64,000 nt of DNA from Owenweeksia sp. (GCA_028285465.1 JANQPD010000052.1:1-64000), one strand, 5' to 3'. Counted from the first letter of the stretch, positions 1 through 64,000 are shown. A program made the numbers and translations. Notes: generated by a model not told the origin, from the sequence alone.

Positions 1-900
1 CAGTAGCGCGGGTTGTGTGAGCAATTTTTCGGCCTGAGCCATGCGGTTCTCTTCGGTAATTGGTTCCAGAGAAGGGCCGGTTCCCTTTAAAAAATCTTCT
101 ACCAGGGGGAGGCGTCTGGTATTTGTGCCGGCCGTGGGACGACAAGCCAGAAGCCCCTTGGTGTAAGGATGTTCAGGACGGGTAAACACCTCCCTTGCCG
201 CTCCGTATTCTACTTGTTTCCCCTTGCGCATGACCAGGATACGGTCGGCCACGCGTTCTACTACGGCCAGGTCATGGCTAATGAACACCATGCCCATGTT
301 AAATTCCTCTTGCAGTTCTTTGAGCAGGGTTAAAACAGACTGCTGCACACTAACGTCAAGTGCCGTAGTAGGCTCATCGGCAATAAGCAGGCTGGGGTTG
401 GCCGCCAGGGCCATAGCGATCATTACACGTTGCTTTTGTCCACCGCTTAGCTGATGTGGATAAGCGTGGTATAAGGCTTTCGCCCGCGGCAAGCGGACTT
501 TTTCAAAAAGACCCAGTACTTTTTGCCGTGTTTCCCTCCTGCTTGTTTTTTCCCTGGAATAGAACATTTCGGCTACCTGAGCGCCACAAGACATACTGGG
601 GTTAAGTGCACTCATCGGCTCCTGGAAGATCATCGCCAGGTCTGTACCTCTCAATTGCCGGTGTTGCTCCGCGTTTAACGCAAGCAGATCCCGCCCTTTA
701 AAGAACAGCTTTCCTGCGGCTTTTAGCTGCTCATCCAGTAAACCCATTATGGCCAGCGAACTGAGGGATTTCCCGGAACCCGATTCTCCTACAATGCCCA
801 GTGTTTCTCCTTTATCCAGGTTGAAATTTATGCCGTCTACCAACCATTGGTCGGCAAACTGCACACTGAAATGCTCAGCCTCTAAAAGCTTATTCCGCAT
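1..900 (-). CDS. Peptide/oligopeptide ABC transporter ATP-binding protein (3' end beyond window edge)
   Basis: Reverse-strand reading from ATG at 900: MRNKLLEAEHFSVQFADQWLVDGINFNLDKGETLGIVGESGSGKSLSSLAIMGL...HQLSGGQKQRVMIAMALAANPSLLIADEPTTALDV; Walker A, ABC signature and Walker B present; OppD/DppD-like. Confidence 0.9.
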   Translation of the reverse strand, partial: MRNKLLEAEHFSVQFADQWLVDGINFNLDKGETLGIVGESGSGKSLSSLAIMGLLDEQLKAAGKLFFKGRDLLALNAEQHRQLRGTDLAMIFQEPMSALNPSMSCGAQVAEMFYSREKTSRRETRQKVLGLFEKVRLPRAKALYHAYPHQLSGGQKQRVMIAMALAANPSLLIADEPTTALDVSVQQSVLTLLKELQEEFNMGMVFISHDLAVVERVADRILVMRKGKQVEYGAAREVFTRPEHPYTKGLLACRPTAGTNTRRLPLVEDFLKGTGPSLEPITEENRMAQAEKLLTQPALL

Positions 901-1612
901 CGGTATATATGATTTGTGCTTCTTCCAGGGGGGCAAGATGCTGCATTTTCAAAAAAACATTGGCCACGGTAATCGTATCTTTTTGACAATAGTGTACAAT
1001 CCTTTTCAAATTTTGCTCCTCCCAGTACACGCTTCCTACCATACTTCCGTCAATGTCATCTTTTGGCGTAGGAATATTGAAGATCGCTGCCAGGAGCTTT
1101 ATGCTTGTGTAGTGCTTGTAGTCGCCAAATTTCCACATTTCCATCGTATCCAGGTGTGGTACTTCCCAGGGCTTTGCCCCGGAAATATCCAACAGGCGCG
1201 GTAAGGCAATGCCCTGTACCAGCATACGCCTGGCTATATAAGGAAAATCAAATTCCTTCCCGTTGTGTGCGCAGAGTAGAAAATCCTGGTAAAAAGTATG
1301 GTTCAACAAGCTTGCAAAGTCCTGCAAAAGCAATTGCTCATCTTCTCCGTAAAAAGACCTTACCCGAAACACAGAGGTGTTGTCTTTTTCCACAAAAAAG
1401 CCACAAGAGACACACACGATCTTACCAAACTCAGCCAGGATAGCTGCGCGCTCCTTGTAAAATTCTGCGGGGCTTTGTTCGTCTTTGCGTTGATAACGGG
1501 TTTTATCCGCCCACAGGTGTTGCCACGTCTCGTCCAGTTCCTCAAAGCGGGCCTTTTGGCTTACGGTTTCTATATCCAGGAAAAGAATTTTATATCTGTT
1601 GAATGCAGGCAT
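890..1612 (-). CDS. Predicted 3'-5' exonuclease (PolB-type/RNase H-like fold)
   Basis: 240 aa; motifs FLDIETVS, CAHNGKEFDFPYIARRM and HYCQKDTITVANVFL resemble ExoI/II/III of DnaQ-like exonucleases. Confidence 0.8.
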   Translation of the reverse strand: MPAFNRYKILFLDIETVSQKARFEELDETWQHLWADKTRYQRKDEQSPAEFYKERAAILAEFGKIVCVSCGFFVEKDNTSVFRVRSFYGEDEQLLLQDFASLLNHTFYQDFLLCAHNGKEFDFPYIARRMLVQGIALPRLLDISGAKPWEVPHLDTMEMWKFGDYKHYTSIKLLAAIFNIPTPKDDIDGSMVGSVYWEEQNLKRIVHYCQKDTITVANVFLKMQHLAPLEEAQIIYTDAE

Positions 1613-1720
1613 AGTGAGAGGTTTTCATTTTTGAAAAAACAAGATAGGAGTATTTTTAAAAACGAAACTCTAACCTCCCGAAATTAAGCCGCTTCACATT
1701 TGTGATATGCGCTCGACCTT

Positions 1721-2755
1721 CTATGATTTCCGCTTGGATCGTGTCATAATATTGGAAAGGCGATATAACAAACGTGCGCCTACATTGGCGTCCCACTCAT
1801 CCTCTCCCGGGGCAATTTCATTCAGGTCTAACCCAATGATCTCCCGTCCGCTTTCCACTACTCTTTCCAAAAGATAGAGCACTTCTTCTACCTCAAAACC
1901 CCCTGCTACCGGTGTCCCGGTATTGGGGCATAGCTTCGGGTCCAGGCCATCAATATCAAAGCTCAGGTATACCTTAGCCGGGAGTTGGGCTACTATTTCT
2001 GTACATTGATCGGCCCAGCTTACTCCCCCGAACTGTTTTTGTTTGATGTCGCGGTCAAAAAAGGTACATACTCTTCCCTGGCTTTCTTCGATGTATTGCG
2101 CTTCTTCCTCGCAATAGTCCCGTATGCCTACCTGAACCAATCGCTCTACCTGAGGCAGGGCCAATGCGTTGTACATGATGGAAGCATGCGAGTAGGTAAA
2201 CCCTTCATAAGCTTTCCGCAAATCTGCGTGTGCGTCAACCTGCAAAATGCCGAAGCTTTCAAACCGTGCGGCTAAAGCTTGTATAAAACCAAGGGGCGTA
2301 CTGTGGTCTCCACCCAGCAGAATCAACTCTTTTCCTGCATTCAAAGCTTTTGTGCTTTCTTGTTTAACCCAGTGCACCATTTCTTTACTGGCCTTATTGA
2401 TCTCCCGGAGCAGGTCCACATCAGGCGCTCCTTTAAAAAGTCCATCTAAGTACACCTCCGCTTTTGTTCGGTAAACATGGCTGCGCTTTTCAATCTGTTT
2501 GCTTACTTCAAGCATATAAACCCCTCTTTTCCAGGAATATTGTAAAAAGGGATCATACAGATCTACCTGCAGGCTAGCCTTTTTCACTGCTTCGGGTGCT
2601 TTGGCGGTGCCTGCTTCGTAAGAAACGGTTACCTCCCAGGGTACGGGCAATACCCATACCTGGCTTTCTTCCCGGGTAAAGGGCAGCCCAAATAACGCTT
2701 CCGATGTACTATATCCATTCGGATCAAAAAGCTTTATTTTTTCTTTCTTACTCAT
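1721..2755 (-). CDS. speB: Agmatinase / arginase-family ureohydrolase
   Basis: Metal-binding motifs GGDHS, VDAHADLR, SFDIDGLDP; start taken as MSKKEKIKLFDPNG (ORF track extends upstream). Confidence 0.85.
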   Translation of the reverse strand: MSKKEKIKLFDPNGYSTSEALFGLPFTREESQVWVLPVPWEVTVSYEAGTAKAPEAVKKASLQVDLYDPFLQYSWKRGVYMLEVSKQIEKRSHVYRTKAEVYLDGLFKGAPDVDLLREINKASKEMVHWVKQESTKALNAGKELILLGGDHSTPLGFIQALAARFESFGILQVDAHADLRKAYEGFTYSHASIMYNALALPQVERLVQVGIRDYCEEEAQYIEESQGRVCTFFDRDIKQKQFGGVSWADQCTEIVAQLPAKVYLSFDIDGLDPKLCPNTGTPVAGGFEVEEVLYLLERVVESGREIIGLDLNEIAPGEDEWDANVGARLLYRLSNIMTRSKRKS

Positions 2756-2757
2756 AT

Positions 2758-5367
2758 TTAGTATGTTAATACTACAGCGGCTTTTTCCACACCCTTTTCT
2801 CCATCGGTATGAAAGTACTCCAAAACTAAGAGATAAGCGCCTCTTCCCAACAGCTGGCCTGTATGGTCTGTGCCATCCCATACCAAAATACCTTCTTGTG
2901 AAACGGTAAGTGAAGTAGCCAGCTTCTTTAATGCATAACCTTCTTTGCTGTAAACCATTAAATCAAGCAGGTAGTTTGGTTTATTAAAAGAGTAATGCAC
3001 CTCGAGCTTGTCCTGGTAGCTGTCGTTATTGGGTGAAAAAAGCCTGGAAACCAGGTTCATTTTTTTGCGCAGCTGTGGGTTTCCCTGCATTTGCTGGCTG
3101 TTGAGATAGCCCGGGGTACCAAAACCGGCGGTAGAAGCCGCGCTGTACCAGGCGGCTGTAAAGGGAACGGCGTCATAGCGGGCACGTTCGAGGCTTACGC
3201 CTTCTTTGTTAAGTAAGGCCGGGCTGTGGAGGTTATCGGTATACCGTAAACTATCCACCACCGTTAAATTGGCATTGAGCAATACAATACTTCCTTCATC
3301 ATCGGCCATGGGGGGCAGATCGCTGGCCTCAAAAAGGCTTGCGGGGTCTTTTATTGTGTATTGCGCCTGCACCGATAAAGGGTTTTCAGAAAGGCAAACA
3401 TATGCACCGGGAAGCAGTAAATAACTTTCTGAAGTGATCTCTTTGGCCTCACCCAGTGTAGCGGCGCCTTCTATATAGCTAGCCAAACGTAACTTTTCCA
3501 GGTCAAACAATTGGTCTGAGGCGTTATAAAGTTCTACATAATCCGCACCCCCGGAAACCGGGTTAAAGAGTAGCTCGTTAAGATACAGGTCGCCCATCCC
3601 GGCAAATTGGGCCAGCCCAAAAACAAGCGGTTCAAAAATGAGCGGGTTGCCGCTACAATCTTTTAAATTGCCCAAAAAGGTAAGGCGGTATACTTCGCCT
3701 TGCTGCATAGGTGCGGACAGGTAAAACAGCAGGCTATTGGCCACCCTAAGGGGTTTGATGCTGTCGATAACCATTTCGGGAGTTATTTCATACGCAAAGG
3801 GGTCCAGGAGCAAGGGGTCGTCTATCCACTCCGAAAAATGCACGCGCACTATACTATCTCCCGGCACCGAGGCCCTTAGCGCGACCGGGGCTATAGTATC
3901 ACGGGTTTGACCCAATACACTATTCCTTTTCCCCGGAGTACCTCCTACCTGGCTCTCGCTTGCGCGCCAGTTTTCTGCTCCCCCGCAGAGGTTATCCGGG
4001 TCAATCCGCTCCAGGCTCCACCCTCCTCCATCTTTATTGACATCCCGGTACCAACTTAAGTCGTACAGCACTTCATCCATCTTTTCTCCTCCTGACTTAG
4101 AGAGACTTACCAGGGTTCCTGCATTTGTAAGTGCCGTGGTGGAAAGGGGAACGGCTGAAAAATTTACCCCGGCCGCCAGCTCCGGCGCAGCCTCCGGCCT
4201 GGCCAGCACGAGAAAACTATCCGCCGGTAAAAGGGCTTCATCTAAACTCACAGTACTGTTTCCTGCATTTAACACCCAGCCGGAAAGATTTAAGTCAAAA
4301 GCCGTACGGTTGTATAGTTCTATGTATTCATAGGCAGGCAACACATTGGGTGGAATGCCGATGACCGGGATGGGATCAGGCAGTAATTCATTTAGTATGA
4401 CATCTCCCCGCTCCGGCAGAATATAGGCGAAGCTAAAGCTGGTATCCGTCAGCTCGTTTCCTTCTTTGTCCTCTAAATTGGAAACGGTTAATGTGTAATT
4501 GCTCCGGTTTTGCAAGGGAGGGGCTATTTCCAGGAAAACCTGAACTCCGTCAGGGCTCAATACAGCATCTACCACTTGGGCTAAACTGCCTTGTAATGCA
4601 TAATGGTTGCTTTTTTCTGCCTCCGCCTTTTGCAGCCTTTCGTTAAAATCCAACCGAAGCATGTTGTCCGCTACTATCGTATACCCGCTTATTTCCGGCG
4701 GAAACACATCCTGGAATGCATCACCACTATACCAGAAATCGTCAAAAAACATCTTGTCTGCCCGGGTAACGGTATATACACAACGTAGCCCGGTGTACCT
4801 GCTGGAAATGAAGACAGCATTGGTATCTTCCCCCAACAAAACAAGGCCGGTTTGCGCTTCCGAGGTATCGGCATAAAGCGCCCATTCGTCATTGACAGAC
4901 CGCGTTACCCGTATCCGCGCGAAATTTCTGTTTTCGCCCAAATACTTGTCTGCGCTTTCTGTTAAGAGGACCTCGTTTCCTTGCTGGCGCAAAAAAAGGG
5001 AGATCCGGTCTTGCGTACTGCCGCCCAGGCGCACAAAAACAGCCGTTGATGCCTTTTGAAGGTCTGTGCTGTCTGCACAGAAATACACCTCTGCATAATT
5101 CGAGGCAGAGGGGTTAAATTGTAAAGTAGCTTTAAAATTCCACTCTGCTGCTACGGCAATTCTTGATGAAGCATAGATCCGGGCTTCCCCGGCCGCGGTA
5201 TCGTTGAGCTGCAATTGCTTATCGGGGCTAATGGAGAAGATCCCGGTATCAATCGTCCAGGAGGGGTTGGTCGTAAAGTTGCTGTCGCTGAAGTCGTCCA
5301 TAAACTGAAGCTGGCCAAACATAGCCAAAGGAGATAGCAGGATGAGGAAGGTTAGGCGCATAGGCAT
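2758..5367 (-). CDS. Secreted lamin-tail-domain protein with Ig-like repeats and C-terminal FlgD/gliding-type module
   Basis: Signal peptide MPMRLTFLILLSPLAMFGQ; two lamin-tail-like segments (GDVILNELLPDPI..., GDLYLNELLFNPVSGGADYVELYN); C-term LVWDGTDHTGQLLGRGAYLLVLEY. Confidence 0.75.
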   Translation of the reverse strand: MPMRLTFLILLSPLAMFGQLQFMDDFSDSNFTTNPSWTIDTGIFSISPDKQLQLNDTAAGEARIYASSRIAVAAEWNFKATLQFNPSASNYAEVYFCADSTDLQKASTAVFVRLGGSTQDRISLFLRQQGNEVLLTESADKYLGENRNFARIRVTRSVNDEWALYADTSEAQTGLVLLGEDTNAVFISSRYTGLRCVYTVTRADKMFFDDFWYSGDAFQDVFPPEISGYTIVADNMLRLDFNERLQKAEAEKSNHYALQGSLAQVVDAVLSPDGVQVFLEIAPPLQNRSNYTLTVSNLEDKEGNELTDTSFSFAYILPERGDVILNELLPDPIPVIGIPPNVLPAYEYIELYNRTAFDLNLSGWVLNAGNSTVSLDEALLPADSFLVLARPEAAPELAAGVNFSAVPLSTTALTNAGTLVSLSKSGGEKMDEVLYDLSWYRDVNKDGGGWSLERIDPDNLCGGAENWRASESQVGGTPGKRNSVLGQTRDTIAPVALRASVPGDSIVRVHFSEWIDDPLLLDPFAYEITPEMVIDSIKPLRVANSLLFYLSAPMQQGEVYRLTFLGNLKDCSGNPLIFEPLVFGLAQFAGMGDLYLNELLFNPVSGGADYVELYNASDQLFDLEKLRLASYIEGAATLGEAKEITSESYLLLPGAYVCLSENPLSVQAQYTIKDPASLFEASDLPPMADDEGSIVLLNANLTVVDSLRYTDNLHSPALLNKEGVSLERARYDAVPFTAAWYSAASTAGFGTPGYLNSQQMQGNPQLRKKMNLVSRLFSPNNDSYQDKLEVHYSFNKPNYLLDLMVYSKEGYALKKLATSLTVSQEGILVWDGTDHTGQLLGRGAYLLVLEYFHTDGEKGVEKAAVVLTY

Positions 5368-5378
5368 TTTTTTACCAC

Positions 5379-5386
5379 TACTTTTG
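5379..5386 (+). promoter_or_regulatory. Candidate Bacteroidota -7 element (TAnnTTTG) upstream of asd
   Basis: TACTTTTG about 33 nt before the asd ATG; no clear -33 element. Confidence 0.35.
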
Positions 5387-5418
5387 CAAGATAACACCTT
5401 TATTATTTTCCTTATACA

Positions 5419-6423
5419 ATGAAAGTAGCTGTTGTAGGGGCCACGGGTATGGTAGGCCAGGTAATGTTGCAGGTTTTGGGGGAGCGGGATTTTCCTGTTG
5501 ATGAATTGATCCCGGTTGCTTCAAAGCGATCTGTGGGCAAAAGTCTTGCTTTTAGAAATGCCACGTATCGCATTCACTCCATAGAAGAGGCTATAGCCAA
5601 AGCTCCCGACCTGGCCCTTTTCTCTGCCGGTGGCGAAACTTCCCTGGAATATGCGCCAAAATTTGCCGAAGCAGGCACCATGGTAATCGACAATAGTTCG
5701 GCCTGGCGGATGGACCCCGTAAAAAAGCTGATCGTGCCGGAAATAAATGGGGAAACCCTCACTCAAGAAGACAAAATCATTGCCAACCCGAACTGCTCTA
5801 CCATACAATTGGTGATGGTGCTAAACCCATTACATAAAAAATATGGCATAAAACGGGTGGTGGTAAGTACCTACCAGAGCATTTCCGGCACGGGCATAAA
5901 GGCGATGGAGCAGATGCAGCGCGAGCGTGCGGGTGAAAAAGGAGAGATGGCCTACCCCTATCCCATTGATGGCAATTGCTTACCGCATTGCGATGTATTC
6001 CTGGAAAACGGCTACACCAAAGAAGAGATGAAGCTCACGAACGAAACCAAAAAGATCCTCGCGGACGATACGGTGCTGGTGAGCGCTACAGCTGTTCGGG
6101 TGCCTGTAAGTGGCGGGCATTCCGAAAGTGTAAACATCGCTTTTGAGAAAGAGATCCACACCGGTGATATACGCAAGCTGCTTTCGGAAACAGCGGGCGT
6201 TACGGTTCAGGACAACGTAGATTTAAATGTATACCCGATGCCCTTAATGGCTAAGGGAAAGGACGATGTATTCGTAGGGCGTATCCGAAGGGACCTTACC
6301 CAGGTGAATACGCTAAATGTATGGATCGTTGCGGATAACCTTAGAAAAGGAGCGGCTACCAATGCGGTACAGATCGCGGAGTTGTTGGTTAAAAAGCACT
6401 TGTTTAACGTGAGTTCGACCTAA
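5419..6423 (+). CDS. asd: Aspartate-semialdehyde dehydrogenase
   Basis: GATGMVGQVMLQVL N-term, catalytic motif IIANPNCSTIQLV, SGTGIKAMEQM. Confidence 0.95.
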   Translation: MKVAVVGATGMVGQVMLQVLGERDFPVDELIPVASKRSVGKSLAFRNATYRIHSIEEAIAKAPDLALFSAGGETSLEYAPKFAEAGTMVIDNSSAWRMDPVKKLIVPEINGETLTQEDKIIANPNCSTIQLVMVLNPLHKKYGIKRVVVSTYQSISGTGIKAMEQMQRERAGEKGEMAYPYPIDGNCLPHCDVFLENGYTKEEMKLTNETKKILADDTVLVSATAVRVPVSGGHSESVNIAFEKEIHTGDIRKLLSETAGVTVQDNVDLNVYPMPLMAKGKDDVFVGRIRRDLTQVNTLNVWIVADNLRKGAATNAVQIAELLVKKHLFNVSST

Positions 6424-6579
6424 GGAAAGAAAATATATTGTTTTGTCATATTGAGTTAATTTTCTCCGAAAATCAGTACCTGTCTGCCGGCAGGTAGGTT
6501 GAAATAGACAAAACGTGTCATTTTCGATATGGCGTGACACTCAAATTGACCCCGTTTTTTGTATCAAACTCGCGTTTGT

Positions 6580-9204
6580 TTAAAAGAGTATACGGGTGGT
6601 ATACATCGGGAAAAAGCCCATTTGGTAAAACGTCCGGTACTCCCCGGTAGAGGGAATAAACGCACGATTAAAAATATTCTGATGGTTAGTCAGGTTTTGA
6701 AAGTCCACGGCAAACTCAACATACACCTTGCGGTAATTCAAACGGTAGTATACTTTCAGATCCGACCGGAAATAATCCGGGAGCCTTTCCCGGTATGCGC
6801 GCGCATGATCGTAAATCACTTCTCCACGCGCTACGGAAGCGGATTCATCCACCGGCAGATACGGCCTCCCACCTGCGTAGGTCAATTTAAAGTCCGCGCC
6901 TATGGCAATTTTGGTGTTTATCCAGTATTCATAGCCCCCCATAGCGTTTAGGATATAGTTCAGGTTAAAGCCCGTATTGCGCCACACGCCATCGGCCGAC
7001 CGGTACTCCGATTGAAACAAGCTGCTGTTGAGCATCACGTAGTAATTTTTCGAGAGAAATTTCTCGAGGGTGCACTCTACACCATAATTGCGTCCTTTTC
7101 CTTCGCTTACCAGGCTGTCTACCATGGGAATAAAAAAATCTGCGCCTACGTTGAGCATGGAAAAGCTGGATGAAGGTGTATGGGAAACAGGAATGTTATA
7201 CAAATGCTGTCCGTATACTTCTGCCTTCAGGCGCCAATCTGTACCAAGGAGATAATCATACCCCATAACTAAGTGGTGTGCAGCGGAGAACCCCAGATCT
7301 CTATTGGTAAGTTCCGTCCCAGAGTTGGTAATGCTTTGCACAAAGTACACATTGCGTGGCTGCATCTGCTGATGGTTGCCATAGGAAAAAGACAAGGTTT
7401 GATTTTCCCTGAGGCTGTATTGCAGGCCCAGGCGTGGCTCTAAGGCAAAAGAATTATTTAAGAACAAGTATTGAGCATGTAAACCTGCCCTTGCCTTAAG
7501 GCGCGTGGTAAATGTATATTGGTTTTCTGCATACAGGCGCAACAGGTCCAGGTGATCCTGGCTATTGATAAGCGTCTCGTAGGTTCCACTGGCAAACACG
7601 CCCTCTTGCCGGTAGTGTATGGCATAGGTGTCCCAGCGCATACCTGCCTTAAACTTGCTTTTCTTGTTAAAGAAATGGTTTATTTCCGAGAAAAAAGAGT
7701 ATTTGGATTCGGATGAGGTTTCACCAAAAGTGGCCGCTGTTGCGTCTGAAGCGTAGTTAAAAGTGTCTATCTCCGTTTGTATTTGGTTGTTGAGAAATGA
7801 AACCCCTGTTTTAAGCATGGTGCTTTTGCCCAAACGGTATCTGGCATTAAGCCCCATAACCGCAATGTCAGAACCCGTTTTCAGGTGCTGCCCGTAGGGG
7901 CCAACCCGTTCTTCCTCCTCTATGGAATGGTCATCGATTTCAATAAAGCTGGTACCCCATAAACCAATGATGGACAGGTTTAACTTTTCTGATACCGGCA
8001 AGTCAACTTTTGCTGTAAAATCCTGGTACTGTGGCAAGATGCCAAAGTCTACCCCCAGTTTATTCATCAAGTCTAAGAAGGAATAGCGGTAGGTGGCAGA
8101 GTAGGTTGAACCGTTGGTCCGGTTAATGGGGCCTTCTGCTCCAGCTTCGAACCCATTCCAGCCCGTTTGCAGCCTGAATTGGTGTTTTTCAGGATTAGGC
8201 TTTCTCAACCTTAGGTCGAATACCCCCGCCAGTGCATTTCCGTATTCGGCCGGGAAAGCACCCGTTAGAAAATCGGAATTGTCCAACAGGTTAATGTTGA
8301 GTAAGGTTACCGTATTCCCGGTTAAGCCTATTCCGCCGTAATGATTGGGGTTGGGGATCTCAATATCGTCAAGGCGCCACTGCAAACCAATAGGCGAGTT
8401 TCCCCGTATGATGATGTCGTTACGGTCGTCCCTGGCCGGAACAACACCCGCATAACTGCGTACCATCCTGGCCGGATCGCCCAAAGTTCCGGCATATCTA
8501 TAGGCCTCGTCTAGCGAAAAACTCCTGCCACTGGCATAAACCGCTTCGTTGATAGGCCTGGTTTTATCATGCCCGGCTTTTATCTCTACTTCTTCCAATT
8601 CAGATACCAAAGGCTCCAGCTTTATTTCCAGGTAGGGTTCCTGCCCGGTATTGAGCAAAAGCGGTATCTTTTTGGTTTCGTAGCCGATAAAAGAAACGAT
8701 CAGTTCTTGCCTCCCAATGGATGTTTTTATGCTAAAATATCCGCGGGGGTCTGAAATAGTCCCAAGGGTTTTTTCCCCCTGCAGAACAATGTTTGCCGCG
8801 GGCAGGGGCAAAGCCGTTTGCTGGTCTAAAACAACTCCTTTTACCACTTGGGAAAAGCCCTTGGCCGAAGCCTCTTCCGGAAGAGAAATGACGATGTATT
8901 GGTTTACTTTCTTGAACGCAAACCCTTGTTTGGCTGAAAGTTCTTCCATAAGCTTTTCCAGCTCATAGCTTCCCGCTTTTACCCCGGGGTCTGCATCCAG
9001 TTCAATATCGTCTTCCGACACAACGAAGAGGTATGGGGATTGTGTTTCGATGCTGTTAAATATCTGGCGCAAAGACTGTGCTTCTTCTATTTGAATGTTT
9101 TGAGCCCGCAGAGACGAACCGGGCAGAAACACCATTCCAAAAAGCAAAGAAAGTACACTTAGCAGGGGCCTCTTCGACACATTTGATACCGCAATGCTAC
9201 TCAT
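6580..9204 (-). CDS. TonB-dependent receptor with N-terminal STN domain and carboxypeptidase-regulatory-like domain
   Basis: STN-like N-terminus (IEEAQSLRQIFNSIETQSPYLFVVSEDDIELD...), CarbopepD_reg-like (VVKGVVLDQQTALPLPAANIVLQG), plug and barrel. Confidence 0.9.
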   Translation of the reverse strand: MSSIAVSNVSKRPLLSVLSLLFGMVFLPGSSLRAQNIQIEEAQSLRQIFNSIETQSPYLFVVSEDDIELDADPGVKAGSYELEKLMEELSAKQGFAFKKVNQYIVISLPEEASAKGFSQVVKGVVLDQQTALPLPAANIVLQGEKTLGTISDPRGYFSIKTSIGRQELIVSFIGYETKKIPLLLNTGQEPYLEIKLEPLVSELEEVEIKAGHDKTRPINEAVYASGRSFSLDEAYRYAGTLGDPARMVRSYAGVVPARDDRNDIIIRGNSPIGLQWRLDDIEIPNPNHYGGIGLTGNTVTLLNINLLDNSDFLTGAFPAEYGNALAGVFDLRLRKPNPEKHQFRLQTGWNGFEAGAEGPINRTNGSTYSATYRYSFLDLMNKLGVDFGILPQYQDFTAKVDLPVSEKLNLSIIGLWGTSFIEIDDHSIEEEERVGPYGQHLKTGSDIAVMGLNARYRLGKSTMLKTGVSFLNNQIQTEIDTFNYASDATAATFGETSSESKYSFFSEINHFFNKKSKFKAGMRWDTYAIHYRQEGVFASGTYETLINSQDHLDLLRLYAENQYTFTTRLKARAGLHAQYLFLNNSFALEPRLGLQYSLRENQTLSFSYGNHQQMQPRNVYFVQSITNSGTELTNRDLGFSAAHHLVMGYDYLLGTDWRLKAEVYGQHLYNIPVSHTPSSSFSMLNVGADFFIPMVDSLVSEGKGRNYGVECTLEKFLSKNYYVMLNSSLFQSEYRSADGVWRNTGFNLNYILNAMGGYEYWINTKIAIGADFKLTYAGGRPYLPVDESASVARGEVIYDHARAYRERLPDYFRSDLKVYYRLNYRKVYVEFAVDFQNLTNHQNIFNRAFIPSTGEYRTFYQMGFFPMYTTRILF

Positions 9205-10120
9205 CTTTTCCGGCTTTATAAATTACGTATGCCGACTCAGCCTGTTTCTTAACTTCCAGTCCCTTCGCGGCGGATACGGCCTCCAAAAATGCTGTAATGT
9301 CGCTGTTTTCAAGGCGCCCGTTCACCGTATAGTCTTTAACAGAAGGGTCCTCAAAAGTGAGCTCCACCCCATAGTTTCTCTTTAAGATCAGGGCCAATTG
9401 CCCGAAGGAGGTTTTTTTCAAAACAAGCTGGTTTGCTCTCCATGCCAGGGTTTCTGCCGCTTGAAAAGCCTGCACATACAGCTGCTTATTCTTCCGGGTA
9501 AAAGCCGCTTGCTCATTGGGCATCAGCGTGTCTACCTGCTTAAAGCCGTTCACCTGAACAAACCCTTCCAGCAGGGATACCAGTACAACGGAGTCTTCGG
9601 GATACGCGTTTACATTGAACTCCGTTCCCAGTGCAGTGGTTTTAATGCCGTTGGCATATACCGCAAAAGGCTGGGCCGTATCTTTCGCTACTTCAAAATA
9701 GGCTTCGCCTTCCAGTTCTATTTTACGTTCTTTTCCCCACCAGGAAGTATAGGTCAGGGCACTTCCCCCGTTGAGTTGTACATGACTGCCATCGCTTAAG
9801 GTAAGGCTTATGCGTTCTCCATAGGCCGTTTTAATGGTTTCCGTATGATGAGAGATATACCAGCCGGAATAGCTCAGCCCAATAAACAGAAGTACGGCCG
9901 CCGCTACTTTTAGCCAGCCAAACCGCTTTGTTGCCGGAGGAGCAACACGCGCATATAGTTCCCGGTAAACCGCTGCTTTCTCTTCATCAGAGGCAAAAAC
10001 CGTATGCCTGTTGGTTTCCAGGAAGTGCTGTTCAAATTGCTCAATCTGTTTTTTTTCAGCTGCGGTACTTTCCCCCTTCAGGTGTTTATCCAGTAGCTTT
10101 TGAAATTCTTCTGTAGTCAT
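9197..10120 (-). CDS. FecR-family anti-sigma factor
   Basis: Single TM (AAAVLLFIGLSYSGWYI), FecR signature TAYGERISLTLSDGSHVQLNGGSALTY; C-terminal secretin/STN-like portion. Confidence 0.9.
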   Translation of the reverse strand: MTTEEFQKLLDKHLKGESTAAEKKQIEQFEQHFLETNRHTVFASDEEKAAVYRELYARVAPPATKRFGWLKVAAAVLLFIGLSYSGWYISHHTETIKTAYGERISLTLSDGSHVQLNGGSALTYTSWWGKERKIELEGEAYFEVAKDTAQPFAVYANGIKTTALGTEFNVNAYPEDSVVLVSLLEGFVQVNGFKQVDTLMPNEQAAFTRKNKQLYVQAFQAAETLAWRANQLVLKKTSFGQLALILKRNYGVELTFEDPSVKDYTVNGRLENSDITAFLEAVSAAKGLEVKKQAESAYVIYKAGKDE

Positions 10121-10241
10121 TTTACATGCGTATAGAAGGGAATACCACAAGTCGCCTTACACACGTAAGCCTTCTTAAAAAAATATTCGGATGGCTACTT
10201 AAACTAGGGTACGTTTAAAGTTTCAACATGGCAAGATTGCG

Positions 10242-10805
10242 CTATTCAAAAAAGAGTATTAGAAAAGCCAATGTTCCTAACCTTTCCCTTAGAAATTTCA
10301 GCGCATGGGAGATATGGGTTTCCACCGTGCGCTGTGAGATATTCAATTTTTGAGCTATTTCCTTATTGCTGAGGTGCTCATAGCGGCTTAGCTTGAAAAC
10401 CTCCCTGCGTTTTGGCGGTAGTTTTTCTACCCAATGGGCAATCTGCTCCTGTAGTTCTTCTTGTTCTAAGGGGCTTTCCAATGCATCCGGGCTGGCTAGT
10501 GTAGATATGTATTCTATATGCTCGGGGCGTAATTTGCCGTCTCTAAATTCCTTGTATACACGGAACCTTACGGCCTGCATCAGGTACGCTTTTATGTTTT
10601 GATTGTCGATCTGCCGCCGCCTTTCCCAAAAGCTCAGCCAAACGTCCTGTAAAATGTCTTTAGATGTATCCGGGTCCCTGATCAGGCTTTGCGCAAACGC
10701 ATACATGGACTCCCAATAGCGGTTAAAAAGGAAGTAATAGGCCTCCCGCTGGCCTGACTTAATCCGGTCTACAAGTTCTTTATCGCTTACATTTACGGGG
10801 TCCAC
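10242..10805 (-). CDS. ECF RNA polymerase sigma-70 factor (FecI-like)
   Basis: sigma-70 region 2 (DPDTSKDILQDVWLSFWERR) and region 4 (LPPKRREVFKLSRYEHLSNKEIAQKLNISQRTVETHISHALKFLRE). Confidence 0.92.
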   Translation of the reverse strand: MDPVNVSDKELVDRIKSGQREAYYFLFNRYWESMYAFAQSLIRDPDTSKDILQDVWLSFWERRRQIDNQNIKAYLMQAVRFRVYKEFRDGKLRPEHIEYISTLASPDALESPLEQEELQEQIAHWVEKLPPKRREVFKLSRYEHLSNKEIAQKLNISQRTVETHISHALKFLRERLGTLAFLILFFE

Positions 10806-10978
10806 AAGGATGGTTTTACTGATCTGGAACGGTGCAAATAAAACAAAAACAAGGCCGAAGGGTGATAAATACGGTTGTCTCGTGTAAACCTTCCGGCCGG
10901 ATATGGATTTTTATACAGGAAACTTACTCTTAAGCGGGCGTTCAGGCGCCCGGTCTTTAAAGGAAAAGAAACAAAACT

Positions 10979-11461
10979 ATGGAAAGAGCACTTTTTGCCT
11001 CGGGTTGCTACTGGGGCACTGAATATTACCTGCAAAAAGCAGAAGGCGTAGTTTCTACCAAAGTGGGCTATACCGGGGGACATGTGCCCAACCCCAGTTA
11101 CCGCCAGGTTTGCACCGGCACCACGGGGCATGCCGAAACGGTAGAGGTGGTATATGATCCTGAAAAAACGGATTTTGAAACCCTGGCCAAGCTCTTTTTT
11201 GAAACGCACGACCCTACGCAGGTAAACCGACAAGGGCCGGATGTGGGCACACAGTACCGCTCCGGGATCTTTTACCTCAACGAGACACAGCGCCTAGTAG
11301 CAGAAAAGCTGGTGGATGAATTAAAGGCCGAAGGCTACGATGTGGCAACAGAAGTTACCGAGGCGGGTACGTTTTACCCGGAAAAGGAAGACTACCACTA
11401 CAGTTATTACAACAAGAAGGGCGGCACACCTTATTGTCATTTTTATCAGAAGAAGTTCTGA
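10979..11461 (+). CDS. msrA: Peptide-methionine (S)-S-oxide reductase MsrA
   Basis: FASGCYWGTEYYLQKAEGV, GYTGGHVPNPSYRQVCTGTTGHAE. Confidence 0.95.
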   Translation: MERALFASGCYWGTEYYLQKAEGVVSTKVGYTGGHVPNPSYRQVCTGTTGHAETVEVVYDPEKTDFETLAKLFFETHDPTQVNRQGPDVGTQYRSGIFYLNETQRLVAEKLVDELKAEGYDVATEVTEAGTFYPEKEDYHYSYYNKKGGTPYCHFYQKKF

Positions 11462-11589
11462 TTAGCGGGAGTGGGCCTAACAAAGTGCCCACCTAAGTGA
11501 AATTCTTTTAGCATTTTGTACCTGCCTTTTGAGGCGGGTCAAACTCACATAGATCAATACGTTAAAGGACCTAGGCGGGTACCCCAGAC

Positions 11590-11895
11590 CTAATCGTCTA
11601 TATCGCCCTCCGGCACCTCTACATCACCATCTTCGCTGGGAACACTGTCTTCTTCATCCAGAAAGGCCTCGATCTTGGCGTCCATCTCTACGCTTACTTT
11701 TACCAGGTACTTGCTGTCTTTGGTTTCAAAAGGCACCGCCCGTACGGTTTCGCCCTTGGCGTTTTTAAACTTGATAATGTCTTCAGGTTCATACCCGTAG
11801 GGGTAACGGTCTGTAAAGAGGTCGAGGATCTCTTTGGTTACGTTCTTTACATCTACAATTACGCGTTTTTTGTCGGAAGGTGCAGCATTGCTCAT
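11590..11895 (-). CDS. Small conserved acidic hypothetical protein
   Basis: 101 aa ORF co-directional with downstream-acting neighbours; acidic C-terminus DEEDSVPSEDGDVEVPEGDIDD. Confidence 0.6.
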   Translation of the reverse strand: MSNAAPSDKKRVIVDVKNVTKEILDLFTDRYPYGYEPEDIIKFKNAKGETVRAVPFETKDSKYLVKVSVEMDAKIEAFLDEEDSVPSEDGDVEVPEGDIDD

Positions 11896-11920
11896 TGCTT
11901 GTTTGTTGTTGAGTTGGTTG

Positions 11921-12901
11921 TTAATAGTTCAGCAGCCAGGCAAATATCAAAGGCGCTACTATAGTAGCGTCACTTTCCACAATAAATTTCGGGGTGTCAA
12001 CGTCCAGCTTGCCCCAGGTAATTTTTTCGTTGGGCACTGCCCCGGAATAGGAACCATAACTGGTGGTGCTGTCGCTGATCTGGCAGAAGTAACTCCAGAA
12101 GGGAATGTTTTCCATTTCCATATCCTGGTATAACATGGGCACTACGCAAATGGGAAAGTCGCCCGCTATGCCCCCTCCTATCTGGAAAAAGCCCACTCCC
12201 TTGCCTACCGCGTACTCCACATACCAATCCGCCAGGTAGGTCATATATTCGATCCCGCTTTTCACGGTGGTGGACTGCAGTTCGCCCTTCATGCAATACG
12301 AAGCAAAAATGTTCCCCATGGTGCTGTCTTCCCACCCCGGGCAAACAATGGGCAGGTTTCTCTCAGCAGCGGCCAGCATCCAACTGTTGGCTGGGTCGAT
12401 CTCATAATATTGTTCCATATCTCCGCTCAGCAACATCTTATACATATACTCGTGAGGCAGGTAGCGCTCGCCTTTATCCTGGGCTTCTTTCCATATCTTG
12501 TGGATGTGTTGCTGTAAACGTCTAAAGGCTTCTTCTTCGGGGATGCACGTATCCGTAACCCGGTTAAAGCCTTCATCCAGGAGGGCGCGTTCTTCAACGG
12601 GGCTTAGATCCCGGTAATGCGGCACCCGCTTATAACTTTTGTGCGCTACCAGGTTCATAATGTCTTCTTCGAGGTTGGCCCCGGTGCAGGAGATGATGTC
12701 TACCTTTCCCTGGCGGATCATCTCCGCGAGAGATTTGCCCAATTCGGCCGTACTCATGGCCCCGGCCAGGCTGATCAGCATTTTGCCGCCTTCTTCCAGG
12801 TGTGTCTCGTACCCTTTGGCTGCATCGACCAGGGCGGCTGCATTAAAGTGTAAATAATGCTCTTCTAAAAACTTAGAAATGGTATTCCGGTTTTTTGCCA
12901 T
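11921..12901 (-). CDS. Deoxyhypusine synthase-family protein (bacterial)
   Basis: ISLAGAMSTAELGKSLAEMIRQGKVDIISCTGANLEEDI; SGAVPNEKITWGKLDVDTPKFIVESDATIVAPLIFAW retains the WGK active-site-like lysine motif. Confidence 0.88.
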   Translation of the reverse strand: MAKNRNTISKFLEEHYLHFNAAALVDAAKGYETHLEEGGKMLISLAGAMSTAELGKSLAEMIRQGKVDIISCTGANLEEDIMNLVAHKSYKRVPHYRDLSPVEERALLDEGFNRVTDTCIPEEEAFRRLQQHIHKIWKEAQDKGERYLPHEYMYKMLLSGDMEQYYEIDPANSWMLAAAERNLPIVCPGWEDSTMGNIFASYCMKGELQSTTVKSGIEYMTYLADWYVEYAVGKGVGFFQIGGGIAGDFPICVVPMLYQDMEMENIPFWSYFCQISDSTTSYGSYSGAVPNEKITWGKLDVDTPKFIVESDATIVAPLIFAWLLNY

Positions 12902-13035
12902 GCGTATAAATCGTTACTGCAAGGTTTTAAAATTTTCCTTAAAAAATAAAAGCCCCGGAAAAATTTTCTTCCCCTGTATATCTCCTATCGGAGTAGATGC
13001 ATGCTTTGCTTTTCTACAAGCACAACCACTTACGG

Positions 13036-14433
13036 CTAGTATCCCAGTATCTTCAACATGCTTTTGTAGCTCTGCTCTTTGGCAAAAAGGCGTGTTTTGG
13101 GTTCGTTGTTTTCGTCCAGCTCTATTACCACATGCTTGGGTGCCGGAGTTAAGCAATGCTGAATGCCCCCATACCCCCCTATACTTTCCTGGTAAGCCCC
13201 GGTATGGAAAAAGCCGATGTATTGCCTTTCCTGCGGATCGTACTTGGGCAGGTAAATGGCGTTGGCGTGTTGTTCACTATTGTAGTAATCATCACTATCG
13301 CAGGTGAGGCCGCCCAGCAAAATCCGCTCGTAAGGTTCTTCCCACCTGTTGATTGCCAGCATGATAAATCGCTTATTTATGGCCCAGGTATCCGGTAAAG
13401 CGGTCATAAAACTCCCATCGATCATATTCCAGTTTTCACGATCGTTTTGCTTCTTTTGATCCAGTATGCTGAAAAAGGTAGCACCACTTTCACCCACAGT
13501 AAAAGAGCCAAACTCCGTAAAAATATGGGGTTCGGGCACGTCCTTCCGATTACAGATTTGCTTAATCTGTGCGATAATCTCTTCGGCCATATAATCATAA
13601 TCGTAATTGTAGGCCAGGGTGTTTTTTATCGGAAAGCCACCCCCAATGTTTAGGGAGTCTAGTTCAGGGCAGACCTTCTTAAGTTCGATGTAAACGTTTA
13701 CGCATTTGAGCAACTCACTCCAGTAGTAGGCATTATCGGCAATACCCGTATTGATAAAGAAGTGCAGCATTTTAAGCTCAAACTTCTCGTTGTTCATGAT
13801 TTTACTTTTGTAAAAGGGTACAATGTCTTTGTACCCAATGCCGAGGCGACTGGTATAAAACTCAAACTTTGGCTCTTCTTCGGCCGCAATACGTATCCCC
13901 AACTTAGTCGGGTTCTTAAAGTTTTGGTCAAAGAGGTCCAGTTCGTTCTTATTGTCTACCACCGGTATAACGTTCTCAAAACCTGTGTTGATCAGGCGGG
14001 CAATATTCTCTACATAGGGGGCCCTCTTAAAGCCATTGCATACTACAAACTGTTCTTTTGTGATCTTGCCCTGCTCAAAAAGGGACTCAATGAGGTTGAT
14101 GTCAAAAGCACTTGACGTTTCTATATGGATACCGTTTTTTAAAGCTTCTTCCAGCACAAAAGAAAAATGGGAGCTCTTGGTGCAGTAGCAATACTGATAC
14201 TCCCCTTCGTAACCCACTTTAGCCATCGCCACGTTAAACATACGCTTGGAACGCTGTATCTGGCTGCTGATCTTTGGGAGGTAAGTCACTTTTAGCGGAG
14301 TGCCATACTGCTTGATCAGGTCCATCACATGCACCTCGTTCCAGACCAGGGTATTGTCGGAAGGGTCCAGGTTAAATTCGGCCTGTGGCCAATCAAAAGT
14401 TTGATCGATCAGGTCAAAATATTTATTCCGCAT
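13036..14433 (-). CDS. speA: Arginine decarboxylase (PLP fold-III type)
   Basis: YQYCYCTKSSHFSFVLEEALKNGIHIETSSAFDINLI PLP-lysine region; DSLNIGGGFPIKN; LLGGLTCDSDDYY. Confidence 0.85.
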   Translation of the reverse strand: MRNKYFDLIDQTFDWPQAEFNLDPSDNTLVWNEVHVMDLIKQYGTPLKVTYLPKISSQIQRSKRMFNVAMAKVGYEGEYQYCYCTKSSHFSFVLEEALKNGIHIETSSAFDINLIESLFEQGKITKEQFVVCNGFKRAPYVENIARLINTGFENVIPVVDNKNELDLFDQNFKNPTKLGIRIAAEEEPKFEFYTSRLGIGYKDIVPFYKSKIMNNEKFELKMLHFFINTGIADNAYYWSELLKCVNVYIELKKVCPELDSLNIGGGFPIKNTLAYNYDYDYMAEEIIAQIKQICNRKDVPEPHIFTEFGSFTVGESGATFFSILDQKKQNDRENWNMIDGSFMTALPDTWAINKRFIMLAINRWEEPYERILLGGLTCDSDDYYNSEQHANAIYLPKYDPQERQYIGFFHTGAYQESIGGYGGIQHCLTPAPKHVVIELDENNEPKTRLFAKEQSYKSMLKILGY

Positions 14434-14803
14434 GCTTTATTTTTTGCAAATGTAGCTGTGTTGGGTTGCTCTTTATGCAATAATGTAACAAAGGTGGTTT
14501 TGTTTTTTTAGACACACTTGCCTCCCTTGGATCCCTGTATTTGAAAACTAACTACCAGGCACGGCTGTTATACTTGCAACCGCAAGGCCGTTGTCGAAAA
14601 CATGCGCGTGTATTTCTTGCCGCATCGCTGTTTGTAGAGGCGCTAATTTGCAGCGCAGTCTCGCCCGTCTACAGGGGAATATCTGCCCATAAGGTCTTCT
14701 GGAAGCAGACCGGGTTGGTCATGCTCTCTTCTTGTATAGACCAAACCCCGAAGACAGGGAAAATCTATATGAAAACACACAAAATTTGTCCCCTCAGTGC
14801 TAT

Positions 14804-15994
14804 TTAGATCACGCCTAACTCCTTGCCCACCTTTGTAAAGGCTGCAATGGCTTTATCGAGATGTGCACGCTGATGGGCGGCACTAAGTTGCACCCTAATC
14901 CGGGCCTGTTCTTTCGGTACTACCGGGTAGAAAAAGCCAATTACATAAATGCCTTCTTCTAAGAGCCGGTCAGCAAAGGTTTGCGAAAGCGCTGCATCGT
15001 AAAGCATAATGGGCACAATGGCAGAATCTCCGTCTTTGATGTCGAAGCCGGCTTCTTTTATACCTTGCTTAAAATAATGAACGTTGTCTTCAAGGGTATC
15101 GCGAAGGTCTGTGCTTTCGCTGAGCAGGTCAAAAACGGCGATGGAAGCGCCTACAATAGCCGGGGCCAGGGAGTTGGAGAATAAATACGGGCGCGAACGT
15201 TGACGTAGCATTTCAATGATTTCTTTCCGACCGGTTGTAAAACCGCCCATGGCTCCCCCGAGGGCCTTACCCAATGTACCGGTGATGATGTCTACCCGGC
15301 CCATCACTCCATTTAACTCGTGTGTGCCCCGCCCGGTTTTGCCAATAAAGCCCGTGGCATGGCAATCATCTACCATCACGAGGGCATCGTATTTATCTGC
15401 CAGGTCGCAGATCTTGTCCAACTGAGCTACATAACCATCCATACTAAACACTCCATCGGTTACAATAATTTTAAAGCGCGCAGTTCCCGCAGCTTCCTGC
15501 AGCTTAGCTTCTAAGTCTTCCATATCGTTGTTCGCGTAGCGAAAGCGCTGTGCTTTGCATAAGCGCACCCCATCAATTATGGAAGCGTGGTTTAAAGAGT
15601 CAGAGATTATGGCATCTTCTGTCGTGAGCAGGGGCTCAAAAACACCTCCATTGGCATCAAAAGCAGCCGCATAGAGGATAGTATCCTCTGTACCCAGGAA
15701 ATCGGCAATTTTCTTTTCCAGGGTTTTATGAATGTCTTGCGTGCCACAAATAAAGCGCACAGAGCTCATCCCAAAACCATGACTGTCTAAGGTATCCTTT
15801 GCGGCCTGCACTACTTTGGGGTGCGAAGAAAGGCCCAGGTAGTTGTTGGCGCAGAAATTCAGCACCTTCTTGCCGCCCTCGACTTCGATTTCAGCACCCT
15901 GTTCACCCACAATAATGCGTTCTTTCTTAAAGAGCCCGTCATTTTTTATGGATTCCAGTTCGTTTGTGAGGTGTTGTTGTAGTTTTCCGTACAT
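14804..15994 (-). CDS. kbl: Glycine C-acetyltransferase (2-amino-3-ketobutyrate CoA ligase)
   Basis: [54 protein letters not shown]. Confidence 0.93.
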
Positions 15995-16114
15995 GGGGTT
16001 TCGGTATTTGAAGGCGTAAAGATAATGCGCAGAAGGCCGGGTATAAAAACCAAAAACGCCTGTCGCAGGTTTTAATCCGCTACAGGCATGCGTGGATATA
16101 CGGATAAGGGCTAG

Positions 16115-17440
16115 CTACAGCTTCCCAAAGTTTTGCGTAAGTGGGACATCATCTTCCTCGCGTAGGCGCAGGGTGTATTGTCCTGCGGGGAGGGCCTGTA
16201 CATTAATGGGCACGTTTCCGTAAATACCTTCTTTTACACGCTGCCCCTGCATGTTGCGTATTTCATACGAAACACCTTCGCTTACACCCTCAATTTTTAT
16301 ACGATCTACAGTAGGGTTGGGGAAAAGCTGAAAGTGCGCCTGTTTTGTATCGTCCAGGCCAATATTTAACTCTGTATTTTCATAGTACAGCAAGCTGTCT
16401 GCGTATTCGGCTACCAATACATCCGCATCTCCATCTCCGTCCAGGTCGGCTGCTGCCACTTGCGCCTGGTAATATCCCGGGCTAATGCCAAACGGGTTTT
16501 GCAGGGGGGCGGCAAAAGCGGGAGCGGCAGCACTGCCGGTGTTCTCATAATAGTTGATGCTCCCCCCAAATTCGCCCACCAGCAGGTCCAGGTCACCGTC
16601 TCTGTCCAGGTCGGCAAAACTTGGAGAAGCTATAATATAAGAGGGTGTAAGGCCGTGTGGGTTACCAACAGGAGCGGCAAACTGAGGGGTAGAGGCACTC
16701 CCGGTATTCTCAAAATACTGCATGTTGCCGTACAGCTCCCCTACTAAGAGATCCTGGTCCCCATCGGCATCCAGGTCGGCAAAGCGGGGAATCGCTAAAA
16801 AATACGTATCGGTCAACCCAAAAGGAGATACCTGGGCCGTATCGAAAAGAGGAGCAGTAGCGGTGCCCCTGTTTTCATAATACACCAGCGTTCCGCTATA
16901 GTAATTAGACGTCCCGACAAGCATATCTACATCCCCGTCCCCATCCAGGTCGGCAAAGGTGGGCGCGGCAACATCCGTATATACACTGCCGGGTATGGCA
17001 ATGCTAAAAGGGTTGATCTGCGCAGGACCAAAAGCCGGGTTCAAAGCGTCACCCGTATTCTCAAAATACCTGAAGTTGCCATAATACTCGCCCAGCATCA
17101 GGTCAAGGTCCCCATCTGTATCCAGGTCTACGAAGGTTGGGAAGGAAACAAGGTCCACGTCAGAAAGGCCAAAGGGGGAAGTAAGGGGGGCGGCAAAGTT
17201 TTGTGCTTGCCCTTCATAGCTCATGGAAAAACCAAAAAGCAGGGCAACCGCCCCCAGGGCTTTGGTTAATTCTTGTTTGCTTAGGCTAAAACGCAATTCG
17301 CCTATCAGCTTTTTTAAGGACTTTATTAAATACGCTGCCCTAAAGCTCATTTTGCCAGGAAAAGTACGCAGTTCCTTTGCCAGGGCATCAGCCAGCTTTT
17401 CTACCTGGTGTTTTTTCTTGTAAGCTCTCTTTTGCTGCAT
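16115..17440 (-). CDS. FG-GAP/VCBS-repeat protein with T9SS C-terminal sorting domain
   Basis: Five approximately 55-aa repeats (FADLDGDGDxDLLVGEYYGNxxYFENTGSAxxPxF); C-term LFPNPTVDRIKIEG...GQYTLRLRE. Confidence 0.85.
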   Translation of the reverse strand: MQQKRAYKKKHQVEKLADALAKELRTFPGKMSFRAAYLIKSLKKLIGELRFSLSKQELTKALGAVALLFGFSMSYEGQAQNFAAPLTSPFGLSDVDLVSFPTFVDLDTDGDLDLMLGEYYGNFRYFENTGDALNPAFGPAQINPFSIAIPGSVYTDVAAPTFADLDGDGDVDMLVGTSNYYSGTLVYYENRGTATAPLFDTAQVSPFGLTDTYFLAIPRFADLDADGDQDLLVGELYGNMQYFENTGSASTPQFAAPVGNPHGLTPSYIIASPSFADLDRDGDLDLLVGEFGGSINYYENTGSAAAPAFAAPLQNPFGISPGYYQAQVAAADLDGDGDADVLVAEYADSLLYYENTELNIGLDDTKQAHFQLFPNPTVDRIKIEGVSEGVSYEIRNMQGQRVKEGIYGNVPINVQALPAGQYTLRLREEDDVPLTQNFGKL

Positions 17441-17451
17441 GTTTAAAACGT

Positions 17452-18534
17452 TTAATCCGCCTGGGACCTTGCCCAGTAGGTTTTATTAGGTATTACGAGT
17501 GCGCTTCTGAAATCGTTGGTTAAGGTATTTAAAATATTTGGCCGTAGCATGGATTTTAACACTTGTACATCATAAATCTCGTCTACTGAGTTTTGGTAAG
17601 TCAATTTGGCTGTAAAGGCACCCGTGGGCAAGTGAATGATGGCAATGCCTGCCTGGTTTGCCCTGTTGGCAATATCTAGCTTGGCAAAAGTGCTGGAGTT
17701 TTTGCGCAATTTGCTCATGCCGATGAACAAATAGTCGCCGGCCATGGACATACCCCTGAGAAAGCCATCGGTTTTGTATACTGTTTCACGACTCCCAGTT
17801 TTGGGATCCAGGCAAATCAATTCACCTGTTGCCGAAAGCAATACATACAGTTTGTGATTGTACAGCATAGGGGAATGGGGCATGCCCAGGCCATCCGCCA
17901 ATACCTCATCAGTGTCGGTGTCAATGACTACCCCCGTTTCCATAAGCGTCTCTCTCCAACTTTGCGGTGTATCGCCCTGGCCAAAGGCGGTAACGTAGCG
18001 CGGTTTTCCGTTCTCCATAGCCATGCCGTTAAGGTGACAACGGTCTTCCGAGGCAATCTTTGTGACGAATTTTGGTTTCCATACGGGCGTGAAGTTATAG
18101 TGCTCATCGATCCTGACCAGGCAAGAAAACAGCGTGTTGACCGCGTAGAGCCCGTCAGACCCAAAACTCAGATCATGCAGGTCAAGGGCATTGGTGTAGT
18201 AAGCCGCACGGGGTACAAAAAGTGCATCGTATGTGCCAGGTTTACGCGGATAGTGCCTCGCCAATTCAACAGAATTTGAAAAGAGTATTACTTCGTCTTT
18301 GGTTGCCAGTGCCAACTGCCCCCTTTCCGGGCGGTAGCCTATGCCCATGGGTTTGTGAAAACTCCGCGGCAGTTGAACGAGTTCCTCATCATTTTTGGGT
18401 GAAATAAGGACCAGTTTACCGGCCTGATAAGTGCTAATGGCTATGGTACAGTTGAGTTTGTTGAGCAACTCGGGCAGTTGCGGACTAAACGTACAGGCAA
18501 ATGGAGCCAGGGCATCCGAAGGTCTATGCTTCAT
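17452..18534 (-). CDS. TIGR03032-like (DUF4915) protein
   Basis: FACTFSPQLPELLNKLNCTIAISTYQAGKLVLISP and LPRSFHKPMGIGY resemble the TIGR03032 N-terminus. Confidence 0.7.
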   Translation of the reverse strand: MKHRPSDALAPFACTFSPQLPELLNKLNCTIAISTYQAGKLVLISPKNDEELVQLPRSFHKPMGIGYRPERGQLALATKDEVILFSNSVELARHYPRKPGTYDALFVPRAAYYTNALDLHDLSFGSDGLYAVNTLFSCLVRIDEHYNFTPVWKPKFVTKIASEDRCHLNGMAMENGKPRYVTAFGQGDTPQSWRETLMETGVVIDTDTDEVLADGLGMPHSPMLYNHKLYVLLSATGELICLDPKTGSRETVYKTDGFLRGMSMAGDYLFIGMSKLRKNSSTFAKLDIANRANQAGIAIIHLPTGAFTAKLTYQNSVDEIYDVQVLKSMLRPNILNTLTNDFRSALVIPNKTYWARSQAD

Positions 18535-21500
18535 GGTTCAGGCTTTTGATGTATATATGCTCATTTATGTATACCAGCTTGCCATCACCTACGTGATAGC
18601 CTGCATTTTTCAATTGTACGAGGTAGCTCTTCAATTGCGTAAGGTGCTCAGGAGATTCAGCACCTGTTTTATAATCCAGCACGTGTGCCGTGTTCCCTTC
18701 CAGTACTACGCGGTCCGGCCGCATTATTTTCCCATCAGGCAGCAACAGGTCCCGTTCGTTGAGTACTTCAAGCCCCTCCGCAAAATACTTGAAGAGATCA
18801 GGGTGCTTAAGCACTTTTTCCGCATGTTCAGACACGAGAGGATCTCCTTCTTCTATTTGATTATAATCAATTGATTTTTCAATAGTTGACAAATACGCAT
18901 GTACTGCTTTACCAAATTGTAATGCTCCTTGCTCACCCGTTTCCCAGGCCTTAGGCGCCGTTATGCTAATGGCCAGTTTTTTGGCCCACTCTTCTTCTTT
19001 GTACCGCGGGCTTATTTGCCGGAAAACGACTGGTTTCGCCTGCTGCTTATGCGGGTATTCCCCTGCCTGCAGGGGTGTTTCTGCCCCTTCGTTTTCAAGG
19101 AAACCCGCAAAATAGGTGCTTACCCTGGATGTATCGTCCCTACGCGCTGTAGAAGAAAAGATATACAGGACTTCCTCCGCCCGTGTCATGGCTACATACA
19201 GGAGGTTTACATTGTCCAGTATTTCTGCCTGGGCATTTTCCAGGTAGCGTTCCTTATACGTTTCATCTGCGTAGTCGTAGCCGTTTTTTGAAAGTGAAAC
19301 CCGGGCAACGGGCAAGCCAAAAAACTGCCCGGGGTCCAGCCGAAGCCAGGCGTGTGCCGTACCTGTGCTTAATCGCCAGTCGGCAAAGGGCATAATAACC
19401 ACGGGAAACTCCAGCCCTTTGCTCTTATGTATGGTCAACAGGTTTACGGCATTTTCTGCGCCCTCCATATCCAACTGTTTGCGTCCACCTTCTTCATCCC
19501 ACCAGGAAAGCAATTCCGGCACGTGCCCTTCCTGCTGATTTTGAAAGCGATGTACTGCGTCTAAGAAGGCGGATACAAAAGCATCGTTCTTTAATGCATC
19601 ATCCTGGTGGTTTATGATCGTATAGACCTTCTGTTCAAGCGAAAACCGCTGAAAACGAGCAAAATCAAAGCCCGGCCATTGTGTTTCAATGAATTGCTCA
19701 AAGCGCTTGATGCTCTGCTCCTTAAAAGGCAACAAAAACACATGTAAGGTTTCGTCTTGTAGTTTTTCGTTTTTTCCCCACATATATTCCAGGCACTTCA
19801 CGCGCGGCAAGAGGTCATCGGGCCGGGTCAATGCACGTAAAAAGTCAATCACGAAAAGCAAGTCGCGGGATTGCTGCAGTTGAAGGGTAGCCGTACTTAC
19901 CACTAAAACATCCTTAGACAAGAGGTGGTCTACGATTTTTTTACCCTCTTTATTTCCGCGTACCAGTATGGCAATATCCGAACGCCCGTAGCCGTGCTGC
20001 TCTGCCTCGTAAATGGCCTGTTCAATGCGCTGCAATTCCATTTCCTCGTAGGTATCTGTATATGCATTGCGTTCAAGCTGTACAAAACCTCCCTCACGTG
20101 GGTTCGCCTTTTGGGAAGCCTGCGCATACAACTGCTTGTGCTGGTCTGCTTCCAGGTTGCCGGCGATCCATTTAAAAAAGCTGTTGTTAAACCGCACCAC
20201 TTCCTGACGGCTCCGGTAATTGTGGGCAAGTGTAAGTTTCTGACGGGTATACAGCTCTATATCCCCCTGTTCACTGCGTATTTTATTGCTGGGGTGTGTA
20301 TTGTTGCCTAAAGCCAGGAATTGTTCTACTTCGCCCCCCCGCCAGCGGTATATAGCCTGCTTGCCATCGCCCACCAGCATCGCTGAACTATGCATACTCC
20401 CCTCGCTCAATGCATTGTTAATAAGGGGGATAAGGTTTTCCCACTGCAAACTTGAAGTGTCCTGGAACTCGTCTATAAAGAAGTGCTTATAGCGATCGCC
20501 CAGCCGCTCGTATAAAAAGGGGGCTGCCTGTTGGCGAAGGCGTAAACTGATGAGCTTGTTAAACTCCCCTATGGGAAGGCGGTTGCTTTCCTCTTTTACT
20601 TCCTGTAAGCGGTGGTCTACCAGGTTCAATACCGCCAGGGCATATACATCTTTTAGCACCAAGCGACTTAGGTGATAAATGGGATAGTGGCTTTGTAGCT
20701 CCTGTAATAAATGTATTGCACTAGCCCTTAGTTCTGCCTCTACCGGGTCTATCAGGTGGCCGTATTTTTTTTGGTTGGCTTTTGAGAAAAAGTGTGCCTC
20801 TTCAAACAAAAAGCTGTGCACCATTTTTCCGGGGAAGCAGTCTTCCAGCGACTTACTCCTGAACTTTAACAGCCAGTTGGGAAAAACTTTCCTGGAAAAC
20901 CACTCATGTGCCAGGTCTGCTTCTTCCATCCTTTCCAAAATTGCTTCGGCCATACCGGCCAAATGGCCCGCTATTTTTTTCTGTCGGGCCAGCAATTGTT
21001 TGCGCGCGCCTATGATCTCTTCCAGGCTGGTCCCTTGTAAAAGATCGAGGTAGGGCTGTGCAGCTTCATCAAACAAGCTCGCGCCCATTCGGGTGAGGTG
21101 TTGTGCAATCCGGGGGCTCTTTCCCTCTTCCAGTTGGGTGTTTATGTAGCTGATCAAAGCCATACTTGCCCCATCACCCTCTTGTAGTTCGCCCAGCATT
21201 TTATCTACCGCTTCATGAAGAATGCTGTAGCTATCCAGCTCTACTTCGTAGTTTCCATTCAGCTTGAGGTCTTGTGCAAAACTGCGGATAAGGCGGTTGG
21301 TAAACTTATCTATGGTAGAAACCGAAAAAGCGGAATAGCTGTGAAGAATGGCCCGGAGTACATCCCCGGCCCGGTATCCCAGTGTTTCCACTTCCTCGTT
21401 CAGTTCTTCGGCCAGTTGCCGGTGCATCTCATTGGGCGAGGCTTTCTCGGGCCCCACCACTTTGTTAAAAGCCCATAAGGCTTTTAATATCCGTGCCTTC

Positions 21501-21691
21501 ATTTCTCCTGCAGCTTTGTTGGTAAAGGTTACCGCCAGTATGCTCCGGTATACTTCCGGACCCGGTGTACCCAGGCACAAGCGGAGGTAAGCGCGCACCA
21601 GGTTATAGGTTTTTCCTGCACCTGCAGAGGCATTGTATATTTTAAAGGGAGCTTCGGTAAAAGGCATAAAGCCGTTTATTTGGCGCACCAA
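18524..21691 (-). CDS. UvrD/RecB-like (AddA-type) helicase-nuclease
   Basis: Walker A YNASAGAGKTYNLV; FFIDEFQDTSSLQW; LLYVAMTRAEEVLYIF; C-term RPDRVVLEGNTAHVLDYKTG nuclease motif. Confidence 0.88.
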   Translation of the reverse strand: MVRQINGFMPFTEAPFKIYNASAGAGKTYNLVRAYLRLCLGTPGPEVYRSILAVTFTNKAAGEMKARILKALWAFNKVVGPEKASPNEMHRQLAEELNEEVETLGYRAGDVLRAILHSYSAFSVSTIDKFTNRLIRSFAQDLKLNGNYEVELDSYSILHEAVDKMLGELQEGDGASMALISYINTQLEEGKSPRIAQHLTRMGASLFDEAAQPYLDLLQGTSLEEIIGARKQLLARQKKIAGHLAGMAEAILERMEEADLAHEWFSRKVFPNWLLKFRSKSLEDCFPGKMVHSFLFEEAHFFSKANQKKYGHLIDPVEAELRASAIHLLQELQSHYPIYHLSRLVLKDVYALAVLNLVDHRLQEVKEESNRLPIGEFNKLISLRLRQQAAPFLYERLGDRYKHFFIDEFQDTSSLQWENLIPLINNALSEGSMHSSAMLVGDGKQAIYRWRGGEVEQFLALGNNTHPSNKIRSEQGDIELYTRQKLTLAHNYRSRQEVVRFNNSFFKWIAGNLEADQHKQLYAQASQKANPREGGFVQLERNAYTDTYEEMELQRIEQAIYEAEQHGYGRSDIAILVRGNKEGKKIVDHLLSKDVLVVSTATLQLQQSRDLLFVIDFLRALTRPDDLLPRVKCLEYMWGKNEKLQDETLHVFLLPFKEQSIKRFEQFIETQWPGFDFARFQRFSLEQKVYTIINHQDDALKNDAFVSAFLDAVHRFQNQQEGHVPELLSWWDEEGGRKQLDMEGAENAVNLLTIHKSKGLEFPVVIMPFADWRLSTGTAHAWLRLDPGQFFGLPVARVSLSKNGYDYADETYKERYLENAQAEILDNVNLLYVAMTRAEEVLYIFSSTARRDDTSRVSTYFAGFLENEGAETPLQAGEYPHKQQAKPVVFRQISPRYKEEEWAKKLAISITAPKAWETGEQGALQFGKAVHAYLSTIEKSIDYNQIEEGDPLVSEHAEKVLKHPDLFKYFAEGLEVLNERDLLLPDGKIMRPDRVVLEGNTAHVLDYKTGAESPEHLTQLKSYLVQLKNAGYHVGDGKLVYINEHIYIKSLNHEA

Positions 21692-21767
21692 AGTAGCCCA
21701 AATCGGGAGTATAAGAAACCTCTATATAAAAAAAGGCGAATGCCAAAGGCAATAAACCTAATGTGTG

Positions 21768-21775
21768 TAGCTTTG
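21768..21775 (+). promoter_or_regulatory. Candidate Bacteroidota -7 element (TAnnTTTG) upstream of superoxide dismutase
   Basis: TAGCTTTG about 45 nt upstream of the SOD ATG. Confidence 0.35.
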
Positions 21776-21818
21776 TTAGTCTTTCGAACTAAATGTATAA
21801 ATCACTAAATCTATTTTT

Positions 21819-22427
21819 ATGTCTTTCACACTCCCCGAACTTCCTTACGCACACGATGCCCTTGAACCCCATATTGATGCACAAACCATGGAGATCCACC
21901 ATGGAAAACACCATGCCGGGTACACTTCTAAATTGAACAATGCCATTGAAGGTACCGACCTGGAGGGCAAGAGCATTGAAGAAATTCTCAAAAATGTATC
22001 GCAGCACAGCGCTGCCGTGCGCAACAACGGAGGAGGTTATTACAACCACAGCCTTTTCTGGGAGGTAATGAGCCCCAACGGGGGCGGGGAACCTACCGGT
22101 GAAGTGGCCAATGCCATCAACGAAGCTTTTGGTTCTTATTCTAATTTCAAAGATGAATTCAGTGCTGCTGCCGCCAGTCGCTTTGGTTCAGGCTGGGCCT
22201 GGCTTATGGTTGGCCCCGACAATAAGCTGCACGTAACCTCCACAGCTAACCAGGACAATCCGCTTATGGATATTGCCGAAACAAAGGGTATGCCTGTTTT
22301 GGGGCTAGATGTATGGGAGCATGCCTATTATCTAAAATATCAGAATAAGCGCCCGGACTACATCAGTGCCTTTTTTAACGTGATCAATTGGGAAGAGGTA
22401 AACAGCCGCTACGCAGCAGCAAAGTAA
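21819..22427 (+). CDS. sodA: Superoxide dismutase (Fe/Mn family)
   Basis: [51 protein letters not shown]. Confidence 0.95.
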
Positions 22428-22452
22428 TTTTTTCCTTCTGAAGTATATGTAA

Positions 22453-22482
22453 GCCGATGGCATAATGCCATCGGCTTTTTTC
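22453..22482 (+). terminator. Rho-independent terminator after SOD gene
   Basis: GCCGATGGCA-taa-TGCCATCGGC followed by TTTTTT. Confidence 0.85.
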
Positions 22483-22505
22483 TAAAACGTTTACTTCACT
22501 AAGCT

Positions 22506-23372
22506 TTAAAAAGCTATGTAGCCTTTGGGGTTTATCGCATTGCCTTTGTACCACAGCTCAAAGTGCAGATGCGGCCCGCTGGTAAGCTCTCCCGAGTTGC
22601 CAATGATCGCAATGGGTTCCCCTGCTTTTACCAGGGCACCTTGTTTTTTCAGCAAGGCAGAGTTGTGCTTGTACACACTGAGAAAGTCATGTGCATGCTG
22701 TACAATGAGCACATTTCCTGTCTCCACAGTCCACTCGCTAAAGATCACCACGCCTTCCTGTACCGACTTGATCACTTCATTTTTTTGTGCCACTACGTCC
22801 ACTCCAAAATGATCCTTCTCCGCTTCAAACTCGTTTACGATCAAGCCGTTTACCGGGGTAAAAAAGCTTAGCCCCCTGAAACCATTGCCCTGCCCTTCGC
22901 TGGCCAGGTCAAAGCGCTCCTCGTTCTCCACAAACTCTCGCAAGGCTTCGTCAGCCTGGGTGATCCCCGTGTTCAGGGCCTGTGTGACAGCCGAATCCGT
23001 AAGCGTAGTGTCGGCAAAATCCAATACCGGTTTTCCTTCCAGGATGTTGCGGATGTTGAGCAGGTACCGTTGGTTGTAGGCCAGCTGCTCCTTTAAGGAA
23101 TCTGTAGTACTTACCAGGTTTACCGCCCGTTGCCTCAGGCGCGTGCTGCTATAGCCGGGAATATATTCCCGTAGGGGGGTAAAAGCAATAAGCAAAATAG
23201 TCCCTGTGATCAGCACGATCGTACTGATGCCTACGAGAAAAAAAACGTTGAGGCGGCTGAGCTTTAACGAAAGCTTTTCTTCAAAGGTATCGTCATTTAA
23301 AATAACCAGGCGGTACTTGTTTCTCAGTTTGCGCCCGATCTGTTTTCTGTCGCGTGTTTTTTGATCGCCCAT
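22506..23372 (-). CDS. M23-family metallopeptidase (LytM) with N-terminal TM
   Basis: HFGVDVVAQKNEVIKSVQEGVV, VLIVQHAHDFLSVYKHNS, SGPHLHFELWYKGNAINP; start taken as MGDQKTRDRK. Confidence 0.88.
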   Translation of the reverse strand: MGDQKTRDRKQIGRKLRNKYRLVILNDDTFEEKLSLKLSRLNVFFLVGISTIVLITGTILLIAFTPLREYIPGYSSTRLRQRAVNLVSTTDSLKEQLAYNQRYLLNIRNILEGKPVLDFADTTLTDSAVTQALNTGITQADEALREFVENEERFDLASEGQGNGFRGLSFFTPVNGLIVNEFEAEKDHFGVDVVAQKNEVIKSVQEGVVIFSEWTVETGNVLIVQHAHDFLSVYKHNSALLKKQGALVKAGEPIAIIGNSGELTSGPHLHFELWYKGNAINPKGYIAF

Positions 23373-23476
23373 GTGGGGGCAAATATCGGAATACAAACAG
23401 ATTATTTAAGCCTCGATACTTTTAGGCGGCATTATTATAATATTTTTGGCGCTTCGCTGTTTACTCTACCTCTGTT

Positions 23477-26110
23477 TTGAAAACCGTGGCCATATATATA
23501 CACCGCTTCTTTAGCGCTTTTCTGCTGACAATACTCCTCATTTCCCTGGCGGGATGTAGCCGTTCTCGCGACTCCTTTACCAGCCGGACCTATCACCGCA
23601 TGGTGAGCAAGTTTAACCCCCTTTTTAACGGAGAGCAGGCTTATTTAAAGGGCGTACAGAGTATCGAACGTGCGCACAAAGACAATTTTGACGAGATCCT
23701 GGATGTATACCTTATCCCCACGGAAAAAGAAGCTTCTTCTGTAAAACCCGATATGGACAAGGCCGTTGAAAAAGGCGCCAAGGTGATCCAGGAGCACAGT
23801 ATGATGGTACGCAACGATCAAAAAAACAGCTTTGTAGATGACAGTTACCTCCTTATCGGGAAAGCGCGTTTCTACAAGCGCGATTTTCTGGAAGCCCTGG
23901 AGACCTTTAATTACGTGATACAGGAGTTTGAAAAAGAAAAAGCGGCAGATGAAGCGCGCGTATGGGCAGCCAAAAGCCTTATTGAAACAGAGAATTACCT
24001 CAGCGCACAAGCCAATGTAGAAAAGCTATACCGCAAGAAAGGCGCAAAGGAAAAGGTAAAAGTACAGGCCCTATCCGTGTTTGCCCAAATCGAGATCCGT
24101 AAAAAAAACTACGAAGGAGCCATACAGTTGCTGCGCCAGGCAGTAGATAAAACAAAGAAAAAACAAGAGGAGATCCGCTGGTTGTTTATCATCGGACAAC
24201 TGCATGCCCGCTTGGGCAACCACTATGAAGCGAGTGAAAAATTTCGCGAAGTGATCAAAAAAGGCCCGCCTTATGAGTTGCTTTTCCAGGCGCAGCTTAA
24301 CCGGGCAAAAAACTATGACGTAGACCTGCAAAACCCCAACCGGGTATTTGACGAGTTGCGGGCCATGCTCAGGGATGACAAGAACTACGACAACCGCGAC
24401 CAGATCTACTATGTAATGGCCGAAGTATCCGAACGCCTGGAAGAAGACGCTATGGTAGAGGAATTCCTGAATAAATCCATCCGTACCAGCACCACCAACA
24501 ACGCTCAAAAAGGCCTGAGTTACCTTAAAATGGGAGAGATAAACTTTGACAACCGCATGTACCCGGTTGCAGCCGCTTATTACGACAGCGCTTACAGCGT
24601 ATTGCCTAAAGAACACAAACGCTTTGAAGAAGTGCGTATCAAAAAGGAAAGCCTGGGCGCACTGGTTAAGAATATTGAGGTTATTGAAACACAAGACAGC
24701 CTCCAACGCATTGCCAACCTCACCGAAAAACAACGCCTGGCTTTTATCAATAAACTGATCGATAAGCTGGAGGAGGCCGATCGCCTTGCCGAAGAAGAAA
24801 GGCAAAGGGCAGAAGACAATGCCCTTGCCTTTAATCCGGGCAACCCTTCGGGTGGTGGTGGCAACAGCGCTGCCGGGACCTGGTACTTTTATAACCAAAG
24901 CCTCCGCTCTGTAGGGGTACGCGACTTCCGAAACCGTTTCGGGAACCGCAAGTTAGAAGACAACTGGCGTAGGGAAAACAAAGATTCTGACGGAAGCTTT
25001 GCCCTCAACACCCAGGGTGAAGATGAAGAGGCACCGGGCTCAGGTTCCGGTTCCGAAGAGAGTGACAGCAAGTATAAGCCCGAACAGTTTCTGGCTAACC
25101 TGCCACTCACGGAAGAAAAGATGGCCGCCAGCCACCAATTGATCATTGATGCGTTCATGGCTATCGGTGTTATTTACAAAGAAGAATTAAAGGATTACCT
25201 GGCAGCAGCTAAAGAATTAAAAAAACTGCTCAAGCGTTACCCGGACCTGGACATAAAAGGGCGGGTATGGTATACCTTATACCGCATATACATTTTGGCC
25301 GAGGATCCAACAGAAGCAAACAAATACAAAAACCTGATCCTGAGCGAACTGCCCGAAAGCGAATACGCCAACATCATTCGCAATGAAGGCAAACCTGAAA
25401 AAGAAGTGGATAAAAGTGCCGCCAAGGCCCTGTACGTAGAAGCCCTGGCGCAATACCGAGCTGAAAAATACAAGCCTGCCTTAAAGCTTTCCACACAAGG
25501 GGTGGGTGACTATTCAGAAACAGAGTACGGGGCACGCTTCTTTTTACTGCGCGCCTATAGCCTGGCACAAACCGATGAAAAAGATAAGCTTAAACTAGCT
25601 CTGCGGGCAGTAGTAGACCGCTATCCCGACACAGAGGAGGCCAAGGCCGCCAATGATGTTCTGGCCCAGATTGACGAGCCGGTAATAGGCGAAAAAAAGA
25701 CAACGGATAATACGAAAGAAGGAGACAAGAGCCTGTATACCTATAAGGCAGATGCCCCGCATCGTTATGTCCTCATCGTTCCCAATTTAGGGGTGGATAT
25801 GAACAACCTGCGCAATGACGTAAGCGATTTTAACACACAGTTTTATAAATTGGAGAAGCTCAACAGCCGCAGTATTTTCCTGGACCAGGACAACCAAATG
25901 GTACTGGTAGCTACCTTTCCCAATGCTGCTAAAGCGATGAATTATTACAATACGCTGATCAACCAAAGGGTTTTGGTAAAATACATGCCTGTGGAGTCTG
26001 CCAAGCATTTTGTAATTTCGAACACTAATTTTCAGACCTTTTATAAGGAAAAGGAGGTAGAGCCCTACCTTGCTTTTTATGATGCACAATACCTGAAAAA
26101 GAAGGAATAG
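23477..26110 (+). CDS. porW: TPR lipoprotein of the type IX secretion system (PorW/SprE-like)
   Basis: Lipobox LLISLAGCSRSRDSFTSRTYHRMVSKFNPLFNG; multiple TPR-like repeats; followed by bactofilin and AtpZ/I genes. Confidence 0.75.
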   Translation: MKTVAIYIHRFFSAFLLTILLISLAGCSRSRDSFTSRTYHRMVSKFNPLFNGEQAYLKGVQSIERAHKDNFDEILDVYLIPTEKEASSVKPDMDKAVEKGAKVIQEHSMMVRNDQKNSFVDDSYLLIGKARFYKRDFLEALETFNYVIQEFEKEKAADEARVWAAKSLIETENYLSAQANVEKLYRKKGAKEKVKVQALSVFAQIEIRKKNYEGAIQLLRQAVDKTKKKQEEIRWLFIIGQLHARLGNHYEASEKFREVIKKGPPYELLFQAQLNRAKNYDVDLQNPNRVFDELRAMLRDDKNYDNRDQIYYVMAEVSERLEEDAMVEEFLNKSIRTSTTNNAQKGLSYLKMGEINFDNRMYPVAAAYYDSAYSVLPKEHKRFEEVRIKKESLGALVKNIEVIETQDSLQRIANLTEKQRLAFINKLIDKLEEADRLAEEERQRAEDNALAFNPGNPSGGGGNSAAGTWYFYNQSLRSVGVRDFRNRFGNRKLEDNWRRENKDSDGSFALNTQGEDEEAPGSGSGSEESDSKYKPEQFLANLPLTEEKMAASHQLIIDAFMAIGVIYKEELKDYLAAAKELKKLLKRYPDLDIKGRVWYTLYRIYILAEDPTEANKYKNLILSELPESEYANIIRNEGKPEKEVDKSAAKALYVEALAQYRAEKYKPALKLSTQGVGDYSETEYGARFFLLRAYSLAQTDEKDKLKLALRAVVDRYPDTEEAKAANDVLAQIDEPVIGEKKTTDNTKEGDKSLYTYKADAPHRYVLIVPNLGVDMNNLRNDVSDFNTQFYKLEKLNSRSIFLDQDNQMVLVATFPNAAKAMNYYNTLINQRVLVKYMPVESAKHFVISNTNFQTFYKEKEVEPYLAFYDAQYLKKKE

Positions 26111-26113
26111 ATC

Positions 26114-26530
26114 ATGATCAAAAAAAATCTCAACGAAACCAACCAGGCCAGCAATCGTATCCTGGCCGGCACTTCCATTGAAGGAGAACTACGCACAGAC
26201 GGCGATATGCGCATTGATGGCCACGTAAAAGGACAGATCAACATCAAGGGCAAGCTGGTAGTGGGCGAAAAAGGTTCTGTAGAAGGAGAAGTGGTGTGTG
26301 CCTACGCCACTATTGCCGGTACAATAAAGGCAAAAGTAGAGGTAAGCGAATTGCTTACCCTGCAGGCTTCCGCAAAATTAAACGGAGATGTGCTCACGAA
26401 TAAGCTGTCTGTAGAACCTGGCGCTGAATTTACCGGTTCTTGCAGCATGGGAGCCGTGGTGCGCGAAATGACCAAGCAAGATGAAAAAGCAGAAGGCGGC
26501 GCCAAAGACACCAAAGGACAAAGCGCCTAA
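26114..26530 (+). CDS. Bactofilin / polymer-forming cytoskeletal protein
   Basis: ISIEGELRTDGDMRIDGHVKGQINIKGKLVVGEKGSVEGEV beta-repeat pattern. Confidence 0.92.
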   Translation: MIKKNLNETNQASNRILAGTSIEGELRTDGDMRIDGHVKGQINIKGKLVVGEKGSVEGEVVCAYATIAGTIKAKVEVSELLTLQASAKLNGDVLTNKLSVEPGAEFTGSCSMGAVVREMTKQDEKAEGGAKDTKGQSA

Positions 26531-26720
26531 CCTCTATGTTAAATACTCCACCCTGGTCATTCAAATGGGCCTCATCATAGGCTTGGGTACCTGGCTAGGC
26601 GATTACCTGGACGAGAAGCGGGCAAACGAATTTCCCGTTTATACGCTGGTGTTGGCCCTGTTTTCCGTAGGGGCAGCTCTTTACCTTATCCTGAGAGATG
26701 TGCTGAAAAACCGGTCTTAG
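26481..26720 (+). CDS. AtpZ/AtpI-family membrane protein
   Basis: Two TM segments, LIIGLGTWLGDYLDEK...FSVGAALYLILRDV; overlaps bactofilin 3' end by about 50 nt. Confidence 0.8.
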   Translation: MKKQKAAPKTPKDKAPNLYVKYSTLVIQMGLIIGLGTWLGDYLDEKRANEFPVYTLVLALFSVGAALYLILRDVLKNRS

Positions 26721-26749
26721 TCCTATCCTTACCCGGCAAGAAAAGCTTT

Positions 26750-27151
26750 ATGCTAAAAACGTTTGCAACATTTTCTTTCTTCACCGCCCTATTCAGCCTT
26801 TTTGTGCAGGGTCTGCTCTACTTTATCCTGCCCGAATTTCAACTGCCCTTTACCCTGGTGCTGATAGAATATTGGGCTTTTTCGTATTTCCTTACGCAGG
26901 TCAGCTTTTTTGTAGTGCTGTATATCCACCACCGGAACAGCAACCGTACCGGTTTTGCCTTTTTAGGGCTGGTATTGGTTAAGATGGCTGTTGCGGCCCT
27001 CTATATCATTCCGCAGCTAAAAGCCGAAGAGGTAGATAAATACTACCTGATGTTTAACTTTTTTGGCGCCTATTTTTTCCTGCTGTTTTTAGAAGCCCGG
27101 GAATTGATGGTGCTTTTAAAAGCTACTTCTTATAACCGGAATACCGGTTAA
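26750..27151 (+). CDS. Four-TM hypothetical protein (DUF6168-like) of ATP-synthase neighbourhood
   Basis: 133 aa, four hydrophobic segments, located in atpI-like position. Confidence 0.6.
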   Translation: MLKTFATFSFFTALFSLFVQGLLYFILPEFQLPFTLVLIEYWAFSYFLTQVSFFVVLYIHHRNSNRTGFAFLGLVLVKMAVAALYIIPQLKAEEVDKYYLMFNFFGAYFFLLFLEARELMVLLKATSYNRNTG

Positions 27152-27756
27152 AGGTCCCCTCGGGCTCTTCGGGCACTCCATTTGGAAATGATGTGCCGAT
27201 CCCCCTGGATCCTTATATGGGTTAAGTTCATCTCCGCTTATCATGCGGGCACCTGTTACCTAGCTAGTTACAGAAAAACCTCTCCATACAGTCACGTCTC
27301 CTATCCCACCACTATGGTTGGTAAAAGCATAGCGCTTGTATCCATTTTTAGGCCGTTCATAAGTTCTCGCTTAGTTTACTGCAGGCCTGAAGGTGCTTTT
27401 ACGAATAGTTTAACGTGTGTTTGAGAAAAGGTCGTGAAACATAGCAAAAGAAAGACTGTGATTGGGTATATAGCCCGCTAGCTTTTAGTCGGACGTACGT
27501 CAACTTGCAAATTTTTATCACACAAAACTCTACATGATGAATCAAAAAACGATCAGCGCCCCTTTTGGGACATTGTGCCTTTCTCTTTCTGCCAGCGCGC
27601 AGCTCTGCTGTAAGCTTCTCTGAGAAGTTACCGGATAAAAGTAGAAAGACTACCTTTAGCCAGTAAGTGAAAAGTAAGGTTCAGCGAAGGCCAGGCCCTG
27701 GGGCATTGAAAGCCCAGAACCAGCAGTAGTTAAAACAAACTTCAACACCTAATGTT

Positions 27757-28818
27757 ATGAAAACTTTGATATCTCTTTTAACTGTAGGCATTCTATTCAC
27801 CTCCCTAACGGATGTGGCGGGACAAGCGCTTAGCAAAGGCCAAAAAAGAGTGCATGTACAAAACAAAGAAGAGTATCACCCTGCGCATAGCTATAAAGTA
27901 AGCGGCAACGATTACACTTTTACAAAAGCAACAGGCACTTACCAGGACCTGACAGGCGCAATTCCTATCAACAACAACCAATTATGGGATAGCCCCGATT
28001 TTGTTATTCCCATCGGGTTTGCTTTTGATCTGAACGATACGCTTATTGACTCCCTTAATGTCGCTTCAGCCCAAGGGGGCTCCGTTTCGAGCAGAATGGG
28101 TATGCATTACTGCCTGATCATGGTTTTTGAAGCAGACCTGATCGACCGGGGGGATATCTCAGGTATTTCTCAGTCCCCCATCAGTTACAAACTAGAAGGA
28201 TCACCCGGAAACAGGATCTTAAAAGTGGAGTGGAAAAATGCCGGTTTTTTTGATGAAGGGGCTGCGCTGGGCACATTGAACGATTATGTCAACTTCCAAT
28301 TGTGGCTTTACGAAGGGACAAACGCCATTGAGATTCATTTTGGTCCCAACCAGGTGACCGATCCGGCCATAAATTATCTTGGAAGAGGAGGTCCGGGAAT
28401 TGGAATAAGTGGGCGGATTGGCAATGCTATAACTGCCTATTACTTCTTGTCTGACACCCCTGACAATCCCATGCTTGTAAACTATTCCACCACCTTGAAC
28501 GGCACGCCCGCAAACGGTACGATCTACAGGTTTTCCAGAAATACCATTGGCATAAGCGCTCACCCTTTAACTACCCACTCGCTTAACCTGTACCCGAACC
28601 CCCTAAAAAGTGAGGCCGTTTGTCAAACAGAAAAAGATCTACAAGACGCAACTCTGACCGTTTACAGCGCAAGTGGACAACTCATGAGGCAAATAACACA
28701 TATCTCCGGGAAGGAAGTTCGTCTAAAGCGCGGCAACTTAGCAGCTGGGCTGTATCTTATACAACTGACAGAACAAAACCAGCTTATAGCCTCTGAAAAG
28801 CTCATAGTAAAGGATTGA
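27757..28818 (+). CDS. Secreted protein with T9SS type A sorting domain
   Basis: Signal peptide MKTLISLLTVGILFTSLTDVAGQ; C-term LNLYPNPLKSEAVCQTEKDL...GLYLIQLTEQNQLIASEKLIVKD. Confidence 0.8.
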   Translation: MKTLISLLTVGILFTSLTDVAGQALSKGQKRVHVQNKEEYHPAHSYKVSGNDYTFTKATGTYQDLTGAIPINNNQLWDSPDFVIPIGFAFDLNDTLIDSLNVASAQGGSVSSRMGMHYCLIMVFEADLIDRGDISGISQSPISYKLEGSPGNRILKVEWKNAGFFDEGAALGTLNDYVNFQLWLYEGTNAIEIHFGPNQVTDPAINYLGRGGPGIGISGRIGNAITAYYFLSDTPDNPMLVNYSTTLNGTPANGTIYRFSRNTIGISAHPLTTHSLNLYPNPLKSEAVCQTEKDLQDATLTVYSASGQLMRQITHISGKEVRLKRGNLAAGLYLIQLTEQNQLIASEKLIVKD

Positions 28819-28968
28819 TGCTTGAAGCAGACTTGACCCATCAGCCAATAGGATTACGTATGTATACCTTAAGGTGCGTTTGGCAAAACCAAAGTACATA
28901 AAAGCCGATCCTCTAAAGTGAATAGCCCTTATGTATAGCTATTTTGTATTTTGCCGTATTCTAAGAAG

Positions 28969-29580
28969 ATGCCCTTAAAAGACCGCTTATTTGTATTTCT
29001 CCTCAGTGCTTTCCTGCTAAGCAGTCCGCTGTATGCCCAAAGGTCGGGCAAGGTAATCACCTCTTTTGGTCTTCCACTGGAGACCGAAAATACCGGTAAT
29101 CTTCAGGGACCGAACTTGTTTGCCAGCCTCGGGTATGCATTTAAGCTAACGGATGCCCCTTCTTTTTTTATACAGCCGGAGCTCTCCTATATAAAAAGCA
29201 GCCTTTCCCCCTCCTCTTATGGCTATACTTTTGACAACGAGCTTATTAACCTGGGGTCAAAAATTGTTTTCAGGCAAGCCCTGGCGGATAAGGCATACAT
29301 TGAATTGTTTTCCGGCCTCTATTATACGCACATGGGCTATACCTGCAATTGTTTTGGAGCCACATATAAAAAAGCCAATGCCCTCGGGTACAGCTTTGGG
29401 CTTAGGCCGGTTGTAAAGCTGTCGCGCAAAGCAGAGCTCTTTTTTGATATGCGGTATATGGGATTTTCTGAGCGGCTGCGCTCGCCCGAAATGGATCTTG
29501 CACCCCCTATTGAGGTTTTCTTTGATAACGTGCAGGTAGCTTTTTACATCTTTTCTGTGGGTGGCTCCATAACCCTCTAA
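28969..29580 (+). CDS. Outer-membrane beta-barrel protein
   Basis: Signal peptide MPLKDRLFVFLLSAFLLSSPLYAQ; alternating aromatic/polar strands; start moved from TTG 28951 to ATG. Confidence 0.65.
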   Translation: MPLKDRLFVFLLSAFLLSSPLYAQRSGKVITSFGLPLETENTGNLQGPNLFASLGYAFKLTDAPSFFIQPELSYIKSSLSPSSYGYTFDNELINLGSKIVFRQALADKAYIELFSGLYYTHMGYTCNCFGATYKKANALGYSFGLRPVVKLSRKAELFFDMRYMGFSERLRSPEMDLAPPIEVFFDNVQVAFYIFSVGGSITL

Positions 29581-29705
29581 GCGGGTGATTTTTATGCAAG
29601 AATCCCCGGAAGAATATCTTATTTTCTTTGTTTCTGCCAACCCAACCTTACACACGCATTTGAACTTTCTGCAGGTCTTCTTTAAGACACGACCGAGAAC
29701 CGCAA

Positions 29706-29728
29706 AAGCCCATACTTACATGGGCTTC
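29706..29728 (+). terminator. Hairpin following the OMP gene / preceding atpB promoter
   Basis: AAGCCCAT-acttac-ATGGGCTT inverted repeat; weak U-tract. Confidence 0.45.
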
Positions 29729-29748
29729 AAATAATTTAAAGTACGCCC

Positions 29749-29778
29749 TTTGGTTAATCAGTTTTATACATACATTTG
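29749..29778 (+). promoter_or_regulatory. Candidate Bacteroidota promoter for atpB
   Basis: TTTG-N18-TACATTTG, matching the TTTG...TAnnTTTG consensus, 39 nt before the atpB ATG. Confidence 0.55.
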
Positions 29779-29816
29779 CACCGATTTTTAAAAAGGGTAA
29801 CCTGATCAAAACAGAG

Positions 29817-30980
29817 ATGCACAAACTTTTAAATTTCAGTGCGTTAGCCAGCCTTACGGTTTTACTTTCTACGAATGCTCCCTTATATGCGCAAGGGCAC
29901 GAAGAGCATGGACATAAAGGGCATGAGCACATCATTACAGTTCATGAAGACGTGGAGGTACACGGGGAGCGCTTCCCGGAAACAGAGAACGAGGAAGGCG
30001 ACTACGACCCCACCCCCGTTATCATGCACCACATACAGGATGCCCACAGCTTTCACATTTACGGAGAAGGCCACGAGGCGGTATCGGTTCCCCTTCCTGT
30101 TATCCTCTGGACAGAAAAGGGCCTGGTTACTTTTATGTCTTCCGAGTTTCACCACGACAGCCACGGCCATCATGTAGTAGAGAAAAAAGGCATGTACTTT
30201 GTGAACTATCACGAAGACATCTTCCAGTTGGAGCGCCCCGATGAAACACTGACACTCGATGAAGAAGGACACCCTACCAACACACAACCCCTGGATTTCT
30301 CCATCACCAAAAATGTATTTACCCTTTTCCTGGCCTGTATTTTACTCTTTTTGATCTTTGGAACAGCCGCCCGCAAATACAAAAATGCCGGGCACAAGGT
30401 ACCCAGGGGAATTGCTTCTTTTGTAGAGCCCCTGGTGGTGTATGTGCGTGACGACATTGCCAAAGCAAACGTGGGCGAAAAGAAGCACGAAAAATACATG
30501 CCCTATCTGCTTACCCTTTTCTTTCTTATCTGGGTGATCAACTTAATGGGGCTTATCCCTTTCTTTCCCTTTAGTGCAAACCTGACCGGGAATATCGCCT
30601 TTACGATGTCTTTGGCGGTTATTGCCATGTTTGTCGTAAGTTTTAGCGGAGGCAAAGCGTATTGGAAACACATTTTCTTTCCCAAGCCCTGGGGGGTATG
30701 GCCTATTTTAATGCCCATTGAGTTTGCCTCAAACGTCATCATTAAGTTTTTTGCCCTGATGATCCGTTTGTTTGCCAACATTACGGCAGGCCACATCATT
30801 GTATTGAGTCTTATTAGTCTGGTGTTCATTTTCCAATCGGTAGGAATGGCTGCTGTAGCGGTTCCCTTCGCGCTCTTCATTTCGGTGTTGGAGCTCTTAG
30901 TGGCTGCGTTACAAGCCTACATCTTTACCCTCTTGGTAGCCTTGTTCATCGGACAAGCGGTGGCGGATGACCACCATTAA
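29817..30980 (+). CDS. atpB: F0 ATP synthase subunit a with signal peptide and His-rich N-terminal extension
   Basis: C-terminal LMIRLFANITAGHIIVLSLISLVF; N-term signal peptide followed by GHEEHGHKGHEHIITVHED. Confidence 0.95.
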   Translation: MHKLLNFSALASLTVLLSTNAPLYAQGHEEHGHKGHEHIITVHEDVEVHGERFPETENEEGDYDPTPVIMHHIQDAHSFHIYGEGHEAVSVPLPVILWTEKGLVTFMSSEFHHDSHGHHVVEKKGMYFVNYHEDIFQLERPDETLTLDEEGHPTNTQPLDFSITKNVFTLFLACILLFLIFGTAARKYKNAGHKVPRGIASFVEPLVVYVRDDIAKANVGEKKHEKYMPYLLTLFFLIWVINLMGLIPFFPFSANLTGNIAFTMSLAVIAMFVVSFSGGKAYWKHIFFPKPWGVWPILMPIEFASNVIIKFFALMIRLFANITAGHIIVLSLISLVFIFQSVGMAAVAVPFALFISVLELLVAALQAYIFTLLVALFIGQAVADDHH

Positions 30981-31006
30981 TAGTATATAACGGTTTTTTT
31001 GTTTAA

Positions 31007-31222
<216 letters not shown>

Positions 31223-31240
31223 GTAGATTTTAAAAGAAAG

Positions 31241-31279
31241 AGCAGGCTCCATCAACGGTTGGTTGGGGGCCTGCTTTTA
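31241..31279 (+). terminator. Intra-operon hairpin with U-tract between atpE and atpF
   Basis: AGCAGGC ... GCCTGCTTTT, with additional CC/GG pairing. Confidence 0.6.
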
Positions 31280-31318
31280 TCCCCTCATGTAGTTTTAGAA
31301 AGGATTTAATAATTGATT

Positions 31319-31831
31319 ATGAGCTTACTTGCCCTAAACCCATTAGTAAAACCAGACATCGGCCTGCTGTTCTGGACTACCGTTACCTTCCTTATCCTTT
31401 TGGTTTTACTCAGGAAATTTGCCTGGAAACCCATTTTGAATGCCGTAAAAGCACGTGAAGCGTCTATCGACAATGCCCTGGCTTCTGCCGAAAACGCTCG
31501 CGAAGAAATGGCCCAATTGAAATCAGACAACGAAAAGATCCTGAAGGAAGCTCGCGAAGAACGCGATGCGATTTTGAAAGAAGCCCGTGAGATCAAAGAA
31601 AACACCATAAACGAGGCCAAGGAAAAAGCGGCCGGAGAGGCCAAGCGCATTCTTGAAGATGCACAGGAGCAGATCGAGAACCAAAAGATGGCGGCCATTA
31701 CCGAACTGAAAAACCAGGTAGGCGAGATCTCCATCGCCATTGCGGAAAAGATCCTGCGCGATGAATTGGCCGATAAAGGCAAGCAGCAGGCTTTGGTAGA
31801 TGAACAACTGAAAGATTTTAACCTGAACTAA
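31319..31831 (+). CDS. atpF: F0 ATP synthase subunit b
   Basis: N-terminal TM (LLFWTTVTFLILLVLLRKFAWKPI) and long charged coiled coil. Confidence 0.95.
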   Translation: MSLLALNPLVKPDIGLLFWTTVTFLILLVLLRKFAWKPILNAVKAREASIDNALASAENAREEMAQLKSDNEKILKEAREERDAILKEAREIKENTINEAKEKAAGEAKRILEDAQEQIENQKMAAITELKNQVGEISIAIAEKILRDELADKGKQQALVDEQLKDFNLN

Positions 31832-31836
31832 GCCGC

Positions 31837-32394
31837 ATGTCAGTAACCCGTTTAGGAAAAAGATACGCCAAGTCCTTCCTGGACCTCGCTACAGAGCTCA
31901 ACAAGCTGGAAGAGGCAAAAGGAGATATGGAAAACATCCTGGCCGTTACGAAAGGCTCCCGTGAGTTCAGGACATTCCTGAAGAGTCCCGTGGTGGATAG
32001 CGGCAAAAAGGTAGGCGTGATCAACGCTGTTTTTGAAGGCAGGCTTTCCGAGCTTACCCAACGCTTTATTAAACTTATGGCCAAACAAGGCCGCGAGGGA
32101 GACTTGCCCGTAATTGCACAAAGCTTTTTAGACCTCTACCAGGCGCAGAAAGGCATTGAAAAAGCAATTGTTACTACGGCTCAACCCCTTACCGAAGCAC
32201 AGTTAAAAGAACTGGCCGCTAAATTAGCCGTAAGCCTGGGTAAGGAAATACACATGGAGCAGCAGGTAGACGACAAAATGATCGGGGGCATTCGCCTGAG
32301 AGTAGGCGGCAAAGAATACAACGGCAGCATAGCTGGTAAGTTAAACGCTTTGCGAAAGCGCTTTAAGGATAACCCCTACATAGCTGAATTTTAA
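31837..32394 (+). CDS. atpH: F1 ATP synthase subunit delta
   Basis: KRYAKSFLDLATE..., IEKAIVTTAQPLTEAQLKELAAKLA, DDKMIGGIRLRVG. Confidence 0.95.
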   Translation: MSVTRLGKRYAKSFLDLATELNKLEEAKGDMENILAVTKGSREFRTFLKSPVVDSGKKVGVINAVFEGRLSELTQRFIKLMAKQGREGDLPVIAQSFLDLYQAQKGIEKAIVTTAQPLTEAQLKELAAKLAVSLGKEIHMEQQVDDKMIGGIRLRVGGKEYNGSIAGKLNALRKRFKDNPYIAEF

Positions 32395-32425
32395 AGAATA
32401 AGAATTTTATTAAAGTCGAGATAAA

Positions 32426-34000
32426 ATGGCAGATGTAAAACCAGCTGAAGTTTCAGCAATATTAAGACAACAACTCGCAGGCTTCAAGTCGGAAAGCGAC
32501 CTTGAAGAAGTGGGCACGGTACTCCAGGTAGGTGACGGTATTGCCCGTGCCTATGGTTTGAGCAATGCACAGGCCGGTGAGCTTGTGGAGTTCGAATCGG
32601 GCTTAAGAGGCATTGTACTCAACCTGGAAGAAGACAATGTGGGTATTGTATTGCTGGGCGCATCTGAAGACCTGAAAGAAGGGTCTACCGTAAAACGTAC
32701 CGGCCGTATTGCCTCCATCAACGTAGGAGAAGGCATGGTAGGCCGCGTAGTAGACACCCTGGGAAATCCTATTGACGGCAAAGGCCCTATTACCGGTGAA
32801 ACCTTCGAAATGCCACTGGAGCGTAAGGCCCCGGGGGTAATTTTTCGTGAGCCTGTAGCTGAGCCTTTACAAACAGGTATTAAGGCTATTGATGCCATGA
32901 TCCCTGTAGGGCGTGGCCAGCGGGAACTGATCATTGGCGACCGCCAGACCGGTAAAACCGTGGTGGCACTGGATACCATCATCAACCAAAAGGAATTTTA
33001 CGACCGTGGAGAGCCTGTATTCTGTATTTATGTAGCCATCGGGCAAAAAGGCTCAACCGTAGCGCAGATCGCCAAAACGCTGGAAGAAAAAGGCGCTATG
33101 GCCTACACGGTGATTGTGGCTGCCAACGCAGCAGATCCTGCCCCTATGCAGTTTTACGCTCCTTTTGCCGGAGCCGCTATTGGTGAATTTTTCCGCGACA
33201 CCGGACGTCCTGCCCTGATTGTATTTGACGACCTTTCCAAGCAGGCGGTGGCTTACCGGGAAGTATCCCTGTTGCTAAGACGCCCTCCGGGTCGTGAGGC
33301 TTACCCCGGTGACGTATTTTACCTACACTCCCGCTTGCTGGAACGTGCAGCCAAGATAATTGGTGACGATACCATCGCAAAGCAAATGAACGATTTGCCC
33401 GAATCTTTGAAGGGTAAGGTAAAAGGAGGTGGCTCCTTAACCGCCCTTCCGATCATTGAAACACAGGCGGGTGACGTATCGGCTTATATCCCTACCAACG
33501 TGATTTCGATCACGGACGGCCAGATCTTCCTCGAGGCCGACCTCTTTAACTCAGGGGTACGTCCGGCCATTAACGTAGGTATTTCCGTATCCCGTGTAGG
33601 GGGTAGTGCACAGATCAAGTCCATGAAAAAAGTGGCCGGTACCCTTAAGCTGGACCAGGCGCAATACCGTGAGCTGGAAGCCTTCGCTAAATTTGGCTCC
33701 GACCTGGATGCCGCTACTATGGCGGTGATCAATAAAGGCAAGCGCAACGTGGAGATCCTGAAGCAAGGGGTAAACAGCCCTGTACCGGTAGAAAAGCAAA
33801 TTGCCATCATTTACCTGGGTACCAAAGGTTTGATCAACAACGTACCCGTTGAAAAAGTACGTGAGTTTGAAGCGGAGTACCTGCAGATATTGGACAATAG
33901 CCACAGAGAGGTCTTAGATACGCTTAAAGCGGGTAAACTTACCGATGAGGTAACCAATACCCTGACAGAAGTGGCTAAAGACCTGGCATCTAAGTATTAA
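32426..34000 (+). CDS. atpA: F1 ATP synthase subunit alpha
   Basis: [48 protein letters not shown]. Confidence 0.98.
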
Positions 34001-34015
34001 TACGTAATTGGAAAG

Positions 34016-34048
34016 AGAGCCGCAGGTGTATACCGCGGCTCCTTTTTC
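34016..34048 (+). terminator. Intra-operon hairpin with U-tract between atpA and atpG
   Basis: GAGCCGC-aggtgtatacc-GCGGCTC followed by CTTTTT. Confidence 0.65.
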
Positions 34049-34065
34049 AAATTCCTGAACAGCAA

Positions 34066-34926
34066 ATGGCAAATTTAAAGGAACTACGCAACAGAATTAC
34101 CACCGTAAGCTCTACCATGCAGATCACATCTGCCATGAAAATGGTATCTGCGGCAAAGCTTAAGCGTGCACAAGATGCCATTACCGAAATGCGTCCTTAC
34201 GCCAGGAAGCTAGAAGAGATCCTGGTAAACGTGAGCGCTACCCTGGATAGCGCAGAAGGTGTATACGCCCGTAAAAGTGAAACAGTAAACCGCTTGCTCC
34301 TGGTTGCTATTTCCTCTAACAGAGGGCTGGCGGGTTCTTTTAACGCCAACATCATCAAAAAAGTGGTAGAGATCGCTAAAAACAACCCGCACACTACCGT
34401 AGAGGTAATCGGCCTCGGCAAAAAAGCAGCCGAGATCATTGCCAAGCGCGGGTATAAAGTATTGGATGTGAACACCGATATTTTTAATGACCTCAGCTTT
34501 GAACAAGCAGGAGAAGTAGCTGAGCGCCTCATGGCCTTTTACCGCGAGGGTGCATATGACCGTATAGAGCTCGTGTATAACCAGTTTAAGAATGCTGCAG
34601 TACAATATGTGCAACAGGAGCAGTACCTGCCCGTACGCGAAGTAAAAGGCGAAAGCAGTGCCAACACTGATTACCTTTACGAGCCGGGCAAAGAAGAAAT
34701 ATTGGAAGACCTGATCCCAAAATCCTTAAAGACTCAGCTCTTTAAGGCTTTGCTGGACAGCCATGCTTCCGAACACGGAGCACGTATGACGGCTATGCAC
34801 AAAGCCACTGATAACGCAAATGAGTTGAAAAAGCAGTTGAAGCTTTCGTACAACAAAGCCCGCCAGGCGGCCATTACCAACGAGATCCTGGAGATTGTAG
34901 GTGGCGCCGAAGCCCTCAATAACTAA
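34066..34926 (+). CDS. atpG: F1 ATP synthase subunit gamma
   Basis: ELRNRITTVSSTMQITSAMKMVSAAKLKRAQ; SEHGARMTAMHKATDNANELKKQLKLSYNKARQAAITNEILEIVGGAEAL. Confidence 0.97.
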   Translation: MANLKELRNRITTVSSTMQITSAMKMVSAAKLKRAQDAITEMRPYARKLEEILVNVSATLDSAEGVYARKSETVNRLLLVAISSNRGLAGSFNANIIKKVVEIAKNNPHTTVEVIGLGKKAAEIIAKRGYKVLDVNTDIFNDLSFEQAGEVAERLMAFYREGAYDRIELVYNQFKNAAVQYVQQEQYLPVREVKGESSANTDYLYEPGKEEILEDLIPKSLKTQLFKALLDSHASEHGARMTAMHKATDNANELKKQLKLSYNKARQAAITNEILEIVGGAEALNN

Positions 34927-34944
34927 AGCTGAGCTCAACACTAT

Positions 34945-34981
34945 AAAAAAGCCCTTCATGCGATACATGAAGGGCTTTTTT
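34945..34981 (+). terminator. Rho-independent terminator after atpG
   Basis: AAAAAAGCCCTTCATG-cgata-CATGAAGGGCTTTTTT. Confidence 0.92.
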
Positions 34982-35182
34982 CATTACGGAACTATTCTTT
35001 ATACAAGGGGGTGTCGACATAACAAAATGCAGTCAATTTGAGCAGAAATGCTGTCCACAAGTCACTTGGGGATTGTACCCGCCTTCTACAAGCAGGTCGA
35101 ACTCACGTTAGAATGAAGCACCAGGAGCTAAACCCCAACATCTTATATGTTTGCTTTTTGAAAAAGAGTATAAAGCCAACGC

Positions 35183-36514
35183 TTATTTACCGGATATCCA
35201 TTTTAAGATGTCGTTCCCATTGGCGAAAAGCAATAAGGCAAGCAAGATGATAAAGCCTACGATCTGCGCGCGCTCCAATACTTTTTCAGACGGTTTGCGG
35301 CCGGTGATCATTTCCCACAATACAAACACTACGTGCCCTCCGTCCAGAGCAGGAATGGGCAATATGTTGAGAAAAGCCAGCATGATGCTGAGAAAAGCGG
35401 TAAAACCCCAGAATTTTTGCCAGTTCCAACGGGTGTCAAACTGCTTGGCGATCATCATAAAACCGCCTACTTCTTTATACGCTCCTGTTTCAGGGGTAAA
35501 GATCAGCCTGAATTGGCGGATGTAATCCGTAAGCACTTTTTTACTTTGGCGAAGGCCCGCCGGTATGGCCTCAAAAAAACCATAGGTTTTGGCCTCCGTT
35601 TTAATGTAATTGAAATCCAAAGGGTTTCGTGCCAGAATACCCACCTTACCGGCATCACTAACAGGCACTGTCAGCTGCACCTGATTTCCGTCCCGGTAAA
35701 CGCCAAGCCCCACGGCATCGCCTGCGTATTTGGGGATCTCATCGTGGATTTCGTCAGCCAGGAACATGGGCTTACCGGCAACGGATACAATAGAGTCTCC
35801 AATGCGTAAACCGGCTCTTTCAGCAGCCGTTGTATCGGCAAACCCCCCTATCACGTAAGGAAAACGCAAACCAATGAGGTTGCTTCGGTTGGCGATGATC
35901 TCGCCTTTTTGTTCACTGGAAATGGTGAAAGCCACTTCTTCTCCCGCACGCAATACGCGGACTTTTCCCTCCTTACCCAACAACAATTCGAGCGGAATTT
36001 CGCTGAAGTAGCGGATCTCTTTCCCGTCAATACTCAATACCCGGTCGCCATCCCTGAAGCCCACAGCTTCAGCGGTGCTATCGGCATCGATGCCGTAGGT
36101 CACATTCTCTATGGGAAGTACCTCCTCTCCATAATACATCATCATACCGGCATAAATAATGATCGCCAGCAGCACGTTTACCGTTACGCCCCCGATCATG
36201 ATGATCAACCTTTGCCAGGCCGGTTTTGAGCGAAACTCCCAGGGCTGCGGAGCTTGTGCCATTTGCTCCTTGTCCATACTCTCATCGATCATACCCGCGA
36301 TCTTAACATAACCGCCCAGCGGCAACCAGCCAATGCCGTATTCCGTTTCCCCGATCTTCTTTTTAAAAAGCGAAAAATACGGGTCAAAAAAGAGGTAAAA
36401 CTTTTCCACTTTGGTCTTGAAGAGCTTGGCGGGAATAAAATGGCCCAGCTCGTGGAGTATGATCAGGATAGAAAGGCTAAGGAGAAATTGTGAAGCCTGA
36501 ATGAGAATGTCCAT
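35183..36514 (-). CDS. rseP: RIP metalloprotease RseP (site-2 protease)
   Basis: LIILHELGHFIPAKLF (HExxH), two PDZ-like regions, NILPIPALDGGHVVFVLWEMITGRKPSEK. Confidence 0.95.
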   Translation of the reverse strand: MDILIQASQFLLSLSILIILHELGHFIPAKLFKTKVEKFYLFFDPYFSLFKKKIGETEYGIGWLPLGGYVKIAGMIDESMDKEQMAQAPQPWEFRSKPAWQRLIIMIGGVTVNVLLAIIIYAGMMMYYGEEVLPIENVTYGIDADSTAEAVGFRDGDRVLSIDGKEIRYFSEIPLELLLGKEGKVRVLRAGEEVAFTISSEQKGEIIANRSNLIGLRFPYVIGGFADTTAAERAGLRIGDSIVSVAGKPMFLADEIHDEIPKYAGDAVGLGVYRDGNQVQLTVPVSDAGKVGILARNPLDFNYIKTEAKTYGFFEAIPAGLRQSKKVLTDYIRQFRLIFTPETGAYKEVGGFMMIAKQFDTRWNWQKFWGFTAFLSIMLAFLNILPIPALDGGHVVFVLWEMITGRKPSEKVLERAQIVGFIILLALLLFANGNDILKWISGK

Positions 36515-36595
36515 GCAATATTGTTGAAAAGCAAGCTTTTAGCTGCGTTTTGTGTTTTATTTTGTCAAAGTGGGCAAAGGTAAGGCTTCCTCTTG

Positions 36596-38260
36596 TTACC
36601 CGCCATAGTATTTATCTACCAAGGCCTTTGCTTTTGCCCGAAGTTCCGGCTCGGGTTCTTCTTGTGCCAGTCTATGTAAGACCGCCTTTACTTTTAATGC
36701 GCCTACAGCATTTAATTGGCCGGCTGCTTCCAGGCCTTTTGCCCTAATGCTGCTGTTTTCATCGCGCAGGGCAATGCCCACCACCGTGCTGTACAGGTTT
36801 TTGTTTTGCGTGGTAAACAAGCGCAACAATACCCTTTGCTTTTCTTCCACGGAGTTGGCTTCTTTCAGTTGCGCCAGCAAATAGTTGTCAGGAAGCCTGT
36901 CTTCTACCGTACCTGGAAAAAAGTACCCGAAAGAAACCTGGACATTGTAGGGCGCTCTTTGCGCATCGATCTTTAATGTATCCTGTACTTTGGGCTTAAT
37001 AAAAGCACTGCGCCACGGAAATGCAGTATCCCCGGTGCTTAACCTGTACCGAAACGGAACGCTATAGAGTGCCGCAGCGGCCGTGTCCTGCGTAAACAGG
37101 AGCAAAAAGCGTTTTTTTGCCGCCTGGTAGCGGTAGTCTACCCTTACACGGGGCAGGCTATCGGCATGCCATTCGTTAATAAACCGCTCTTTCTCTTTAA
37201 GTTCCGGGTTTTTGGTGCGGTAGAGTGCTGCAAATGCCTTCACCAGGCGTGGTGATTTGGGACCAGAAAGCTGCCATTTATGCTTTACCCGTTCCTGGTA
37301 CCAGTCTTCTCCTTTTTTGGTGATGACCCAGTCTGTAAACGCCTGGGATGCCTTTTCTTCATCTCCTTGTGAAGCCAGCAAGAAGGACTGCTGATAGAGC
37401 CGGTACTTTTCCGGCAAAAAGTCGTCTAGCTCCTCTTCCTTGATAAAGAAGTGTTCTGTTTTGGTTTGCTTCAAACTATCCAGTAGCTGGTATACTTCCT
37501 TGTCAAAAACAAAATTAAACCGCGCGGAAAGAAAGGCCTCTATAGGGGCTGTTTCTTTTTTGATCAGCAGCCAGGAAGCCCGTTCAAAGCCTTCGCTAAA
37601 CACATATTTTTTGTCCAGTTTTTCAGGATCGGGCTTTTTAAAATCCCCTAGCACAAGAAAAAAATCAGCAGGATCAACGGCTTCCTGCGTGTCCCAAAAA
37701 CTACCCACCTTGCGTTCGTTTGCGGTAGAGACAAAGCTTAGCGAACCTATAGTAGCTACGTTGAGCGCTGCAGGGTGGCTGATGTTGAGGCTCATCAGGG
37801 TTTCCTGCCCCCTAACCGCCGGGAAAAAAAGGCCTACATGGTTCCCCGTATTTTCTTGGTACATGGCCAATGGGTTTATAGCCAGCAATTCTTCATTCTG
37901 CATAATGAAGGGGTGCAGCATTTCGTGCCTCAGGTCGATCGTATATTCAATTGCTATTACCGCATGAGTACGCAGGCGGTTTTGCGGTAGTTGTACGTAC
38001 AATAGGTTTTCTTTTTGCTGGTAGCCCAGTGTGCCCTTTATACGTCCTTCGCGTAGGTGTATGTGCTTTATATCCAGGGGCGCCCCGCATTCCAATACAA
38101 GGCTATCTCCACTTACAGCTATGGTTAGCTCCACGCGGGCTTCAATTTGTGCTTGCGCGAGATCTTCCACCGCCATACTTAAGCTGCAGTGTGTCACCTC
38201 CTGTCCCCATAGCGGATAAACCAAAATAAAATATACAGCGAAAAATAGGCATCTTTGCAT
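36596..38260 (-). CDS. M1-aminopeptidase-like secreted protein, apparently lacking the catalytic zinc motif
   Basis: N-terminal beta-sandwich reminiscent of M1 peptidases, C-terminal helical repeat; no HExxH found in the translated sequence. Confidence 0.5.
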   Translation of the reverse strand: MQRCLFFAVYFILVYPLWGQEVTHCSLSMAVEDLAQAQIEARVELTIAVSGDSLVLECGAPLDIKHIHLREGRIKGTLGYQQKENLLYVQLPQNRLRTHAVIAIEYTIDLRHEMLHPFIMQNEELLAINPLAMYQENTGNHVGLFFPAVRGQETLMSLNISHPAALNVATIGSLSFVSTANERKVGSFWDTQEAVDPADFFLVLGDFKKPDPEKLDKKYVFSEGFERASWLLIKKETAPIEAFLSARFNFVFDKEVYQLLDSLKQTKTEHFFIKEEELDDFLPEKYRLYQQSFLLASQGDEEKASQAFTDWVITKKGEDWYQERVKHKWQLSGPKSPRLVKAFAALYRTKNPELKEKERFINEWHADSLPRVRVDYRYQAAKKRFLLLFTQDTAAAALYSVPFRYRLSTGDTAFPWRSAFIKPKVQDTLKIDAQRAPYNVQVSFGYFFPGTVEDRLPDNYLLAQLKEANSVEEKQRVLLRLFTTQNKNLYSTVVGIALRDENSSIRAKGLEAAGQLNAVGALKVKAVLHRLAQEEPEPELRAKAKALVDKYYGG

Positions 38261-38319
38261 CCGGCGGCGTTCTATTTAAACGCACAAAGTAAGCGCCTTT
38301 TAAACGAATCACTTGCACC

Positions 38320-38826
38320 ATGTACAAGATTACAACGGCAGATAAAACCTTTGAAGTAGAATTAGAAAAAGGAAACGATAACCGGGGCAAAGTTAATGGC
38401 CTCCCCTTTTCGCTGGATACGCTGCGTGAAGGAGAACGCTTCCACATTCTCCGCAACGGCATAAGCTACAGCGTGGAGGTAATACGTGCTCAATATGAAG
38501 AAAAGCACTTTGAACTCATGGTAAACGGCCATCGCTATACCTATTCGGCACAGGACCGCTTTGACCTGTTGCTAAAAAAGCTGGGTATGGAAAACCTGGC
38601 TTCAGCTGCCGTAAACGATTTAAAAGCGCCCATGCCCGGTATGGTGCTTTCCATACATGTAAAAACTGGCCAGGACGTAAAAAAAGGCGACCCTTTACTG
38701 GTGCTGGAAGCCATGAAAATGGAAAACGTACTGAAAGCGGTGGCAGACGGCACCATAAAAAGCATTCAGGCAGAAACCGGAAAAGCCGTTGAAAAAAACC
38801 AGGTGCTTGTTGAGTTCGAAGCTTAG
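38320..38826 (+). CDS. Biotin/lipoyl attachment domain protein (biotin carboxyl carrier-like)
   Basis: C-term LKAPMPGMVLSIHVKTGQDVKKGDPLLVLEAMKMENVLKAVADGTIKSI with biotinylation motif EAMKMEN. Confidence 0.9.
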   Translation: MYKITTADKTFEVELEKGNDNRGKVNGLPFSLDTLREGERFHILRNGISYSVEVIRAQYEEKHFELMVNGHRYTYSAQDRFDLLLKKLGMENLASAAVNDLKAPMPGMVLSIHVKTGQDVKKGDPLLVLEAMKMENVLKAVADGTIKSIQAETGKAVEKNQVLVEFEA

Positions 38827-39947
38827 TTGGGGTAGGCTACGGCAAAGTGGCCGAACAGCCTATTGAGCTGTATGGTGCTTCCATCATTAGCCAACAATGT
38901 AGCATTGGCAGAAAAGGTGAAGCGTTTTGTTGGCCAGCCGGTTGCATTCCTTTTATATTCTGCCGTACTGTGTATTTCAAACTGTCCGCCAAGCCGGTCA
39001 TGCAAGCTGGTAAAGCGCTTGCCGTTTTCATCCGTATAAATAAGCTCTACTGTATGCAGTTGCTCCGGATTTTGCGTGGTTAGCTGCTGTATGTTATAAA
39101 TAAACTCGGCAGAGCAGTTTTGAGCTAACCCAGGCACAGGCTTTACTGCCCGGCTTACCTTTTTCCGGCAACCATCCGCAAAGGTCATTTCTGCCCTTAA
39201 GGTTTGTTCCTCTCCATAGCTCCCCAGCAAAAGGCCCGATAAAGGAATTTCTACTTGTTCGTCATTCAAATACCAATCTACCTGAACAGGGGTATACGTT
39301 TCGCGGCTTACTACCGTGGGCATCACGCGATTATCGGTTAGCCAGGTAAGGTTAAAGGTAGCATCACAATCCAATGTGGGGTGCAGGTAATGCGTTATTT
39401 CACTTGAGCAATCTGTATACTCACAGCGAAGAGAAATGGGTAGTTCTTCGGTAAACCCACGGATGGAAAAACTCGCTGCGTTCCCCAGGAATATTCCTTC
39501 AGGAAGTTTCCACTGGTATGAAGTAGCCAGGTTGCTGGTGCTAAATAAGCTTACCAGGTATTCTCCCGGGATGGCAGATTGCTGCGTTGTACTGCTCAAA
39601 GCGTAGGATCGCTCATTTACTTCATCCGAAACATTCAAAGCACTAAAATCGGAAATGCCTTGTATCCCCGTCCGCAACCAAATGGACAGGCTTGGACCGG
39701 GGGTTCCGTCAGCAGGGCCTAATTTACCCCTCAAAGTAAGTACGCTATCGGTATCCAGCACAAAATCCGTGGTGAGGGCGTAGTTCTGCTCACCAGCTGT
39801 AAAGCCTATCGTATCCCCGTCCAATAAACCACTTACATAAAATGTAGGAGCATCGTTATACACGGAATTCTCCATGCCATCATCTTTGCTACATGCAAAG
39901 GCTGCAGCAACAAACGTTATGAGTACTATTCTTTTTAATTGCTTCAT
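38823..39947 (-). CDS. Hypothetical lipoprotein
   Basis: Signal MKQLKRIVLITFVAAAFACSKDD with lipobox-like cysteine. Confidence 0.7.
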   Translation of the reverse strand: MKQLKRIVLITFVAAAFACSKDDGMENSVYNDAPTFYVSGLLDGDTIGFTAGEQNYALTTDFVLDTDSVLTLRGKLGPADGTPGPSLSIWLRTGIQGISDFSALNVSDEVNERSYALSSTTQQSAIPGEYLVSLFSTSNLATSYQWKLPEGIFLGNAASFSIRGFTEELPISLRCEYTDCSSEITHYLHPTLDCDATFNLTWLTDNRVMPTVVSRETYTPVQVDWYLNDEQVEIPLSGLLLGSYGEEQTLRAEMTFADGCRKKVSRAVKPVPGLAQNCSAEFIYNIQQLTTQNPEQLHTVELIYTDENGKRFTSLHDRLGGQFEIHSTAEYKRNATGWPTKRFTFSANATLLANDGSTIQLNRLFGHFAVAYPN

Positions 39948-39959
39948 TTTCTTCTTCTG

Positions 39960-41150
39960 CTAAAACGCATATTGCAAAAACATACGCACGTCCGTAAGCG
40001 CCATATGGCGTTTATCTGTGGTGCTGATATCACTAAGTGAGCCGCTGATCCGGGTGCCCAGGTTTACGCTCGGAGAAAGCCGGTAGCGATATTGTCCGAG
40101 CAAGCCAAAATCATAGCGGTTTAAAAATTCCGGCTCTGAAGGTTGTTGCACATTAAACTTGGAAACCAGTTCTTCAAATACATGCCTTTCTTTTACCGTT
40201 TGCACTTCATAGTCCAACAAAAGTGCTGCGTAGCCTCCTATTCCCCATTGATGGCGGGTACCCGTGTTATATTGCAACAATAAGGGCAATTCGAGGTGTG
40301 TAAGGCTGGCTACTTCACGAGTGTGAATCACGCGTTCTTCGTTGAAACTATAAAAGGTGCTGTCACGTTGTTGTGAGATACCGGGCGAATGACGTTGCAC
40401 AACGTTTACCTCTGCCGCCAATGACCACCCTCTACCGATGTTTCTTGCATAGCCCAGGCCTGCTGACCATCCATAACCCTGGTGGGCAGAAAAATTAACC
40501 GCGCTCCATGACCCGCCAACATTGAAGTAAAACCTTGAAGGAGAATGGTATTTCGTCTTAGGCCTTTTGTTAGGTGCACTTTCAAAAGGCATTGCCAGGT
40601 ACGGCGTTTCAGGCAGCTCGGCCAGGCCTAAATAACCCGGGGCTTCCCAATCGCTACTTTCTTCATGTAACGCGATTCTGCTTTGTACCGCATCGCTTTT
40701 CTCCTCCTGTGCTCCCAGGTGGGCAGCAAAGAGACGCTCATTCACTGTTTTCTTTAAGCTTGGCTTTCCCGTTTTCGCGACAGGTGCAGAAAGCTGCTGC
40801 TCAGAACTTACCACGGGGGCATTTACGGAAGACCGGGTGTTTCCTGCTTCAGGTACCCCCCCTGTTTCTTTTGCGGGTTGTTGATTTTCTTCAGCTTGAG
40901 GGCTTACCGCCACGGGAGGTAAGACAAACTCATGCTTCGGGTGTCCTGAAACCGAAGGTTGCATTAGCGCAAAAGAAGCCGCTACGGCACCCAGCAACAA
41001 TATAACTGCTGCACTACGCCAGTAAAAAGCATGTGCTTTGTTGCGGTTGTCCAACAGCTCTTCCATAGCCTTCCAGGCCTTTGGGTTGTAGTCGAACTGC
41101 CGGTTCCGCAGCTTTTTGGAAAATAATTTATCTAGCTCTTTATCACTCAT
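39960..41150 (-). CDS. Anti-sigma-like N-terminus plus outer-membrane beta-barrel (PorT-type) protein
   Basis: Cytoplasmic-type N-term MSDKELDKLFSKKLRNRQFDYNPKAWKAMEELL, one TM (AAVILLLGAVAASFALM), C-term barrel ending in QYAF; start overlaps stop of sigma gene. Confidence 0.65.
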   Translation of the reverse strand: MSDKELDKLFSKKLRNRQFDYNPKAWKAMEELLDNRNKAHAFYWRSAAVILLLGAVAASFALMQPSVSGHPKHEFVLPPVAVSPQAEENQQPAKETGGVPEAGNTRSSVNAPVVSSEQQLSAPVAKTGKPSLKKTVNERLFAAHLGAQEEKSDAVQSRIALHEESSDWEAPGYLGLAELPETPYLAMPFESAPNKRPKTKYHSPSRFYFNVGGSWSAVNFSAHQGYGWSAGLGYARNIGRGWSLAAEVNVVQRHSPGISQQRDSTFYSFNEERVIHTREVASLTHLELPLLLQYNTGTRHQWGIGGYAALLLDYEVQTVKERHVFEELVSKFNVQQPSEPEFLNRYDFGLLGQYRYRLSPSVNLGTRISGSLSDISTTDKRHMALTDVRMFLQYAF

Positions 41151-41707
41151 AAGAACACCGCTACATTATTGAGCGCTTTTCTCAACAAGGCTTTCAGCTT
41201 GGTGCGTGCATTGCTTAAATGCCACTTGCTGGTGCCTTCGCTCATACTAAGTTTCTCTCCAATTTCTTTGTGGTTGTACCCATCGATGGCGTATAGGTTG
41301 AATACCTGTTTACTTACCGGGGGCAATTGCTCTATCATGATCTGCAGATATTCCGCATCAAATTGCTGGTCTGCTTCGTTGTAATCCATCACCGTTACCG
41401 GGGCATGGTCCATCGGGGACTCCACATAATCTACTTTGTGCTTTTTGTTTTTCCGGTACTCATCTATTACCGTATTGATGGTAATACGCCTTAACCATGC
41501 CTCAAACGGTACCTTTTCTTCATATTTATCCAGGTTAGTCAGCACTTTGTAAAAAGCTTTATTCAGTAAAAATTCCGCTTCTTCCTTATTTCGCTCATAA
41601 CGCAAACACACTGAAAGCATACAACCGTAACAAAGGCGGTAAAGCTCGTGCTGAGCCCGCCTTTTTTCTTTTTTACAGTCCTGCAAAAGTGATGCGCTAA
41701 TTTTCAT
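41147..41707 (-). CDS. RNA polymerase sigma-70 factor (ECF)
   Basis: CLRYERNKEEAEFLLNKAFYKVL...FEAWLRRITINTVIDEYRK; region 4 LPPVSKQVFNLYAIDGYNHKEIGEKLSMSEGTSKWHLSNARTKLK. Confidence 0.9.
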   Translation of the reverse strand: MKISASLLQDCKKEKRRAQHELYRLCYGCMLSVCLRYERNKEEAEFLLNKAFYKVLTNLDKYEEKVPFEAWLRRITINTVIDEYRKNKKHKVDYVESPMDHAPVTVMDYNEADQQFDAEYLQIMIEQLPPVSKQVFNLYAIDGYNHKEIGEKLSMSEGTSKWHLSNARTKLKALLRKALNNVAVFL

Positions 41708-41794
41708 ATTAAGCTAAAAAACCGGAAAGGCTAATGTACTCACATTCAACCTTTCCGGCACAACCGAACAATAAACCAAAAGATATTAGCGACA

Positions 41795-41853
41795 CAACCC
41801 TCGGTAAATCCCGTTGTATATTGCTGTATACGCAGGATATTTACCGAGGGTTG
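41795..41853. repeat. Large inverted repeat upstream of the ECF sigma gene
   Basis: CAACCCTCGGTAAAT (41795-41809) and ATTTACCGAGGGTTG (41839-41853) are perfect 15-nt arms. Confidence 0.8.
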
Positions 41854-41903
41854 GGTGCTTAAATAAAAAAAGTATGTAAATTTTATATGTGGCCTCTTAG
41901 GGC

Positions 41904-42092
41904 CTACAGCTCGTTTTTATAGAGGCTCGTGCCAGCTTTGCCGGATCGCGCGCGCTGCCAAATGCGGTTGTATCTTTTGTTTTTAGAACGCATGCTCTTT
42001 CTGCCCAAAGCTAATTTTGCAAGAAAATGCTCGATCAGTAAAAAGCAAAACAGAAAGAGCAGGCAGGCATATACGAGTAGTCTTCTCCACAT
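41904..42092 (-). CDS. Possible small one-TM basic membrane protein downstream of pfkB-family gene
   Basis: 62 aa, MWRRLLVYACLLFLFCFLLIEHFLAK then basic tail; no homology recognised. Confidence 0.3.
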   Translation of the reverse strand: MWRRLLVYACLLFLFCFLLIEHFLAKLALGRKSMRSKNKRYNRIWQRARSGKAGTSLYKNEL

Positions 42093-42159
42093 TCCACAAT
42101 CTTTGGCTCCTCCTGTATATATGGACGAGCTTCGATGCGGAAACGCTGCAAGGGTCCGC

Positions 42160-43083
42160 CTAGGCGAGCTCCATTTCTACCTGAGAAAGCTCTATGAAGG
42201 CTTGCACCCGCTGCTCTATTTCCTTGCTGCTCAGGTGCTCGATCCTTTGTGTGCCAAACTTCTCTACACAAAAGGAAGCCAGGGCCGAACCGAAAATGAT
42301 GGCGCGCTTCATATTGTTAAAGGAGATGTTTTGTGTGCGGGCCAGGTAACCGATAAATCCTCCCGCAAAGGTGTCCCCTGCCCCGGTAGGGTCAAATACC
42401 TCTTCCAGGGGCAATGCCGGAGCAAAAAATACCTCTTCGCGGTTAAACAAAAGGGCTCCGTGTTCTCCTTTTTTGATGATCAGGACGCGCGGACCCATAT
42501 CAAGGATCTTTTTGGCTGCTTTTACCAACGAGTACTCTTCACTCAGCTGGCGGGCCTCTTCATCGTTTATGGTGAGTACGTCAACCTGTTTCAGTACTTC
42601 CTTTAAGCCATCGAGCGCCACTTCCATCCAAAAATTCATGGTATCCAATACCACCAGTTTAGGGCGTTGGTTCATTTGATTAAGCACACTCAATTGCACC
42701 GCCGGGGTGAGGTTTCCAAGAAGCAAAAACGCTGCATCCCTGTAGGCCTCCGGCACTTTGGGGTCGAAATGTTCCAATACGTTCAATTGTGTATCCAGCG
42801 TATCGCGGGTGTTCATATCGTTGTGGTAGCGCCCCTTCCAAAAAAAAGTCTTTCCTCCGGCTATGCGGTCAATGCCCGTGGTATGGATGCCTTTTTCGTG
42901 GAACAGCTCTATTTTCTCTTGTGGAAAATCTTCTCCTATAATGGAGGTGAGGCGTATGTCATCCACAAAATTTGATGCGGATAATGCCGCATACGTACCG
43001 GACCCGCCGATAATCTTCCCGGATTTACCAAAAGGGGTTTCCAATTCGTCAAACGCAACAGTACCCACAATTAAAAGGCTCAT
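42160..43083 (-). CDS. PfkB-family sugar/nucleoside kinase
   Basis: GKIIGGSGTYAALSASNF; EVFDPTGAGDTFAGGFIGYLA (PfkB signature 2). Confidence 0.9.
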   Translation of the reverse strand: MSLLIVGTVAFDELETPFGKSGKIIGGSGTYAALSASNFVDDIRLTSIIGEDFPQEKIELFHEKGIHTTGIDRIAGGKTFFWKGRYHNDMNTRDTLDTQLNVLEHFDPKVPEAYRDAAFLLLGNLTPAVQLSVLNQMNQRPKLVVLDTMNFWMEVALDGLKEVLKQVDVLTINDEEARQLSEEYSLVKAAKKILDMGPRVLIIKKGEHGALLFNREEVFFAPALPLEEVFDPTGAGDTFAGGFIGYLARTQNISFNNMKRAIIFGSALASFCVEKFGTQRIEHLSSKEIEQRVQAFIELSQVEMELA

Positions 43084-43176
43084 AAAATAATCGTTTCAAA
43101 AATTTCGGCAAATATTGTGTAATTTCCCGAAAGGCTGTAATATTGCAGCCCCTTTTTGAAGGATAAAAAAACAAAC

Positions 43177-43250
43177 TCTCCCTTAGCTCAGTTGGTTAGA
43201 GCATCTGACTGTTAATCAGAGGGTCCTTGGTTCGAGCCCAAGAGGGAGAG
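43177..43250 (+). tRNA. tRNA-Asn (anticodon GTT)
   Basis: Cloverleaf: acceptor TCTCCCT/AGGGAGA, D-stem GCTC/GAGC, anticodon stem TCTGA/TCAGA with loop CTGTTAA, T-stem CTTGG/CCAAG with TTCGAGC. Confidence 0.96.
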
Positions 43251-43348
43251 CAGTTAAAAACCTCACCGCATGGTGAGGTTTTTTGTTTCGGATAATCTGG
43301 GCGAGAAGTACACCCCGAGCTTAACGAGGGGAGCCCAAGAGGGAGAGC
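43244..43348 (+). repeat. Direct repeat copy A: tRNA-Asn 3' end + terminator + spacer (att-like)
   Basis: Near-identical to 52789-52893: gggagagc[a/t]gttaaaaacctcaccgcatggtg[a/g]ggtttttt...aatctgggcgagaagtacaccccgagcttaacgagg...caagagggagagc. Confidence 0.88.
43256..43286 (+). terminator. Terminator downstream of tRNA-Asn
   Basis: AAAAACCTCACCGCATGGTGAGGTTTTTTG. Confidence 0.8.
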
Positions 43349-43352
43349 TTTT

Positions 43353-43381
43353 AAATGCCAGCCTGTAAGGTTGGCATTTTT
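43353..43381 (+). terminator. Second hairpin/terminator following a tRNA-3'-end-like repeat
   Basis: AAATGCCAGCCTGTAAGGTTGGCATTTTT. Confidence 0.65.
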
Positions 43382-43542
43382 AGTATACCTCTATTGGGTG
43401 AGAAGTCCATCCCGAGCTTGAAGAGGGAAGCCCAAGAGGGAGAGCAGCAGAAATAAAAGTGTAAGTCTTGAGCCTAGATCCGGACCTGCACTTTTTTCTT
43501 TTCCACTGGGCGAGAAGTCTATGCCGCGATTAGACCCGGTAA

Positions 43543-43590
43543 GCTCATCAAGGTTCGCAATCGCGGGGCTCTTTTCGGGTTGCTTCAGAG
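43543..43590 (-). pseudogene. Fragment of conjugation/HerA-VirD4-type ATPase gene (left copy)
   Basis: Reverse strand reads LKQPEKSPAIANLDE, matching LKQAEKSPTIVNLDE of the longer relic at 52614-52790. Confidence 0.6.
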
Positions 43591-43728
43591 ATCATTCTAA
43601 CGAATGTAACTGCTTTACAAGTCACAATGCATTTTAAGTACGTATTTTGAGCGTATGTTGATCACCCTTAGCTCCGTTTCAACACACAATGTTGGTATAG
43701 AGTCGTATGAAGCCTTTAACTTTGCAGC

Positions 43729-46700
43729 ATGTTCAGGTTGGGGGAAAAGATACTTCTTTGGGCGCTCTGTGCGTTTTTTGTATGCCTCCGCGTGCTTCAT
43801 GCACAACCCGTTACCTATACCATTGAGGACGGCTTGCCGAATCGAGATGTGACAAGCACCATAGAAGACCATGAAGGTTTTCTCTGGGTAGCCACGGCCA
43901 ATGGACTTGCGCGCTTTGATGGCAATGAATTCATCCTGTTGGAAAATGTGGGAAAGGATTCGGCCAACCTCCTCAATCCAAATATCACCGCCCTGGCAAA
44001 AACCCCTAAGGGCCAACTTTGTATCGGAACCCTAAAAGGCTTGGCTTTGCTGTCCCCAGACCGGACTAAATTATGGTACCCTATCCCAGACACCAGTCCT
44101 ATCGCAAGAAAACAAATACTATCCATCGCTGTCTTTGACGATCAACACATCGCCTTTGCTACATTTTATGGCTTGTACATCCTGTCAAAAGGAAAGGTCC
44201 AAACCGTGGCGACATTTTCCCCCAAAATTGACGGTCCAAACCGGACGACCCTGCATACCATCGACAGCAATAGAATTTTGGCATTCCATATTAAGAGTCT
44301 TGGAGCGGGAACGGACTTCTTCGTGGTAAACAGATCGGGTGAAGCTCTGCAAAGGAACACAGTCAACGCCTCTTGCCTGGGTGCGACCTTAGGCCTTGAC
44401 AATCGAGTCTATACTGCCTTCGTATTGAGCGGTCCCAATCAGGCAAACAAAATAGCCATAGAGGCTTATTCCCTTGAAGGCGAGCCCCTAGGGCATTGGC
44501 AAATGGAGCCTTCTTTTCCTCTTCCTATCGTAGATCAATTCAGTATCTTCTCTAGGTCAGGACATCTCTGGATCACCCGGTCAGGCACGCCATTAATTCA
44601 ATTCGATCACGAGAAAGGTGACTTTTCCCTTTCCGTTGGAGAAGAGATCGTCAAGAAAATACCACCTGTTACCAGCAATTTTTCCAATATTCATAGCGAC
44701 ACGCATGAAAATCTCTGGGTATCTACAAACGGAGGTTTGATAGGACTTAGCCTGAAACAGGACCGCTTCCACGTCTTAAAGCCCGGTCATTTACCGAAAG
44801 ACGAGGTCTACAGCACCAGGCTTATTTATGCTTTAGACGAAAAGCACCTGTTCATCTCAAAATGGGGTAATTCATTCCTGATGAATGTGGAAGATCAGGA
44901 ATTCACTCCATACAATCCTCTAAAATCAGACGGAACGCCACTCAACATTCGCTGCATACTCCCCTTTGGTAGTGACAGCCTTCTGGTAGGAACGGAGTGG
45001 ACGTCGCTGTTCTGGTTGAAGCCTGGGAGCACTGCACTAGAGCCTGCTCTCATAGACTCTTCTAATCAAATCTACCGGTCCGTAATGAGTCTCGTACGGG
45101 ACAAAGAGGGAAAGGTCTGGGGAGGCGGGATTGGTGGTCTGTTTTGGTTCGACCCTAAGGAAAAGATCATTCATGAGCTGAAAAACCAAGGATTTGAGAT
45201 CGGCCAGGGGGGGGTGTATGAGCTCAGTTATGATCCGGAGCGGAATCTGATCTGGGCGGCTAGCGATAAGGGCCTTGTAAAATTCGAAATAGAAAGTGGT
45301 CAGTTTAAAATATATGATCTGCGCCTGGGTAGTGATGTCATGAGTTCCTCAAAGTCCACATGTCTTATCCTCAAGGAAGACCTGCTTTGGGTGGGTACCT
45401 GGGGAAATGGACTGGTGAGGTTTGATAGATCCACCGAAGAGATCACCCATTTTACCACGCAAAACGGTCTGTGCCACAACCTGATCTACTCCATGCTGGA
45501 AGATGACAGGGGCAGGATCTGGTTGGGCACCGCCAATGGACTGTCAGCCTTTGATCCTTCATCCGAAGACTTTACAAGCTACTTCAAGGAAGACGGGATC
45601 GCCCACAATGAATTCAACACAGGCTCCGTATACAAAGATCCTGAGGGTACTCTTTATATGGGAGGTATCAATGGGATTAGCAGCTTTAAACCTGACCAGG
45701 TCCTTGGGGAAAAGGAACACTCTGAAATACGCCTGACACAAATCATACAACACAACGGAAAGACCAATACAGAGCAAAAAACTACTTTCGACATTCAACA
45801 ACTAAAGGCTTTGACCATCAATCCACATGATCGATACTTCACGGTTTTTTTCTCCCATAAGGACCTCCTCTACCCCTCCAAAACCTATGAATACCAACTT
45901 AAGGGTTTAACGGATAATTGGAGCTTTTTGGGAAGTAGTAAAAAGATCCGCTTTGCCGGCCTTCCAGCCGGAAACTATACCTTATCTATTCGTTCAACGG
46001 ATGACACAAAGGGCGAAAACATATTGAGTCTGCCCATAACGGTATTAGCTCCCTGGTACGAGCGCTGGTGGGCCATAACGCTGTTTACCCTATCGGGCCT
46101 TGCTTTGATCTTCCTGTTTTTTTCCCTCCGGTTCCGGCAGTTAAAAACGGTGAACCAGCTAAAACTGGAACGCTTGAGGGTGGAAAAGCAGGAAGAATTA
46201 GATCAGCTGAAATCGGACTTCTTTGCCAATATCTCGCATGAGTTCAGGACACCGCTTACCCTGATCCTGGGGCCACTGGAAAAAAGGCTAAGCGGGCAAG
46301 CCCCTGAAAGAGATAAACGCGATTTTGGGATGATGCGTCGCAACGCCAACCGCTTGTTGTCGCTCATCAACCAGCTACTGGACCTGAGCAAACTGGATAG
46401 CGGGAAGATGAGCTTCCGTCCGGTTCTCAAAGACCTGGCGGCTCACCTGCGTTTACTTTGCAGCAATTTTGAAAATCAGGCGGCCTTGAGGAACATCGAC
46501 TTCCATTTAACCCTGGAGGAAGAGGAACTATTGACGGCCTATGATGTGGACCAGATGGAAAAGATCATGAACAACCTGCTGTCCAATGCCTTCAAGTTCT
46601 GTGGGGAAGGAGGACGGGTAGAAGTGGTCTGCCGACAACCTGATGCGCAAAGCATCCGCATCAGTGTGGCCAATACGGGAGAAGAGATACCTGCTCACAT

Positions 46701-47727
46701 CTTACCCGATCTTTTCAAGCGGTTTTACCGGCAGGAACAGGACATGGCGCAAGGCACAGGCATCGGGCTGGCCCTGACCAAAGAGTTCGTAGAGCTGCAT
46801 CAAGGGATCATCAAAGCAAGCAGCGAGGGAGGTCTGACCACCTTTACCATCGATTTGCCTGTGCATGTTCAGGAAGGAGCAGATACGTCTGAGACCAGAT
46901 CCTTTGCCGGCCCTTCATCTCCGCTTACCACCTACACAGAAACAGCTTCTCCAAGGGAAGGTGATGATCAACAGAAGAAAGAAGACCTACCCCTGGTATT
47001 GGTGGTAGACGACAATGCCGACCTCAGGGCATTTCTGAGCGATATTTTGACACCGCATTACCAGGTGCTGCAGGCCAAGAACGGTTTAGAAGGCTGGGAT
47101 CAGGCCCGGGAGCGTATACCGGACCTGGTGGTGAGCGACTTGATGATGCCGGGGATGGATGGGAAGCAACTGTGCCATAAGCTCAAGACCGATGCCCTCA
47201 CCAGCCATATCCCGGTGATCCTGCTCACGGCCAAAGCCACTCAGGAGAGTAAATTGGAAGGTTTGGAGAAGGGAGCGGATGATTACCTGATGAAGCCGTT
47301 CAGCGGACCGGAATTATTGATCCGTGTTAAAAACCTCATCCGATTGAGGCAATTGCTGCGGGAAAAATACAGCGGGCAGAAGCTGGTGGAAATCGGACAA
47401 AAGCAGCCTGCCGATCTCGAGGATGAGTTTATGCAAAAGGTGATCAAGGTGATGGAAGCGCAAGCACACGAGGAAGATTTTACCGTGAATGTGCTTTATG
47501 AAAAACTGTTCCTGAGCCCGCGACAAGTACAGCGAAAGCTCAAAGCATTGACGAACCAAACCCCCTCCAACTTCATTCGGAAATACCGCCTCCAAAAAGC
47601 GTATGAAAAGATCTTAAGAAAAGAGGGAACGATCTCAGAAATTGCCACTTCGGTAGGCATATCCAATCTCACCTATTTTGGCAGATCGTTCAAACAAGAA
47701 TTCGGAGTTTCGCCCAGCGAGCTTTGA
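43729..47727 (+). CDS. Hybrid two-component system regulator (HTCS): beta-propeller sensor, Y_Y_Y, histidine kinase, receiver, AraC HTH
   Basis: Signal peptide; Reg_prop repeats (EDHEGFLWVATANGLARFDG, EDDRGRIWLGTANGLSAFDP); FFANISHEFRTPLTLILGPLE; GTGIGLALTKEFVELH; LVVDDNADLRAFL; AraC-type C-terminus. Confidence 0.95.
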   Translation: MFRLGEKILLWALCAFFVCLRVLHAQPVTYTIEDGLPNRDVTSTIEDHEGFLWVATANGLARFDGNEFILLENVGKDSANLLNPNITALAKTPKGQLCIGTLKGLALLSPDRTKLWYPIPDTSPIARKQILSIAVFDDQHIAFATFYGLYILSKGKVQTVATFSPKIDGPNRTTLHTIDSNRILAFHIKSLGAGTDFFVVNRSGEALQRNTVNASCLGATLGLDNRVYTAFVLSGPNQANKIAIEAYSLEGEPLGHWQMEPSFPLPIVDQFSIFSRSGHLWITRSGTPLIQFDHEKGDFSLSVGEEIVKKIPPVTSNFSNIHSDTHENLWVSTNGGLIGLSLKQDRFHVLKPGHLPKDEVYSTRLIYALDEKHLFISKWGNSFLMNVEDQEFTPYNPLKSDGTPLNIRCILPFGSDSLLVGTEWTSLFWLKPGSTALEPALIDSSNQIYRSVMSLVRDKEGKVWGGGIGGLFWFDPKEKIIHELKNQGFEIGQGGVYELSYDPERNLIWAASDKGLVKFEIESGQFKIYDLRLGSDVMSSSKSTCLILKEDLLWVGTWGNGLVRFDRSTEEITHFTTQNGLCHNLIYSMLEDDRGRIWLGTANGLSAFDPSSEDFTSYFKEDGIAHNEFNTGSVYKDPEGTLYMGGINGISSFKPDQVLGEKEHSEIRLTQIIQHNGKTNTEQKTTFDIQQLKALTINPHDRYFTVFFSHKDLLYPSKTYEYQLKGLTDNWSFLGSSKKIRFAGLPAGNYTLSIRSTDDTKGENILSLPITVLAPWYERWWAITLFTLSGLALIFLFFSLRFRQLKTVNQLKLERLRVEKQEELDQLKSDFFANISHEFRTPLTLILGPLEKRLSGQAPERDKRDFGMMRRNANRLLSLINQLLDLSKLDSGKMSFRPVLKDLAAHLRLLCSNFENQAALRNIDFHLTLEEEELLTAYDVDQMEKIMNNLLSNAFKFCGEGGRVEVVCRQPDAQSIRISVANTGEEIPAHILPDLFKRFYRQEQDMAQGTGIGLALTKEFVELHQGIIKASSEGGLTTFTIDLPVHVQEGADTSETRSFAGPSSPLTTYTETASPREGDDQQKKEDLPLVLVVDDNADLRAFLSDILTPHYQVLQAKNGLEGWDQARERIPDLVVSDLMMPGMDGKQLCHKLKTDALTSHIPVILLTAKATQESKLEGLEKGADDYLMKPFSGPELLIRVKNLIRLRQLLREKYSGQKLVEIGQKQPADLEDEFMQKVIKVMEAQAHEEDFTVNVLYEKLFLSPRQVQRKLKALTNQTPSNFIRKYRLQKAYEKILRKEGTISEIATSVGISNLTYFGRSFKQEFGVSPSEL

Positions 47728-48010
47728 TCGGGACCCCTCATTTGTCGCTTCGGGTTGATACAATATCGGTTTAGCGCGAGCTCCGAAACCGCCTGCCTTG
47801 CGACCTTTACCACCGACTTATCTACGAAATTAAAGGTTTTGCGAAAATGAAATGTTCAAAATCAAAACTATGGCATGAAGCAAGGCTTTATTAATAAGTG
47901 CAAGTAAACAGGAACCGATAATTTCGGGTTGATTCCTTCCTTGTTCCGTCAGAACAAAAGACCGCATCAGGCGAAGAACTCCACGCCATTCCAACCCGGG
48001 CGGCAATGTA

Positions 48011-48225
48011 GGGCATTCAAGACCGGCAACGTTGATTAGGATGTTTTGGTTTGGTTTCCGGTCGCCCTCTCCTTTTTTAATCCTGCGCGAACACCACCAA
48101 GATCGTTTCTCTCCTCATGCTCGGATTGTAAGAGCAGTAAATGCTTCTGTCAGAGCTTTTTCATTATCGCGCTTCAATCCTGTGAAACATATCCTGATGC
48201 TTGTCACGGTGTTCCTGAGCACGGT
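48011..48225 (+). pseudogene. Truncated leader/signal-peptide copy of the secreted-protein gene at 48765
   Basis: Strong similarity to 48588-48800 (gggcattcaagaccggcaacg[t/c]tgattagga..., ...cgcttcaatcc[t/c]gtgaaaca[t/c]atcctg[a/g]tgcttgtcacggtgttcc); reads VKHILMLVTVFLSTV then stop. Confidence 0.8.
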
Positions 48226-48238
48226 TTGATACAATCGC

Positions 48239-48400
48239 AGAACCAAACCCCCTCCAATTTCATCCGGAAATACCGCCTCCAAAAAGCGTATGAAAAGATC
48301 TTAAGAAAAGAGGGAACGATCTCAGAAATTGTCGCTTCGGGTTGATGCAATGTCGGTTTAGTGCGAACACCCAAAACCCTTCGTCCGCGTCCTTTGTAGC
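48239..48400 (+). pseudogene. Duplicated, truncated 3' end of an HTCS gene (AraC HTH) with flank
   Basis: 48241-48335 nearly identical to about 47555-47645 (NQTPSNFIRKYRLQKAYEKILRKEGTISEI), then joins sequence matching 47741-47780. Confidence 0.85.
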
Positions 48401-48764
48401 GTAACATTCCTAATCAGTTATGATAATTTATATAAAGACAAAAGCCAAACGGAATCAAAAAAGTAATCTGCTGTTTAAAGTCAATGACCTCTTAGGAGGA
48501 ATTGACCCTTTCCTCCCTATCAGCGTAAGGCGTTTCGCCCACCTGGCGCGAAGCGTTTTGTTTTTTTTCGCCACTGATTCCGGAGAGGGGCATTCAAGAC
48601 CGGCAACGCTGATTAGGAGGAAGTCTTGGTTTAGTTTCCGGTCCCCCTCTCCTTTTTTAATCCTGCGCAACTTCTACCAAGATCGTTCCTCTCCTCGGTA
48701 TTGTGTGGTAGGAGGAGCAGTAAATGCTTTCTTCAGCGCTTTTTCATTATCACGCTTCAATCCC

Positions 48765-51116
48765 GTGAAACACATCCTGGTGCTTATTGCCGTGTTCCAG
48801 CTGGGCAGTTCAGGTGCTATAGGCCAGTGTACAGAAGGAGGGTTTGATGCAATCTCAAACCCACGCTATAACCATGCATGGAACAATGATTTTACTGGTG
48901 GGAGCTCGTGGATTGGTCAGGATTTCACGGCTTGTGCTACCGGGACACTGTCTGAACTCAGGGTGTTTGTTGGCTGGCCCCCTGATATACCACAAACCTT
49001 AAACCTGTATATCTATGAGGGGCCGGATACATCAGGAAATCTGCTGGCTACGGTTCCTCGTAGCAAAATGAATTTTGTGCGAGGAGGTGGCAAACCAGGC
49101 ACTCCATCCGTAATAGACCTCTCTTCAGTAAATCCGAAGGTGAGTGTGGTGGCCGGACAACAGTATACCTTTATGTTTGATACCATTACCGATCTGGCCA
49201 CCAATTTTTATACTAATATGTTATCCTGGAATACTTATGTCGGTGGCAGTATATTCTCCAATGGAGCTCGCGTTCCTGCTGGTAGTATTAATGCACCAGA
49301 TAATGTGGATATTTTATTCGAGATCGACATTGATGTGGCTACCTCTACCTGGACCGGGAGCAGCTGGAACAACGGCACGCCCAACCGGGATGCGAATGCG
49401 ATCATCGCTTCGAGCGGATCACCCGGGGATTTTAAGGCGGTGAACCTGACCATTAACAATGGGGTGACGGTGAACCTGGGTTCCGGAGATACGGCCCTGG
49501 TCTCGGGAACACTCACCAACAACGGCAATGGGTTTAGCGGCTCTGGGGTGATTGACTTTTACCCGGGTGGCGCAAACGCAAAAGTGGCCGAGATAAAAGG
49601 GAACGCCTTCAATTGGGGAGGCATCACCCATATTGACACCGGCTATTCCCTGGCCAGCAGCCATTCCCTGACTACTAACGGACTATTAACCCTTTCGGCT
49701 AGCTCAGCCGGTTCTTACGGGGTATTGCTGGGTAATGGTACCGTTACGGATAATATAAAAGCCGAAGCCTACCTGGACCTGGCCGGAGGCAGCAACGATG
49801 GCCGCTATTACCACCTGGGGGCTCCTTTTAACAATGCTACGCTAAGTGATTTTAATGAAGGGCAAATCATGGTTTCGGCCAACACCCAACAAGGTACGGC
49901 CTGGGAGTGGGATGCTGCCAATGCCTCCTGGGTGCCGGCCGGATCGGGCAACACGTCCAACGACCGGCTGGCGTCAAACGCGGTGATAGGAAAAGGTTAC
50001 GCATTATACGCAGGAAGCAATACCTATGGTACCTTCCTGAGAAAGGACCCCGGGGCACTTACCTTAACCGGAACCCCCATTAATAGTGATGTAACCATCG
50101 CCCTGTCTTACAATGATGGCCAGTCCGGAGGTTCTTTTGCCGGAGGCACCAACACCGCAGCCACCGAAGGCTGGAACTTTTTGGCCAACCCCTACCCCGC
50201 CCAACTGGATTGGGACGTGCAGGACGATCAGCTGCCCAACGGCCTGAACAGTACCGTCTACACCTGGAACGGCGCTAACTATACTTCCTACGTCAACGGG
50301 GCTTCCACTAATACCGGTACCCGCTACATCGCCCCCTTCCAGGGCTTTTTTGTGCAACTGTCTACCAATACAACCCCTAACTTTGCCTTTGATGCGGATG
50401 CGCGTGTTGTATCCGGGCAAACGGTTGAGCTCAACAAAACCACTACTGCAAACCCCCAACTGGACGGGATAAACCTGGCGGTAGCTACCGCCAATGGGGG
50501 AGCGCGGGATGATATTTACGTAGGTTTTGAAGCGCTGGCCACCGTGGGTTATGACCGGGAGTGGGATGCGCAAAAACTCCTCAACCCGGAGGGTGTACCC
50601 AACCTTTCGGTGAGCCTGGGGGGTGAGCTGTACTCCATTTGCCGGGTACCCTATAGCGGCCCCTGGTCTTTCCCGCTTAAACTGGACTATGCCACAGACG
50701 GGGAGGCCATGAACATCACAGTAGATCAAACGAACCTACAGTCTTTCGGGCAGGTAACTTTGGAAGACCTCAAGACCGGCAGTACGCATGACCTTACACT
50801 CGGGGTCTACAACTTTACCTATGACAAGGGCTACGGGCCACAGCGCTTTATCCTGCACTTTGGCAAGGCCAACATAGGCCTGGAGGAAACCGCAGGAGAG
50901 TTGCCCCTCTTTGCCTACGCTACCGAACAGGGGCTAACCGTAGAGTTGGGCACCCTGGAAGATGCCCGCATCAGCGTGTACAACCTGGCGGGTCAGTTGG
51001 TGGCTTCCCGCCAGGCGAGTAAAGGACCAGTGCCCATACCCCTGGAAAAACACGGGGTGTACCTGCTAAGGGTAGAAACCGGCAAACAAACCGAAACCTT
51101 TAAGATAATCCGTTAA
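48765..51116 (+). CDS. Large secreted protein with T9SS type A sorting domain (adhesin-like)
   Basis: Signal peptide from GTG: VKHILVLIAVFQLGSSGAIGQ; Thr/Asn/Gly-rich body; C-term ARISVYNLAGQLVASRQASKGPVPIPLEKHGVYLLRVETGKQTETFKIIR; ORF is open to 48420. Confidence 0.85.
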   Translation: MKHILVLIAVFQLGSSGAIGQCTEGGFDAISNPRYNHAWNNDFTGGSSWIGQDFTACATGTLSELRVFVGWPPDIPQTLNLYIYEGPDTSGNLLATVPRSKMNFVRGGGKPGTPSVIDLSSVNPKVSVVAGQQYTFMFDTITDLATNFYTNMLSWNTYVGGSIFSNGARVPAGSINAPDNVDILFEIDIDVATSTWTGSSWNNGTPNRDANAIIASSGSPGDFKAVNLTINNGVTVNLGSGDTALVSGTLTNNGNGFSGSGVIDFYPGGANAKVAEIKGNAFNWGGITHIDTGYSLASSHSLTTNGLLTLSASSAGSYGVLLGNGTVTDNIKAEAYLDLAGGSNDGRYYHLGAPFNNATLSDFNEGQIMVSANTQQGTAWEWDAANASWVPAGSGNTSNDRLASNAVIGKGYALYAGSNTYGTFLRKDPGALTLTGTPINSDVTIALSYNDGQSGGSFAGGTNTAATEGWNFLANPYPAQLDWDVQDDQLPNGLNSTVYTWNGANYTSYVNGASTNTGTRYIAPFQGFFVQLSTNTTPNFAFDADARVVSGQTVELNKTTTANPQLDGINLAVATANGGARDDIYVGFEALATVGYDREWDAQKLLNPEGVPNLSVSLGGELYSICRVPYSGPWSFPLKLDYATDGEAMNITVDQTNLQSFGQVTLEDLKTGSTHDLTLGVYNFTYDKGYGPQRFILHFGKANIGLEETAGELPLFAYATEQGLTVELGTLEDARISVYNLAGQLVASRQASKGPVPIPLEKHGVYLLRVETGKQTETFKIIR

Positions 51117-51129
51117 AACCACATTTTAC

Positions 51130-51312
51130 ATGAAAAATCTCAAAAGAATAATACCGGTTTCCTGCTTTTTAGTCTTTACGAGCTATGTGGGAAATGCCCA
51201 ACCTCTCAATCCTATGGCTCCCGCTCCCTTTGGTTTTGTGGAACTACTCATTGGGGCGGGAGCTCTGTATGGAAGCAAGAAAGTATATGAGGCACGGGAA
51301 AAAAAAGATTAA
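51130..51312 (+). CDS. Small PID-CTERM-like surface/membrane protein
   Basis: 60 aa: signal peptide MKNLKRIIPVSCFLVFTSYVGNAQ, then PAPFGFVELLIGAGALYGSKKVYEAREKKD; 13 nt after preceding stop. Confidence 0.7.
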   Translation: MKNLKRIIPVSCFLVFTSYVGNAQPLNPMAPAPFGFVELLIGAGALYGSKKVYEAREKKD

Positions 51313-51404
51313 AAATGCCCCGCCTGGGGCAGGGCTTCTCTATGTCCCTAATGATGCTAATTAGAAAAGACAAACACCCTGCTGCCCCCAGTTCGTATTA
51401 AAAC

Positions 51405-51555
51405 GCTCACATTGAGGTGTACAAGCTGGTGGGCCAGCGCGTGGCTTTGGGCAAGGGGAGCATGAAGCTGTAAAGCTTGAGCTGGATGACCACAGGGTCT
51501 TCCAGGCCCGGGTAAACACCCATAAGCAAACAGAGATATTTAAAGTAGTATGCTA
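51405..51555 (+). pseudogene. Orphan T9SS C-terminal sorting-domain remnant
   Basis: IEVYKLVGQRVALGKGSMKL / VKLELDDHRVFQARVNTHKQTEIFKVVC* across a frameshift. Confidence 0.7.
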
Positions 51556-51876
51556 AAACCACAGATACCTGAAGAAACAGAGAATACCAGATCACCAGTG
51601 AGGCATGACATTATGAAAAATACACGTTTGAATAGCTGCTTCTTTACCGGAAACAAAAACAAAAAGTCATCCTATAGATCAGGGAAAATACTGGCCGGGA
51701 TGCGCAAAAGGGGTAAAACCCTTAAACTGGTAAAAGGCCGGGGAGGCCGTTACCTGCTTATTACCAAACGCTACTTTATGGGCATTAAGATCTCCCGCCA
51801 TTCCCAGGCTTACCAAAGCAAAGAAGAAGCGCATCAGGCTTACCTGTATAGCAAGTATAAAATGTTCAGGAGATGA
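51550..51876 (+). CDS. Basic hypothetical protein
   Basis: 108 aa (possibly from MKNTRLNSC at 51613); no recognised domain. Confidence 0.4.
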   Translation: MLKPQIPEETENTRSPVRHDIMKNTRLNSCFFTGNKNKKSSYRSGKILAGMRKRGKTLKLVKGRGGRYLLITKRYFMGIKISRHSQAYQSKEEAHQAYLYSKYKMFRR

Positions 51877-51914
51877 TATTTTTCAATAAACGACACACAC
51901 GTAAACCACCCATT

Positions 51915-52330
51915 ATGTCCCTGGAATTGAACACACTCAAAAGTACCCTCGCGCTATGCACCTTGTGCCTTTAATCCTTCTATGGCCCAAAACGGGCCAC
52001 TTACGTGGTGGCCAACAGCGGCAACTGGACCAATGCCAATACCTGGACGGGGGAACTGTTCTTGGCCATTTGGCCAAAATGCTTGTTCCCCGGGAAAAAC
52101 CCTTACGGTGGATGGTCAGATCGCTACACGCATCAAGATCATCCGGGTACAGGGAAAGCTCTGGTTCTCCATCTCCCAAAATACGTCCCTGATGTCCAGG
52201 ACATGTCTGGTGAGCTGGAGATCGGCACCGCAGCCAACCCCATACCGCAAGGATAAGCTGCACCCTGACGATCATAGACGAGGGCGACATTGTACTGAGC
52301 AGTCCCCAGTTTGAAAAAGGCCTGGTGCTG
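51915..52330 (+). pseudogene. Frameshifted G8-domain secreted-protein remnant
   Basis: Fragments in different frames: VANSGNWTNANTWTG; GKTLTVDGQIATRIKIIRVQGKLWFSISQNTSL; SGELEIGTAANPIPQG; CTLTIIDEGDIVLSSPQFEKGLVLM. Confidence 0.65.
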
Positions 52331-52332
52331 AT

Positions 52333-52611
52333 GGGAAAACGGCCGTACGGGAGTCACGGGTTCAGGTTGGAGAAATTCTGACCTTACGGATAGAAGCCGA
52401 CACCAGCAAATACGGAATGCCGTTCCCGGAAAAGTTTGAAAAGCTCTTATATCAGGATGCGGAAGCCCATGAAAAGTGGGAGGCTTTATCTCGCGGATTA
52501 AAGCAGAGTGTCCTCCATTACATATCCGGTGGCAAACAAGTGCAAACCCGCATTCAGAGATCGATCGACATGGCAGAAAGGATGAAGAAGGATTTGCTCA
52601 GATGGAGGTAA
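52333..52611 (+). pseudogene. 5'-truncated YdeI/OmpD-associated (DUF1905-YdeI) family gene
   Basis: VQVGEILTLRIEADTSKYGMPFPEKFEKLLYQDAEAHEKWEALSRGLKQSVLHYISGGKQVQTRIQRSIDMAERMKK; no N-terminal half. Confidence 0.65.
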
Positions 52612-52613
52612 AT

Positions 52614-52790
52614 CTCATCAAGGTTCACAATCGTGGGGCTCTTTTCGGCTTGCTTCAGAGCCAGTTGTTGGGCTTTTTGAGTTAAATCCCCGTGTATATC
52701 TACCAAACAGAGTCCTCTCCCGTTACGAATGTCCTGGGCTAGAAGATTTTGCAAAAATATGGTTTTTCCGTTCGATAGCGTTATAAAAGG
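52614..52790 (-). pseudogene. Fragment of conjugation/HerA-VirD4-type ATPase gene (right copy)
   Basis: LPFITLSNGKTIFLQNLLAQDIRNGRGLCLVDIHGDLTQKAQQLALKQAEKSPTIVNLDE: degenerate Walker A (GKT) and DxHGDL as in T4SS coupling/HerA-like ATPases. Confidence 0.65.
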
Positions 52791-52893
52791 GAGAGCTGTT
52801 AAAAACCTCACCGCATGGTGGGGTTTTTTTGTTTCGGACAATCTGGGCGAGAAGTACACCCCGAGCTTAACGAGGAAAGCCAAGAGGGAGAGC
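52789..52893 (+). repeat. Direct repeat copy B of tRNA-Asn 3' end + terminator + spacer (att-like)
   Basis: Near-identical to 43244-43348, 9545 bp away, same orientation. Confidence 0.88.
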
Positions 52894-52909
52894 AAACAGA
52901 GAAAAAGAG

Positions 52910-52946
52910 AAAGGTTTTCAACCGTGCCGGTTGGAAGCCTTTTTAT
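52910..52946 (+). terminator. Rho-independent terminator at right island edge
   Basis: AAAGGTTTTCAACCG-tgc-CGGTTGGAAGCCTTTTT. Confidence 0.75.
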
Positions 52947-53077
52947 TTGATACGCTTTTTGAAACAAGCCCGCGTCCTATCTAAAATACACCTCGCTTGT
53001 AAATAGTCATTCAATAAGTATGTGATTTAGAAGTAATTTGTTTTAATTATTATTGAAAATATTCTACACAGATCTAT

Positions 53078-53109
53078 ATTTTATAGTGTTACTATTTTAT
53101 AGTGTTACT
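53078..53109. repeat. Exact 16-bp tandem repeat (x2)
   Basis: ATTTTATAGTGTTACT ATTTTATAGTGTTACT. Confidence 0.9.
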
Positions 53110-53398
53110 CGTTAAGGAAACAGAAAAAGACAAGAGAAGTTAATGGCTTGTTATCCTAGGCTTAAACAATACATTGTATAAAGCTATTAAGCATGTTCCT
53201 GATTAATAGGGACTAAGGATCTTTATTGACAACAAAATTGCATGCAAAAAGGACTTACCTGTTGATTCACTTTAAGTAAAAACAACATTAAGAAATCAAC
53301 AAAACAGGTGCCGGTTGATTAACAAAATTGGTGGAATGAATTTCATGTAGTATTCTTGCGGACATTTATTTCATACATTAACTAAATTAATAACATTT

Positions 53399-54745
53399 AT
53401 GAAACCTACTTTTACCCATTTGATGAAAGCAGCCTTATGCTCCTTTATTCTTGCTTCCTCTGTAAATTTAACCGCTCAATGCGGCTGGCAAATTACCACC
53501 CCTTACAACAACTCAAACCCGGTTGTCAGCCAACATCACAATGCCCTTTTCCATGGAGACAAATACTTCTATATTGACGCAAATACGCAACGCATTGCAA
53601 ATATATTCGGAGGGACATGGATGTATGGCGTATTAGATAATTCATCTCCACAAGTACGCGGCAATACCCGGTTTGAAAAGCATCCAACTAATTCTGACAT
53701 CTATTACGTTGGCACGGATAACAAACTCTATAAAACATATTGGAATGGCTCCACCTGGACCACAACGCTGTTAAACTCCAATGCCACTGAAGTTCGATGG
53801 AGCTCTCAGATCACGCTCGACAAAACCAATAACATTATCTACTACGTGGATATTTATGGTGACTTTAAAGGCATTACCACTTCCGGGTCATTAGTTATTA
53901 TTGCATTCAACATCTGGACAGACCCAAATCATCCGATCTTTTCTTCCGGCTACACGGACCTTTTCTGTGACAATACCGGTCGCGTTTGGTTCAGCGATCA
54001 CCAGAATAGGATTTCTTGCTTGTACAACAATACATCCGGGCAAGGGTGGCCAGGTTGGGCAGTAAGATATTCCGTTCCGCATAACGAACCAACAATGCAG
54101 GGTACCTCGCCAATTATCGTAAATCAACACAACGAGGTGTTCTATGTGAGCTCAAACAACCACCTCATCAGCTTTAACGCCGGTGCACATGGAACTACCA
54201 GTCAATCCTGGAGCCGGATCGGGCATTCTCTTGTAGCCGGAGACCGTTTTGGCATGAGCTGGGGAGATGATAAACTCGTATTCAAGACTACGTCTAACGT
54301 AGTAAGAAATGTATACAGGCTAAGTGGTGTTTGGCAAGACAATCAAATTAACGCGAACACCATAAGCAATCCTTCGCCTATTTCCATTAATAATGGCGAA
54401 ATCCTATATACGGATAACATCAGTGGAACAATCCGTTTACGCGCCTACAGATGGTACAATTGCAAAACGGATCATGTTTCTACTGATGGCTCTGCCTTTG
54501 CTACAGAAGACCGTCAACTTATGTTTTACCCAAACCCGGCAACCGCTTCTGTAACACTTGAGAACCAAAAGCTGGAGAAAATGGAAGTTAGGCTGTTCAG
54601 CTTGACAGGTCAACAGCTTAAGCTAATAAACATTGCACCTGCATCTACTATGAAGGTTGATCTTGACGGTTTGAGAAGTGGAGTGTATCTTGTTAAATGG
54701 GACTCCGATAATGAAGCCCAAACAGGTCGTCTGGTCGTTCAGTAA
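53399..54745 (+). CDS. Secreted propeller-like protein with T9SS type A sorting domain
   Basis: Signal peptide ...CSFILASSVNLTAQCGWQ; repeated HNALFHGDKYFYIDANTQRIANIFG-type motifs; C-term LMFYPNPATASVTLENQKLEKMEVRLFSLTGQQLK...GVYLVKWDSD. Confidence 0.85.
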   Translation: MKPTFTHLMKAALCSFILASSVNLTAQCGWQITTPYNNSNPVVSQHHNALFHGDKYFYIDANTQRIANIFGGTWMYGVLDNSSPQVRGNTRFEKHPTNSDIYYVGTDNKLYKTYWNGSTWTTTLLNSNATEVRWSSQITLDKTNNIIYYVDIYGDFKGITTSGSLVIIAFNIWTDPNHPIFSSGYTDLFCDNTGRVWFSDHQNRISCLYNNTSGQGWPGWAVRYSVPHNEPTMQGTSPIIVNQHNEVFYVSSNNHLISFNAGAHGTTSQSWSRIGHSLVAGDRFGMSWGDDKLVFKTTSNVVRNVYRLSGVWQDNQINANTISNPSPISINNGEILYTDNISGTIRLRAYRWYNCKTDHVSTDGSAFATEDRQLMFYPNPATASVTLENQKLEKMEVRLFSLTGQQLKLINIAPASTMKVDLDGLRSGVYLVKWDSDNEAQTGRLVVQ

Positions 54746-54765
54746 TCTCTTAGTTTTACTTGTTA

Positions 54766-54797
54766 AACCACTCCAAAATATGGAGTGGTTTTTTTGC
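54766..54797 (+). terminator. Rho-independent terminator
   Basis: AAACCACTCCAAAATATGGAGTGGTTTTTTT. Confidence 0.85.
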
Positions 54798-55055
54798 CAC
54801 TAACATCCTGGAAAGAGTTGGCTCGAAATAAACAGGTAGACTATTCAAAGACTCTCCCATTCCCAGGAGTCAGGGGAAGATCAAACTGAAAACGACCAAA
54901 TTCGAATGAACGTTGACTGTGCAAAGCGATTAGTTTCTTACGTTTCCAAAACTAGTCGAGTTAGCAGTAGCGTTTATAGTGATGGTTTGTAATTTAAGAA
55001 AGGTTAAATTTACTCTCCCCGGTACGACTACACACTAAAAAGGAGAGCACTATAA

Positions 55056-55093
55056 GAAAAAGCCCGGTCATTTAGCACATGACCGGCTTTTTT
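55056..55093 (+). terminator. Rho-independent terminator-like hairpin
   Basis: AAAAAGCCCGGTCATTTAGCACATGACCGGCTTTTTTT. Confidence 0.75.
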
Positions 55094-55217
55094 TCTTCAC
55101 CCCCTTTTAAGGCTAGTAGGTGTACCCCTGGTAACTTCTTATCTTTGAGGGATAGGAAAAGTAACGGGCATAGGAGCCTTTCGACTTTTCATTTTTTGTT
55201 TGCTAAAGCCTTCTTGC

Positions 55218-56495
55218 ATGGCGTTTCACTTTTCGCGTTTTATATCCGGGGCAGACCGGGCCGACCTGGAACAACGCATTTTTAATACGGCCGCTTTCTT
55301 TGTCGGGCTGATCTCCCTGCTCGCATTTTTGTTGTCGTTGGTTGCCGTGCACACGCTTTCCCGGACTTTTATCCTCGGCTTTGCCTCCCTCCTTTTTTGC
55401 GGCATTTTTTATGCCTCCCGTTTTAAAAGGGAGTTTTCGATCAGCAGTACCTTATTTATTTTCAGCACCCTGCTCTTTGCCAATTACCTCTGGCTTTACG
55501 AGCCCGGCTTCCGCTCCGCCACCAACTACCTTTATCTCTTCCTCCTGTTTTTAATGCTTACGATAAAACCTCTAAAAGCACATTTTGCCTATACCCTCCT
55601 ATTCATCTTTAACCTGGTGCTGGTCGATTTTTTGATCCGGTATTTCCCGGTTTTCGAAACGGATTTTCCCATCCCGGCAAATCAACACTACATCTTGACT
55701 TTCTTCCTGGTAGCCTTTTCCATTGTAGGTTCCTACTTTAAAAAGAATTACGAACGCGAGCGGGCCATTACCATTGACAGCCACCGGAAACTGGCCAATC
55801 TGAATCAGGCGCTGGAAAACCGGAACAAACACCTGGTCGGTTTTGCACATATGGTAGCCCATAACCTACGCAGCCCTGTGGCGGGCATGAAAATGCTGCT
55901 CAACCTGTACGACCTCAACAAAGAGCCGGCAGAACGGGAAGACCTGATGCTGCATCTTAAGGAGGGGGCTTATCAGCTTTTTGAGATGGTGGAAGACCTT
56001 TCTACGGTAATGAAAGACTATACCCAGCTTGACCAGGACCCACAAGAAGTTATTCTTGAAGAAGCCCTGCAAAAAGCCAAAGTAGCCCTGAGCGGACAGA
56101 TCCGTGAACGCAAGGCTTTGATCAATGCGCACTTTGAAGTAGAAACCGTTACGTATATAGAGGTATACCTGGAAAGCATTTTCCTGAACCTGTTGAGCAA
56201 TGCCCTTAAATATGCACACCCGGACAGGAACCCCAAAATAGAGGTCCGCAGCTACCTGGAGGGGCACAAAGTAATGCTGTGCTTCAAAGACAACGGTTTA
56301 GGGATAGATACTGAGCGGTTTGAGAACCAGCTGTTTAAAATGTACAAGATCTTTCATCCCGAAGCACACCAGGACAGCAAAGGCATTGGCCTTTTTCTCA
56401 TTAAAAACCAGGTAGAGATGTTGGGAGGAAAAATATGGATAGAGAGCACACCGGGCGAGGGCAGTGCCTTTTTCATCGAGCTGTACCGGGTTTAA
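55218..56495 (+). CDS. Membrane sensor histidine kinase
   Basis: Multiple TMs; FAHMVAHNLRSPVAGMKMLLNL H-box; NLLSNALKYAHPDRNPKIEV; DSKGIGLFLIKNQVEMLGGKIWIESTPGEGSAF. Confidence 0.92.
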   Translation: MAFHFSRFISGADRADLEQRIFNTAAFFVGLISLLAFLLSLVAVHTLSRTFILGFASLLFCGIFYASRFKREFSISSTLFIFSTLLFANYLWLYEPGFRSATNYLYLFLLFLMLTIKPLKAHFAYTLLFIFNLVLVDFLIRYFPVFETDFPIPANQHYILTFFLVAFSIVGSYFKKNYERERAITIDSHRKLANLNQALENRNKHLVGFAHMVAHNLRSPVAGMKMLLNLYDLNKEPAEREDLMLHLKEGAYQLFEMVEDLSTVMKDYTQLDQDPQEVILEEALQKAKVALSGQIRERKALINAHFEVETVTYIEVYLESIFLNLLSNALKYAHPDRNPKIEVRSYLEGHKVMLCFKDNGLGIDTERFENQLFKMYKIFHPEAHQDSKGIGLFLIKNQVEMLGGKIWIESTPGEGSAFFIELYRV

Positions 56496-57175
56496 TCGCT
56501 TAAGCGTTCTTTCAGCGCCTTTTTGTGCGTGCGGCTCACCGGCAGGTTGAAATATTCTCCTATGACAATGTTCTCTTTAAACTCTTCAATTTTGTGGATG
56601 TTCACTATATAGGATTTATGTACCCGGATAAAATCCTCAGGCAGTTTAGCTTCGAAAGCCTTCATAGTGCTATGTACAATATGATGGCCGTTTAGCAGCA
56701 CAACCTTTACGTAATCGCCCATAGCTTCTACATATTCCACATCGCTGGTACGTAGTTTCACCAACACCCCTTCGCTTTTAATAAAGATCTCCTCTTCCTG
56801 GTTTTTCACCACGTTTTCCTCGTAATAAATGGCCCGGTCTACCGCAATCTGAAAACGGTCCATGTCTACCGGCTTAGCGAGGTAGTCTGTTACATCGAAA
56901 CGAAAAGCCTCAAAGGCATACTTTTTTTCCGAGGTTACCATAATAACCTGCGGGATATTTTTAAAGCGTTCCAGGAACTGTAAGCCGGTCATTTCGGGCA
57001 TTTCCACATCCAGGAATACCAGGTCCAGGTCTTTTTGATCAATGGCAGCGCTGGCTTCTATGGCATTATCATAAGTAGCGATCAGTCTTAAGCGCTTGTT
57101 TTTGGCAATGCAGTTTTTAAGGACATCCCTGGATATAGGGTCATCATCCACTACAATACATCTCATTTCAGCCAT
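56492..57175 (-). CDS. LytTR-family response regulator
   Basis: CIVVDDDPISRDVLKNCI, LDLVFLDVEMPEMTGLQFLERF; LytTR C-term VEYVEAMGDYVKVVLLNGHHIVHSTMKAFEAKLPEDFIRVHKSYIVN. Confidence 0.93.
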   Translation of the reverse strand: MAEMRCIVVDDDPISRDVLKNCIAKNKRLRLIATYDNAIEASAAIDQKDLDLVFLDVEMPEMTGLQFLERFKNIPQVIMVTSEKKYAFEAFRFDVTDYLAKPVDMDRFQIAVDRAIYYEENVVKNQEEEIFIKSEGVLVKLRTSDVEYVEAMGDYVKVVLLNGHHIVHSTMKAFEAKLPEDFIRVHKSYIVNIHKIEEFKENIVIGEYFNLPVSRTHKKALKERLSD

Positions 57176-57427
57176 GACTTAAAAGCTTTCTGTAAAAAAA
57201 GCACATATTTCTTTCCCGAGGGTACTTTTCCCCGCTGTTTTTTTCAGTGATCTTTGTTAATTACCCGTATGCTTTGTAATCTTTGCGCTGTAAACCAATG
57301 TCTTAGCATAATTAGTTTTTAACAAAATGTCGTTTATCGACAATTTTTTGTAGCTAATCTAAGAGATAAGGGTTCCCTTACATGTGGCCAGTACTTTTAC
57401 ATCATTGAATTAGAAAAGAATTGCGTC

Positions 57428-60400
57428 ATGTATAAATTATTAACCCTTATTGGAGCCTTTTTCCTGGCCCTGGGCGGATTTGCCCAGGTGGAAGTGGTAA
57501 CCAACACCAACAATACCGGAGCTGGTTCGCTCAGGCAGGCGATCATAAACGCCAATGCCAACGCCAGTATAGACCTCATCAAATTTGAGATCCCCACCTC
57601 CGACCCTAACTACAACGCAGGTACCGGGGTATACACCATTACCGTAACCGGTGATTCATTGCCCAAAATCAACAACGATCTGCTGGTAATCGATGGGAAT
57701 TCGCAAAAAGCATTCACTTCTAACTCCAATACCACCCTATTCGGCACAGGAGGTACCGTAGGCATCGATGGACTAACCCTGGATCAGGTAGACGGACCGG
57801 AAATCGAACTTGTGGATGGAGGTAACTTCATCTACGGCCTATTTGTAGAAAGTGATGATGTAACCATTCAAGGACTGGTCATTTACGGTTTTGGCAATGC
57901 ATGGAACAACAACAACGCCAATATTGCTTTTCATTTTTGTGACAACGGACGCATAGAAAGCTGTGTGCTGGGCACCAAAGCCAGTGCCATGCAAAAGCCA
58001 ACAGCCAACCCCAACGGAGGCAATAACTTCATTTACTTCGGTAGCGACAATGCGGTGATCACCAACAACTTCGTGGCTTATTCAGACGCCATGGGAGGGT
58101 ATTTCACTTTCGATTGTAATGGAGCTGAGGTGTACAACAACGAATTTGCCCACAACAGCCAAGTGTACTACTATACCGATGGCCTGGACATAGCCTTTAA
58201 TACTTCTACAGCCAATGTATACGGGAACTACTTCCATAACAACCTGGGCAACGGCTTTGATACCTACACCGCCACAGGAGGGCACTCCTTCGAGAACAAT
58301 ACCGTTACACAAAACGGAAGGGGCAACCAGGAATCTGCTGGGGTACGGGTATACGGCTCGGGAAATACCTACCGCAAAAACATCATCCACACCAACTACG
58401 GTGCCGGTGTTATGGTAACCAGTGCGGCCACCAATATGACCATTAGCGAAAACAGCATTTACGACAACGGAAGCATCGCCTCTTTTCCCGTACAACCCTG
58501 GCCCACCCAAACCTACCAGGTAGGGATCGACCTGCTTAAGTCTGGAGACGATCACGGCAGGGGAACCGGCCCTTTTTATACAGTGAATGACGATGGCGAT
58601 GTAGATGCGGGAGGAAATACTTTGCTTAACTTCCCGGTAATCGAAAGTGCTACCCAGGTGGGCGGCAACCTGGTGGTGAAGGGCTTTGCACCCGCTGGTG
58701 CCAAAATAGAATTCTTTATTGCAGACTACTATACCAACGCTACCTACCCACAGGGAAAAACATTTTTATTCAGCAGAACCGAAGGGTCTGTTGACGACGC
58801 CGATGGTACCACAGGCGCCTACGGCCCTGCCGACATAAACGGTTATCCGCAAGGGAGCGAAAGCAACGCCAACCGCTTTTCCTTCACTTTACCTATGCCC
58901 GCAGGCCTTAGCCTGGGGGATGACCTGACCGCTACCGCTACGGTAACAGGAACAGGAACCTCTGAGTTTGGTGGTGCCGTTACCGTATCACAGCCTGCTT
59001 TACAACCCGTAGTAAACTGTGTGTATGTAAAAGGCAACGGCGATTATGTAGCTAAATTCGGTTATGTAAACAGCACCTCCGCGGCTATAAATGAGCCTAT
59101 CGGTAGTGGCAACCAGTTTACCCCTGCGCCCCAGGACCGCGGGCAGGGTACCAACTTTGCCGTAGGCACCTATAGCGATGTGGTAAGCGTAACCTTTAGT
59201 GCGGGAAGCATTTCCTGGACCTTAGATGGCACTACCGTTACCGCTGACGCTGCTTCCGCCCGTTGCGATGCCGATCTTGAAATTACACAAAGCGTTAGCA
59301 ATAATGCGCCTACTGCGGGAGATAACGTAACGTTTACGCTTACCTTGACCAACCACAGCACAGACATTCCCCAATCCGGTATAGAGATAAATTATGTTTT
59401 AGATGCTGATTTTGTATACGTTTCCAACACCCCCGCTTCCGGTTCATATACACATGCCGGAGCAGGAAACAGCGGTACCTGGTCAGTTCCTGAGTTGTTG
59501 CCCGGGCAATCTACCACCCTCGAGGTAGTAGTAACCATTAACGGAGACGGCGCAGCCGTAGCCACCATCGATGTTTCGAACCAGGTGGATAACAACAACA
59601 CCAACAACAGCGCTACGGAAAATCTGACTACCAGCGGTTCTTCCGGGGGCCATGGCGGAGGTATAGAAAGCAATGGGTCGCTGGCCGAGAAAATTGCACA
59701 CCGGAACTTTACCCGCCAGAAAGAAGGTAATACAGATAAGGCTTTTTACGCCAACCTGGACAACCTGACCACTTTGGCGCAACACAAACGCTCAGCCGCA
59801 GGTAAAACCAGTGCTTTGTCTAACTACATCCCCAATGGCATCAGCCAGAGTACACGTAGCGTAGTGAGTTCCCCAACAGACCTGATCGGCATCACCAATG
59901 CGACCAACATTTTTGCGGCGGACTACTTCAATGCGGAGGACACCCGCCTGGGTGTAGTGCTGGCCATGGAAACGAGGAATTCTGTATACGAGCACACCAA
60001 GATCGTTTGTGACCGCCTGAGGGGAGGGCAGTTGGAAGAGATCAGCACGGTAATGATCGACAACAAGCCCTTTAGAATGGTGAAGCTCTTACAGGAAGAC
60101 GGAGCCGTAGATTACGCAGTAAGCTTTGTAGTGTACCAGGATGCTTCCGGCAATTTCAGTGTAGATCAGAAATGGAACTTAAGTGAATATAGTACCCCCG
60201 CTACCAGCAAGATCTTCAACTTCCAGGTATGGACCATTTCTCCCAGCCTGACCATCGAAGCTTCCGAGGCAATTTTTGACCTCTTCAAGCTGGATGGTAA
60301 CCTTATTCACCGGAACAACGTGCCGGCTACCGTGCCCTCCGTATATGTTACCAGTGGGGAGTACCGGGGAGGTAAACTGATCCTGCACCTGAGCAATGCC

Positions 60401-61378
60401 ATTGGTGCCAGCCAGATAAATGTGATCGCCAACAAATCGAATTCCGAGAGCAGTGCAGGCCGTACCGATGTATACCGCACCGTATCCCTGCCTGCCCATA
60501 CTACCAATCCCACCGTGGAGGTAAACATCGGTTACATTTTTGACGTAGACTTTACCATAACCAACAACCAGGGCGGAGGTACGGATAAGCTTTACTTTGC
60601 AGATGGCCCCTGGGGAAGAGATTGGGAAACGGCCGGAGTACAGAACGCAAACTATACGGTAAGTGCCGAAACAGATGCGCTCAACGACCCCAACGTGCTG
60701 TACATGGAGCGTGACGTAGCTTTTAACGGCAGGGTAAAGAAATACGCCCTTATCTACAAAATGATGCGTGCCGGTGCCCGTCCGCTAAACCTGACGGCTT
60801 ACAACCAGGTAAAATTCGAAGCCGCCGCTACAGGCATCCAAACCATAGAGGTAACCCTCGTAAAAGAAGGCATTGCCATCTGGAGCCAACAGTACCGGAA
60901 AAACATCCAGGTAGACGGCACTTTAAAAGAGTACACCATCGACTTTACAGATTTTGTAAGCACTGCTGGACAAGGCCTGTGGGCTGACGATATCGTAACC
61001 ATCAATTTTGCGGTGATCGGCGATGGAAGCACGTACAAGCCCACTACCATGCAGATCAAAAACGTGCAGTTCAACCAAAACGGCAAGATCGGTTTAGACG
61101 AAAACACCTTGAACACGACTACCAGCTTTGACGTACAGCCTAACCCATTTGTGGGAAGCACCTTCTTCAACTTTGAGCTGGAAAGCCGTGAAGCCATACG
61201 GGTGGAAGTATATGACCTGGGTGGGCGGCTTGTAGCAACACAGGCAGCAGAAACGTTTAACGCAGGACAAAATACCATTCCCTTTACTGCCAACAGCCGT
61301 ATGGAAGCCGGGGTATACATTGTGAAGCTGATCTCTGATCAGCACACCCGCACCGAGCGTATGATCATGGCGCGTTAG
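57428..61378 (+). CDS. Large right-handed beta-helix / DUF11-containing secreted protein with T9SS sorting domain
   Basis: Signal MYKLLTLIGAFFLALGGFAQ; NNTGAGSLRQAIINANAN; DUF11-like DLEITQSVSNNAPTAGDNVTFTLTLTNHS; C-term FDVQPNPFVGSTFFNFEL...GVYIVKLISDQHTRTERMIMAR. Confidence 0.88.
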   Translation: MYKLLTLIGAFFLALGGFAQVEVVTNTNNTGAGSLRQAIINANANASIDLIKFEIPTSDPNYNAGTGVYTITVTGDSLPKINNDLLVIDGNSQKAFTSNSNTTLFGTGGTVGIDGLTLDQVDGPEIELVDGGNFIYGLFVESDDVTIQGLVIYGFGNAWNNNNANIAFHFCDNGRIESCVLGTKASAMQKPTANPNGGNNFIYFGSDNAVITNNFVAYSDAMGGYFTFDCNGAEVYNNEFAHNSQVYYYTDGLDIAFNTSTANVYGNYFHNNLGNGFDTYTATGGHSFENNTVTQNGRGNQESAGVRVYGSGNTYRKNIIHTNYGAGVMVTSAATNMTISENSIYDNGSIASFPVQPWPTQTYQVGIDLLKSGDDHGRGTGPFYTVNDDGDVDAGGNTLLNFPVIESATQVGGNLVVKGFAPAGAKIEFFIADYYTNATYPQGKTFLFSRTEGSVDDADGTTGAYGPADINGYPQGSESNANRFSFTLPMPAGLSLGDDLTATATVTGTGTSEFGGAVTVSQPALQPVVNCVYVKGNGDYVAKFGYVNSTSAAINEPIGSGNQFTPAPQDRGQGTNFAVGTYSDVVSVTFSAGSISWTLDGTTVTADAASARCDADLEITQSVSNNAPTAGDNVTFTLTLTNHSTDIPQSGIEINYVLDADFVYVSNTPASGSYTHAGAGNSGTWSVPELLPGQSTTLEVVVTINGDGAAVATIDVSNQVDNNNTNNSATENLTTSGSSGGHGGGIESNGSLAEKIAHRNFTRQKEGNTDKAFYANLDNLTTLAQHKRSAAGKTSALSNYIPNGISQSTRSVVSSPTDLIGITNATNIFAADYFNAEDTRLGVVLAMETRNSVYEHTKIVCDRLRGGQLEEISTVMIDNKPFRMVKLLQEDGAVDYAVSFVVYQDASGNFSVDQKWNLSEYSTPATSKIFNFQVWTISPSLTIEASEAIFDLFKLDGNLIHRNNVPATVPSVYVTSGEYRGGKLILHLSNAIGASQINVIANKSNSESSAGRTDVYRTVSLPAHTTNPTVEVNIGYIFDVDFTITNNQGGGTDKLYFADGPWGRDWETAGVQNANYTVSAETDALNDPNVLYMERDVAFNGRVKKYALIYKMMRAGARPLNLTAYNQVKFEAAATGIQTIEVTLVKEGIAIWSQQYRKNIQVDGTLKEYTIDFTDFVSTAGQGLWADDIVTINFAVIGDGSTYKPTTMQIKNVQFNQNGKIGLDENTLNTTTSFDVQPNPFVGSTFFNFELESREAIRVEVYDLGGRLVATQAAETFNAGQNTIPFTANSRMEAGVYIVKLISDQHTRTERMIMAR

Positions 61379-61401
61379 AAAGCATTTTGATTGACAACCG
61401 G

Positions 61402-61438
61402 AAAGCTGTTCCAAAATAAGTTTTGGGGCAGCTTTTTT
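61402..61438 (+). terminator. Rho-independent terminator
   Basis: AAAGCTGTTCCAAAATAAGTTTTGGGGCAGCTTTTTT. Confidence 0.8.
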
Positions 61439-61449
61439 ACTTTTACCCC

Positions 61450-61812
61450 ATGCGGATCGATAAATTTTTATGGTGTGTGCGCAAGTTTAAAACCCGGAGC
61501 CTGGCTGCGGAAGCGGTAAAAAAGGAACAAGTATGGATAAACAGAGCTCCGGTAAAACCTGCGCGGGAGGCCAAAGTAAACGATGAGATCAGCCTGAAGC
61601 GAGAGGGCATTACATACCGTTATAAAGTGCTGGCCTTTCCCAAAGCCCGGGTGGGCGCCAAGCTTGTGGAGCAATATGTAACCGAAACCACGGAGCAAAG
61701 CGAGCTGGACAAAAAGGATTTTATTGGCCTGATGAAAAAAATGAACCGCAAAAAAGGCACGGGCAGGCCTACCAAAAAAGAACGCAGGGACCTGGATGAC
61801 CTTATCGGTTAA
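61450..61812 (+). CDS. S4-domain RNA-binding protein (Hsp15-like)
   Basis: MRIDKFLWCVRKFKTRSLAAEAVKKEQVWINRAPVKPAREAKVNDEISL. Confidence 0.9.
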   Translation: MRIDKFLWCVRKFKTRSLAAEAVKKEQVWINRAPVKPAREAKVNDEISLKREGITYRYKVLAFPKARVGAKLVEQYVTETTEQSELDKKDFIGLMKKMNRKKGTGRPTKKERRDLDDLIG

Positions 61813-62467
61813 CGCTTACTTTTTGCAGGGCTTCCCATAAAGGGTCTTCGTAAAGATCATGCTTGCCGGTAAAACGAAGCAGTTGAGGCGAAAAACCTCT
61901 TTCCTTTAAAAATGCCAGGTGGCTTTGCAACTTTTCTTCACTAATAAATTCATCCGCATTCCCCAAGGCCATCAGCACACGCATAGGTGATAATCTGGAG
62001 TGGGCTTGCTCAAAGTTGAGGTCGGGAGGGAAAGCACCGGCCCAGTTGATCAGGTAATCAAAAGAATATTCCGATTGTGCCACCCAGCGACAGGCCGTAG
62101 CTGCCCCCTGTGAAAAGCCCAATACACCAGCAGGTAACGGTCGGGCCAGTTTCTGCTGCACCTGCATGTACACTGTATCCAAAAAACGTACATAATCGCT
62201 GATGTCGTTCAGGCGGTCTTCTTTAGTCATCCAACTGGCACCCACACGCCCACTGCTTTTTTGCAGGTAAAAACGGTGAAAGCCTTCCGGGGCAATAAAG
62301 AGGGTTTTATGAAGTGCTTTGTGCTGAAACCTGCGCATGAAAAACTGCGCCAGTTGCCCGTAGCCGTGCAGGCAAAAACAAACCCCTTCGTAAGGGGCGT
62401 TTAAAGGGCCGCTGCTATAATAGCGGGCGGTCTTTTCTACCTTTAGATAATGTGCCTCACCGCTCAA
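61802..62467 (-). CDS. Phospholipase/carboxylesterase-type alpha/beta hydrolase
   Basis: VCFCLHGYGQLAQFF; GVLGFSQGAATACRW (GxSxG); ALGNADEFISEEK; TGKHDLYED. Confidence 0.85.
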   Translation of the reverse strand: MSGEAHYLKVEKTARYYSSGPLNAPYEGVCFCLHGYGQLAQFFMRRFQHKALHKTLFIAPEGFHRFYLQKSSGRVGASWMTKEDRLNDISDYVRFLDTVYMQVQQKLARPLPAGVLGFSQGAATACRWVAQSEYSFDYLINWAGAFPPDLNFEQAHSRLSPMRVLMALGNADEFISEEKLQSHLAFLKERGFSPQLLRFTGKHDLYEDPLWEALQKVSVNR

Positions 62468-63237
62468 AAGTTCGCCTTGCGCTTTTCCAGAAAAGCAGCG
62501 GTGCCTTCTTCAAAATCAGCTGTGCCAAAACATTTGCCAAATTCTTCCACTTCCACTTTATACCCGTTGATGCCGGTTGTAAAACCTGCATTTACACTTT
62601 TAATGGCGCTACACAAAGCACTCGGTGAATTCTTCATGATCTTGCCGGCTAATGCAGCGCACTTGTCCAGCAACTCGGCTTGCGGCACCACATGGTTTAC
62701 CAGGCCGGTTTCGTACGCCCGCGCTGCCGGGATCATTTCAGCGGTCATGATCATTTCATGCGCCCTGCCTTTGCCTATCAACTGGGCCAGGCGTTGCGTA
62801 CCTCCGTAGCCCGGGATAAGCCCCAAGCCTGTTTCAGGTAAGCCCAGGCGGGCGTTTTCGCTGGCTACCCTGAAATGGCAGGCCATAGCCAATTCCAAGC
62901 CTCCTCCTAAGGCAAAGCCGTTTACAGCCGCTATCACCGGTTTGGTAAGGTGCTCTATTTTGTCAAAAAGCTTGCGCTGTCCATCCGAAGCCAGTTGGGT
63001 ACCTTCCTCTATATTGAAATTGGCAAATTCTTTTATGTCCGCCCCCGCTACAAAACTCTTTTCTCCGTTCCCAGTGAGCACGAGCACCCGGACTTCTTCT
63101 GCCTGCTCTGCGGTGCCTAGTGCCAGACTGAGCTCCTCAATGGTTTCTTTATTCAGCGCATTGAGCTGTTTGGGCCGGTTGATGGTAATGAAACAAATGC
63201 GATCCCGTGTTTCGGTAAGGAGGTTGTGGTAAGCCAT
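62464..63237 (-). CDS. Enoyl-CoA hydratase/isomerase family protein
   Basis: FVAGADIKEFANF, AVNGFALGGGLELAMACHFRVASENARLGLPETGLGLIPGYGGTQRLAQLIGKGRA. Confidence 0.95.
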   Translation of the reverse strand: MAYHNLLTETRDRICFITINRPKQLNALNKETIEELSLALGTAEQAEEVRVLVLTGNGEKSFVAGADIKEFANFNIEEGTQLASDGQRKLFDKIEHLTKPVIAAVNGFALGGGLELAMACHFRVASENARLGLPETGLGLIPGYGGTQRLAQLIGKGRAHEMIMTAEMIPAARAYETGLVNHVVPQAELLDKCAALAGKIMKNSPSALCSAIKSVNAGFTTGINGYKVEVEEFGKCFGTADFEEGTAAFLEKRKANF

Positions 63238-63243
63238 GTGGGG

Positions 63244-63954
63244 TTATTTTAATTCAAACTCTACGTATACCTGCACGCTTAAGCTCAGGTTTCCGCCCAC
63301 AATACTAGGCATTGCTTCGGCTTCTGCAAAATTTTTATACATAGGAGAAGGGCCTCCTCCCTCGTTAAAGGGCATATCGCTAATGCGTAGGGCCCTGCCG
63401 ATTTTTTGCCCGTATTGTGCGGCCATGCTCTGCGCTTTGGCTTTTGCATTATTCAGGGCCCGCGCCATTAGTTTTTCTTTTTCCAGCGCGGCTTTACTGG
63501 AGCGGAATTGCATGCGGCCCAGTTCATTAACACCTGCCTGCAAAAGTTGATCTAAAAGGTCGTCATAGTCTTTAAGGTCTGTAAGCACAAAACTCAGGCT
63601 TTGGCGCGCCCAATAATGGTCCTCTTCCCTGCGGTTGTAACCGGATCTCTTAGAGAGGTTTACGTACTCTGTATTCAGTGCTTCTACATCTTTATTTGCC
63701 TTCAGCAAGGCCACTACACCCGCCATTTTTTCCTGCACGTTCAGCATAGCGGTCATGGCTTCCTTATTTTCATCGGTAATGCTTACCTGTATCAGCACCT
63801 CATCCGGGCTAAGCTCTACAGAGGCAAAGCCCCGCACGCTAACGCTGCCCGTTACCTGGCCGTATGCTTGCTGCTGAGCGGTTACTGAAATGGGGAAGCC
63901 CAGCATGCAAGCTGAAAAAAGGGCCGTTGCGAAAAGGGGAACGATGTTTTTCAT
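63244..63954 (-). CDS. SIMPL (DUF541) domain-containing periplasmic protein
   Basis: Signal peptide; VSVRGFASVELSPDEVLIQVSITDENKEAMTAM; RALNNAKAKAQSMAAQYGQKIGRALRISD. Confidence 0.9.
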   Translation of the reverse strand: MKNIVPLFATALFSACMLGFPISVTAQQQAYGQVTGSVSVRGFASVELSPDEVLIQVSITDENKEAMTAMLNVQEKMAGVVALLKANKDVEALNTEYVNLSKRSGYNRREEDHYWARQSLSFVLTDLKDYDDLLDQLLQAGVNELGRMQFRSSKAALEKEKLMARALNNAKAKAQSMAAQYGQKIGRALRISDMPFNEGGGPSPMYKNFAEAEAMPSIVGGNLSLSVQVYVEFELK

Positions 63955-64000
63955 GAGTGGGGTTTTAGTGACGGTATATATACATAAAAAGTGGTCCCTA

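Follow-up and report, generated by a model that had tools for sequence, protein, structure and literature searches.

In Bacteroidota, tRNA genes of many isotypes are followed by short units that end in a copy of a tRNA 3' end, and the tails of these units match the tRNA that precedes them. Both the anatomy of the unit and its linkage to tRNA genes are well supported. The ~105-bp direct repeat flanking a block of accessory genes beside tRNA-Asn in Owenweeksia sp. is probably such a unit, belonging to a tandem array that has acted as a hot spot for recombination and insertion and now holds a cassette, and not the pair of attachment sites of one element.

Results

Tandem units behind tRNA-Asn

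The window, that is, the whole stretch of 64,000 nucleotides analysed (GCA_028285465.1 JANQPD010000052.1:1-64000), had been described by a sequence-only reading as containing a decayed integrative element bounded by a ~105-bp repeat that includes the end of tRNA-Asn. The tRNA gene and the repeat are real, and the two copies have the same orientation: 43240-43348 and 52785-52893 align on the same strand with 93% identity over 109 bp (E=6.8e-39). Within the Owenweeksia genome the repeat is present on this contig only. The pair was correctly described, but tandem copies directly behind tRNA-Asn (starting at 43240, 43337 and 43435, with a spacing of 97 nt) and a second, inner repeat of 92% identity had been missed. 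The array thus comprises three head-to-tail units behind tRNA-Asn and a fourth past the cassette (Table 1). A core pattern drawn from the unit had four matches in the window, against 0.00 expected from 100 shuffles.

Reading downstream, the 17-nt tRNA-Asn 3' end, which runs from the T-loop (AGCCCAAGAGGGAGAGC), comes first; then follow a terminator, ~10-15 nt, a palindrome, and the next 17-nt tail. The palindrome in the window is GGGCGAGAAGTTTATCCTGAGC..GTCGAAGGGA, also given as GGGCGAGAAGTNCAYCCCGAGC..GAGGGG. Both tails of units 1 and 2 are full matches to tRNA-Asn, but in the remainder these units share just ~70% identity and their terminators differ. The units of the window have retained the T-stem in part only. 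A scan against Rfam matched no family besides tRNA; one sub-threshold antisense match was dismissed, and there was no RtT match.

Table 1. Features of the tRNA-Asn locus, numbered from the first nucleotide of the window.
Feature	Position	Strand	Remarks
tRNA-Asn(gtt), source of the repeated 3' end	43177-43251	+	ARAGORN, Rfam RF00005
Unit 1	43252-43348	+	Terminator 1 ~43256-43284; T-loop palindrome X1 43299-43331; tRNA-Asn 3' end copy 43332-43348, 17/17
Unit 2	43349-43445	+	Different terminator ~43353-43381; palindrome X2 43396-43428; tRNA-Asn 3' end copy 43429-43445, 17/17
Unit 3, damaged	43446-43531	+	Terminator 3 ~43457-43502; start of palindrome X3 43508-43531
T4SS-coupling-protein-like gene fragment, left piece	43500-43590	-	43541-43590 duplicated at 52611-52660; open frame across joined flanks
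Inserted cassette, 9.0 kb	43591-52610	+
HTCS hybrid two-component regulator, 1332 aa	43729-47727	+	Intact domains: Reg_prop, Y_Y_Y, HisKA, HATPase_c, Response_reg, HTH_18
Second copy of HTCS 3' end, then second leader copy; tandem duplication remnant	48240-48340	+	96% to 47553-47653
T9SS type A secreted protein, 898-aa ORF	48420-51116	+	Likely start GTG 48765; Por_Secre_tail TIGR04183; paralog at C55
60-aa ORF, weak PID-CTERM match	51130-51312	+	Also in both paralogous loci
108-aa ORF	51550-51876	+	No family match; weak relative in C47 cassette
G8-domain-like secreted protein remnant	51982-52314	+	E=0.044, below curated cut-off
YdeI/OmpD-associated (OmdA) protein, C-terminal remnant	52417-52611	+
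T4SS-coupling-protein-like gene fragment, right piece	52611-52805	-
Unit 4	52785-52893	+	End of tRNA-Asn 3' end copy 52785-52796; unit-1-like terminator ~52801-52829; palindrome 52845-52877; 3' end copy 52878-52893, one base deleted
Terminator after last 3' end copy	52908-52947	+	Sequence

Units behind other tRNA genes

A pattern scan of public genomes, one per species, gave at least 135 matches on at least 116 stretches. Among the matches listed, 108 of 135 have a same-strand tRNA gene upstream, usually with no island; 11 more are cut off by the end of the sequence, and 16 are neither tRNA-linked nor cut off, about 10 of the latter, by our reading, lying in distant taxa and lacking the rest of the unit. 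The isotypes among the matches listed are Asn, Thr, Gln, Lys, Met, Ala, Leu, Asp, Pro and Gly; units behind tRNA-His and tRNA-Trp were found by other searches. The sequence-only reading had allowed that the repeat might be a dispersed one unrelated to tRNA loci, which is contradicted by these results: it is spread across species, yet strictly tied to tRNA genes.

The tails follow the local tRNA. Among the 108 tRNA-linked matches listed, 61 tails are identical to the own tRNA at 17/17 positions and 83 are within two mismatches, with none in the control. In a first set of 69 distinct units, the tail of the own tRNA was found exactly in 45 and that of another isotype in none (0/69); shuffles also gave none. 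The motif likewise occurs behind tRNA-Met in the Owenweeksia genome itself, behind tRNA-His in genome G003 and behind tRNA-Asn in G009, in each case with the tail of the local tRNA.

Units are few in each genome tested. The core AGTTTAYCCYGAGC had 0-6 matches per genome in ten genomes, and 25 of these 28 matches belong to tRNA-linked units; no GCGAGA prefix precedes the remaining three, so that every bona fide copy (25/25) is tRNA-linked. A strict pattern was matched in 8 of 298 genomes, and many genomes have no unit at all. Copy number ranges from 0 to 5, with at least five copies behind tRNA-Trp.

The consensus of the palindrome is GGGCGAGAAGTTTATCC(T)GAGC..AGTCGAAGGG; the insert is mostly 34 nt, within the 20-40 nt size of REPs, and the whole unit is ~65-118 nt long. 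The nucleotides before the palindrome match the 5' strand of the local tRNA's T-stem, and upstream of them there is no likeness. At two positions beyond the invariant GG, this likeness was above that in 200/200 permutations. The same nucleotides pair with the own tail at 3.93 of 8 positions, as compared with 3.25 for permuted tails (0/200 permutations). The T-stem match and the pairing with the own tail indicate that a unit consists of the T-arm and the acceptor 3' strand, with the palindrome in the T-loop. From one unit to the next, spacer and terminator change in most arrays, and in many the terminators are unrelated, while the tails are identical. Many units have a terminator of their own, and a terminator parts most first units from the tRNA.

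This palindrome recurs in T-loops across Bacteroidota and in Peregrinibacteria. Degenerate tRNA copies with other palindromes in their loops occur at three loci (L018, L022 and L062) and at a fourth, L213, where the copy is upstream of the tRNA. Integrase matches near units at tRNA-Thr loci were considered and set aside: they are ~300-aa XerC-like genes, which we read as conserved synteny. No earlier description of tRNA-tail units was found in the part of the literature searched.

A cassette inside a gene fragment

The accessory content reported for the interval is present: besides several remnants there are an intact HTCS, a T9SS type A protein and an ORF with a weak likeness to PID-CTERM proteins. 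The cassette that carries it is flanked by the inner direct repeat of 50 bp (43541-43590 versus 52611-52660, 92%). Its edges, at 43590 and 52611, lie inside a gene fragment and away from the tRNA 3' end; when 43451-43590 is joined to 52661-52815, a single open frame runs across the junction on the minus strand. Only tblastn gave a hint of its identity: an ATPase-like stretch of the fragment resembles plasmid genes (57% identity, 28 aa, E=6e-4) whose annotation is type IV secretion system DNA-binding domain protein. This weak match faintly suggests a T4SS-coupling-type gene; the fragment had no match in Pfam, NCBIfam or PDB.

Because the fragment reads through the joined flanks, it is probably older than the cassette. 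Judged from this junction, the likely order of events is the array, then the gene fragment, then the cassette with its 50-bp duplication. For a target duplication made by transposition, 50 bp is long; older repeats that recombined could likewise have produced it. No transposase was seen at the cassette edges.

Relatives of the cassette occur at two other loci of the Owenweeksia genome, C55 and C47. The C55 paralogs are 61% identical for the HTCS and 75-78% (amino acids) or 82% (nucleotides) for the T9SS protein, and the C47 HTCS is 56% identical. As the T9SS gene is far nearer its paralog than the HTCS is to its own, the cassette is probably a mosaic. The shift in GC or codon usage looked for across the island is absent from the cassette, both being native (GC 0.492 in the cassette, 0.477 in the window). 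The gene at 53399 is marked as foreign by GC and codon usage.

The site in relatives and an island in Aequorivita

The PfkB/tRNA-Asn neighbourhood is conserved across the family. The first gene after tRNA-Asn in G003, ~260 bp away, is homologous to the kinase at 55200; in G015 a homolog of the window's regulator at 56492 follows after ~50 bp. The interval between tRNA-Asn and the kinase is thus empty in these two relatives, a comparison that the sequence-only reading had suggested. Other genes occupy the site in G013 (8.6 kb) and G009 (~6 kb). The empty or different content in relatives indicates that the site is variable and the content of the window lineage-specific. That part of the earlier proposal, an insertion beside tRNA-Asn confined to the lineage, stands; its identification of the repeats as attL and attR mostly does not.

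Unit number also varies between close relatives. In one genus, tRNA-Leu is followed by one terminator in G013, and in G218 by three 3' ends and two palindromes; at tRNA-His, G184 and G003 differ in like manner.

A true island provided a control. In Aequorivita lipolytica, an 18.8-kb island (87353-106157) lies between a unit and tRNA-Gln, which accounts for that unit having no nearby tRNA. The island encodes an integrase of 421 aa and has ORFs that we read as a type I restriction-modification set. Its att comprises 15 bp from the 3' end of the tRNA, its edges are at the tRNA, and the pre-existing unit is left outside attR. The window differs from this island in repeat length, in the position of the edges and in the absence of an integrase.

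Discussion

For the copying of the tail and the placement of the palindrome, our best guess is tandem duplication with recombination and conversion. The 3' part of a tRNA gene would have been duplicated in tandem, with a REP-like palindrome taking the place of the T-loop; arrays would then grow and shrink through recombination between units, and gene conversion, or copying in recent times, may keep the tails tRNA-like. The array in the window would have held a fragment of a T4SS-coupling-type gene between units 3 and 4, and the 9-kb HTCS/T9SS surface-protein cassette, a relative of other chromosomal cassettes, would have entered this fragment and left the 50-bp duplication. The array repeats could in principle still recombine, and the block might then be lost as a 9.5-kb circle.

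Two observations count against duplication in tandem. If copies simply arose and then drifted neutrally, differing terminators with identical tails would not be expected, and one palindrome recurs in T-loops across the phylum and in Peregrinibacteria. Unrelated terminators beside identical tails imply either conversion of, or selection on, the tails, or units imported with their own terminator. The latter would fit a gene-less homing unit that targets tRNA T-loops across Bacteroidota and brings its own 3' end and terminator, an idea to which we give only a small chance. Such a unit would restore the tRNA, with the former tail and its terminator displaced downstream, and could stack in tandem; foreign DNA would then be captured between units.

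That the block is a decayed tRNA-Asn-targeted integrative element, with the HTCS and T9SS genes as cargo, the 105-bp repeats as attL and attR, and a piece of a T4SS coupling gene left behind, seems to us unlikely. Like tRNA-integrated islands and ICEs, the locus combines a duplicated tRNA 3' end, here within direct repeats beside the tRNA, with accessory DNA and a T4SS-like gene fragment, which lies at both edges; the interval is empty in relatives, and real islands use tRNA 3' ends in the same order. We nevertheless rejected an att pair of one element as the main reading, since the units are in tandem and occur without islands at many tRNA genes, so that the repeat is not specific to the two ends, and since no integrase is visible: PF00589 has no match on the contig, all six matches of the genome being on other contigs, as the absence noted from the sequence had suggested. 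In Aequorivita the att is short and the array is left outside it, whereas the cassette edges here are off the tRNA, within the gene fragment. The cargo has paralogs in its own genome and native composition, and the fragment, which reads through the joined flanks, probably predates the cassette.

The closest known system is the tyrTV operon of E. coli K-12, where three copies of the tRNA-Tyr 3' end (16/17 nt) lie 178 nt apart, each preceded by AAGGTTCG-type sequence, which covers the T-stem 5' strand and the first part of the T-loop, and by a palindrome-rich block that stands in the T-loop. The two share tandem copies of a tRNA 3' end from the T-loop on, and a palindromic block that replaces the T-loop while the T-stem is kept. 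They differ in that the palindromes are unrelated, the E. coli unit is 178 nt long as against ~65-118 nt here, it has no terminator per unit and the tpr ORF lies inside; tyrTV is one locus with one tRNA, whereas the present units cover many isotypes and species. The rtT RNA of this operon has been linked to BIMEs (PMC2965389) and to amino acid limitation (PMC4986893).

Units might be functional RNA genes like rtT, each closed by a terminator of its own and giving a stable RNA from tRNA read-through transcripts, the tail of which competes for the tRNA 5' acceptor strand. The conserved palindrome, tails that stay identical to the tRNA while spacers change, the terminators that many units possess, and the same layout in tyrTV, which is annotated with the small RNA RttR (PMC4986893), are consistent with this. 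We regard it as doubtful, since copy number varies from 0 to 5 and many genomes carry no units (8/298 with the strict pattern), most first units are parted from the tRNA by a terminator, and Rfam has no match except tRNA.

The palindrome itself resembles REPs and REPINs with their RAYTs in being short, imperfect, extragenic and repeated (PMC3116915, PMC3733652, PMC6006769), and its place within a hairpin loop is fixed; the loops of other degenerate tRNA copies (those at L018, L022, L062 and L213) likewise contain generic palindromes. A RAYT/Y1 transposase could have moved it into tRNA T-loops in single-stranded DNA. This is very unlikely, as PF01797 has no match in the genome of the window (G000, 99.97% complete) and is not enriched with units, occurring, by our count, in 12/20 unit-bearing and 11/20 other genomes. 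Unlike REPs, the element is low in copy (at most six per genome tested), its bona fide copies being found at tRNA genes only; generic REP was therefore rejected as a sufficient label.

The shared layout with E. coli tyrTV means that this kind of unit was already known, from one locus; the wide spread, the conserved palindrome and the tracking of isotype by the tails look new. Repeats of tRNA ends are routinely taken for attachment sites, and island finders depend on them. Since such repeats arise and multiply here without any island, an integrative element is, in Bacteroidota, only weakly supported by a duplicated tRNA end on its own. Through the survey, the single odd case of E. coli tyrT becomes an architecture that recurs, marked by a conserved palindrome and an isotype-following tail, and this renders the origin of the unit testable through comparison of strains.

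T9SS genes and leader sequences

Part of the leader that is duplicated ahead of the cassette T9SS gene (59 bp, 76%) recurs at C55, a locus elsewhere in the same genome with paralogs of the window HTCS and T9SS protein, where it lies close to the beginning of a large ORF that follows the HTCS gene. The duplicated leader is possibly an HTCS-controlled 5' region. A further T9SS protein is encoded beyond the repeats. GC content is low around its gene (0.40 across 52900-55200) and its codon usage is outlying, with a correlation of 0.32 as compared with 0.60-0.88 for the flanking genes tested. On these grounds the gene is a stronger candidate than the cassette for having a foreign origin.

Positions of leader copies, T9SS gene and island
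Feature	Source	Coordinates	Context
Leader, copy 1	window	48011-48215	ahead of cassette T9SS gene
Leader, copy 2	window	48588-48798	ahead of cassette T9SS gene
Further T9SS protein	window	53399-54745	beyond repeats
Complete integrative island	Aequorivita lipolytica contig (L228)	87353-106157	in tRNA-Gln

tRNA-associated sequences at other loci

The window's own genome holds an additional tRNA-tail unit (tRNA 3' end copy, terminator and palindrome) 3' of tRNA-Met (C90:61236, L042). Units with the same palindrome lie 3' of tRNA-Pro and tRNA-Gly in Candidatus Peregrinibacteria (L099, L134, L193).

Palindromes such as TCCCGCACTTGCGGGA replace the anticodon arm in tRNA-Asn copies at L018, L022 and L062/L066, and further loops are also replaced at L018. 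A partial tRNA-Leu copy 5' of the genuine tRNA-Leu (L213, G218 C7, ∼1596-1700) has a D-arm region that contains generic palindromes (CCTGCCTGTCGGCAG.., CCTGCCTACCGTCAGGCAGG).

The Aequorivita lipolytica island contains an integrase and an apparent type I restriction-modification set.
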